A program made the translations under genes and the position numbers. Below, piece by piece: positions 1 to 31,668 of a stretch of 31,668 nt of DNA. The first letter of the stretch is position 1; each line of letters starts with the position of its first letter. Origin of the DNA: a virus. The notes under the pieces were generated by a model, which saw only the letters and a list, made by a program, of their open reading frames with translations, was not told where the DNA came from and did no database searches. The DNA is taken from positions 1-31,668 of the IMG/VR virus record IMGVR_UViG_3300032291_002669; one strand, given 5' to 3'.

Positions 1-100
1 AGTCAGCGAATAAAATTTCTCCTTGCTCATCAAAAACAGATGTAGCAAAATAGTTGCTAAGAATTTCGGCAACCTTTACATAGTCTTTACGAGTCATCAT
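1..100 (-). CDS. Small hypothetical early protein (partial, runs off the left edge)
   Basis: The visible N-terminal part reads MMTRKDYVKVAEILSNYF and continues to the edge. The start ATG at 100-98 overlaps the TAA of the upstream gene by one base (TAATG), and an AGGTGG Shine-Dalgarno lies about 7 nt before it. A second in-frame ATG follows directly. Short proteins starting MTRKDY..(I/V)A.(I/V)L are familiar from actinobacteriophages, but I know of no assigned function. It is the last visible gene of the leftward operon from the promoter near 680-708. The C-terminus is outside the window. Confidence 0.7.
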   Translation of the reverse strand, partial: MMTRKDYVKVAEILSNYFATSVFDEQGEILFAD

Positions 101-306
101 TATTCGGCCACCTTTAGAATTGCATAGGACCCATTGGCATTTATTTCATCAAGTGTTGAAGCAAGGGCAGGCACTACTAAATCTTTTAGCATACCTTCAA
201 GCATAGCAACCAAATCTGCGTGAGGCAAAGAAAGTGCTTGCTTTCCGATTGGGTGTGTTTCGTCAAATTCTGTAACGAAATTTAGAGAGTGATTTACTTT
301 TACCAT
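100..306 (-). CDS. Hypothetical 68-aa early protein
   Basis: A 68-aa soluble acidic protein starting MVKVNHSLNF. The frame stays open upstream to 411, but the start is placed at ATG 306-304 because an AGGA ribosome-binding site sits at the right distance and the upstream extension would overlap the neighbouring gene. No domain is recognised; the middle is predicted helical (HADLVAMLEGMLKDLVVPAL). It is the second gene of the leftward operon: it follows the 326-523 gene and its stop overlaps the next start by one base, suggesting translational coupling. Confidence 0.72.
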   Translation of the reverse strand: MVKVNHSLNFVTEFDETHPIGKQALSLPHADLVAMLEGMLKDLVVPALASTLDEINANGSYAILKVAE

Positions 307-325
307 TATTTTAGTTTTCCTATTC

Positions 326-523
326 TTAGTTTGAGTTTGATGGTGTAAGAGTGCCACGAAGTGTGCCACTAATTCCGAGAGTATCGCAAGCAACCTTGAC
401 AGATACGCCAACAGGTAATTGTGTTGGATAAGTTGAGATGAATTGTGCTACTGCACCTTTTGAGGGCATAGCGATTTTTTTAGTAGAACCATTAAAGGTT
501 TCTAGTGTTATAGTGTAAGTCAT
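326..523 (-). CDS. Hypothetical 65-aa early protein
   Basis: A 65-aa protein (MTYTITLETFNGSTKK...) with a strong GAAAGGAAG Shine-Dalgarno 6-8 nt before ATG 523-521. It is the first gene of the leftward operon whose sigma70-type promoter lies at 708-680, leaving a 5' leader of about 150 nt that carries the repeat-hairpin-repeat element described separately. Alternating hydrophobic residues (TYTITLETF, GVSVKVACDTLGISGTL) suggest a small beta-rich fold. Function unknown. Confidence 0.75.
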   Translation of the reverse strand: MTYTITLETFNGSTKKIAMPSKGAVAQFISTYPTQLPVGVSVKVACDTLGISGTLRGTLTPSNSN

Positions 524-587
524 TTATAGACTTCCTTTCGTTAAGTTGATAAGACTATCCTATCATTGGGGGCTGACATTTTGGCTA

Positions 588-640
588 CTTATTCGCTAAG
601 GCTCACTGTGATACTGGTCACATTTATTTGCTTAGGCTCA
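588..640 (-). promoter_or_regulatory. 5'-leader element: two TGAGCC..AGCAAATAA repeats with hairpin
   Basis: Read on the minus strand, TGAGCCTAAGCAAATAAA (640-623) and TGAGCCTTAGCGAATAAG (605-588) are direct repeats with a 35-nt period. Between them GTGA-N6-TCAC can pair. They begin about 33 and 68 nt after the expected transcription start of the 708-680 promoter. The same arrangement occurs in the rightward leader at 2034-2083, so it is probably a regulatory 5'UTR or operator element. Confidence 0.6.
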
Positions 641-679
641 TTAGCCAATTTGTCCTTATTTAATTTTTCTTATACTAGA

Positions 680-708
680 AGTATAGCAGGCCAAGCCCCA
701 AAAGTCAA
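680..708 (-). promoter_or_regulatory. Leftward early promoter (TTGACT-N17-TATACT, extended -10)
   Basis: On the minus strand the -35 TTGACT (708-703), a 17-nt spacer and the -10 TATACT (685-680) match the sigma70/SigA consensus closely, and TGC directly before the -10 adds an extended -10 signature. The -10 is half of the near-palindrome TATACT-TCT-AGTATA. It drives the genes ending 326, 100 and 1. Confidence 0.82.
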
Positions 709-738
709 ATTTAGACACGGACAAAACGGACATTTTCG

Positions 739-756
739 GTGTGAGATGCGTCACAC
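739..756. promoter_or_regulatory. CRP/GlxR-type operator (GTGTGA-N6-TCACAC)
   Basis: A perfect palindrome TGTGA-GATGCG-TCACA (740-755), extended by one base on each side. This matches the TGTGA-N6-TCACA consensus of cAMP-receptor-family regulators, including actinobacterial GlxR/Crp. Its centre is about 75 nt upstream of the expected start of the 708-680 promoter, a position compatible with activation. A GGGGCGCCCC palindrome follows at 757-766. Confidence 0.6.
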
Positions 757-786
757 GGGGCGCCCCCACTTTTGCACGGAATTTAT

Positions 787-876
787 TTATTCAGTTACAA
801 ATAAATAAAACCCATAGCCTAAGCAGATCATCGAGAACCAAAACAAAGCATTACCATTTACAAAAAAATCAATCAT
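787..876 (-). CDS. 29-aa single-pass membrane microprotein
   Basis: An ORF of 29 aa, MIDFFVNGNALFWFSMICLG followed by YGFYLFVTE. ATG 876-874 begins immediately after the TAA of the upstream gene, with a GAGG-containing stretch about 10 nt upstream. Nearly the whole chain is hydrophobic, so it should be one transmembrane helix. It is the last gene of the leftward operon from the 1787-1782 promoter. Its function is unknown. It is so short that its reality rests on the tight operon packing. Confidence 0.5.
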   Translation of the reverse strand: MIDFFVNGNALFWFSMICLGYGFYLFVTE

Positions 877-1017
877 TTATTCAACCTCAATTTCTCTATA
901 GTCAATAACATGAAAGTCTAATTGTCTTTCTAGTGGCATAGCCTTTAGCCAAGAATAAGCAGACTCAAAATCATCTGCTTCTACATCAACGAATAACTCA
1001 AAATTAAATACTGGCAT
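877..1017 (-). CDS. 46-aa hypothetical early protein
   Basis: A 46-aa acidic protein, MPVFNFELFVDVEADDFESA then YSWLKAMPLERQLDFHV. ATG 1017-1015 overlaps the TAA of the upstream gene by one base, and GGAGG in the end of that gene is a strong ribosome-binding site. The pattern beta-(VEADDFESAYSWL helix)-beta resembles small phage proteins I remember with 'V.A.d.e.A....' motifs, but no function is assigned. Confidence 0.65.
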   Translation of the reverse strand: MPVFNFELFVDVEADDFESAYSWLKAMPLERQLDFHVIDYREIEVE

Positions 1018-1178
1018 TAGTTTTCCTCCTTTTCTTTTAGAATTCCAAGAATTAACTCTAACTGCTTAACAGTTAATAGTGCTTGGGCACAACCCCAAGC
1101 AAAAGCCAAATCCATTTCTCCATAGTGTTTTTTTGCAAGAGTGTTTATTTCTTGTGCAATCTCAAAATTAGTTTTCAT
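1017..1178 (-). CDS. 53-aa hypothetical early protein
   Basis: A 53-aa protein, MKTNFEIAQEINTLAKKHYG and onward to KEKEEN, with largely helical character and a charged C-terminus. It is joined by TAATG overlaps on both sides, which argues for translational coupling within the leftward operon. An AAGGA-type site (GAGAAAGGATTTACTCATA) lies upstream of its ATG 1178-1176. Function unknown. Confidence 0.66.
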   Translation of the reverse strand: MKTNFEIAQEINTLAKKHYGEMDLAFAWGCAQALLTVKQLELILGILKEKEEN

Positions 1179-1315
1179 TATGAGTAAATCCTTTCTCCAT
1201 AGTATTGGTCAAATTCAGTTATGGTCATTAGACCTTTGTATTCATTACAAGAAAAGCAAAACTTAGTTTCGCTAGAATAGACTTTTTCACAAAAGCAACA
1301 AATTAGTTTAGTCAT
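1178..1315 (-). CDS. 45-aa zinc-ribbon-like Cys-rich microprotein
   Basis: A 45-aa protein beginning MTKLICCFCEKVYSSETKFC, then FSCNEYKGLMTITEFDQYYG. CCFC (residues 6-9) and CFSC (20-23) give two C-x2-C pairs about 11 residues apart, the layout of a minimal zinc ribbon. It overlaps both neighbours by one base. In phage early regions such peptides often bind host proteins; here the role is not known. Confidence 0.65.
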   Translation of the reverse strand: MTKLICCFCEKVYSSETKFCFSCNEYKGLMTITEFDQYYGERIYS

Positions 1316-1494
1316 TATTTTGACACTTTCCAATCTGACCACATAGGTAGTCTTTCTGGGTCAGTATCATCATACCAACGCTCAATGTTATTTTCACAAT
1401 CTTGGCAGAAAGTAAATTGCTCATCTCCAATTTCTGAGATAGCAGATTTCATTGGATTGTGCTCTACGCACTTTTTATTTTCTAGTGTTATCAT
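1315..1494 (-). CDS. 59-aa Cys/His small protein (putative zinc finger)
   Basis: A protein of 59 aa starting MITLENKKCVEHNPMKSAIS. Cys9/His12 and the pair CQDC give four possible metal ligands, followed by a Trp-rich tail (IERWYDDTDPERLPMWSDW). I recall similar small proteins in actinophages but cannot name a family. A TTG at 1503 would extend it by three residues, but it lies directly on the GAAAGG ribosome-binding site, so ATG 1494-1492 (spacing about 9) is preferred. The stop overlaps the next start by one base. Confidence 0.7.
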   Translation of the reverse strand: MITLENKKCVEHNPMKSAISEIGDEQFTFCQDCENNIERWYDDTDPERLPMWSDWKVSK

Positions 1495-1563
1495 TTTTGA
1501 CAACCTTTCTTTTTTTTATTAGTTAATTTTATTTTATTAAGTTTTTTTGTTTTCTCTAATTGC

Positions 1564-1728
1564 TTAGAGAGAACGACCACATTGTGAGTGGTAGCAAGTG
1601 CCATCTGTTTTGCAGATGTCGTGAATTGTAGCAGGTGCTAAAACAACCTGACCACATTGACAGAGGTTCATTAACCCCTGTGGATAGTCGCTAAGTGTTG
1701 CGACTCTTGCAAAGATTGAGTTTGTCAT
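1564..1728 (-). CDS. 54-aa Cys-rich small early protein
   Basis: A 54-aa protein, MTNSIFARVATLSDYPQGLM followed by a Cys cluster: NLCQCGQ, HDICK, TCYHSQCG. Five Cys and two His could hold a metal ion. It has a strong AGAAAGGAG ribosome-binding site 7 nt before ATG 1728-1726. It is the first gene after the leftward promoter at 1787-1782 and so leads the operon that runs down to 787. A hairpin (TCTCTAAGC-AATTAGAGA) spans the stop codon. Function unknown. Confidence 0.7.
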   Translation of the reverse strand: MTNSIFARVATLSDYPQGLMNLCQCGQVVLAPATIHDICKTDGTCYHSQCGRSL

Positions 1729-1781
1729 TTCTGACTCCTTTCTTGTTAAATAACCTTTATTTAACTTTCTTTATACTAGTA

Positions 1782-1787
1782 AGTATA
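1782..1787 (-). promoter_or_regulatory. Leftward early promoter (extended -10 TGC-TATACT)
   Basis: On the minus strand CCTGCTATACT matches the extended -10 of the 708-680 promoter exactly, but no good -35 lies 17 nt upstream. It is part of the near-palindrome TATACT-TACT-AGTATA, and the initial transcribed region AGTATAAAGAAAGTTAAATA is almost the same as at the other two early promoters. It drives the 1728-to-787 operon. Confidence 0.65.
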
Positions 1788-1836
1788 GCAGGGGGGTCTG
1801 ACAAATGGAGGGGTATAAATAGGGCAATTCGGACAT

Positions 1837-1868
1837 TGTGATGTAGAACACATGTGATGTACACCACA
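1837..1868. promoter_or_regulatory. Two tandem imperfect CRP/GlxR-like boxes
   Basis: TGTGA-TGTAGA-ACACA (1837-1852) is directly followed by TGTGA-TGTACA-CCACA (1853-1868). Each has a perfect left half and a degenerate right half of TGTGA-N6-TCACA. They lie about 70 and 86 nt upstream of the expected leftward start near 1775. A preceding CGGACATT and a following GGGGGCGCTCCC match the layout around the box at 739-756. Confidence 0.5.
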
Positions 1869-1926
1869 GGGGGCGCTCCCTATGACTGGTCTTAGGTGTA
1901 TACGCCTATATGTAGGGGCGGCCCGA

Positions 1927-1942
1927 TGTGATAGAGATCACA
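1927..1942. promoter_or_regulatory. CRP/GlxR-type operator (perfect TGTGA-N6-TCACA)
   Basis: TGTGATAGAGATCACA is a perfect match to the CRP-family consensus. Its centre (1934.5) is about 64 nt before the predicted start of the rightward early promoter, a typical class I activator distance. The regulator could be a host CRP/GlxR or a phage protein outside the window. Confidence 0.62.
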
Positions 1943-1963
1943 CACGACACGCCGTGTTAGGAC

Positions 1964-1992
1964 TTGACTTTTAAGACTAACTATGTTATTAT
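1964..1992 (+). promoter_or_regulatory. Rightward early promoter (TTGACT-N17-TATTAT)
   Basis: TTGACT (1964-1969), a 17-nt spacer and TATTAT (1987-1992) form a near-consensus sigma70/SigA promoter. The -10 overlaps the perfect palindrome TTATACTAGTATAA (1989-2002). It is followed by AAGAAAAATTAAATA, the same initial transcribed sequence as the leftward promoter at 708-680. It drives the operon 2274-3238. Confidence 0.82.
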
Positions 1993-2033
1993 ACTAGTAT
2001 AAGAAAAATTAAATAGAGATAAATAAAGGTCAA

Positions 2034-2083
2034 TGAGCCTAGCAAATAAGATAACAAAATGTTATATGAGCCTAGCAAATAAG
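2034..2083 (+). promoter_or_regulatory. 5'-leader element: two TGAGCCTAGCAAATAAG repeats with hairpin
   Basis: Two identical 17-mers, TGAGCCTAGCAAATAAG (2034-2050 and 2067-2083), flank the hairpin ATAAC-AAAAT-GTTAT (2051-2065). They start about 35 and 68 nt after the predicted transcript start, matching the leftward leader at 640-588. Further partial copies, TGAGCC at 2177 and 2190 and GCAAATAAA at 2208-2216 and 2223-2231, occur later in the leader; the 2190 copy is interrupted by the hairpin CTCTA-GAAA-TAGAG. Confidence 0.62.
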
Positions 2084-2273
2084 TGACCTAAATCACACAG
2101 ACACACCCCCTAAAAAGGGTAAAAATGTCAGTCCTCTATGATAGTATTACTACTATAACAATTAAATAAAAAAGTTTGAGCCTTTAGGGTGAGCCTCTAG
2201 AAATAGAGCAAATAAATCTAAAGCAAATAAAACTTAGCCCCTATTAACTAATAAAAAGAAAGGTGGTCATTAA

Positions 2274-2468
2274 ATGACTACATTAAATACATACAAGGGT
2301 CTATCACTAGACCAAAAAATAGCCATTGCTGCTCAAATGGTAGTAGATGGAAAGGTAGTATCTTTTAGAGGTGCTAGTGCTGATACCTACAATAAGGTTA
2401 TGCTACTTGCTAATAGAATTAAGCAAGAATTAGAATTCCCCCTATGCCCTTGTGAGGAGTGCAACTAA
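2274..2468 (+). CDS. 64-aa hypothetical early protein with C-terminal CxCxxC
   Basis: A 64-aa protein beginning MTTLNTYKGLSLDQKIAIAA. It has predicted helices in the middle and ends CPCEECN, a possible metal-binding or redox tail. A good GAAAGGTGG ribosome-binding site lies 9 nt before ATG 2274. It is the first gene of the rightward early operon, and its TAA overlaps the next ATG by one base. No family is recognised. Confidence 0.75.
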   Translation: MTTLNTYKGLSLDQKIAIAAQMVVDGKVVSFRGASADTYNKVMLLANRIKQELEFPLCPCEECN

Positions 2469-2587
2469 TGAACCCTTTTACAATGATTATTGACTGGTTA
2501 GATGAAAATGCTGATTATGCCCCTATAGGTGCATTTATAGGGTTAGGTATAGCAATAGCCCTAGCCTTTATTTTCGGGGGTAACTAA
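2468..2587 (+). CDS. 39-aa membrane microprotein
   Basis: A 39-aa protein starting MNPFTMIIDWLDENADYAPI, followed by a hydrophobic helix (GAFIGLGIAIALAFIFGGN) that should span the membrane once. GAGGAG at the end of the upstream gene is its Shine-Dalgarno. TAATG overlaps occur on both sides. Short single-pass proteins in early operons may target host membrane complexes or block superinfection; no function is proven. Confidence 0.65.
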   Translation: MNPFTMIIDWLDENADYAPIGAFIGLGIAIALAFIFGGN

Positions 2588-2679
2588 TGAGCCTACCTAT
2601 TATCATAGTAGCCTTGTCAGTGCTATCCACTATACTAGTACTTATCCCTACTATACTAGATAAGGATAGTGAATTCTAA
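2587..2679 (+). CDS. 30-aa membrane microprotein
   Basis: A 30-aa protein, MSLPIIIVALSVLSTILVLI followed by PTILDKDSEF: one transmembrane helix with a short acidic tail. It is coupled to both neighbours by TAATG overlaps. The upstream GGGGGTAAC is a modest ribosome-binding site, so translation probably depends on coupling. Function unknown. Confidence 0.55.
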   Translation: MSLPIIIVALSVLSTILVLIPTILDKDSEF

Positions 2680-2783
2680 TGCACCTATACATCTGCTCAT
2701 CTTGCAATACCCTTGCAATCGTTACACAAAAAAATAAACAAATAACAATCAACCCCTGCTTATGCACAACAGAAAAGAGATAA
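2679..2783 (+). CDS. 34-aa zinc-ribbon-like microprotein
   Basis: A 34-aa protein, MHLYICSSCNTLAIVTQKNK then QITINPCLCTTEKR. CSSC near the N-terminus and CLC near the C-terminus give four Cys in a minimal zinc-ribbon layout. Its ATG overlaps the preceding TAA by one base, with AAGGATAG upstream as a possible ribosome-binding site. Function unknown. Confidence 0.58.
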   Translation: MHLYICSSCNTLAIVTQKNKQITINPCLCTTEKR

Positions 2784-2787
2784 ATAA

Positions 2788-2940
2788 ATGAATAGCCTTA
2801 TACTTACAGTAGTAGGAAAAGACGGAAAGACATCACAACCTGTTTATGAGGTGCACTCATGGGAAAAGGTTGTTGAAATTATCAACGGCACATGGAGAAT
2901 TGACCATGTTACAGACATTACCAATGTAGAAGTTATCTAG
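2788..2940 (+). CDS. 50-aa hypothetical early protein
   Basis: A 50-aa protein beginning MNSLILTVVGKDGKTSQPVY with an alternating beta-type pattern (YEVHSWEKVVEIINGTWRID). It starts at ATG 2788, four bases after the previous stop, with AAAAGAGAT upstream. No family is recognised. It is the fifth gene of the rightward operon, and 7 nt separate it from the next gene. Confidence 0.65.
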   Translation: MNSLILTVVGKDGKTSQPVYEVHSWEKVVEIINGTWRIDHVTDITNVEVI

Positions 2941-2947
2941 GAGGCCT

Positions 2948-3238
2948 ATGTTTGATTTTATTTCAGCACCATTTGAATGGTTTGCCAATGTAGTACAGTA
3001 CTCACTTATCTTTATGGCTATTATGATGTTAGTTTTAACAATAGGTGCAGTAGTTGCAATTCCTTTAGGATTAAAACTATTAGGTGTTGCATTTGCTAAA
3101 ACTATTGTATTAGAAACATCTAAAATAGTTAGAGATTTAGGTATTACTAGCATAGATTTGAAACAGTCAAAAGACACTCAAAAAATGAAGTCTTATTTAG
3201 ATCGCAAGGTGGTACCCATACTGGTTAAATCTAGTTAG
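2948..3238 (+). CDS. 96-aa membrane protein
   Basis: A protein of 96 aa. Residues about 14-45 (FANVVQYSLIFMAIMMLVLT then IGAVVAIPLGLKLLGVA) form one long or two short membrane helices; the rest is a charged helical tail likely to face the cytoplasm. A strong TAGGAGG Shine-Dalgarno sits 5-6 nt before ATG 2948. It is the last gene of the rightward early operon, followed by a strong terminator at 3328-3358. Holin-like topology is possible, but an early membrane modulator is at least as likely. Confidence 0.75.
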   Translation: MFDFISAPFEWFANVVQYSLIFMAIMMLVLTIGAVVAIPLGLKLLGVAFAKTIVLETSKIVRDLGITSIDLKQSKDTQKMKSYLDRKVVPILVKSS

Positions 3239-3327
3239 GTGGCAGGGGTACTAATCGTTTAGTGTCTGCCAATACTAGTTAGATAGCCTAGTTTAACTAG
3301 TTAACTAATTTAGTCTATACTAAGAGA

Positions 3328-3358
3328 GGTAGTGAGTTATGTGCTCACTATCTTTTTT
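3328..3358 (+). terminator. Intrinsic terminator of the rightward early operon
   Basis: GGTAGTGAG (3328-3336) pairs with CTCACTATC (3344-3352) around a 7-nt loop, with one G-T pair, and is followed by TTTTTT. The 90 nt between the last gene and the hairpin contain several CTAGTT/ACTAGTTA words of unknown meaning. Confidence 0.85.
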
Positions 3359-3430
3359 GGTGTTTCTTTTTAAATACGTGTATCATACATCTGGACAAAA
3401 TATTCAGATTTTAGGCTATTTGGGTTTTAC

Positions 3431-3446
3431 AAAATTTTTCAGATTT
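3431..3446. repeat. 16-bp direct repeat, copy 1
   Basis: AAAATTTTTCAGATTT here is identical to 3795-3810. The two copies bracket the two small genes 3472-3796 exactly. Confidence 0.8.
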
Positions 3447-3459
3447 CGACGTGATAGGG

Positions 3460-3465
3460 TATAAT
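3460..3465 (+). promoter_or_regulatory. -10 element of leaderless promoter
   Basis: GGG-TATAAT followed by exactly six bases and then ATG 3472, so the transcript should start at or next to the start codon. No clear -35 is visible. Confidence 0.6.
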
Positions 3466-3471
3466 ATCTTT

Positions 3472-3633
3472 ATGGGAATATTAGACAATCTAGAAAATGC
3501 CTGGGAGTTAGATCTACAATTCGAATCCAGGCCTATACCAGTAACAGACAACATGGGTAGAGAATATCCTAACCTGGCTGTAAAATTATTTTCAGAAACA
3601 TGTTGTACAGAATGTGAGTGTAAAAATGGATAG
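3472..3633 (+). CDS. 53-aa hypothetical protein, Cys-rich tail
   Basis: A 53-aa protein beginning MGILDNLENAWELDLQFESR and ending with a Cys-rich tail, CCTECECKNG. A GTG at 3451 would add seven residues, but that start lies upstream of the -10 TATAAT (3460-3465), so ATG 3472 is preferred; it is predicted to be leaderless. It overlaps the next gene by 8 nt. No family is recognised. Confidence 0.62.
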   Translation: MGILDNLENAWELDLQFESRPIPVTDNMGREYPNLAVKLFSETCCTECECKNG

Positions 3634-3796
3634 CGATCAACAAAAGTTAACTCCAGAGCAGGCACAAGCGGTTTTGCTATTTCAAATTGAGCAGAAATTA
3701 AGGTTTGTTATTGCAAACCAAGTAGAGAAAAAATTTCACGGTAGTTATCATAACGCATCACACGATATAGCGGAATTCATCCGCAACATGGTATAA
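3626..3796 (+). CDS. 56-aa hypothetical helical protein
   Basis: A 56-aa protein, MDSDQQKLTPEQAQAVLLFQ and then a helical, charged chain (IEQKLRFVIANQVEKKF). A GTG at 3614 is an alternative start. ATG 3626 overlaps the upstream gene, so translation is probably coupled; no strong ribosome-binding site is seen. Function unknown. Together with 3472-3633 it forms a two-gene cassette between 16-bp repeats. Confidence 0.6.
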   Translation: MDSDQQKLTPEQAQAVLLFQIEQKLRFVIANQVEKKFHGSYHNASHDIAEFIRNMV

Positions 3797-3810
3797 AATT
3801 TTTCAGATTT
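3795..3810. repeat. 16-bp direct repeat, copy 2
   Basis: AAAATTTTTCAGATTT, identical to 3431-3446. It overlaps the stop of the upstream gene and touches the 3' end of the leftward gene at 3810. The T-rich run could also help termination. Confidence 0.8.
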
Positions 3811-3995
3811 TACTTAAAAACACCTTGAACTTCAAGATCGTCATATATCAAACCCATCATATGCTGTAATGCTGGATACTGTCCGTCAATTCCTTTTTTG
3901 ATTTCTTCTTGGCTCAAATTCGACTGGGCCATTAAATTTCTATTGTACTCATTTACTGTTTCGATCATAATCTCAATTACTTCGTGTCTTTTCAT
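3810..3995 (-). CDS. 61-aa hypothetical protein
   Basis: A 61-aa, mainly helical protein (MKRHEVIEIMIETVNEYNRN...). The start is set at ATG 3995-3993, which overlaps the TGA of the upstream gene as ATGA and has AAGGA at 6-nt spacing; an ATG two codons earlier (4001) is too close to that ribosome-binding site. It is co-transcribed with the DHH-like gene and may act with it. No family is recognised. Confidence 0.66.
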   Translation of the reverse strand: MKRHEVIEIMIETVNEYNRNLMAQSNLSQEEIKKGIDGQYPALQHMMGLIYDDLEVQGVFK

Positions 3996-4762
3996 GCCCA
4001 TTCCTTTTCTTGGTCGTATGTAACAGAATACTCTCCTGTAAATATCTCTGCATAAGATATGATATCTCTATTATACCTTATAAGGGTTTCTACACCTACT
4101 TTGTCGCATATGTACTTCTTACCCCTGGTAAGTGGTTTAAACTTCATCCCCTGGCCTTGTAGAGCGTTGTTAAGGGTATCTATGTAACGTGTCTTGCCAT
4201 AACGTTTTGATGTAAATGATTGATCAACATAATCAAACCTTGCTTGTGCATCATCTTTTTTTGCAATGTCCGAATTGTCCATTATGTACTGTACTGCAGG
4301 ATGATCCATCCTATCAGACCAATTTCGCATGTTATTGCTGTATTTTTCCATATTGCGTAATGTTGAATCAGCAAAGGCCATGCGTATAAGGTCTGCAGGT
4401 GAGGTTTGAACCTCTGTTGCGAAACTTATCAAAAAAGCGGTTGCGAAAGGAAACTTGTCGCTATATGTCGAAACGCCGAAGTGCACATTCGGATTAAACG
4501 ACTCGACGGACATATTATCTTCTAAGAGTCGCATATGATTGCCGAGAGATACAAACTCTTGTCGATTCATATCGCAGTCGACGAACAAACATTCCGACGG
4601 ATCTATATCCTCGGCGAGACATAAAATATTTTTGTCGTAAGAACCTACTATTTGCGAACCGTTAAAACGCTCCAATAATTTTGCGGACATAAAGCCATCC
4701 ATGTCAGGGGATATAATAAGATTCTTAGAATACTCCAGTGTGTTGAGTATGTCTGTTTTCAT
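3992..4762 (-). CDS. DHH-superfamily phosphoesterase-like protein
   Basis: A 256-aa protein. Near the N-terminus, LIISPDMDGFMSAKLLERF (about residues 15-33) looks like DHH motif I (HxDxDGxxSAxxL), and ECLFVDCDM (57-65) resembles the next aspartate motif. Asp20, Asp22, Asp62 and Asp64 are candidate metal ligands; the first His of motif I is Ser here. DHH proteins such as RecJ, NrnA and cyclic-dinucleotide phosphodiesterases hydrolyse phosphodiester bonds using Mn ions. The C-terminal part is not recognised as DHHA1. A role in nucleotide or nano-RNA turnover, or in degrading signalling dinucleotides, is possible. It starts at ATG 4762, six bases after TATATT, so it is predicted leaderless. Confidence 0.55.
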   Translation of the reverse strand: MKTDILNTLEYSKNLIISPDMDGFMSAKLLERFNGSQIVGSYDKNILCLAEDIDPSECLFVDCDMNRQEFVSLGNHMRLLEDNMSVESFNPNVHFGVSTYSDKFPFATAFLISFATEVQTSPADLIRMAFADSTLRNMEKYSNNMRNWSDRMDHPAVQYIMDNSDIAKKDDAQARFDYVDQSFTSKRYGKTRYIDTLNNALQGQGMKFKPLTRGKKYICDKVGVETLIRYNRDIISYAEIFTGEYSVTYDQEKEWA

Positions 4763-4768
4763 TTGTCG

Positions 4769-4774
4769 AATATA
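4769..4774 (-). promoter_or_regulatory. Leftward -10 element of leaderless promoter
   Basis: On the minus strand, GGGG-TATATT is followed by six bases and then ATG 4762. It lies only 5 bp from the rightward -10 at 4780-4785, so the two divergent promoters probably compete for RNA polymerase. Confidence 0.55.
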
Positions 4775-4779
4775 CCCCT

Positions 4780-4785
4780 TATAAT
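4780..4785 (+). promoter_or_regulatory. Rightward -10 element for the holin-like gene
   Basis: TATAAT, nine bases before ATG 4795; the transcript would carry at most a 2-3-nt leader. Confidence 0.55.
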
Positions 4786-4794
4786 AATGTTACT

Positions 4795-5067
4795 ATGACA
4801 ATCCAAGACTGGGCTTCCCTAATTGTAGCCATTCTTACAATTGTATCATCAATCGCCTTCGGAATCAAGTGGCTAGTTAAACATTATTTAGCAGAACTTA
4901 AGCCGAATTCTGGATCATCGATGAAAGATCAAATTTCAAGATTAGAGATGAGAATTAACGAAGCCGACTCTACTAGAACTCAGATGAAAGAAGATCACAA
5001 GGTTATGAAAGAAAAACTTGACCACATGTATGATATTCTTTTAGAGTATATTGCAAAACCTAAATAA
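4795..5067 (+). CDS. Membrane/coiled-coil protein, holin-like
   Basis: A protein of 90 aa. Residues about 6-28 form a transmembrane helix (WASLIVAILTIVSSIAFGIK), followed by WLVKHYLAELKPNSGSSMKD and a charged, probably coiled-coil tail to the end. I recall proteins with a TM helix and a 'KHYLxELKPNxGSSxxD' motif as common in actinophages, where they are often annotated as holin or membrane protein. The lysozyme-like gene lies 9 kb away, so holin is only one option; it could instead anchor or tether a tail component. A possible terminator follows at 5099-5121. Confidence 0.68.
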   Translation: MTIQDWASLIVAILTIVSSIAFGIKWLVKHYLAELKPNSGSSMKDQISRLEMRINEADSTRTQMKEDHKVMKEKLDHMYDILLEYIAKPK

Positions 5068-5080
5068 CTTATATACTATA

Positions 5081-5121
5081 TATAAAGATAGTTTTTAAAA
5101 CTATAAAGATAGTTCTTTTTT
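5081..5121 (+). terminator. AT-rich terminator-like repeat
   Basis: TATAAAGATAGTT occurs twice (5081-5093 and 5102-5114). AACTAT (5099-5104) pairs with ATAGTT (5109-5114) around AAAG and is followed by CTTTTTT. An alternative 17-nt palindrome, ATAGTTTT-T-AAAACTAT (5088-5104), could compete. It is probably a weak intrinsic terminator for 4795-5067. Confidence 0.5.
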
Positions 5122-5243
5122 CTTATATATTTAAAGTATACACTATCCCTAACATGGTCAAAATAGACTTATGGTAACAAAACGGACATTGTCTATTATA
5201 ACAATTTGATAACTTTAAATATCATGTCCAGATTGTCCTATTA

Positions 5244-5252
5244 TGGTATACT
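5244..5252 (+). promoter_or_regulatory. Extended -10 promoter (TGG-TATACT) for a possible small RNA
   Basis: ATTATGGTATACTT matches the extended -10 pattern of the late promoters, but no gene starts just after it. Instead a strong hairpin with a T-rich tail lies 12-60 nt downstream. Confidence 0.5.
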
Positions 5253-5258
5253 TTTATT

Positions 5259-5315
5259 ACTGGCTAATACCTTGGTTTGTCCTATACCCACCAATCAAGG
5301 TATTAGTCTTTATTT
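5259..5315 (+). ncRNA. Putative ~55-nt hairpin RNA / promoter-proximal terminator
   Basis: CTAATACCTTG (5264-5274) and CAAGGTATTAG (5296-5306) form a perfect 11-bp stem with a 21-nt loop that can be extended by a few pairs (GTT/AAT), followed by TCTTTATTT. Starting from the TGG-TATACT at 5244-5252, a transcript of only about 55 nt would be made. It may be a small regulatory RNA, or an attenuator/terminator insulating the next promoter at 5320-5325. Confidence 0.45.
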
Positions 5316-5319
5316 ATGG

Positions 5320-5325
5320 TATAAT
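5320..5325 (+). promoter_or_regulatory. Leaderless late promoter (TGG-TATAAT, 6 nt, ATG)
   Basis: TATGG-TATAAT-CTGAGT-ATG. There is no Shine-Dalgarno, and transcription should start at about the A of ATG 5332. Confidence 0.68.
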
Positions 5326-5331
5326 CTGAGT

Positions 5332-5727
5332 ATGCCTATTCACTCTCAACTTGCATTTGGTGCTGACCCAGTCAGTATGCAATGGAGCGTTGTTAGAGGA
5401 GATACTGGAACTCTCCGTGTAGAGTTTTATGAGGATAATGAAATAGACTATTACGACACTACTGGATGGACTTTTAGAGCAACTGCTTATGATCAATCTG
5501 GTAACGTTTTGGATGCCCTCGAATGTGAGCCTGGTGAAGGATTTGTCGATATTACAGCCTACCCATCGGTTACAAAAAATTGGGGATTAAAATACTCATC
5601 AGTTGTGGCTCAATTACCATTTGATCTACAAGTAACAATTCCAGAACTAATTGAAGACACTGTTTGGACTCCTGTAATTGGAACCATACAAGTATTAGGC
5701 GACATTACACCAGGGGGTACACTATAA
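5332..5727 (+). CDS. LtfC/BppU-like tail protein (copy 1)
   Basis: A 131-aa protein starting MPIHSQLAFGADPVSMQWSV. The stretch QWSVVRGDTGTLRVEFYEDN followed by DTTGWTFRATAYDQSG has the 'W..vrGDt..f.v......g....l.Gw.f....' layout of N-terminal beta-sandwich domains of phage baseplate/fibre adaptor proteins (LtfC-like, BppU-N-like). Related sequences are at 14926-15309 and, more distantly, 7578-8030. The frame is open upstream to 5206, but that segment contains the hairpin and the promoter, so ATG 5332 is preferred. Its TAA overlaps the next ATG by one base; it probably links the following collagen-like fibre to the virion. Confidence 0.62.
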   Translation: MPIHSQLAFGADPVSMQWSVVRGDTGTLRVEFYEDNEIDYYDTTGWTFRATAYDQSGNVLDALECEPGEGFVDITAYPSVTKNWGLKYSSVVAQLPFDLQVTIPELIEDTVWTPVIGTIQVLGDITPGGTL

Positions 5728-6818
5728 TGGCAGTTATTAAGATTGTTCCGATGCCAGGCGCAGTTGGAGACAAGGGAGACGAAGGCGCTCCAGGAGCACA
5801 AGGTCCACAAGGACCAGCAGGTCAAAACGGTTTGCCAGGAACGCCTGCTCTATGGTCATATCAAGGTGCATATAACTCTGCTGCTGCTTATGCAGTTGGC
5901 GATGTCGTAGTTTATCAAGGACAACTTTATTATACAAAGTCAGTAACAACTGCTGGAACACTTCCAACCAATACAGTTAAGTTTGATTTGATTGCAGCAA
6001 AGGGTGCAGATGGGCAACCAGGAACCAATGGTTCTGATGGTGCACCAGGAGCAGGGTTTGGAATTTTCTATTTAGGAAACTATAATCCAAATAGCGGATA
6101 CGTTCCAGACATTGCAGTAGTTAGAGGATCAGACGGACAACTCTATCTTGCTAAAGCAAGTGGACAACTTGGAGATCCAGTTGGAAACACTGCACAGTGG
6201 GAAGTTTGGATTCCTAAAGGTGCAGATGGTACAAACGGGACAAATGGTACAAATGGTGCAGATGCACTTTGGAACTTTACTGGTCCATGGGTAAATGGAA
6301 TTGACTATGGTCCTGGATCTTTAGTTGAGTTTGAAGGATCGACTTACTATCATCCCAATGGACAATTTTCATCATACGCCCCACCAACAAATGGTTGGCT
6401 TTTAGTTGCAGAAAAAGGTGAACCAGGAACTGATGTGTTTGCTGAAGATGGAACTTTGTATGGACCTACTAATTTTGGTGCCCTTAAAGTTTTGGGACTT
6501 ATAAATTCAGGCGATAATGATCTTGGTCTATATGCTAACGATGCAAATATAATTCTGCAAACTGCAGATGGAAAAGTAGACATTGTTGCACCTGAAGTTA
6601 ACATTGTCTCAAATGTAGTGCCATCATCATTCAATATTAATACTTATCTTGGCGCTTCAGTCAATAGCAATAGGACTTCAACTTATGCAGTCGAAGACAA
6701 GGTTGTTGCAACCCTTGGAGATTTACCAACGGGAGCAACAGGAACATTCCAAACATCAGATAGCAAGATAGTTACAGTTACTAATGGAATCATTACATCT
6801 ATAGAGTCACTGACTTAA
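5727..6818 (+). CDS. Collagen-like fibre with chitin/carbohydrate-binding-like repeats
   Basis: A 363-aa protein. After MAVIKIVPMP come about ten Gly-X-Y triplets (residues 11-40), then a repeat unit ALWSYQGAYNSAAAYAVGDV followed by VYQGQLYYTK. Shorter Gly-X-Y runs near residues 92-110 and 167-180 separate two more such units (IFYLGNYNPNSGYVPDIAVV; ALWNFTGPWVNGIDYGPGSL followed by VEFEGSTYYH). The units resemble CBM5/12 chitin-binding modules (W..g.aY..GDvV.y.g..Y). The C-terminus is a beta-rich fibre domain. Prolines in the Y position (GAPG, GLPG, GQPG) are potential substrates for the hydroxylase at 11433. It starts at ATG 5727, overlapping the previous stop. Confidence 0.8.
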   Translation: MAVIKIVPMPGAVGDKGDEGAPGAQGPQGPAGQNGLPGTPALWSYQGAYNSAAAYAVGDVVVYQGQLYYTKSVTTAGTLPTNTVKFDLIAAKGADGQPGTNGSDGAPGAGFGIFYLGNYNPNSGYVPDIAVVRGSDGQLYLAKASGQLGDPVGNTAQWEVWIPKGADGTNGTNGTNGADALWNFTGPWVNGIDYGPGSLVEFEGSTYYHPNGQFSSYAPPTNGWLLVAEKGEPGTDVFAEDGTLYGPTNFGALKVLGLINSGDNDLGLYANDANIILQTADGKVDIVAPEVNIVSNVVPSSFNINTYLGASVNSNRTSTYAVEDKVVATLGDLPTGATGTFQTSDSKIVTVTNGIITSIESLT

Positions 6819-6823
6819 TATAG

Positions 6824-6832
6824 TGAGATAAT
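6824..6832 (+). promoter_or_regulatory. Leaderless late promoter (TGA-GATAAT, 6 nt, ATG)
   Basis: AGTGA-GATAAT-GTATCC-ATG, with six bases between the -10 and ATG 6839. Confidence 0.55.
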
Positions 6833-6838
6833 GTATCC

Positions 6839-7570
6839 ATGGCTGTTTCTAAATCTATGGATTTTCCAGGTGCAAAAAAATCTTCATATGCTGCACAAGT
6901 AGAACAAAGTCAAGCATCTCCTACTGTAGATAACGCTCTTTCATTTCTTCCAGTCCCTGGCCCAGTTGGACCACAAGGACCTGCAGGTAGAGATGGTAGA
7001 AATGGAGAACAAGGTTTACAAGGAGCACAGGGAGAGCCTGGCCCCAAAGGAGATCGTGGTCCAGCAGGAGTAAATGGACAAAGTTCATTATCATCTTCAG
7101 GACAGCAAGCAGGATGGGGCTCATATACAAACACTATTGACAAACCAACAAAACTTGGTATCTCTCAAGGAGACGATGGTTGGGTAACTCTTATATTAGA
7201 CACAAAAGATAAAAGTCAAAATGAAAAATACCTTCCAGAAGGCTGTACCAGTCTTTGGAATAGCCACCAGAGAGCCCTAAACTTCCACGGTATAAAAGAA
7301 GGCTCCCAAGTATCGGTAACATACAACTTTGAACTAACAACATATAGTTCTAATACAGAGGTTTGGCTAAGAACCTATTTTGCAAGCAATGATCAGGAGT
7401 TTGTCCAGTTCGTAGGCTCCCTTAAGTATCAAAACACATACAACCTTTCAGTTACCCAAAAGATCTTTATTGAAAATACTGCTATGTGGGGCAATGGTGC
7501 TGTTCCTCAACTTAGAACAGACTTTGATGCTTCCGTAATATTCAATTCTGTCTACGTCAGCGTGGTATAA
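6839..7570 (+). CDS. Collagen-like fibre with globular C-terminal domain
   Basis: A 243-aa protein. An N-terminal segment of about 37 residues is followed by about 13 Gly-X-Y triplets (PGPVGPQGPAGRDGRNGEQG, then LQGAQGEPGPKGDRGPAG), then a beta-rich C-terminal domain of about 150 residues (GWVTLILDTKD...VYVSVV) that may be a trimeric TNF/C1q-like knob. I infer a trimeric collagen-like stalk with a receptor-binding head. Its final codons GTG GTA TAA lie inside the next promoter (TGG-TATAAT). Translation should be leaderless. Confidence 0.78.
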   Translation: MAVSKSMDFPGAKKSSYAAQVEQSQASPTVDNALSFLPVPGPVGPQGPAGRDGRNGEQGLQGAQGEPGPKGDRGPAGVNGQSSLSSSGQQAGWGSYTNTIDKPTKLGISQGDDGWVTLILDTKDKSQNEKYLPEGCTSLWNSHQRALNFHGIKEGSQVSVTYNFELTTYSSNTEVWLRTYFASNDQEFVQFVGSLKYQNTYNLSVTQKIFIENTAMWGNGAVPQLRTDFDASVIFNSVYVSVV

Positions 7571-7571
7571 T
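7563..7571 (+). promoter_or_regulatory. Leaderless late promoter overlapping a stop codon
   Basis: GTGG-TATAAT-AAAACC-ATG. The TAA of the upstream gene (7568-7570) is inside the -10 hexamer 7566-7571. Exactly six bases separate it from ATG 7578. Confidence 0.7.
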
Positions 7572-7577
7572 AAAACC

Positions 7578-8030
7578 ATGGCATTTCCAGCAACCTATGA
7601 CTTTAACTACTATAAGGGTGACACCTTTGAGTTTCGTATCTACCCGAAAAAAAATGATGGAACGGTTTTTGATCTGTCTGGATATCTTGATAGCAATGTT
7701 CTTTATAACACAAATACTATAGACGGTGTTACTGGTTCTGCACCATACGAGCAAGCAAGGTTTTCAATTGCCCCAGCAAGAGGAAGTGCTGCTTCAGCAA
7801 TAATTACAGGTTTTGCAAGAATTCATGGTGATGGAACACATGTTAGATGTGCAATTAGACCAACAGAGGGACGACAGTTGAATGCTGGAACTGAATATTT
7901 TTACGATGTTGAAGTAAGAGTTCCTTCTGGAGGACCAGACAACCCATTTTATGAAAAAGTAATTACTCTCATGACTGGTAGAATAACAGTCACCGAGCAA
8001 GTCACACTAGACCCAGTTCCTGGAGATTAA
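7578..8030 (+). CDS. LtfC/BppU-like tail protein (divergent copy)
   Basis: A 150-aa protein beginning MAFPATYDFNYYKGDTFEFR. The pattern 'yyKGDtfefriypk..dGt.fdLsGy' is that of BppU-N/LtfC-type beta-sandwich adaptor domains, here with a longer insertion in the middle (ARFSIAPARGSAASAIITGF). It probably forms a baseplate or fibre-attachment element for the next two gene products. Two bases separate it from the next gene. Confidence 0.58.
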   Translation: MAFPATYDFNYYKGDTFEFRIYPKKNDGTVFDLSGYLDSNVLYNTNTIDGVTGSAPYEQARFSIAPARGSAASAIITGFARIHGDGTHVRCAIRPTEGRQLNAGTEYFYDVEVRVPSGGPDNPFYEKVITLMTGRITVTEQVTLDPVPGD

Positions 8031-8032
8031 TC

Positions 8033-8635
8033 ATGGCAGATATCCTAGTATCAAATGAAGACCTAACAGTTTTTGGTGGTCCAGTAGAAATAAGTCTTGA
8101 CCTAGATATAGGACCACAAGGTGATCGTGGAAGCATTATCTTGGCATCAAACGGTAATCCACAAGACGCTAATGTTCATGCTGATTTGATGAATATGCCA
8201 GAAGGAATTGAAGCACTAGACATAGCAATTGATGTTAATGAATATTCTGATACATATAAAACAGTGTTTCAAAGAGTAGCGACAACAAGTGGCACTCAGT
8301 GGACAGAGATGCTTAATTTAAAAACAAATTATTATTCTTCTGTAAAAGATGTAACTGCTGTTGTAAGTAACGGAATTGGAACACTAACAATTCCACCAAT
8401 TAATCTAACAGACATTGCAAATGATATAAACCTTACATCTGCAAACTTTAGTATTCAGTATTCTGTTTCATCTTCTATTGGAGGTCCATTGGCAACAAGC
8501 CTTGTAGTTAAGGAAGTTGTGAATAGCCCAATCAGAGCACTACCACTTGAAATAAAGGGTGTAGAATATATTGACAATGCTTGGCAGCCTATGGCTGGTC
8601 TTAAGCGTGTTCATTTATTTATTACAGTGGTATAA
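8033..8635 (+). CDS. Putative tail/fibre protein
   Basis: A 200-aa protein starting MADILVSNEDLTVFGGPVEI. It contains a single short Gly-X-Y patch (DIGPQGDRGS, about residues 25-34) before NGNPQDANVHADL. This arrangement (beta strand, GPxGxRG, 'gnP') is one I associate with actinophage minor tail proteins, without a named family. GGAG near the end of the previous gene is its Shine-Dalgarno. Its last codons GTG GTA TAA again overlap a TGG-TATAAT promoter. Confidence 0.55.
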   Translation: MADILVSNEDLTVFGGPVEISLDLDIGPQGDRGSIILASNGNPQDANVHADLMNMPEGIEALDIAIDVNEYSDTYKTVFQRVATTSGTQWTEMLNLKTNYYSSVKDVTAVVSNGIGTLTIPPINLTDIANDINLTSANFSIQYSVSSSIGGPLATSLVVKEVVNSPIRALPLEIKGVEYIDNAWQPMAGLKRVHLFITVV

Positions 8636-8636
8636 T
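8628..8636 (+). promoter_or_regulatory. Extended -10 promoter overlapping a stop codon
   Basis: CAGTGG-TATAAT, with the TAA (8633-8635) of the upstream gene inside the hexamer 8631-8636. The next start (GTG 8655) lies 18 nt on and has its own ribosome-binding site, so this mRNA has a short leader. Confidence 0.6.
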
Positions 8637-8654
8637 GACAAGAGGTGATTTATA

Positions 8655-10937
8655 GTGGCAGCAGAGAATATTGACGATACGCCTAACGGCACAGGTCTTT
8701 TCAATGTCAAAATCCCAGGACTTGCTGATCCAGCCGATGTTCAGGCAGCCTTAAGACTATACCACTATGGCTCATATACTTACGATGGAGCAAATACAAA
8801 TACCTCAAATATTTTGCCCAACTCAATTGCAAAACACCTTCAAAACCTTGTAGACGCAGATGCTTTAGAGGTAGTAAATAGAACTGCTGCAGATGCAGCA
8901 GAGGTAGTAGCCAGAAATACTGCAATCGCTGTAGAGACAACAAATAGAAATACTGCAATTACAACACATAATTCAGCAACTACAAATGTCCACGGAATAT
9001 TAAACACAGCAAACTTAGCAACACAGTCATATGTGCTTGACGCTATAAATGGTGCTACTGGTGGATACCCTGGTCTTGCAGGAGAAGGCATTGATTGGAA
9101 TTCTGTTGATTTAAGGTTTGATCTTGAGCCAAAACTATTAAACAATAACACTGTAGTAACTAAAACATCTGGATTTACCTTAGATCCACTGGATGTAAAT
9201 AAAACAATTTTGCTTTCTACATCTTCTCCAATGACTTTGACTGTACCGCTAAATTCTGCAGTTGAAATACCTGTTGGATATAAATATACGGTAGTTGAAA
9301 TAGGATCAGGGAAAACAACTTTCGTTGCAGCATCTGGAGTTACAATAAATAGTAAGAATTCACAACTATTTATCGATAGTCAGTATGGCAGTGCAACTTT
9401 ATTAAAAGTTGGAACAAACTCTTGGATTGCGTATGGAGATATATACGAAGGTTCAAGTTCTCAAACATTCTTAAATGTAACATATAACTGTGGTACTGGA
9501 GCAACAAACTGTCCTCCAAGTACAACATACACCACATCTTATACAATACCTACAACTATTCCTCAGTCCATACTTAGCAGTTATACAACTTTCCTTGGAT
9601 ATGATCTTTCATCAGATAAGCCAGGATGCGTACAATCAGCAAGTACTCCTGACATAACTGCACAACAAGTTGCCAATGGATATACAATCAATGCCAGCGA
9701 TTCTTGTGGTGGAAACATAAGTCTGACTCCAGTATTTCAATATGATCCAACTCCACCTGCAGTAACACCTGCAGTAACACCAGCAGTAACACCAGCAGTA
9801 ACACCTGCAGTTACTCCTGCTGTAACACCAGTTGCCGTCACACCTGCTGTAACACCTGCTGTAACACCAGCAGTTACTCCAGCAGTTACACCAGCCGTAA
9901 CACCTGCTGTAGCAGTAACACCTGCTGTAACACCAGCGGTAATTGAAGGATGGTATGCTTCTGGATGTTGTAATGGAGTTGCAATTTACGGAAGTAGTGT
10001 TGCATCATCTGCAACCGCTTTAGATAATTTAGATTTCCAATGTCAAACATCTCCATCTCAAAGATCTGTTCAGTTTGGAACATCTTATCCAACTGTTAAT
10101 TGTTCAGTAACACCAGCAGTTACACCTGCTGTAACACCTGCCGTCACACCTGCTGTAACACCTGCTGTAACACCAGCAACAACTACAATGTATTATGGAT
10201 GTTGCTCTAATGGGCTTGGAGTACAAGGAAGTTACTCAGATTCTAATACAGCAGTACTTGCATTTGGAGAATTGTGCTCTGGAGATGAACCGTTTAATAC
10301 ACTTCAAGGAGGAGTATTTACAACGCCATCAAGTTGTAACGCACCAGCAGTAACACCTGCAGTTACTCCTGCTGTAACACCAGCAGTAACACCAGCAGTA
10401 ACACCAGCAGTAACACCAGCAGTTACACCTGCTGTAACACCTGCCGTCACACCTGCCGTCACACCTGCCGTCACACCTGCTGTAACTTGGTATTGTTCAA
10501 CAACTGAAAATGGTGCAGGACAATATCGTGGAACATCAAGTTCAGACCAGTCATCACAAATATGTAATGACTATAAGACAGTATGTTCAACATCTGGATA
10601 CCCTGCATACCCTTCAGTACCAGCCTGTGCCGTCACACCAGCAGTTACACCTGCAGTTACTCCAGCCGTAACACCAGTTGCCGTCACACCTGCCGTAACA
10701 CCAGTTGCCGTCACACCTGCTGTAACACCAGTTGCCGTCACACCTGCAGTAACACCTGCTGTAACACCAGCAGTAACACCAGCAGTTACACCTGCTGTAA
10801 CACCTGCCGTCACACCTGCTGCAAATGATTGTGATGCATGTCCAGGACAGTATTCAGGGACAAGCGCAGGGTGTGCACAATGTACTAATTGTGTAAATCA
10901 GGGCGGATACTGGACTGGATCATCATGTTACACTTAA
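8655..10937 (+). CDS. Giant adhesin/fibre with (TPAV)n arrays and Cys-rich knobs
   Basis: A 760-aa protein from GTG 8655 (AGAGGTG ribosome-binding site at 8640-8646). The N-terminal 160 residues are fibre-like, including TTNVHGILNTANLATQSYVL and GIDWNSVDLRFDLEP; both have close counterparts in the fibre at 18235. A beta-rich domain follows (about 165-275), then a Cys-containing domain (about 280-365). The rest alternates four Thr/Pro-rich (TPAV)n arrays with Cys-rich modules of about 50 residues (starting WYASGCC, MYYGCC, WYCSTT) and a C-terminal Cys-rich cap (CDACPGQY...CAQCTNC). It looks like disulfide-stabilised knobs on extended mucin- or extensin-like spacers. It is likely a host-surface adhesin and a good candidate substrate for the neighbouring hydroxylase and glycosyltransferase. 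Confidence 0.72.
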   Translation: MAAENIDDTPNGTGLFNVKIPGLADPADVQAALRLYHYGSYTYDGANTNTSNILPNSIAKHLQNLVDADALEVVNRTAADAAEVVARNTAIAVETTNRNTAITTHNSATTNVHGILNTANLATQSYVLDAINGATGGYPGLAGEGIDWNSVDLRFDLEPKLLNNNTVVTKTSGFTLDPLDVNKTILLSTSSPMTLTVPLNSAVEIPVGYKYTVVEIGSGKTTFVAASGVTINSKNSQLFIDSQYGSATLLKVGTNSWIAYGDIYEGSSSQTFLNVTYNCGTGATNCPPSTTYTTSYTIPTTIPQSILSSYTTFLGYDLSSDKPGCVQSASTPDITAQQVANGYTINASDSCGGNISLTPVFQYDPTPPAVTPAVTPAVTPAVTPAVTPAVTPVAVTPAVTPAVTPAVTPAVTPAVTPAVAVTPAVTPAVIEGWYASGCCNGVAIYGSSVASSATALDNLDFQCQTSPSQRSVQFGTSYPTVNCSVTPAVTPAVTPAVTPAVTPAVTPATTTMYYGCCSNGLGVQGSYSDSNTAVLAFGELCSGDEPFNTLQGGVFTTPSSCNAPAVTPAVTPAVTPAVTPAVTPAVTPAVTPAVTPAVTPAVTPAVTPAVTWYCSTTENGAGQYRGTSSSDQSSQICNDYKTVCSTSGYPAYPSVPACAVTPAVTPAVTPAVTPVAVTPAVTPVAVTPAVTPVAVTPAVTPAVTPAVTPAVTPAVTPAVTPAANDCDACPGQYSGTSAGCAQCTNCVNQGGYWTGSSCYT
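9756..9942 (+). repeat. (TPAV)n coding repeat array 1
   Basis: In-frame 12-nt units (variants of GTAACACCTGCA) encode ValThrProAla about 15 times, with occasional 6-nt slips giving VAVT. Synonymous codons vary from unit to unit. Confidence 0.9.
10105..10175 (+). repeat. (TPAV)n coding repeat array 2
   Basis: The shortest array, about six 12-nt units, lies between two Cys-rich modules. Confidence 0.88.
10343..10488 (+). repeat. (TPAV)n coding repeat array 3
   Basis: About twelve uninterrupted 12-nt units between the second and third Cys-rich modules. Confidence 0.9.
10627..10821 (+). repeat. (TPAV)n coding repeat array 4
   Basis: About fifteen units; three carry VAVT (GTTGCCGTCACA) variants. 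It is followed by the C-terminal Cys-rich cap. Confidence 0.9.
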
Positions 10938-10947
10938 TATGTAAATA

Positions 10948-10956
10948 TGGTATACT
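10948..10956 (+). promoter_or_regulatory. Extended -10 promoter (TGG-TATACT)
   Basis: ATATGG-TATACT, 24 nt before ATG 10981. An AAAAGGAG ribosome-binding site lies between, so this transcript has a leader. It probably drives the small-protein and modification-enzyme operon 10981-13653. Confidence 0.6.
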
Positions 10957-10980
10957 TTAAATAAATGAAAAGGAGAAAAA

Positions 10981-11187
10981 ATGACAATTAAAAAATTTGC
11001 GGGAATTGTAGATGGTGATATATTTACAATAATGACAATAGATACAGAGTATCAGGGTTCAGATGGAGAAGGCGGAGAAAGAATTGTTGCTGGACTATCT
11101 TCTAATCCTATTTTTGTAGAAGTTCCATCCAATCTTGATGTGAATATCAATTGGTCTTGGAATGGCACTGAGTTCGTAGAGGGATAA
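10981..11187 (+). CDS. 68-aa hypothetical protein, fibre-assembly-like
   Basis: A 68-aa protein starting MTIKKFAGIVDGDIFTIMTI. It ends VNINWSWNGTEFVEG, resembling the 'V..GW.y.G..F' ending of small proteins next to tail-fibre genes in cyanophages and other tailed phages. A strong AAAAGGAG Shine-Dalgarno is 8 nt before the ATG. It directly follows the giant adhesin and leads the modification-enzyme operon. A role in fibre assembly or binding is possible but unproven. Confidence 0.6.
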   Translation: MTIKKFAGIVDGDIFTIMTIDTEYQGSDGEGGERIVAGLSSNPIFVEVPSNLDVNINWSWNGTEFVEG

Positions 11188-11193
11188 CCCCCA

Positions 11194-11433
11194 ATGCCAG
11201 AAGAACTAAACCCTTGGCAAAAATATAAGGAAAACTTAGGACAAACCAGGCCTTGGGATCTTGTAAATCCTTCAACTGAATGGGCAAATTCTGATGTAGC
11301 AAAAGAAAGATACTCTATATGCAAAGCATGTCCAGAACTAATTAAAATGACAACTCAATGCAAAAAATGTGGATGTTTTATGTTTGCAAAAACAAAATTA
11401 GAAAAAGCAAGTTGCCCGTTAGGAAAATGGTAA
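11194..11433 (+). CDS. Cys-rich zinc-ribbon-like protein (CPLGKW type)
   Basis: A 79-aa protein. The C-terminal half has ICKACPELIKMTTQCKKCGC followed by CPLGKW: CxxC, CxxCxC and a last Cys, a likely double zinc-binding knuckle. Small viral proteins with 'C..CPe....C..CGC......CPlGKW' endings are common in aquatic phages, often near oxygenase or glycosyltransferase genes, but I know of no defined role. Its TAA overlaps the start of the oxygenase gene, so the two are translationally coupled. Confidence 0.66.
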   Translation: MPEELNPWQKYKENLGQTRPWDLVNPSTEWANSDVAKERYSICKACPELIKMTTQCKKCGCFMFAKTKLEKASCPLGKW

Positions 11434-12029
11434 TGAATAAAAAACAGTTAGCACCAGGAATATTTGTATATTCTGATGTAATTAAGGACTATGCAACTCT
11501 TGTTTCAGATATTGAAGAAGGCATTATTAGTGCAGGTAGAGAATGGATACCGTCATCAATCAAAAGCGATGATGTAGTAAAAATAGATACAGACTATAGG
11601 GATACTTTTACTTCAGTTATTCCATACTCTGAATCAATTATTGAAGATTTTACAAATTTGAATCAGGCATTTAATGCAACCCTATCAAACATATTTCTAA
11701 CTAATTTTGGAAATGCAGAAGCAAATTATAAAGCAGAGCACCAACTTGAAACTACATGGCATGACGACTATAGCATTTTAAAATATGGTGTTGGTCAGAA
11801 GTTTGTAAATCATATTGATGATCACAGAGACATACATAGAAGAATGTCTCTGGTTTATTATATTAATGATAATTATAGTGGTGGAGAAATTGTTTTCCCA
11901 AGATTTGATATAACATATAAACCAAAAGCAAATGAACTTCTTATTTTCCCATCAACCTATGTATATAATCATTCTGTTTTACCAGTAATAGAAGGAACTA
12001 GATATGCGGTAGTTAGTTGGTTAAAATGA
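11433..12029 (+). CDS. 2OG-Fe(II) oxygenase, prolyl 4-hydroxylase type
   Basis: A 198-aa protein starting MNKKQLAPGIFVYSDVIKDY. The double-stranded beta-helix core is clear: FVNHIDDH gives the HxD pair His127/Asp129, YSGGEIVFP (148-156) is the typical GGE..FP strand, YNHSV supplies the distal His180, and GTRYAVVSW gives Arg190 for 2-oxoglutarate. This family (P4Hc) hydroxylates prolyl or other residues using Fe(II), O2 and 2-oxoglutarate; the substrate here is inferred. The frame continues upstream to 11358, but ATG 11433 (TAATG overlap with the zinc-ribbon gene, AGGAAA upstream) is preferred. The neighbouring proline-rich fibres make fibre proline hydroxylation plausible. It overlaps the GT61 gene by 4 nt. 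Confidence 0.88.
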   Translation: MNKKQLAPGIFVYSDVIKDYATLVSDIEEGIISAGREWIPSSIKSDDVVKIDTDYRDTFTSVIPYSESIIEDFTNLNQAFNATLSNIFLTNFGNAEANYKAEHQLETTWHDDYSILKYGVGQKFVNHIDDHRDIHRRMSLVYYINDNYSGGEIVFPRFDITYKPKANELLIFPSTYVYNHSVLPVIEGTRYAVVSWLK

Positions 12030-13057
12030 TTTTGTCATGTGATGGTATTACCCAAGAAAAATTTTTTGATTATGTGTTTGACAGTGTATCTATTAGTAAC
12101 TTTTCTATAAAAAATGATGATGGGCCAGTAATGCAAATACCTGGAGAAACTTATTTATTTCAAACACACTCTGCATTTGGTCATTCAATGATGGACATAT
12201 ATGGACAATTTAAAATTTTACAGTTAAAATATAAAAATATAAAGCCATTTTTTTATGAAACCCAAAATGGATATTTCAATCAAAATAAAGTAACAATAGA
12301 CCAGATGTACTTTCTTGGATATGAAAATTCAGAAGTTTTTAATATTTCAGTTGGCAATTATTCTTTTGAAAAGGTAATAATGTTTTTTGATATGAACCTT
12401 ACATTCCCTCAAGAGTTTTACTCAGACAATGGGGCAACAAGATCACTGCAATATTTTCCATTTTGCACTTGTTTTGCAGGAGGAGGAAATGGGGAACTTC
12501 CCTGTGGAGAAAGCGAACATTTCAAGTATAACTATTTGGCAATAGATATTTTAAAAGAAAATTTTAAAGAATTTTATAATGACAAAAAAGAAGGAAACAT
12601 TTTTGTTTCAAGAGAAAGATTTAACAACTTTCGTAAAAGCCAGATTGAATTTTATTCAAACAAAGAAGTTCTGTCTGAGAAAGACAAAGGAGACTTCTTT
12701 TTTGCTAAATGGAGATACTGTGAAAAAGAAGACTCTATACAAAATAAATTTAAAGATAATGGATGGACAATTATCTATCCAGAAGATTACGGTTTAATAG
12801 AACAGATAAAAATCTTCAGTTCTGCAAAAAATATTGCAGGAACCTCTGGCACTTGGATATTTCATTCTTTTTGGGGGAACGAAGAAACAAACATGTTTGA
12901 AATTTCAGCAATTCCAAACCACAGATATCATTACAAAGAGTTTGCAGATTATGCGGGGATAAATCATTCTTATATTAATGTTGTTGATCTATCTGAAGAA
13001 GAGTCACTAAGTTTAATTCAAAAAAATATAGATAAAATAAGCAAGAGAGAGGTTTAA
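12026..13057 (+). CDS. GT61-type (DUF563) glycosyltransferase
   Basis: A 343-aa protein. Hallmarks of family 61 are present: HSAFGHSMMDIYGQF (about 48-62) near the N-terminus, NIFVSRERFNNFRK (191-204), and PEDYGLIEQIKIFSSAKNIA then GTSGTWIFHSFW (252-283), matching the 'pE.ls..eQi.lf..A..ivG.hGs.l.n..f' block. GT61 enzymes transfer sugars such as GlcNAc or xylose in O-linked protein and polysaccharide synthesis. ATG 12026 overlaps the oxygenase stop as ATGA; a TTG at 12017 is a less likely start. Tight coupling to the hydroxylase suggests both act on one substrate, possibly the (TPAV)n adhesin or a collagen-like fibre. Host-surface glycan modification is the main alternative. Confidence 0.82.
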   Translation: MILSCDGITQEKFFDYVFDSVSISNFSIKNDDGPVMQIPGETYLFQTHSAFGHSMMDIYGQFKILQLKYKNIKPFFYETQNGYFNQNKVTIDQMYFLGYENSEVFNISVGNYSFEKVIMFFDMNLTFPQEFYSDNGATRSLQYFPFCTCFAGGGNGELPCGESEHFKYNYLAIDILKENFKEFYNDKKEGNIFVSRERFNNFRKSQIEFYSNKEVLSEKDKGDFFFAKWRYCEKEDSIQNKFKDNGWTIIYPEDYGLIEQIKIFSSAKNIAGTSGTWIFHSFWGNEETNMFEISAIPNHRYHYKEFADYAGINHSYINVVDLSEEESLSLIQKNIDKISKREV

Positions 13058-13065
13058 AATATAAA

Positions 13066-13653
13066 ATGTCAGATACACCAGTAATAGATATGGAACTTGT
13101 TAGGCAAGCAATCGCTGAAAACAGAATTCACATATTTAAAGATGTATTTACGGACCTACCATCATTGGAAACAATTATGTCAATGGTTTCTAAATATGTT
13201 GATGAAGACTTAACTGCCTTCCCAGATAGATCATATCTTTTAAACGATTTTGTTGAGGGTGAGTCTTCTGACATGAGATTAAAATGTAGATTTTGGTCAA
13301 GAATGGCTTTTCAACTGTACGATCCAAAAGATCTTTATATGTCAATAATTCCAGAACTTGCCCCAGTAACTGAATGGGGGCTTTCTCAATACTCAGAAGA
13401 CATCTATACTGGAAACTTTTGTTTGGTATCTTTAATGAAAAACAGGGGAGTTGTAGGTAGCAAACATAGAGACTATGTTGATCAATTCCAGTGGGTAGTT
13501 AAGGGCGAAATGATTTGGCGTACTGGAGAGAACTTAGAGAATGAATACCATCTCGTAGAGGGAGACTTTGTATTTATTCCTAAAAACCTTGCTCATGAAG
13601 TTGAGACAATAAAGGCTCCAAGAGCAGCAATTAATTTAATATTAAGAAACTAA
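13066..13653 (+). CDS. JmjC/cupin-type 2OG oxygenase-like protein
   Basis: A 195-aa protein starting MSDTPVIDMELVRQAIAENR. KHRDYVDQFQWVVKGEMIWR (133-152) matches the JmjC/cupin-8 core 'HxDxxd.f.wqvkGrk.W', with His134/Asp136 as iron ligands. VEGDFVFIPKNLAHEVETI (164-182) gives the pGD..yiP..waHeV strand and third ligand His177. Enzymes of this fold hydroxylate protein side chains or demethylate lysines. It is the third enzyme in a row with the P4H-like and GT61 genes; 8 nt separate it from the GT gene, with GAGAGAGG upstream. The substrate is not known; a second hydroxylation of a fibre or of a host protein is plausible. A terminator hairpin follows. Confidence 0.72.
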   Translation: MSDTPVIDMELVRQAIAENRIHIFKDVFTDLPSLETIMSMVSKYVDEDLTAFPDRSYLLNDFVEGESSDMRLKCRFWSRMAFQLYDPKDLYMSIIPELAPVTEWGLSQYSEDIYTGNFCLVSLMKNRGVVGSKHRDYVDQFQWVVKGEMIWRTGENLENEYHLVEGDFVFIPKNLAHEVETIKAPRAAINLILRN

Positions 13654-13656
13654 AAA

Positions 13657-13687
13657 GCACCTACAGAGTTTTCTATAGGTGCCTCTA
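13657..13687. terminator. Bidirectional intrinsic terminator between convergent genes
   Basis: GCACCTA (13657-13663) pairs with TAGGTGC (13676-13682), with further AGA/TCT pairing inside. On the minus strand the stem is followed by TTTTT, so it mainly ends the leftward lysozyme-like gene. On the plus strand a weaker T/A-rich tail (CTCTAGTTATTAT) follows. Confidence 0.78.
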
Positions 13688-13698
13688 GTTATTATAAT

Positions 13699-14262
13699 TT
13701 ACTTAGGAAATTTGCTCATCCACATTCTGGTCTTAGGGGTAATGCCCTTCCAAGAAGACCAATCATCTCCACCCTTTGTCATGTAGTATACAATTTCTGC
13801 ATTCTTGACGGGATTAAATAGTTCAGCATTTGATTCAAGATCAAACTTAGTTCTACGATCAGGACCAAGTGTATCAATCATATTAATTTGGAACATACCA
13901 TAAGACGAGTCTCCAGTCTTGTGATTGCCATTAAAGGCCAATGGTCGTCCATTAGATTCCTTCTTTGCTACTGCCCAGGCTACTACAAGGTCATTACCCT
14001 TAAAGCCAACAAGAGAAAGCAGTTCTTTTAGTTCTAGATCAGTTAGAGAAACCTTATTCTCAAAACTCTCTAACTTTTTTGCCTTAGAAACCAAAAAAAC
14101 CTCTTTCGAGGTGGTTTCCGATGTCTGAGCCTGTTCCAGGCTAAGATTGTTCTTAGTATCAAGACTTGAAATAGCATTAGCAGAGTTTGACAAAACCGTT
14201 ACTAGTGCCACGATACTGAGTGTGCTAATGATCTCTTTGTTTCTTTCGATAAATTTAATCAT
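13699..14262 (-). CDS. Secreted lysozyme/transglycosylase-like endolysin
   Basis: A protein of 187 aa. Residues 1-30 form a signal peptide (basic MIKFIERNK, hydrophobic IISTLSIVALVTVL, SNSANA cleavage site), so export does not need a holin. The C-terminal part is lysozyme-fold: VAWAVAKKESNGRP (probable catalytic Glu102), TGDSSYGMFQINM (116-128), LGPDRR and GGDDWSSW. This is the pattern of goose-type lysozyme/SLT transglycosylase domains that cut peptidoglycan glycan strands. The linker 45-90 is charged and helical. ATG 14262 has a perfect AAGGAGG ribosome-binding site; the frame is open upstream to 14331 without support. It is the only leftward gene in the fibre module and has its own promoter. 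It may serve lysis, cell-wall entry or host wall remodelling. Confidence 0.8.
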   Translation of the reverse strand: MIKFIERNKEIISTLSIVALVTVLSNSANAISSLDTKNNLSLEQAQTSETTSKEVFLVSKAKKLESFENKVSLTDLELKELLSLVGFKGNDLVVAWAVAKKESNGRPLAFNGNHKTGDSSYGMFQINMIDTLGPDRRTKFDLESNAELFNPVKNAEIVYYMTKGGDDWSSWKGITPKTRMWMSKFPK

Positions 14263-14280
14263 AGTTTCCTCCTTAGAAAA

Positions 14281-14308
14281 CAATAACACCCTGGTAGGTG
14301 TTACTACC
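14281..14308 (-). promoter_or_regulatory. Leader with two mutually exclusive hairpins
   Basis: On the minus strand GGTAG-TAACAC-CTACC and AACACC-TACCAG-GGTGTT share bases, so only one can form; the second is followed by ATTGTTTTC. The arrangement resembles an attenuator upstream of the lysozyme-like gene, but may be chance. Confidence 0.3.
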
Positions 14309-14309
14309 A

Positions 14310-14338
14310 AGTATATCATGAGATTTTTCAAAAAGCAA
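14310..14338 (-). promoter_or_regulatory. Leftward promoter of the lysozyme-like gene
   Basis: On the minus strand TTGCTT (14338-14333), a 17-nt spacer, and TATACT (14315-14310) preceded by TGA (extended -10). A leader of about 40 nt with a strong ribosome-binding site follows, unlike the leaderless late genes. Confidence 0.7.
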
Positions 14339-14348
14339 CTTTAGAGGG

Positions 14349-14357
14349 TGGTATAAT
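14349..14357 (+). promoter_or_regulatory. Leaderless late promoter (TGG-TATAAT, 7 nt, ATG)
   Basis: GGGTGG-TATAAT-AAAGATT-ATG 14365. It is divergent from the lysozyme promoter only 11 bp away. Confidence 0.66.
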
Positions 14358-14364
14358 AAAGATT

Positions 14365-14913
14365 ATGCCACAGTATGCATCTAACTATCCTACCTCACTA
14401 TCATACCCTATTGCCTCAGATCCCGTGAACGTACACGGAGACTTTAAAGTAATGGTTGATGCTTTAAATAACATTCTTCCTCCCTTGGGTTACGGGGCAG
14501 CATATATTGATGTTAGAAATACCACAGGACTTTCCATTCCACAAGGTGTTCCAGTTTTTATTAGTGGAAGCATTTCTGGAAAATCTTTAATTCAAAAATA
14601 TGATCCATCAAATGTCTCTCACAACCCAAATGTTCCGATTCTTGGTTTGGTAAAAAATGATATTCCACATAATAATAATGGTCTTGTTATTGTCTCTGGT
14701 GTAATTCAAATGAATACAACAAGTTTGGGTTCTGCTGGAACAAAGGTTTATGTAGACAACACTGGAACTCTTGTTTCAGGTCGTCCATCTACTGGTCCAG
14801 CAAGATATATTGCAGTTGTTGCAATTCAGGCAACCCTTGAACTTGGTGGAATGCTTATTGTTCAAACAAAAGGCAACGGTACCTGGGGAGCCCTTAAAGA
14901 CGGGTTGTCGTGA
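14365..14913 (+). CDS. Putative fibre/virion surface protein
   Basis: A 182-aa protein starting MPQYASNYPTSLSYPIASDP. The core AYIDVRNTTGLSIPQGVPVF followed by ILGLVKNDIPHNNNGLVIV, GVIQMNTTSLGSAGTKVYVD and NTGTLVSGRP is a pattern found in aquatic phage fibre proteins: 'vrN.tG..i.kG.pVyisg', 'ilG....di..g..G.v', 'G.v..l.Ts....G..vyv...G.l...P'. It is likely a beta-rich capsid- or tail-decorating domain. The start is leaderless. Its TGA supplies the TG of the next extended -10. Confidence 0.62.
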   Translation: MPQYASNYPTSLSYPIASDPVNVHGDFKVMVDALNNILPPLGYGAAYIDVRNTTGLSIPQGVPVFISGSISGKSLIQKYDPSNVSHNPNVPILGLVKNDIPHNNNGLVIVSGVIQMNTTSLGSAGTKVYVDNTGTLVSGRPSTGPARYIAVVAIQATLELGGMLIVQTKGNGTWGALKDGLS

Positions 14914-14919
14914 TATAAT
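14911..14919 (+). promoter_or_regulatory. Leaderless late promoter using the upstream stop codon
   Basis: TGA-TATAAT-AACATT-ATG. The TGA (14911-14913) is both the stop of the upstream gene and the extended -10 TGN. Six bases lie before ATG 14926. Confidence 0.7.
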
Positions 14920-14925
14920 AACATT

Positions 14926-15309
14926 ATGGCTACCTTTAGAAATCAACCCACAGACTCTTATGCACTAGGTGCTGCTCCACCAGAAATTCGTTGGACAGTT
15001 GTTCGTGGTGATTCAGCAGCCTTTCGTGTTTATGTAACCAACGATGCAAGAGAGCCACTTCTTCTTGAAGACTGGCAAGTTAAAATGGACATTCGTCGTA
15101 ATGCAAGCCTTGTTCTTTCTTTGTCTCCTCAACCAATTGAGTTTCAAGATACAGAGGGAAGTTTTACTGTAAATCTTACATCCTCACAATCTGAACTTCT
15201 TCAGACAGGAGACATCTTCGATATTCAACTCACAGAACTTCTATCAGAAGGCAGAGTTTGGACGGTAGCCAAAGGGTCAATGGTTATTATTGAAGACGTA
15301 ACACAGTAA
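14926..15309 (+). CDS. LtfC/BppU-like tail protein (copy 2)
   Basis: A 127-aa protein. IRWTVVRGDSAAFRVYVTND followed by LEDWQVKMDIRRNAS matches copy 1 at 5332 (QWSVVRGDTGTLRVEFYEDN) in its N-terminal beta-sandwich. It ends EGRVWTVAKGSMVIIEDVTQ, also paralleling the end of copy 1 (TVWTPVIGTIQVLGDIT). It probably forms an attachment domain for the following fibres, and is coupled by TAATG overlap to the next gene. Confidence 0.64.
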   Translation: MATFRNQPTDSYALGAAPPEIRWTVVRGDSAAFRVYVTNDAREPLLLEDWQVKMDIRRNASLVLSLSPQPIEFQDTEGSFTVNLTSSQSELLQTGDIFDIQLTELLSEGRVWTVAKGSMVIIEDVTQ

Positions 15310-15515
15310 TGCCAACACATCAATTAGCACATGCACAAGTACAAGAACTTGATTTAAGACGAGTTCGTATAGATCACATACAACCAAAAGCAAGAGTTCA
15401 AGAGGTTTTGCCATTTAGAGTTCAGTTTATTAACGTAAGTGTGTTTGGATATTCAAAAACAAACCCAGCGCCAATCCCACTTCAGGTTATTGGCTACAGC
15501 AACTATATTCTTTAA
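15309..15515 (+). CDS. 68-aa putative fibre accessory protein
   Basis: A 68-aa protein starting MPTHQLAHAQVQELDLRRVR. The last half, VLPFRVQFINVSVFGYSKTN followed by PAPIPLQVIGYSNYIL, has a strongly patterned '(F)RV.F.Ni...Gy....P.PI...vIGy.NYI' ending that I associate with small conserved proteins in phage fibre clusters. No function is known. ATG 15309 overlaps the previous stop, so it is probably expressed with the LtfC-like protein. Confidence 0.6.
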   Translation: MPTHQLAHAQVQELDLRRVRIDHIQPKARVQEVLPFRVQFINVSVFGYSKTNPAPIPLQVIGYSNYIL

Positions 15516-15533
15516 TAGTATTATTAAAAGGGG

Positions 15534-15542
15534 TGTTATAAT
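15534..15542 (+). promoter_or_regulatory. Leaderless late promoter (TGT-TATAAT, 6 nt, ATG)
   Basis: GGGTGT-TATAAT-TACCAC-ATG, with six bases before ATG 15549 and no Shine-Dalgarno. Confidence 0.68.
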
Positions 15543-15548
15543 TACCAC

Positions 15549-15995
15549 ATGGCTAAAATATCAGTTTCAAACGTAAAGTCCCTGTTTCAGACAGGTGATA
15601 GACCAACTCAAGAAAATTATGTAGACCTAATTGATACAGCAACTGCTCAAGCAACAGATTTGGGTTCAGCAGGTAACAATGAAGGTACTGTCTATTCTGT
15701 AGAAAATGTAACTGTGATTGATAACTTTGATGCCACTGTCTGGCGCATGGTCAAGTACATTATTTCAATAGCAAAGACCACTGCAGGGGACAACAAGTTC
15801 TATGCAACTGAATTAACAATTCTTGTTGACGGTACAAATGTAAACGTCAGCGAGTACGGAACAATCGACAATGATGGGAATATTGGCACCATTAATGTCT
15901 CTCGCACTGGAAATACCGTGGCTATATCAGTCACTCCAGATCCTGCGATCAAGCCAGTCACAGTTCGTTACGCACGAATTGGACTTAAGGCATAA
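15549..15995 (+). CDS. Short tail-fibre-type protein
   Basis: A 148-aa protein starting MAKISVSNVKSLFQTGDRPT. The C-terminal 90 residues (KYIISIAKTTAGDNKFYATE ... VSEYGTIDNDGNIGTINVSR ... VRYARIGLKA) align by eye with the C-terminal domain of the next fibre (YLVKVANGNHTEISKVLLTL ... ITEYGIVGTNGSLATVSAAI). This looks like a knob domain found at the ends of T4-like cyanophage fibres. It may be a free copy or a co-assembling form of that domain. Confidence 0.62.
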   Translation: MAKISVSNVKSLFQTGDRPTQENYVDLIDTATAQATDLGSAGNNEGTVYSVENVTVIDNFDATVWRMVKYIISIAKTTAGDNKFYATELTILVDGTNVNVSEYGTIDNDGNIGTINVSRTGNTVAISVTPDPAIKPVTVRYARIGLKA

Positions 15996-16012
15996 CTAAG
16001 GAGATATAAAAA

Positions 16013-17689
16013 ATGGCAACAGTAAATAAAGATTTTAAAATTAAGAGTGGTTTAGTCGTTGAAGGTTCATCAGCAACCGTAGGTGGCTTTAATGTTCTTA
16101 CAAAGAAGCAAGACGATCAAGACTACATTGTTGGTCTGATTGGTGGTACAGCAACATCTGCTAACACTGCAAACACAGTTGTAAAGCGTGATGCATCAGG
16201 TAACTTTGCTGCAGGAACAATTACAGCAACAGTAACTGGTACAGTATCAAGTCTTTCAAACCATGACACTGCAGACCTTGCAGAAAATGCAACAAATAAG
16301 TACTTTACAGATGCTCGTGCAATTTCTGCAACAGCAGCATCATATGATGTAATCGGTGCTGCAGCAGCAGCAAAGACTGCAGCAGAAGCAACAGCATCAG
16401 CAGATGCAACATCAAAGGCAAATGCTGCACAGTCTGCAGCAGAAGCCACCGCAGCAGCAGATGCTACTTCAAAGGCTAACACTGCAAAGTCAGAGGCTAT
16501 CTCTGCAGCAGCAACAGATGCTACTACAAAGGCCAACAACGCAGTAACTTCAGCAAATAGTTACACAGATACAGCAATCTCAACAGAGGTTTCAAACCGT
16601 AACTCTGCTATTACATCTGCAATCTCAACAGAGGTTACAAATCGTAACACAGCAATTACTAACGCTGTAGCAGCAGTTGTTGACGCAGCACCTGCAGCAC
16701 TTGACACTCTCAATGAATTGGCTGCAGCACTTGCTAATTCACCAGACACAGTATCAAACCTTACAACTCTTGTTGGAACAAAGGCTCCACTAGCATCACC
16801 AGCATTGACTGGCGTACCTACAGCCCCAACAGCAGCAGCAGATACAAGCACAACTCAGATTGCTACAACAGCATTTGCTAAGGCAGAGGCTGACGCAGCA
16901 CAGGCTGCAGCAGAGGCTACAGCATCAGCAGATGCTACAAGCAAGGCTAACGCTGCACAGGCAGCAGCAGAAGCAACTGCTTCAGCAGATGCAACTACAA
17001 AGGCTAATAATGCTAAGTCAGGTGCAGAAGCAACTGCTTCAGCAGACGCTACTACTAAGGCTAACGCAGCCCAGGCAGCAGCAATTGCACACGCAGATGC
17101 ACTTACAACATCTGATGTAGCAGAAGGATCAGCACAGTACTTCACAGATGCTCGTGCTAAGTCTTCAGCAGCAGCCCTTTTGACTGGTGCAACACTTTCA
17201 AACATTACAATTACAGGAACAGGTGCAGGACTTACTATTACCGCAGAAAACGGTGTAGCAGATTCTACAACATCTGATCTTGCAGAAGGTTCACGACTAT
17301 ACTTCACAGATGCTCGTGCAGTAGATGCTCTTGAAGCAGTTGTTCCAAACTTCACAGCAGTTGAGTTAAACTCAGTTGCTAAGCAGGTTGCAGCAACTCT
17401 ATCAGCACCAACAGCAGGAGTTCAGACAGCCCACGCTTTCGCAAAGGCTGACTACCGTTCAGCAGAATACCTTGTAAAGGTAGCCAATGGAAATCACACA
17501 GAAATTTCAAAGGTTCTTTTGACACTTGATTCTACTGATGGAATTGCAATCACTGAGTACGGAATTGTTGGAACTAATGGTTCACTTGCAACAGTTTCAG
17601 CAGCAATCTCAGGAGCAAATGTACAACTTCTAGTAACAACTGCCAACAACACTTCAACAGTGACTGTTGTCGGAACACTACTTGCGTAA
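16013..17689 (+). CDS. Ala-rich coiled-coil tail fibre
   Basis: A 558-aa protein. The N-terminus, MATVNKDFKIKSGLVVEGSS, recurs in the next gene. The central part is Ala/Thr/Ser-rich with repeated AAEATASADATSKANAA-type heptad-like units, NKYFTDARA-type motifs (three copies) and a PLASPALTGVPTAP segment seen in many phage fibres. The C-terminal knob (about 450-558) matches the protein at 15549. It is very likely a trimeric long fibre. A GGAGAT ribosome-binding site lies 9 nt upstream; it sits 17 nt after 15995 and is probably co-transcribed with it. Confidence 0.82.
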   Translation: MATVNKDFKIKSGLVVEGSSATVGGFNVLTKKQDDQDYIVGLIGGTATSANTANTVVKRDASGNFAAGTITATVTGTVSSLSNHDTADLAENATNKYFTDARAISATAASYDVIGAAAAAKTAAEATASADATSKANAAQSAAEATAAADATSKANTAKSEAISAAATDATTKANNAVTSANSYTDTAISTEVSNRNSAITSAISTEVTNRNTAITNAVAAVVDAAPAALDTLNELAAALANSPDTVSNLTTLVGTKAPLASPALTGVPTAPTAAADTSTTQIATTAFAKAEADAAQAAAEATASADATSKANAAQAAAEATASADATTKANNAKSGAEATASADATTKANAAQAAAIAHADALTTSDVAEGSAQYFTDARAKSSAAALLTGATLSNITITGTGAGLTITAENGVADSTTSDLAEGSRLYFTDARAVDALEAVVPNFTAVELNSVAKQVAATLSAPTAGVQTAHAFAKADYRSAEYLVKVANGNHTEISKVLLTLDSTDGIAITEYGIVGTNGSLATVSAAISGANVQLLVTTANNTSTVTVVGTLLA

Positions 17690-17724
17690 TAAAAAATAAA
17701 AATAGTTGGAAGAGGGAGCAGTAA

Positions 17725-18177
17725 ATGGCAACAGTCGATAAAGACTTCAGAGTCAAGAATGGATTAGTCGTAGCAAACGGCGGTACATTCGGAAGTGCAG
17801 TGACAGTAGGAGCACCTACACAAGATTCACATGCAGCAACTAAGGAGTATGTAGATTCTCTATCAGGAATGGCTGTATCATCAACTGCTCCTTCTTCACC
17901 AACTAATGGAACACAGTGGTTAGACACTGGAACAAATAGAGTTAATTTCTATTACAATGGAGCATGGTATACCCAGGCAACTATTGATGATACAAATAAT
18001 TTACCACAGCACATTCACGATACCGCAATTGATGGAACTGGTTTCATAGTATCCCAGTTCTATGAAGGTGGATCATTCAACAGCCCATTGGGTGTAGGTT
18101 TGGATGCAGGTGGCCCCTCTACAACAGAGTGGACAGTTGTATTCGATGGCGGTAGCGTAGTAGATAACTTCAATTAA
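17725..18177 (+). CDS. Fibre-related protein
   Basis: A 150-aa protein starting MATVDKDFRVKNGLVVANGG, paralogous to the start of the upstream fibre. It then has VTVGAPTQDSHAATKEYVDS, the 'p....aAtKeYVD' motif of phage fibre repeats, and PTNGTQWLDTGTNRVNFYYN. The C-terminus WTVVFDGGSVVDNFN is Gly-rich. It is probably a short fibre or a fibre-tip accessory. GAGGGAG is its ribosome-binding site. Confidence 0.66.
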   Translation: MATVDKDFRVKNGLVVANGGTFGSAVTVGAPTQDSHAATKEYVDSLSGMAVSSTAPSSPTNGTQWLDTGTNRVNFYYNGAWYTQATIDDTNNLPQHIHDTAIDGTGFIVSQFYEGGSFNSPLGVGLDAGGPSTTEWTVVFDGGSVVDNFN

Positions 18178-18185
18178 AAATTGGA

Positions 18186-18194
18186 TGTTATAAT
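18186..18194 (+). promoter_or_regulatory. Extended -10 promoter with hairpin leader
   Basis: GGATGT-TATAAT, then a leader of about 35 nt containing the hairpin ATGGG-CAGCC-CCCAT and AAAGGAG before ATG 18235. Confidence 0.58.
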
Positions 18195-18234
18195 AATATA
18201 AGTTAATGGGCAGCCCCCATAAAGGAGACTATAA

Positions 18235-19926
18235 ATGGCAACAAGAATGCAACAGCGCAGAGGAACTGCAGCACAATGGACGGCTGCTAACCCAATTCTC
18301 GCAGCAGGAGAAATCGGTTTTGAGACCGACACAAGTAAGTTTAAGATGGGTAACGGATCATCAACATGGTCAGCCCTACAGTATTTTGCTAACGCAGCAG
18401 AACTAGCAGCAATTATGGGTAGCGGAGATATTCCAGCACTTCTTAACTCTATTGATGAGTTGGCAGCAGCCCTTGGCGATGACCCATCATTCCTTATAAA
18501 CCATACAAATGCAACCACAAATGTTCACGGTATTGCAAACACAGCAGCATTAGCAACAACAGCAGCAATGAATACAGCAATTGCTATCTCAGCAGGCGCA
18601 TCAGCACAAGATGCAACTGCTAAGGTTTCATCACACGAAGCAGATACAACATCAGTTCACGGTATTGCAGATACAGCACTTCTTGCAACTAAGTCATACG
18701 CAGATGGCGCTGTCTCTACTCACGAAGCAGACACAACCTCTGTACATGGTATTGCAGACACAGCAGATCTTGCAACAAAGGTGTATGCAGACAATGCAGT
18801 AACAGTACACAACACAGATGAAACAAATGTTCACGGTATCGCAGATACAGCGTTGTTAGCAACAAAAGCATATGCAGATGCTGCAGTTGGAGTAGAAGTA
18901 ACAAATAGAGGTACAGCAATTACAACTGCAATAACATCACTTACAAAATCTGCTGTAGGCCTAGACCAGGTAGACAATACATCAGATGCTAATAAGCCAG
19001 TTTCAACTGCACAGGCAACAGCAATTTCAACAGCAGTTTCTGATCACAATGGAGACGAGACAAATGTTCACGGTATTGCAGATACATCAGTTCTTGTAAC
19101 ACTAACAGACCTTACAAACGCTATAACTGGCGCAACTGTAGATCAGTCAGACCTTGCAGGTACAGGAATTGATTGGAACTCAACAGATGTGAGATTTGAT
19201 CTTGACAACACATACATTACAACTGCTACACAAACAGCACTTGACCTAAAGGCTCCACTTGCTTCACCAACATTTACAGGTACTGTAGCAGGAATTACAA
19301 AGTCTATGGTTGGGCTAGGATCTGTTGATAATACAGCAGACTCAGCAAAGCCAGTGTCTACAGCACAGGCTACAGCAATTGCAACTGCTAAGTCAGAAGC
19401 AATCGCAGATGCTACATCACAGGTTAACGCACTTCTAACAGGTGCTCCAGCAGCACTAAACACACTCGATGAACTTGCTGCTGCACTTGGAGATGACGCA
19501 AACTTCGCATCAACAGTCACAACTAATTTAGCAGCAAAAGCACCACTTGCTTCACCAACATTTACTGGTACAGTAACAGTTGCAGCAGCAGGAGTAGCAT
19601 TTACAGACGGTACACAGACAAAGGCTGGCGTTCCTTCGATTACCAATATACCAACTGCACTTGCAGCAGGTGCACAGACAATCGCAGCAGGACGGGCAGA
19701 TCAATTTATTCCACTAACTGGAGCAGTAGTAATTACTCTTCCAGCAACAGGATACTCAACTGGTCAGTCAATTGACTTCTACCAGGAATCATCCACAGGA
19801 GCATACTTTGCAACAACTAACGGAGTCGTTGGAACACCAGGACTTAAGTTTAGAGCAACACACTCAGTAGCAACAGCAATGAAGACTGCATCAGGATGGT
19901 TAGTCTTCGGAGATTTGTCAGCATAA
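18235..19926 (+). CDS. Tail fibre with Mtd-like N-terminus and VHGI repeats
   Basis: A 563-aa protein. Residues 1-45 (MATRMQQRRGTAAQWTAANP, LAAGEIGFETDTSKFKMGNG) match the N-terminal fold of major-tropism-determinant/tail-fibre proteins ('RrgtaaqWtaaNPvLa.GEig.etDt.kfKiGdG'). About five units with (T/S)(N/S)VHGIADT..LATK.YAD repeats follow, then GIDWNSTDVRFDL, shared with the giant adhesin, and two PLASPTFTGTV segments. The C-terminal domain (about 475-563) is beta-rich. A strong AAAGGAG ribosome-binding site precedes it. It is likely a host-recognition fibre. Confidence 0.82.
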   Translation: MATRMQQRRGTAAQWTAANPILAAGEIGFETDTSKFKMGNGSSTWSALQYFANAAELAAIMGSGDIPALLNSIDELAAALGDDPSFLINHTNATTNVHGIANTAALATTAAMNTAIAISAGASAQDATAKVSSHEADTTSVHGIADTALLATKSYADGAVSTHEADTTSVHGIADTADLATKVYADNAVTVHNTDETNVHGIADTALLATKAYADAAVGVEVTNRGTAITTAITSLTKSAVGLDQVDNTSDANKPVSTAQATAISTAVSDHNGDETNVHGIADTSVLVTLTDLTNAITGATVDQSDLAGTGIDWNSTDVRFDLDNTYITTATQTALDLKAPLASPTFTGTVAGITKSMVGLGSVDNTADSAKPVSTAQATAIATAKSEAIADATSQVNALLTGAPAALNTLDELAAALGDDANFASTVTTNLAAKAPLASPTFTGTVTVAAAGVAFTDGTQTKAGVPSITNIPTALAAGAQTIAAGRADQFIPLTGAVVITLPATGYSTGQSIDFYQESSTGAYFATTNGVVGTPGLKFRATHSVATAMKTASGWLVFGDLSA

Positions 19927-19957
19927 TAAAAAATTAAAGAAATAAGGGAGATTAAAT

Positions 19958-21562
19958 ATGTCAAAGCAAGCAGGTAGAATGAGTCAGGGAGCAAATGACT
20001 TCCTAACTCCATACGCACCAACAATAGGTACAGCAACAGATGTAGGCACAGACCGTCCTTATGACAATGGCGCTGTATCAGTAACATTTACCCCTACAGG
20101 GCCTAATGCTGCGACATCTTTTACTGTAACAGCAAGCACAGGACAAACAGCAACTGGGGCATCATCTCCAATTATTGTAACTGGAATTGCTTCAGCAGCA
20201 ACAGCAACTTTTACAGTAAGAGGAACTAATGCTGCAGGAACTGGAGCAGCATCTGCTGCATCTAACTCTGTAACAGTTACTACTGTTCCACAATCTCCTT
20301 CAATTTCAGCAGTAACAAACACATGTTCTGGTCGTGGATTTGGTAATGGTCTTGTTATCGTCACAGTTGAACCACGAGCAACAGGTGGAAAAGCAATTTC
20401 ATCACATTATGCAATTTCAAATGCTGCACAGTCTGCATCAAGTGCAACTTCTGCAGTAAGTGTTACTGGATTATCAGGAGGAACATCCTATACATTCCAG
20501 GGTCGTGTTACAAATGCAAATGGTAACTCTGATCTAACAGCAGCATCAGGTGCGGTTACTGCAACAACAGTACCTTCAACACCAGGTGCTCCATCAGCAT
20601 CATCACCATCACAAGGGTCTGACTCTGTTTCATGGTCTGCACCATCAAATGGTGGATCAGCAATTAGTTCATATACCTGGTCATCTTCAGATGGCAAATC
20701 TGGAAATACTGGAGCAACATCAGTATCGGTAGGACAAGAATCAGGAACAGCACAAACATACAGTGTTTATGCAACAAATGCTTGTGGTAATTCTGCAACA
20801 TCTGCTCCATCAGGAACTGTTACGACTACTTTTGGTGCCTTCGGTGCGTTTGGCGCCTTTGGTGCATTCGGTGCATTCGGTGCATTCGCAGCCTTTGGTG
20901 CCTTCGGTGCATTCGGTGCCTTCGGTGCGTTTTCTGCATTCGGTGCCTTCGGTGCGTTTGGTGCCTTCGGTGCGTTTTCTGCATTCGGTGCATTCGGTGC
21001 GTTTGGTGCCTTCGGTGCATTCGGTGCTTACGGTGGAGGTACTCGTATGACATCTGTTGGTCCAAATACTTTAATCCTAACTACAACTGGATATGTGATG
21101 GCATCAGATCTTGAAGTAGGGGATGTTCTTGTTTCAGCAGATGTTCCTGGACTAGGTATGTCATTTACAAGAGAAGAAATGATAGCCTGGACAAATAATC
21201 CAGACAATCTTGCAATCGTTCCAAATGCAACAACAACAGTTAAGATGGTTGGACTATCAAATGCTCCAATGGTTGTAATGATAGGAAACGAAACATACTC
21301 AGGAACTCACCACTTGCTTGCAAAAAGAAATGGTGTTGCAAAGATGATTTTGTCTGCAGATTTATTAACTACAGACAAGTTGTGGTCTACACAGACAAAC
21401 ACTTGGATTGATATAGTTGACTTAGTTATAACATCACTTGAGCATCAAGTTGTTTCTATTAACTGTGAACCACTAGATATTTTCTTTACAGAAAACTTCC
21501 TAGTATACGATGGTTATCAAATAGACTACCCATTGCCTGAACCAGAATCTGCACCAGAATAA
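19958..21562 (+). CDS. Fibronectin-III / (GAF)n / Hint-like fusion protein
   Basis: A 534-aa protein. Three Fn3-like domains (about 15-110, 111-205, 206-288; 'P..P......g..sv.W..P.nGGs.is.Y') lead to about 21 Gly-Ala-Phe units (291-357), then GAYGGG. The C-terminal 170 residues look like a Hint (hedgehog/intein) fold: SVGPNTLILTTTGYVMASDL EVGDVL at its start, GTHHLLAK as block-B-like TxxH, and ISINCEPLDIFFTENFLVYDG-like strands near the end (actual reading VSINCEPLDIFFTENFLVYD). The usual first Cys is absent; Ser or Thr takes that place, and no terminal HN is seen. I infer a surface fibre with a possible self-processing or purely structural Hint domain. An AGGGAG ribosome-binding site lies upstream. 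Confidence 0.68.
   Translation: MSKQAGRMSQGANDFLTPYAPTIGTATDVGTDRPYDNGAVSVTFTPTGPNAATSFTVTASTGQTATGASSPIIVTGIASAATATFTVRGTNAAGTGAASAASNSVTVTTVPQSPSISAVTNTCSGRGFGNGLVIVTVEPRATGGKAISSHYAISNAAQSASSATSAVSVTGLSGGTSYTFQGRVTNANGNSDLTAASGAVTATTVPSTPGAPSASSPSQGSDSVSWSAPSNGGSAISSYTWSSSDGKSGNTGATSVSVGQESGTAQTYSVYATNACGNSATSAPSGTVTTTFGAFGAFGAFGAFGAFGAFAAFGAFGAFGAFGAFSAFGAFGAFGAFGAFSAFGAFGAFGAFGAFGAYGGGTRMTSVGPNTLILTTTGYVMASDLEVGDVLVSADVPGLGMSFTREEMIAWTNNPDNLAIVPNATTTVKMVGLSNAPMVVMIGNETYSGTHHLLAKRNGVAKMILSADLLTTDKLWSTQTNTWIDIVDLVITSLEHQVVSINCEPLDIFFTENFLVYDGYQIDYPLPEPESAPE
20831..21032 (+). repeat. (GAF)n 9-nt coding repeat
   Basis: In-frame 9-nt units (TTCGGTGCC, TTCGGTGCA, TTTGGTGCG) encode PheGlyAla about 21 times. 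Sporadic TCTGCA/GCAGCC replacements give SAF or AAF, and higher-order copies of 4-5 units are visible (TTCGGTGCGTTTTCTGCA occurs twice). Confidence 0.92.
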
Positions 21563-21592
21563 TATTTTAACATAATGCTAAGGCATTTGTTG

Positions 21593-21601
21593 TGATATAA
21601 T
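21593..21601 (+). promoter_or_regulatory. Extended -10 promoter (TGA-TATAAT)
   Basis: TTGTGA-TATAAT, 13 nt before ATG 21615; the transcript would carry about 6 nt of leader. Confidence 0.58.
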
Positions 21602-21614
21602 TATAGGTAATAGA

Positions 21615-22337
21615 ATGGGAATTATGAATACTATTAGATTTCTTCAGATGTATCCTCAGTTGTTAAGCATTGTTCCAGAGCCAGAACAGAGCACAAAAAA
21701 TGTTCCCACATGGTATAAAGATCAGCCAGCAATTTCAGGAAGTGATATTCCCGATAGAGGCATTATGAGGCTTACTGTAAAAAAATGTCAAGCCTTTTTT
21801 GACGCTATGGCAATGGGATATATTTTAAAAGTTCCATGTGATATATACATAGATACAACTGATGGAAATTTAAGTATTCAACTCCCTGCTGGGATGAACA
21901 AGTATTATTCACTTCTTATAAGTGAGCACTCAGAAGAGCAGGTTTCTCATTTACCTATAGATAAAGAAATCTACTGTAATAAAATTTTAAGAATTCACCC
22001 TACATGGATGGTTCAAACTAATCCTGGATATAGTACATTTTTTACATCACCAATGCATCAAAGTCCATCACCATTAAAAGCAATTGATGCTGTTGTTGAC
22101 ACTGATAACTATTTTACTGATGGACATCTCTCATTCTTAGTAAAAAAGAATTTTAAAGGAACACTAAAACAAGGAACACCAATGTCTCAAGTTTTTCCAT
22201 TTAAAAGAGAAGAATGGACAATGGAATTAGACAACAATTTTCCAGCAAAGAAAATAGAAGAACAAAGAAGTAAAGTAAGATCTACCTTTCAAAATGGCTA
22301 CAGGCTAAAATTTTGGCAAAAGAAAACCTTTAAGTAA
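21615..22337 (+). CDS. Conserved phage protein of unknown function
   Basis: A 240-aa protein starting MGIMNTIRFLQMYPQLLSIV. I recognise the pattern from cyanophage and other aquatic phage proteins of unknown function: 'P...vP.WYkdqp', 'tvKKCqafFDAma.GYilk.p.Di', 'NPGYStfFtsPmhq', 'a.VDtD.yF....sF..kk.F.GtlkqGTPmsQvfPFkR..W'. Lys/Cys/Asp residues in KKCQAFFDAM and the PFKREEW box are the most conserved-looking parts. ATG 21624 is an alternative start. It is followed by its own terminator, so it is a single-gene unit between the fibre cluster and the reductase. Confidence 0.6.
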   Translation: MGIMNTIRFLQMYPQLLSIVPEPEQSTKNVPTWYKDQPAISGSDIPDRGIMRLTVKKCQAFFDAMAMGYILKVPCDIYIDTTDGNLSIQLPAGMNKYYSLLISEHSEEQVSHLPIDKEIYCNKILRIHPTWMVQTNPGYSTFFTSPMHQSPSPLKAIDAVVDTDNYFTDGHLSFLVKKNFKGTLKQGTPMSQVFPFKREEWTMELDNNFPAKKIEEQRSKVRSTFQNGYRLKFWQKKTFK

Positions 22338-22374
22338 AACTCTCAACAAAAGATTTAGGTAGAGTTTTGCTTTT
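22336..22374 (+). terminator. Intrinsic terminator
   Basis: AAAACTCT (22336-22343) pairs with AGAGTTTT (22361-22368) around a 17-nt loop, followed by GCTTTTC. AAAACTCTG recurs at 22378 before the next promoter. Confidence 0.7.
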
Positions 22375-22384
22375 CATAAAACTC

Positions 22385-22393
22385 TGCTATACT
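22385..22393 (+). promoter_or_regulatory. Extended -10 promoter of the reductase gene
   Basis: CTCTGC-TATACT, the same TGC-TATACT as the leftward early promoters. A leader of about 28 nt has GAAAGGAC before ATG 22428, so this gene looks early/middle in style rather than leaderless. Confidence 0.65.
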
Positions 22394-22427
22394 TAGGTCT
22401 TAATCCGTTTTTGAAAGGACGATACAA

Positions 22428-24461
22428 ATGTCAGATTTTTTTAGTTTTAAACTTCCAGAAGACTTCGTAGAAAAGTACAAGAGCCAAGAAAGCCCATTTG
22501 GGTTTAAGGATGCAGCAGAAAATTCACTTGGAGAAATTACTTTTATTCGTACATACTCCCGCATGAAGGAAGATGGAACTAAAGAAAGATGGCACGAAGT
22601 TTGTCGTCGTGTAATCGAGGGTATGTATTCAGTGCAGAAGAATCATGCTAAAGAAAACCGTTTACCATGGAATGACTACAAGGCTCAGAAGTCTGCACAA
22701 GAAGCATTCCAAAGAATGTTTGAATTAAAGTGGACACCACCAGGACGAGGTATGTGGGCATTCGGAACTCCTATGACTATGGAGAAAAAGAACTCAGCAG
22801 CATTACAAAACTGTGCAATGGTTTCTACAAAGGATCTTGACAAGAACGATCCAGGAGCATTGTTTGCTTGGGTAATGGATGCATTGATGCTTGGTATTGG
22901 TGTAGGGTTTGATACAGTGGGACAGGATAAGCATTTTGCAATCTATGCCCCAACAGAACCTGAACAGGTGTTCGAAATCCCAGACACTCGTGAAGGTTGG
23001 GTAGAGTCAGTCAGACTTCTTATCAACTCATACCTTAGAGCAAACCAGAATATTCAGAAGTTTAACTATGATTTGATTAGACCTCTTGGAGCCCCCATAA
23101 AGGGCTTTGGAGGCGTTGCATCAGGGCCTGCACCTCTTATCAAGTTACACGACCAGATAGACCGTGTAATCGGCTCCAGAGGCGGAGAAACACTAGATTC
23201 TCGTGCTATTGTAGACCTTATAAACCTCATTGGTACCTGTGTGGTATCAGGTAATGTTCGTAGATCAGCAACTCTTGCTTTGGGTAATGCAGGGGATGAA
23301 ACATTTATGAATCTAAAGAACTCAGAGATCTTCCCAGAGCGTAACTCATTTGATCCAGAGAATCCAGGTTGGGCTTGGATGTCTAATAATTCTATTTCAG
23401 CAGAAGTAGGAACAAAGTATGAAGACTATGTAGATTTAATTACAGAAAATGGAGAACCAGGTTTTATCTGGCTTGATGTTGCTCGTAATTATGGCAGACT
23501 AAAGGATGCGCCAGATGGAAAAGACTATCGTGTGATGGGCTTTAATCCTTGTGCGGAGCAGCCATTAGAGTCATACGAATTATGTACACTTGTAGAAGTG
23601 CACTTGAATCGTCATGAATCTAAGGAAGACTTCCTGCGTACCCTGAAGTTTGCATACCTTTACGGAAAGACTGTAACACTTGTTCCAACACACTGGCCAC
23701 AAACAAACGGTATTATGCAACGCAACCGTCGTATTGGTACATCACTTACTGGTATTGCATCATTTGCAGATCAAAAGGGTTTACCAGTTGTTCGTGAGTG
23801 GATGGACGAAGGATACAATAAGATCCGTCACTATGACCACCAGTATTCAGAATGGCTTTGTGTTCGTGAATCAATTCGTGTAACAACAGTTAAGCCATCA
23901 GGATCTGTTTCAATTCTTTCTGGTGCAACTCCTGGAGTTCACTGGGGACCTGGAGGAAACTTCTTCCTTCGTGCAGTTAGATTTGGAACGACAGATCCAA
24001 TGATTCATTTGTTTAAAGCAGCAGGGTACACAATTGAAGATGACGTAGTATCAGCAAACACATCAGTAGTTTACTTCCCAATCAAATCAGGTCATCCAAG
24101 ATCTGAAAAAGATGTAACCCTATTTGAAAAGATTGCACTTGCTGCAACTGCTCAAAAGTATTGGTCTGACAATGGCGTTTCTGTAACACTTTCATTTGAC
24201 AAGGAAACAGAGTCAAAGCATATTGTTCCAGCACTCAATATGTACGAAGGACAACTAAAGGCTGTCTCATTCCTTCCAATGGGAAATACAGTTTATCCAC
24301 AGCAGCCATATACTCAGATTACTGAAGAGCAGTATGAGTCTTATATTGGTAAGTTGAAGCACATTGATTTTGCTGCAATTTACGACGGTGTCGATAATCT
24401 TGAGGCTCAAGGCGAAGCATACTGTACTACAGACTACTGTGAAATTAAAATAAACAAGTAG
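22428..24461 (+). CDS. nrdJ: Ribonucleoside-triphosphate reductase, adenosylcobalamin-dependent (class II)
   Basis: A 677-aa protein resembling monomeric class II RTPR (Lactobacillus leichmannii enzyme 739 aa). The active site is intact: Cys129 in ALQNCAMVS, Cys375 and Glu377 in FNPCAEQPLESYELC, Cys386 at the end of that block (spacing 2 and 11, as in the family), and the C-terminal redox pair YCTTDYCEIK (Cys666/Cys671). It reduces NTPs to dNTPs using coenzyme B12, so it works with or without oxygen but needs cobalamin from the host. It sits between structural genes with its own terminator upstream and its own promoter, a unit that could be expressed on a different schedule. Thioredoxin or another reductant is not seen nearby. 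Confidence 0.93.
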   Translation: MSDFFSFKLPEDFVEKYKSQESPFGFKDAAENSLGEITFIRTYSRMKEDGTKERWHEVCRRVIEGMYSVQKNHAKENRLPWNDYKAQKSAQEAFQRMFELKWTPPGRGMWAFGTPMTMEKKNSAALQNCAMVSTKDLDKNDPGALFAWVMDALMLGIGVGFDTVGQDKHFAIYAPTEPEQVFEIPDTREGWVESVRLLINSYLRANQNIQKFNYDLIRPLGAPIKGFGGVASGPAPLIKLHDQIDRVIGSRGGETLDSRAIVDLINLIGTCVVSGNVRRSATLALGNAGDETFMNLKNSEIFPERNSFDPENPGWAWMSNNSISAEVGTKYEDYVDLITENGEPGFIWLDVARNYGRLKDAPDGKDYRVMGFNPCAEQPLESYELCTLVEVHLNRHESKEDFLRTLKFAYLYGKTVTLVPTHWPQTNGIMQRNRRIGTSLTGIASFADQKGLPVVREWMDEGYNKIRHYDHQYSEWLCVRESIRVTTVKPSGSVSILSGATPGVHWGPGGNFFLRAVRFGTTDPMIHLFKAAGYTIEDDVVSANTSVVYFPIKSGHPRSEKDVTLFEKIALAATAQKYWSDNGVSVTLSFDKETESKHIVPALNMYEGQLKAVSFLPMGNTVYPQQPYTQITEEQYESYIGKLKHIDFAAIYDGVDNLEAQGEAYCTTDYCEIKINK

Positions 24462-24468
24462 TCTTCTG

Positions 24469-24477
24469 TGGTAAAAT
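24469..24477 (+). promoter_or_regulatory. Near-leaderless late promoter (TGG-TAAAAT)
   Basis: CTGTGG-TAAAAT, nine bases before ATG 24487; expected leader 2-3 nt and no Shine-Dalgarno. Confidence 0.55.
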
Positions 24478-24486
24478 AGACCTATA

Positions 24487-27400
24487 ATGTCTAATCCATC
24501 AAATCTATATGCAGAAAAAGTCTTTGCTGAGCATCCGACTGGGCTATGGGCGTTGGATGACAAGGCAGACTATGTTTCTTTAATTTCTGAGTCTGAAAGA
24601 GTTTTGTCTGATCCAACAAAATGGGACATAACTGGGGGCACTGTTTCTGCGTATCCTCAATCAGTTGATGAGCCATTTATAAATAGTTACGTAGGAAAAA
24701 TAGTTGCTACACCAACACAAAATGACTCATCCTCTATAGTTGGAATAAGTAAAGAGATTATGGACCTAAAAGGTCTAAATACTTATTTAAAAACATTTTC
24801 TGTTGGAGGATGCTTTTACTCTAAAAGTTCTTATATTGCTGGTTTTGAAATTGGATATCAATACAAAGACACAACTAGTGGAGACATAATCCAACATCTA
24901 AAAAATTATGACACAAACATAAATAACGCCTGGGTTTTTATATCGGAAACGTTTGATACACCTCCAGATGATTCAAAAATACAATTAGTCTTCAAAATTA
25001 ATTTTATTGGTGGTTCAGAGATAGAAGATGCTTTCTTAGTAAATGGGATAACTTTTGGACAGTGGTCAGAGGAGTTTGCCTCCACTTCTCTTGGAGTAGA
25101 GCCTGTAGATATAACTGATAAAAATATTGCACTATCTGTAGAAAAGGCAGTAGTTGCAAAGTGCTATGGATTGCAAGAAAATGACGGATACTATATAGTT
25201 TCTGATGATATGCTTAAGGCAAAAAATTCTGGGATTCCAATTGTTTATGGAGCATCAAACCTTACCACCATGTATCCAAATGGATCAAATCCATCTTTAA
25301 TAATTCCTGGAGAAGGTTTTTTAAATGAGTCTGGAAAATTTAAAGAATATACTCTTGAGACTTGGCTTAGAGTAAACTCTTATACAAATGATATAAAAAG
25401 AATCATAGGACCAATTGCATCAGAAGATGGAATATATGTTGATGGTCCATCGATAGGTTTAAAAATAGGTAATGACTATAAAACATATTATGTTGGAGAG
25501 TGGACAAGGCCAATGCTTGTTCATTTAAAAATTGGAAAAGATGTTGTGTCTCTTGTGATTAATGGACAAGAAGTTATATCTTTAGATTATAATCAAGAAA
25601 CTATATCTTTACCAGAAATGTTTAATGAGTCTGAAAAAAGTCAAGACTGGATAGGATTTTATGCACACGAAGATGTTTATCCAATAGAGATAGACTGCGT
25701 TGGAATTTACCCGTATCTAGTATCTACTGCAGTCGCAAAAAGAAGGTTTGTATTTGGTCAAGGTGTTGAAATTCCAGAAAACATTAATACATCTTATAGC
25801 GGAACTTCTATTTTTATTGACTATGCATTTGCAGACTACACAGCAAACTATCAATACCCAAAAATAGGATCTTGGAATCAAGCCTTTAACGATAATACTT
25901 TAATTAAAAATAAAAGTTTGTCAGTATCAGAAGTTGCTCTTCCTAAAATATCTTTATCTTCAAAAACAGAAGAAGAACTTTTTACAGATTGCAAGACAGT
26001 TCAGCCACTAAATGACATAAACTTTTTTTCATTTAGGCCTAACTCTTCTTGGAACAGTGTTGGCGGACATATTTTCTTTGAAAGTTTTGACTTTTTAAAA
26101 GCACCAGTTTCTTCATTCTATGGGTGCTTTAAACTAAAAGCAGCATCTTCTTCAACGCAAACTCTTTTTAGAATTGAAAAAGAAAATTCAGATAATTATT
26201 TTTCAATAGAACTAAACAATAATCAAGTATCATATAATATAAGTTCTGGGGGAACAGCACAAACATTATATTCTCCACTGGTTGGGCAAGCAGGAGAGTT
26301 AATAGACGTTGGAGTAAATATTCCAGCATTTGTTTCAAGGTTTGGTTCCCCAGCATCAGACTTTTTTGGTTCTTTATCAGATCTAAGACTTTATGTAGGT
26401 GGCAAAAAAGACAACACTTCAACATTTACTGGAGACATATATAAAATTGGATTTTGTACAAAGCATAATTTTCAAAAAATTAGAACACTTTTTAATGAAA
26501 TAGGTGTTCCAGTTTGGAATGAAGATCTGTTTGCTTTGTATCAAATTAATCAATTAATAGATATAGACGCAGGAATAGACACAGTCTCACAGCCACCATA
26601 CCAATCAACAACAGGTGATGTTCCTGGAGGTATAAGTGGTGGTGGAGTTTTTATTAATGATGAAGATATTCTTGTAGATCATATAGCAAGTTACACTCTT
26701 GTCCCAGATCAAATTTTTGATACATACAAATTAACAGTATCTGCAAACGCATATTGGGAAGATCAATTACCCTTGACATATTTTGCTGAGTCTGTTCTTG
26801 ATAAACGAGGGGACCAATATTTTGATCTTGATTTTATTCAGTTTAACATTGATTACCCAATACCATCAAAGACAATTGCAATAGAAACTACTCCAGTTGA
26901 ATGGACTTATGCAGAACTTGCAAATGAGTACGGGCTTCCAGTTCAAAGAACATACGAATCTCTTGATAACTATTTATTTACTGGATACAATGACTATGAA
27001 GATTTAAAAAATAAAATAGCAAAAGATTATAGATACGACACTGATGGTGCTCTTGTAAAAACATATGTCACATTTCAGTATACAAAATTAGGAGCAAACG
27101 CTACATCTTTGTACTTTACAAAAACAGAAAGGCCTTCAAGGAATGGAGTACTAACTCCTGGCCCAGACTGGATGACCACAAAGTATGAGGTTGTGGATAA
27201 TATGATTATTTACCCACCAATTGGTGTAGACTTTAATGATTTGTCTATTGTTACTCACATAGACATAAATGTAAAAAACACAGAAACAAATAATGTTAAT
27301 ATAAAAAGACTTTCTTATGCGTCTCAAGCATTAAACGAATCTGATTCAAGTCCCATTGGAACAAGGTTTGGAACTCCAATTTATCCTTATACAAAGACTG

Positions 27401-28221
27401 GAATATATTATGATTTTAAAAAGAATAACCCATTTTCAATTTATAATGGTTCATCTTCATATCTTTATCTAACAAAAACAAGCGGAATACAAGTTAAGGG
27501 AAAATATGATCCACTTATCAATAGAGGATTATCAATTCCAATTAACGCCAGTAGGTCTAATGACTTTAAAATAATTGCAACACAAATGGCAGTTAGGTTT
27601 GATGGAGACTACTTCCCATATGCTCCAACACAAATATTTGAGATAGAGGGTAAGGACTCCTATCTAAAGTTCTACATGGTTGCAAGTGATCCTAGTGGCA
27701 GAAGAGCAAAAATTTATGCAATAGATGCAAAAACTGGTCTAATCCAAGACGGTATAGGATTTTATTGGAATGGAAAAACTGTAAAAGAACCAGTTTTAAC
27801 TTTGCAAGAATGGGGATTCTTGGGAATTAGTTTTGCAGACAGTCTAGTCTTTTCATCTTTTGAGGGGGCAATAAGGCTAACTGGACCACTACTTTTTAAC
27901 AGCATTTCATACTACCAGTCAACAAACCTTCAAGAAGTGCAGAATATCTCAGAAAGACCATGGTTTAGAGTTAAGGTATTAGGCTCAGTCCCAGAATCTC
28001 TTGATTGGGAATTCTGGAACATTGCCTCTTTTAACTGGAAGAAAGTTCTTGTTTTAGCGGAATCAAGTTTTTATGGGGTAAACCCATCAGAGGTTTATAA
28101 GAGTTACACAGGAACAAACAAGATAATTACTGGAGACGATTCTTTAATAACTTTTAAGGATTATGCTTATGCTCTATACACTGGGATTAGTTGGGACAAG
28201 TTCACGATAAATCCAGTATGA
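24487..28221 (+). CDS. Large minor tail/adhesion protein with LamG-like domains
   Basis: A protein of 1244 aa, the largest gene here. The N-terminus SNPSNLYAEKVFAEHPTGLW, then ALDD, is the 'n.YA..v...hP.alW.LdE' opening of several phage tail proteins. Concanavalin/LamG-like beta-sandwich segments are visible at about 285-410 (YTLETWLRVNSY ... LVINGQEVISLDY), 540-670 (FYGCFKLKAASSSTQTLF ... GDIYKIGF) and 1020-1150 (AVRFDGDYFPYA ... GISFADSLVFSSFEG). Such domains bind carbohydrates. It probably lies at the tail tip or baseplate and contacts the host. It is placed directly before the portal-side genes; the last codons lie next to the promoter of the next gene. Confidence 0.72.
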   Translation: MSNPSNLYAEKVFAEHPTGLWALDDKADYVSLISESERVLSDPTKWDITGGTVSAYPQSVDEPFINSYVGKIVATPTQNDSSSIVGISKEIMDLKGLNTYLKTFSVGGCFYSKSSYIAGFEIGYQYKDTTSGDIIQHLKNYDTNINNAWVFISETFDTPPDDSKIQLVFKINFIGGSEIEDAFLVNGITFGQWSEEFASTSLGVEPVDITDKNIALSVEKAVVAKCYGLQENDGYYIVSDDMLKAKNSGIPIVYGASNLTTMYPNGSNPSLIIPGEGFLNESGKFKEYTLETWLRVNSYTNDIKRIIGPIASEDGIYVDGPSIGLKIGNDYKTYYVGEWTRPMLVHLKIGKDVVSLVINGQEVISLDYNQETISLPEMFNESEKSQDWIGFYAHEDVYPIEIDCVGIYPYLVSTAVAKRRFVFGQGVEIPENINTSYSGTSIFIDYAFADYTANYQYPKIGSWNQAFNDNTLIKNKSLSVSEVALPKISLSSKTEEELFTDCKTVQPLNDINFFSFRPNSSWNSVGGHIFFESFDFLKAPVSSFYGCFKLKAASSSTQTLFRIEKENSDNYFSIELNNNQVSYNISSGGTAQTLYSPLVGQAGELIDVGVNIPAFVSRFGSPASDFFGSLSDLRLYVGGKKDNTSTFTGDIYKIGFCTKHNFQKIRTLFNEIGVPVWNEDLFALYQINQLIDIDAGIDTVSQPPYQSTTGDVPGGISGGGVFINDEDILVDHIASYTLVPDQIFDTYKLTVSANAYWEDQLPLTYFAESVLDKRGDQYFDLDFIQFNIDYPIPSKTIAIETTPVEWTYAELANEYGLPVQRTYESLDNYLFTGYNDYEDLKNKIAKDYRYDTDGALVKTYVTFQYTKLGANATSLYFTKTERPSRNGVLTPGPDWMTTKYEVVDNMIIYPPIGVDFNDLSIVTHIDINVKNTETNNVNIKRLSYASQALNESDSSPIGTRFGTPIYPYTKTGIYYDFKKNNPFSIYNGSSSYLYLTKTSGIQVKGKYDPLINRGLSIPINASRSNDFKIIATQMAVRFDGDYFPYAPTQIFEIEGKDSYLKFYMVASDPSGRRAKIYAIDAKTGLIQDGIGFYWNGKTVKEPVLTLQEWGFLGISFADSLVFSSFEGAIRLTGPLLFNSISYYQSTNLQEVQNISERPWFRVKVLGSVPESLDWEFWNIASFNWKKVLVLAESSFYGVNPSEVYKSYTGTNKIITGDDSLITFKDYAYALYTGISWDKFTINPV

Positions 28222-28223
28222 TA

Positions 28224-28232
28224 TGGTATACT
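28224..28232 (+). promoter_or_regulatory. Leaderless late promoter (TGG-TATACT, 7 nt, ATG)
   Basis: ATATGG-TATACT-TGTGGTT-ATG 28240. Its spacing excludes the GTG at 28234 as a likely start, since that codon lies only one base from the -10. Confidence 0.62.
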
Positions 28233-28239
28233 TGTGGTT

Positions 28240-28626
28240 ATGGATTCTTTAATAAACCCAAAAACTGGTGAACCAATTGTAAAAAACGTTAGACGTCAAG
28301 TCATTGAAAAGAACTATGACTGGGGTCTTTATGTCTACAAAAAGGCAAATGGTAAATGGTTTACAGATGGAAATGGCTCTGTGCTTAATATTCCTTCAGA
28401 TAAAAATGACATTTCCAGAATGGCAGAACTAAAAAAGACTGCAATGTATTATGGAGATCCAGGAGACGGCACATGTGTGTTTGTTCCAGGGCTAACAAGA
28501 GTAAGTGAAGAAGAGTATTCAGAACAAGTTGATAGACTAAATGCTGGACTCATTCCTTCATTAAATGACCTTGGTGCTGTTCAAGCAGCAAAAGATACAA
28601 TTGCTAAATATGGAGATGAGGACTAA
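28240..28626 (+). CDS. Hypothetical protein upstream of portal
   Basis: A 128-aa protein starting MDSLINPKTGEPIVKNVRRQ. It has an aromatic beta segment (YDWGLYVYKKANGKWFTDGN) and an acidic helical C-terminus. No family is recognised. Its position, two bases before the portal gene with GAGGA in its 3' end as the portal ribosome-binding site, suggests a packaging or head-related role. The start is predicted leaderless. Confidence 0.64.
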   Translation: MDSLINPKTGEPIVKNVRRQVIEKNYDWGLYVYKKANGKWFTDGNGSVLNIPSDKNDISRMAELKKTAMYYGDPGDGTCVFVPGLTRVSEEEYSEQVDRLNAGLIPSLNDLGAVQAAKDTIAKYGDED

Positions 28627-28628
28627 TT

Positions 28629-30221
28629 ATGGAAGATGATCAGTATGAGATTGGTGCAAGAATTGATGAAGCAGCAAAGAAAGACGACACATTTTCAAAG
28701 TCAGATCCATTTAACGGTAACTGGGATTCACTAAAATCTCTTGACGGACTAGAAGCAAATTTTAAAAGACGCATAAGCAGATCTTCAACAAAAATGGTTG
28801 AACCAACAACTCAATATACAACTGCAGCACTTGCTGGAAAAAGCGGTATTGATGGAGCACAGTCAAAAGAGATAAACCCAGGACTAGTATATGTAAACGG
28901 CTACGGAATGTTTGATGTAATAACACCACCCTGGAACCTTTATGAATTAGCAAACTATTACGATACTTCATTTGCAAACCACGCAGCAATTGATGCTAAG
29001 GTAGAAAACATTGTTGGACTAGGTTATGAGTTTAAGGTTTCTCAGAGAACAATGATGAGACTTGAGTCTTCAGAAGACAACAGTGCAACACAGAAGGCAA
29101 GAAAGAGAATTGAAAGAACAAAGATCGAAGCAAGAGACTGGCTAGAGTCACTTAATGATGATGACTCATTTACTGCAACAATGGAAAAGGTTTACACAGA
29201 CCTGCAGTCAACTGGAAACGGTTACCTAGAAATTGGTAGAACCACTCGTGGAGAAATTGGATACGTTGGACATATACCAGCAACAACAATGCGAGTAAGA
29301 AGGCTAAAAGATGGATATGTTCAAATCATTGGAAACAAGATTGTTTACTTCCGTAATTTTGGAGCAAAAAATCAAAACCCAATAACAACAGATGCCAGAC
29401 CAAATGAAATTATTCATTTTAAACAGTACTCACCTCTCAATACATTCTACGGAGTGCCAGACATTATGTCGGCTATCAACTCACTACACGGAGACTCACT
29501 TGCTTCACAATATAATATTGATTACTTTGCAAACAAAGCAGTACCACGTTATGTTGTAACGTTGAAGGGTGCGAAACTTTCTGGAGATGCAGAAGACAAG
29601 ATGTTTAGATTCTTGCAAACAAGTCTCAGGGGGCAATCGCACAGAACGCTATATATTCCACTTCCAGGTGATAGCGAAAACAACAAGGTTGAATTTAAGA
29701 TGGAACCCATCGAAGACGGTATACAAGACGGCTCATTTAAAGAGTATCGTAAACAAAACCGTGATGATATCCTTGTAGCACATCAAGTGCCACTATCTAA
29801 ACTTGGAGGTGGCGATTCTGGATCTATTGCAGCAGCACTTGCACAGGATCGCACCTTTAAGGAGCAGGTTGCAAGACCAGCACAAAGACAACTTGAAAAA
29901 ATGATCAATAAGATTATTCGTGAGAAGACAGATATAATTGAATTCGCATTTAACGAACTAACACTTACAGATGAGATTGCTCAGTCTCAAATTCTTGAGC
30001 GTTATGTTAAGAATCAGATTATGACTCCTAACGAAGCAAGAGTTGTTTTGGATATGCCACAAAGAGAAGGTGGCGATGAGGTACTAGACCTTAAGCCAGA
30101 AGCAGCAGCAGAGGCAAACACAACAAGAGCAAGAGATTCTGAACGAACCAATAACAACTCTGACAGCAGTTCAACTGTTGCTGGAAGAGCCCCAAAGGGA
30201 GAGGGAAGAAAAACTCCTTAA
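28629..30221 (+). CDS. Phage portal protein
   Basis: A 530-aa protein. Recognisable portal features: VITPPWNLYELANYYDTSFA then NHAAIDAKVENIVGLGYEFK (about 97-136); NGYLEIGRTTRGEIGYVGHI; NEIIHFKQYSPLNTFYGVPD followed by GDSLASQYNIDYFANKAVPR; and QNRDDILVAHQVPLSKLG (about 376-393). These match the PBSX/P2-gpQ-like portal family. Twelve copies should form the channel at the capsid vertex through which DNA is packaged and ejected. The C-terminal 50 residues are polar and low-complexity. No terminase gene is in the window on either side. Confidence 0.88.
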   Translation: MEDDQYEIGARIDEAAKKDDTFSKSDPFNGNWDSLKSLDGLEANFKRRISRSSTKMVEPTTQYTTAALAGKSGIDGAQSKEINPGLVYVNGYGMFDVITPPWNLYELANYYDTSFANHAAIDAKVENIVGLGYEFKVSQRTMMRLESSEDNSATQKARKRIERTKIEARDWLESLNDDDSFTATMEKVYTDLQSTGNGYLEIGRTTRGEIGYVGHIPATTMRVRRLKDGYVQIIGNKIVYFRNFGAKNQNPITTDARPNEIIHFKQYSPLNTFYGVPDIMSAINSLHGDSLASQYNIDYFANKAVPRYVVTLKGAKLSGDAEDKMFRFLQTSLRGQSHRTLYIPLPGDSENNKVEFKMEPIEDGIQDGSFKEYRKQNRDDILVAHQVPLSKLGGGDSGSIAAALAQDRTFKEQVARPAQRQLEKMINKIIREKTDIIEFAFNELTLTDEIAQSQILERYVKNQIMTPNEARVVLDMPQREGGDEVLDLKPEAAAEANTTRARDSERTNNNSDSSSTVAGRAPKGEGRKTP

Positions 30222-30264
30222 TGTCCAATATGTCCACATTGTGATATATGTACAAAAGGGGGTT

Positions 30265-30270
30265 TATAAT
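30265..30270 (+). promoter_or_regulatory. Late promoter of the head operon (TATAAT)
   Basis: GGGGGTTTATAATATAATGGTGAGC. The hexamer ends three bases before ATG 30274 and six bases before GTG 30277. Upstream, TGTGATATATGTACAA (30240-30255) is a degenerate CRP-like palindrome. Confidence 0.6.
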
Positions 30271-30273
30271 ATA

Positions 30274-31611
30274 ATGGTGAGCAATATATCCAAGGCCCAT
30301 TGGAACTCAGATGGGGAAAATTTACGTCTTTCTATGCCACTTACTAAAGTGGACAAGGAGCGTCGAATCGTTTCTGGATTTGCATCTTTAGACAATATTG
30401 ATAAGCAAGATGATATCGTAACTGCAGAAGCATCGATGGATGCATTTGCAAAATTCCGAGGGAACATTAGAGAAATGCATCAACCATTAGCAGTAGGCAA
30501 GATGGTTTCATTCAAAGCAGATAAATATTTTGATCCAGAATCAAAGAAGTTTTATAACGGAGTATTTGTATCAGCATATGTTTCAAAGGGTGCACAAGAT
30601 ACTTGGGAAAAGGTTCTAGACGGAACCCTAACTGGTTTTTCAATTGGTGGAAGAATGAACAAGTGGGACGATGGGTTTGACGAAAAGTCAGACAAGGCAA
30701 TTAGAATTATTAAGCAGTATGATTTAGTTGAGTTGAGTCTTGTAGATTCCCCAGCAAATCAATTTGCAAATATTGTATCTGTTGAAAAAGTTGATGGCGT
30801 AGATGTTATCAAGGCTGACGAAACAGTTTTAGAAAATGTTTTTTATGATAAGGAATCAGGCATTGTTATGGTTTCAGAAAATGAATCAGAGTTAAGCCCA
30901 ACTACTGGTGAACAAATGGCAAATATAGGTTTCGTTGAAAAAACGGATAATGAAAAGACAGACATGATAAAATTCTTAGTTGATAGTGCTAAAGGCATTA
31001 ATACTTCTAAGATTAACAAGGAGGTACAACCTATGACAAAATCAAAAACACAAGTTGAAAAGACAGACGTAGTTGAAGATGTTATGGTCGCTCCAGAGGC
31101 AGATGCATCAGTTGCAGAAGTTATTGAAGAAGTTGCTAAGGCAGAAGAGGTTGAGGCAACAGATGTTGTCAAGACAGACGAAGTTGTAGCAGAAGAGATT
31201 GCTAAAGCAGAAGATGCTGAAGCAATTGAAACAGTAACAGAAGCAGTTGTAGAAGTATCTAAGTCAGAAGAGGTAATTGCAGAAGCAGTTACCGAAATGA
31301 AAAATACTCTAGAATCAGCCTTTAGCGATCTAGTGTCAACAGTAAAGTCTTTGCAAGCAGAAGTAGAACTTCTTAAGTCTTCAAAGGTAGATGTTGATAC
31401 AGTAAAAGATTCATTCGCAGCAGTTGCAAAAGACATTGCAGCAGTATCAAATGAATTTAATGAATTTGGAAAACGAGTAGACGCTGTGGAAGCAGACACC
31501 GCATTCCGAAAGTCTGGAGATATCGGCGATATCTTCCAGTCTCAGCCTGAAATGGTTGAAAAATCCCTATGGGGCGGTAGTTTCCTCAAAACAGCCGATC
31601 TATTCAAATGA
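30274..31611 (+). CDS. Prohead protease fused to scaffold (XkdF/HK97-type)
   Basis: A protein of 445 aa. The N-terminal half is a prohead-type serine protease: VDKERRIVSGFASLDNIDKQ, REMHQPLAVG (catalytic His), LTGFSIGGRM (catalytic Ser) and YDLVELSLVDSPAN (acidic residue and conserved LVD.PAN end). The C-terminal half is an acidic coiled-coil scaffold (many EVAKAEEVE-like units, then MKNTLESAFSDLVSTVKSLQ). The protease cleaves head proteins during maturation; as a fusion it is held inside the prohead. The start may be ATG 30274, or GTG 30277, which sits exactly six bases after the -10, as in the other leaderless genes. The frame is open to 30178, upstream of the promoter, which is not used here. 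Confidence 0.84.
   Translation: MVSNISKAHWNSDGENLRLSMPLTKVDKERRIVSGFASLDNIDKQDDIVTAEASMDAFAKFRGNIREMHQPLAVGKMVSFKADKYFDPESKKFYNGVFVSAYVSKGAQDTWEKVLDGTLTGFSIGGRMNKWDDGFDEKSDKAIRIIKQYDLVELSLVDSPANQFANIVSVEKVDGVDVIKADETVLENVFYDKESGIVMVSENESELSPTTGEQMANIGFVEKTDNEKTDMIKFLVDSAKGINTSKINKEVQPMTKSKTQVEKTDVVEDVMVAPEADASVAEVIEEVAKAEEVEATDVVKTDEVVAEEIAKAEDAEAIETVTEAVVEVSKSEEVIAEAVTEMKNTLESAFSDLVSTVKSLQAEVELLKSSKVDVDTVKDSFAAVAKDIAAVSNEFNEFGKRVDAVEADTAFRKSGDIGDIFQSQPEMVEKSLWGGSFLKTADLFK
31033..31611 (+). CDS. Nested scaffold protein (internal in-frame start)
   Basis: Inside the protease gene, AAGGAGGT (31018-31025) is a perfect Shine-Dalgarno 7 nt before ATG 31033, which is in frame. It would give a 192-aa acidic coiled-coil protein (MTKSKTQVEKTDVVEDVMVA...), identical to the C-terminal part of the fusion. 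This is the well-known arrangement of lambda C/Nu3, where an internal start makes excess scaffold relative to protease. Confidence 0.75.
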   Translation: MTKSKTQVEKTDVVEDVMVAPEADASVAEVIEEVAKAEEVEATDVVKTDEVVAEEIAKAEDAEAIETVTEAVVEVSKSEEVIAEAVTEMKNTLESAFSDLVSTVKSLQAEVELLKSSKVDVDTVKDSFAAVAKDIAAVSNEFNEFGKRVDAVEADTAFRKSGDIGDIFQSQPEMVEKSLWGGSFLKTADLFK

Positions 31612-31634
31612 ACAAATCACTAGGAGGTGACAAT

Positions 31635-31668
31635 ATGTCAGAAGAAATAATCAAAAACCAGCCAGGCG
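31635..31668 (+). CDS. Start of the next head gene, probably major capsid protein (partial)
   Basis: Only MSEEIIKNQPG is visible. TAGGAGGTG is a perfect ribosome-binding site before ATG 31635. The place directly after protease/scaffold is where the major capsid gene normally lies; the identity is inferred from position alone. Confidence 0.55.
   Translation, partial: MSEEIIKNQPG

Follow-up and report, generated by a model that had tools for sequence, protein, structure and literature searches.

In a group of lake viruses of bacteria to which this virus belongs, the enzyme genes downstream of a repeat-rich fibre gene change together with the repeats of the fibre: a gene for a JmjC-fold oxygenase displays perfect covariation with VTP arrays, and the arrays are rewritten between conserved modules. 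We consider it quite likely that dedicated, interchangeable enzyme cassettes modify the repeat arrays of the fibre, with catalysis, target residues, and sugars being inferred in the absence of biochemical or proteomic data. The exact change of the enzyme set with the repeat strongly suggests that the virus hydroxylates its own fibres and adds sugars to them. The window, i.e., the whole stretch of 31,668 nucleotides that was analysed, contains both parts.

The proposed substrate is a fibre protein of 760 amino acids (8655-10937, plus strand). It has a conserved N-terminal part with matches to phage tail-fibre families (1e-14 to 1e-5), followed by Cys-rich modules parted by four VTPA arrays, all on the plus strand (9759-9950, 10107-10178, 10347-10487, and 10629-10823); the open reading frame and its four TPAV arrays are thus as described in the earlier note. 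The protein carries 46 VTP and 40 TPAV motifs, and the 40 TPAV units are encoded by 12 synonymous DNA versions, so the arrays do not represent one recent slippage tract.

The three enzyme genes were confirmed at 11433-12029, 12026-13057, and 13066-13653, all on the plus strand. They had been thought to follow directly after the fibre gene, but two small genes intervene on the same strand. One of them (10981-11187) encodes a 68-aa protein of unknown function that is present in a minority of relatives; the other (11194-11433) encodes a four-Cys DUF6171 protein (CX) that occurs in nearly every cassette, is fused to GT60 in L310, L311, L313, and L217, and is probably an accessory factor of the modification. 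The gene overlaps claimed for the cassette hold only in part: P4H reads in frame from its ATG at 11433, which forms a TAATG with the upstream gene, and the GT61 start at 12026 lies in an ATGA, whereas the JmjC gene has no overlap, its start at 13066 being separated from the GT61 stop by 8 nt. An SLT_3 lysozyme-like gene on the minus strand (13699-14331) bounds the cassette; it is not part of the system and was used as flank control.

The product of 11433-12029 is a P4H-type Fe(II)/2OG oxygenase, as evidenced by Pfam (2OG-FeII_Oxy_3, PF13640, E=7e-17, 62.6 bits vs a cut-off of 27), by its best profile match, a P4H of B. anthracis (1e-8), and by its fold; hydroxylation of peptidyl-proline is inferred from sequence and model. 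The HxD...H...R pattern of a prolyl hydroxylase, recognised earlier, is intact, and its ligands H127, D129, H180, and R190 are invariant among 26 relatives. Structure prediction, which had been suggested as a check, gave a prolyl-hydroxylase fold for this protein (pLDDT 94.5) and a JmjC fold for the product of the third gene. Nearly all of the top 50 PDB fold matches of the former are established prolyl hydroxylases, among them the Chlamydomonas P4H with (Ser-Pro)5 (3gze) and PBCV-1 vCPH (5c5t). The second gene (12026-13057) was rightly assigned to the GT61 family, since its match to Glyco_transf_61 (PF04577, E=7e-12) lies above the cut-off (46.2 vs 27 bits) and covers positions 69-136 of the 137 of the profile; activity as a protein O-glycosyltransferase remains inferred. 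Searches by sequence found no relative of solved structure for GT61, nor for the GT60 and the second putative oxygenase of other cassettes.

The third gene (13066-13653, "CUP") was assigned to the JmjC-fold oxygenases on conserved ligands and predicted fold. The reported HxD...H motif is intact and invariant: H134, D136, H177, and R186 are retained in 24 relatives down to 17% identity. R186, which lies nine residues past H177, is only a putative 2OG-binding residue. The protein narrowly misses the Pfam cut-off for Cupin_2 (26.6 vs 27.2 bits, E=5e-6) and also misses that for JmjC_2 (14.3 vs 22, E=0.03), and by sequence profile it lies closer to other cupins (3-hydroxyanthranilate dioxygenase, 1e-5). 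Nevertheless, the predicted structure (pLDDT 84.8) revealed YxbC, MINA53, NO66, YcfD, TYW5, and FIH as top Foldseek matches with E of about 1e-6. One GTDB scan for relatives in bacterial genomes gave just two ordinary cupins, so no cellular source was found for this gene. Among 50,697 phage records, we found no match to the 760-aa fibre gene, no relatives of the JmjC and GT61 genes, and only distant relatives of P4H, of the cyanophage type.

Relatives of the locus were collected from IMG/VR. All of them are metagenomic contigs of uncultured viruses, some of which come from the same lakes; 121 contigs, in which both fibre and cassette are covered, were scored. The JmjC gene was present in 66/66 contigs with VTP arrays and in 0/55 with PTP/VAP/PAP arrays (Fisher 8.5e-36), and dereplication to 67 clusters left 40 against 27 without an exception or a mixed cluster. 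A co-occurrence search, as proposed earlier, thus places all 66 scored JmjC cassettes next to a VTP-array fibre and the cassettes without this gene next to other arrays. In a contig set anchored on an unrelated gene, the JmjC gene accompanied VTP arrays in 10/10 cases and other arrays in 0/26, and it was found in all 46 scored contigs retrieved by the TPAV DNA pattern. About 29 contigs with that pattern, mostly from unrelated viruses, lacked relatives of all three enzymes in the flanking sequence that was fetched. L319 has a JmjC-like gene, with no VTP pair found in its 50.8-kb record. Phylogenetically independent pairs on supported branches agreed in 12/12 cases on the cement tree (p=0.0005) and in 10/10 on the p8033 and p7578 trees (p=0.002). 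The enzyme tied tightest to TPAV is thus the JmjC protein and not P4H: at the VTP loci scored, P4H is present in 59/66 and GT61 in 26/66. A strict dependence of P4H on TPAV was rejected, since P4H accompanies every class of Pro arrays and is absent from the cassette of seven scored VTP loci, where the JmjC gene is present.

Fibres with other arrays have other neighbours. PTP/VAP/PAP relatives carry P4H and/or a second putative oxygenase, which has a conserved HxD and later His and no Pfam assignment, together with GT60, GT11-like, or epimerase genes; in PTP/PAP loci, GT60 may follow P4H, e.g., in 3300031951_000060 (PF11397, E=4e-52). Poly-Thr relatives are without hydroxylases and carry a radical-SAM/SPASM enzyme and GT60. 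As scored, 118/125 Pro-array loci have an oxygenase, though L332, L340, and L346 were counted as Pro and have mainly Thr arrays (TTTTTPAP or TTTTSG), and L353 was counted as Thr and is not a repeat array. When corrected for the tree, the comparison of oxygenase with Pro or Thr arrays had about five pairs and was not significant alone. Four contigs with DUF6171-GT60 fusions display TPTP-type arrays and no oxygenase within reach. In two further lineages, VTP arrays were found in similar company: L320, an unrelated phage, combines a VTP fibre with GT61 (3e-10), a JmjC-like gene, and a 2OG oxygenase in permuted gene order, and L316 combines VTP with DUF6171, P4H, and a JmjC-like gene.

Alternatively, the targets of the enzymes could be phage DNA or the surface of the host (capsule, teichoic acid), the correlation arising from a shared dependence on host strains. 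An action on DNA or cell wall is a common proposal for phage glycosyltransferases and was suggested for those of Nanopelagicales phages (PMC10202952), and some cassettes contain epimerases and GT11-like genes. We regard this as unlikely: the enzyme class fits the repeat chemistry, in that prolyl hydroxylases accompany Pro arrays and are missing with poly-Thr; the two oxygenases look like enzymes that hydroxylate proteins; and the genes adjoin one fibre rather than DNA or polysaccharide modules. The arrangement named beforehand as a refutation, a cassette without such fibres and beside surface-polysaccharide genes, was sought and not found among the IMG/VR relatives.

Passive linkage, by which the C-terminus of the fibre and the cassette would move as one recombination block without acting on each other, draws on the proximity of the parts (within about 5 kb), on the region being a recombination hot spot, and on the P4H sequence, which partly tracks the array class (six changes on the P4H tree). 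Yet 16 changes of the JmjC state are needed on the tree of the lysozyme, whose gene lies 48 nt from the JmjC gene, and 10 on that of the fibre N-terminus, while the array never disagrees. Cys-rich modules up to 96% identical are common to fibres of different array classes, and between the window and 3300003429_000047, TPAV and poly-Thr arrays, respectively, stand between matching modules; such conservation of the modules while the arrays switch chemistry argues against passive linkage, as does the recurrence of the combination in another order in the unrelated L320. This explanation is mostly refuted and very improbable.

Collagen-like fibres had also been named as targets, and Gly-X-Y stretches are indeed present upstream at 5757-5846 (ORF 5664-6818) and 6959-7084 (ORF 6839-7570), both on the plus strand. 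They are probably not the substrate: P4H presence does not track Gly-X-Y proteins, the collagen-like gene being kept in 12/12 scored phages without this P4H, and 3300003429_000047, which has no hydroxylase, carries a Gly-X-Y stretch letter-identical to that of the window. That P4H and GT61 act on these fibres and the VTP arrays are inert spacers is therefore hardly tenable, despite two Gly-X-Y fibres within 6 kb and a P4H of chlorella virus PBCV-1 that is of collagen type (cited in PMC9301287; 5c5t), since the cassette covaries with the array type and not with collagen.

Modification of the fibre's own arrays, the claim of the earlier note for the stalks, is supported for the VTP-array fibre by covariation and has no biochemical evidence. 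The locus would be a modification island dedicated to one phage fibre, whose downstream-encoded enzymes would act on array residues ahead of virion assembly. P4H may hydroxylate the array proline and the JmjC enzyme one residue of the V-T-P motif; GT61 might then place a sugar on Thr or on the hydroxyl just created, and the DUF6171 protein would probably help to join enzyme and fibre. Arrays and enzyme set would switch together. VTP arrays would go with JmjC, P4H and GT61 being optional; PTP/VAP/PAP arrays with P4H, the second putative oxygenase, or both, alongside genes for GT60, a GT11-like protein, or an epimerase; and poly-Thr arrays with radical SAM/SPASM and GT60 in the absence of any prolyl hydroxylase. 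The likely benefit, which is inferred like the order of steps, lies in stalks that are stiff, resist proteases, and bear a coat of glycans, and in a fast change of the fibre surface. Taken together, these points can be read as an interchangeable repeat-enzyme code. Every repeat chemistry (VTP, PTP/VAP/PAP, poly-Thr) would have an enzyme set to itself, with the repeats being rewritten in place to match the enzymes; the JmjC protein would be a novel hydroxylase that acts specifically on one residue of Val-Thr-Pro; and glycoprotein fibres that are hydroxylated or radical-SAM-modified would here be met in bacteriophages for the first time. For this joint reading we see an even chance.

Few "auxiliary metabolic genes" of aquatic phages are as common as PHROG_61-type oxygenases, whose use has been described as cryptic (PMC9301287). 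Here, a likely oxygenase substrate and a matching test peptide can be named from the genome alone. If the proposal is true, phages have machinery of their own for modifying adhesins post-translationally, and its chemistry can be swapped; the surface of a fibre would change while its folded modules stay unchanged, and small enzymes with defined repeat substrates would be at hand for making hydroxylated or glycosylated polypeptides.

Several known systems share features with this locus. The Nanopelagicales phages E7 and F5, likewise freshwater actinophages, have a hypervariable island that takes in collagen-like genes and a portion of the tail-fibre gene, but no fibre-modifying role was proposed there and glycosyltransferases were assigned to DNA protection or cell wall (PMC10202952). 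In mycobacteriophages, actinophage-encoded transferases glycosylate virion proteins, namely capsid and tail-tube subunits (Freeman et al. 2023, cited in PMC12619734); there, C-termini are targeted, and neither hydroxylases nor repeat arrays are known to be involved. PBCV-1 also encodes a P4H, whose presumed substrates are viral proteins (Eriksson et al. 1999, cited in PMC9301287; 5c5t), but it is a eukaryotic algal virus for which no cassette is known and no covariation with substrate repeats has been shown. In the Skp1 pathway of Dictyostelium and Toxoplasma, the P4H PhyA is followed by the GT60 enzyme Gnt1, and GT60 includes this Skp1 hydroxyproline GlcNAc-transferase as well as a polypeptide GlcNAc-transferase of T. 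cruzi (PMC6939170). Some of our relatives similarly pair a P4H-fold oxygenase with a GT60-family enzyme. The Skp1 pathway, however, concerns one proline of a cytosolic protein and not the repeat arrays of a phage fibre, and the window itself lacks such a P4H-GT60 coupling, having GT61 in place of GT60 and an additional JmjC-fold oxygenase.

The hydroxyproline-rich glycoproteins of plants and algae contain (SP)n/(TP)n repeats on which P4H acts. As in our locus, the repeats are of low complexity and built on Thr/Ser-Pro, and the P4H has a matching fold, whereas here the proteins are those of a phage, the transferase families are others, a JmjC enzyme is present, and the repeat chemistry is swappable. 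The serine-rich repeat adhesins of Gram-positive bacteria are adjoined by variable glycosyltransferase clusters and likewise combine an adhesin with low-complexity repeats and, beside it, modification genes that are dedicated to it and vary between strains. Our locus differs in belonging to a phage fibre, in having oxygenases and radical SAM enzymes besides transferases, and in a repeat that switches with the enzymes; its enzyme genes both adjoin and covary with the repeat protein, as expected of a locus dedicated to modifying adhesin repeats.

At 31,668 bases, the window takes in a whole IMG/VR record. Its portal shares 48% identity with portals from the ~130-kb group of Streptomyces phages, so the virus is an actinophage; freshwater Actinobacteria are inferred as its host from metagenomic context and the literature. 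All open reading frames listed in the earlier note were found in place as named. The 760-aa fibre (8655-10937) displays 46 VTP motifs across four VTPA arrays, with Cys-rich modules between them. Its 40 TPAV units are encoded by 12 different DNA versions, and therefore it is the amino-acid repeat that is maintained and not one DNA repeat. It is followed by a small gene (10981-11187) and a DUF6171 gene (11194-11433), both upstream of the gene for P4H, an Fe(II)/2OG oxygenase (11433-12029), then by the genes for a GT61 glycosyltransferase (12026-13057) and a JmjC-like putative oxygenase (13066-13653), with an antisense lysozyme (13699-14331) as the cassette boundary. Elsewhere, the window carries a ribonucleotide reductase (22428-24461; phrog_367, E=4e-142) amid the structural gene region, and three genes belonging to a small structural family, phrog_1084, share one locus (5206-5727, 7578-8030, 14926-15309).

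P4H matches PF13640 (E=7e-17, Pfam), its HxD...H...R motif is invariant across 26 relatives, and its AlphaFold model (pLDDT 94.5) has as best PDB folds Dictyostelium PHD, Pseudomonas P4H, Chlamydomonas P4H with (Ser-Pro)5, PHD2 and PBCV-1 vCPH. The GT61 product matches PF04577 (E=7e-12). For the JmjC-like protein, Cupin_2 and JmjC_2 both stay below the Pfam cut-off, and other cupins score better by sequence profile. Its predicted structure (pLDDT 84.8) best matches JmjC protein hydroxylases, and H134, D136, H177 and R186 are invariant even at 17% identity, so that it is probably a JmjC-fold protein oxygenase, its use of 2OG being inferred.

Relatives were gathered via each enzyme, the unrelated anchor gene p15549 and the TPAV DNA pattern; 146 contigs covered the cassette, 121 of them with array sequence sufficient for scoring. 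VTP-dominated arrays occurred in all contigs with the JmjC gene (66/66), and PTP, VAP, PAP, TAP or similar arrays in all those without it (55/55; Fisher 8.5e-36). Clustering at 90% nucleotide identity left 40 JmjC/VTP clusters versus 27 with neither and no mixed cluster; the p15549 set likewise split into 10 versus 26 without mixing, and 46 of the 46 scored TPAV-pattern contigs carried the gene. Supported independent pairs agreed throughout on the trees of flanking genes, namely cement (12/12, p=0.0005), p8033 and p7578 (10/10 each, p=0.002) and the lysozyme (5/5).

Under passive linkage, the lysozyme adjoining the JmjC gene and the fibre N-terminus should track the cassette. They do not, because the JmjC state changes 16 times on the lysozyme tree and 10 times on that of the fibre N-terminus. 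Stronger evidence still comes from Cys-rich modules common to VTP and P-x-P fibres (147 cross-class pairs with at least 70% identity, best 96%), between which the arrays themselves differ. Aligned module by module with the relative 3300003429_000047, the window's fibre has TPAV where the other has poly-Thr; that contig retains the window's Gly-X-Y stretch identical to the last letter and lacks the P4H, GT61 and JmjC genes.

Two further lineages are an independent replication of the VTP/enzyme combination. One, with an unrelated fibre (L251/L320), reveals the order VTP fibre, GT61 (E=3e-10), JmjC-like gene and 2OG oxygenase; the other (L229/L316) has VTP fibre, DUF6171, P4H and a JmjC-like protein less than 20% identical to the window's. 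A further JmjC-like gene, L319, sits in a record without any VTP pair. In addition, some 29 contigs with the TPAV pattern, most of them from unrelated viruses, showed no such enzyme in the flanks that were retrieved. The VTP-JmjC rule is therefore valid inside this system and is no law for every TPAV protein.

Cassettes lacking the JmjC gene contain P4H and/or a second HxD protein together with epimerase, GT11-like, NodZ-like or GT60 genes (PF11397, E up to 4e-52). The T. cruzi polypeptide GlcNAc-transferase uses Thr of mucins as acceptor. GT60 includes this enzyme and the Skp1 hydroxyproline GlcNAc-transferase (PMC6939170). Poly-Thr fibres are accompanied by a radical SAM/SPASM protein and GT60, with hydroxylases absent. 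As scored in the union set, 118 of 125 Pro arrays had an oxygenase and 26 of 27 Thr arrays had none; among the seven Pro-array exceptions, three are actually mainly Thr arrays and four have a DUF6171-GT60 fusion. After tree correction only about five pairs remain, which is not significant alone. One hybrid (3300042561_000700) combines P4H, radical SAM and GT60 with TPTP/APTP arrays.

The radical SAM/SPASM enzyme tied to poly-Thr fibres (L154:5393-6397, ~30 relatives, L329-L362) is possibly a phage Thr-modifying enzyme. In related loci (L352, L353), as many as six P4H-like ORFs follow one another. The relative 3300032321_000284 (L118) has a sulfotransferase-like gene (PF03567, 8193-8996) separating its fibre gene from the DUF6171 gene, and one of similar look is found in L312:4627-5424. 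In L310:2974-5733 and 3300027760_000071, the fibre C-terminus is Hint/intein-like (e.g., ...CVEENTLVDTMDG...VNGMLVHNK), suggesting that the fibre end may process itself, with PF14890 below cut-off (E=0.037). The four-Cys DUF6171 protein (11194-11433 in the window) is encoded by almost all cassettes and, in distant relatives (L310:5752-6936, L217:1480-2676), forms a fusion with GT60; it may for these reasons be a substrate adaptor.

In our best reading, the 2OG oxygenases would hydroxylate array residues, and glycosylation would follow on hydroxyproline, Thr or the new hydroxyl. P4H would serve Pro-containing arrays in general and the JmjC enzyme would be VTP-specific; for GT61, a hydroxylated residue or Thr as acceptor would both be compatible with the data. 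Stiffness, protease resistance and surface variation are inferred functions of the modification.

No relatives of the JmjC and GT61 genes were found among 50,697 phage records, and full-text searches (open-licence papers only) turned up no account of phage fibres being hydroxylated or of this repeat-enzyme covariation. Parts of the chemistry are already known from Skp1, plant hydroxyproline-rich glycoproteins, the chlorella virus P4H and mycobacteriophage virion glycosylation. The window locus is similar in arrangement to serine-rich-repeat adhesin loci, and we rate it among dedicated repeat-modification loci, an already known kind; the proposed interchangeable repeat-enzyme code stands a fair chance of being a new kind in itself. 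The nearest published description is the hypervariable fibre/collagen island of Nanopelagicales phages, where the fibre-modification reading was not made.
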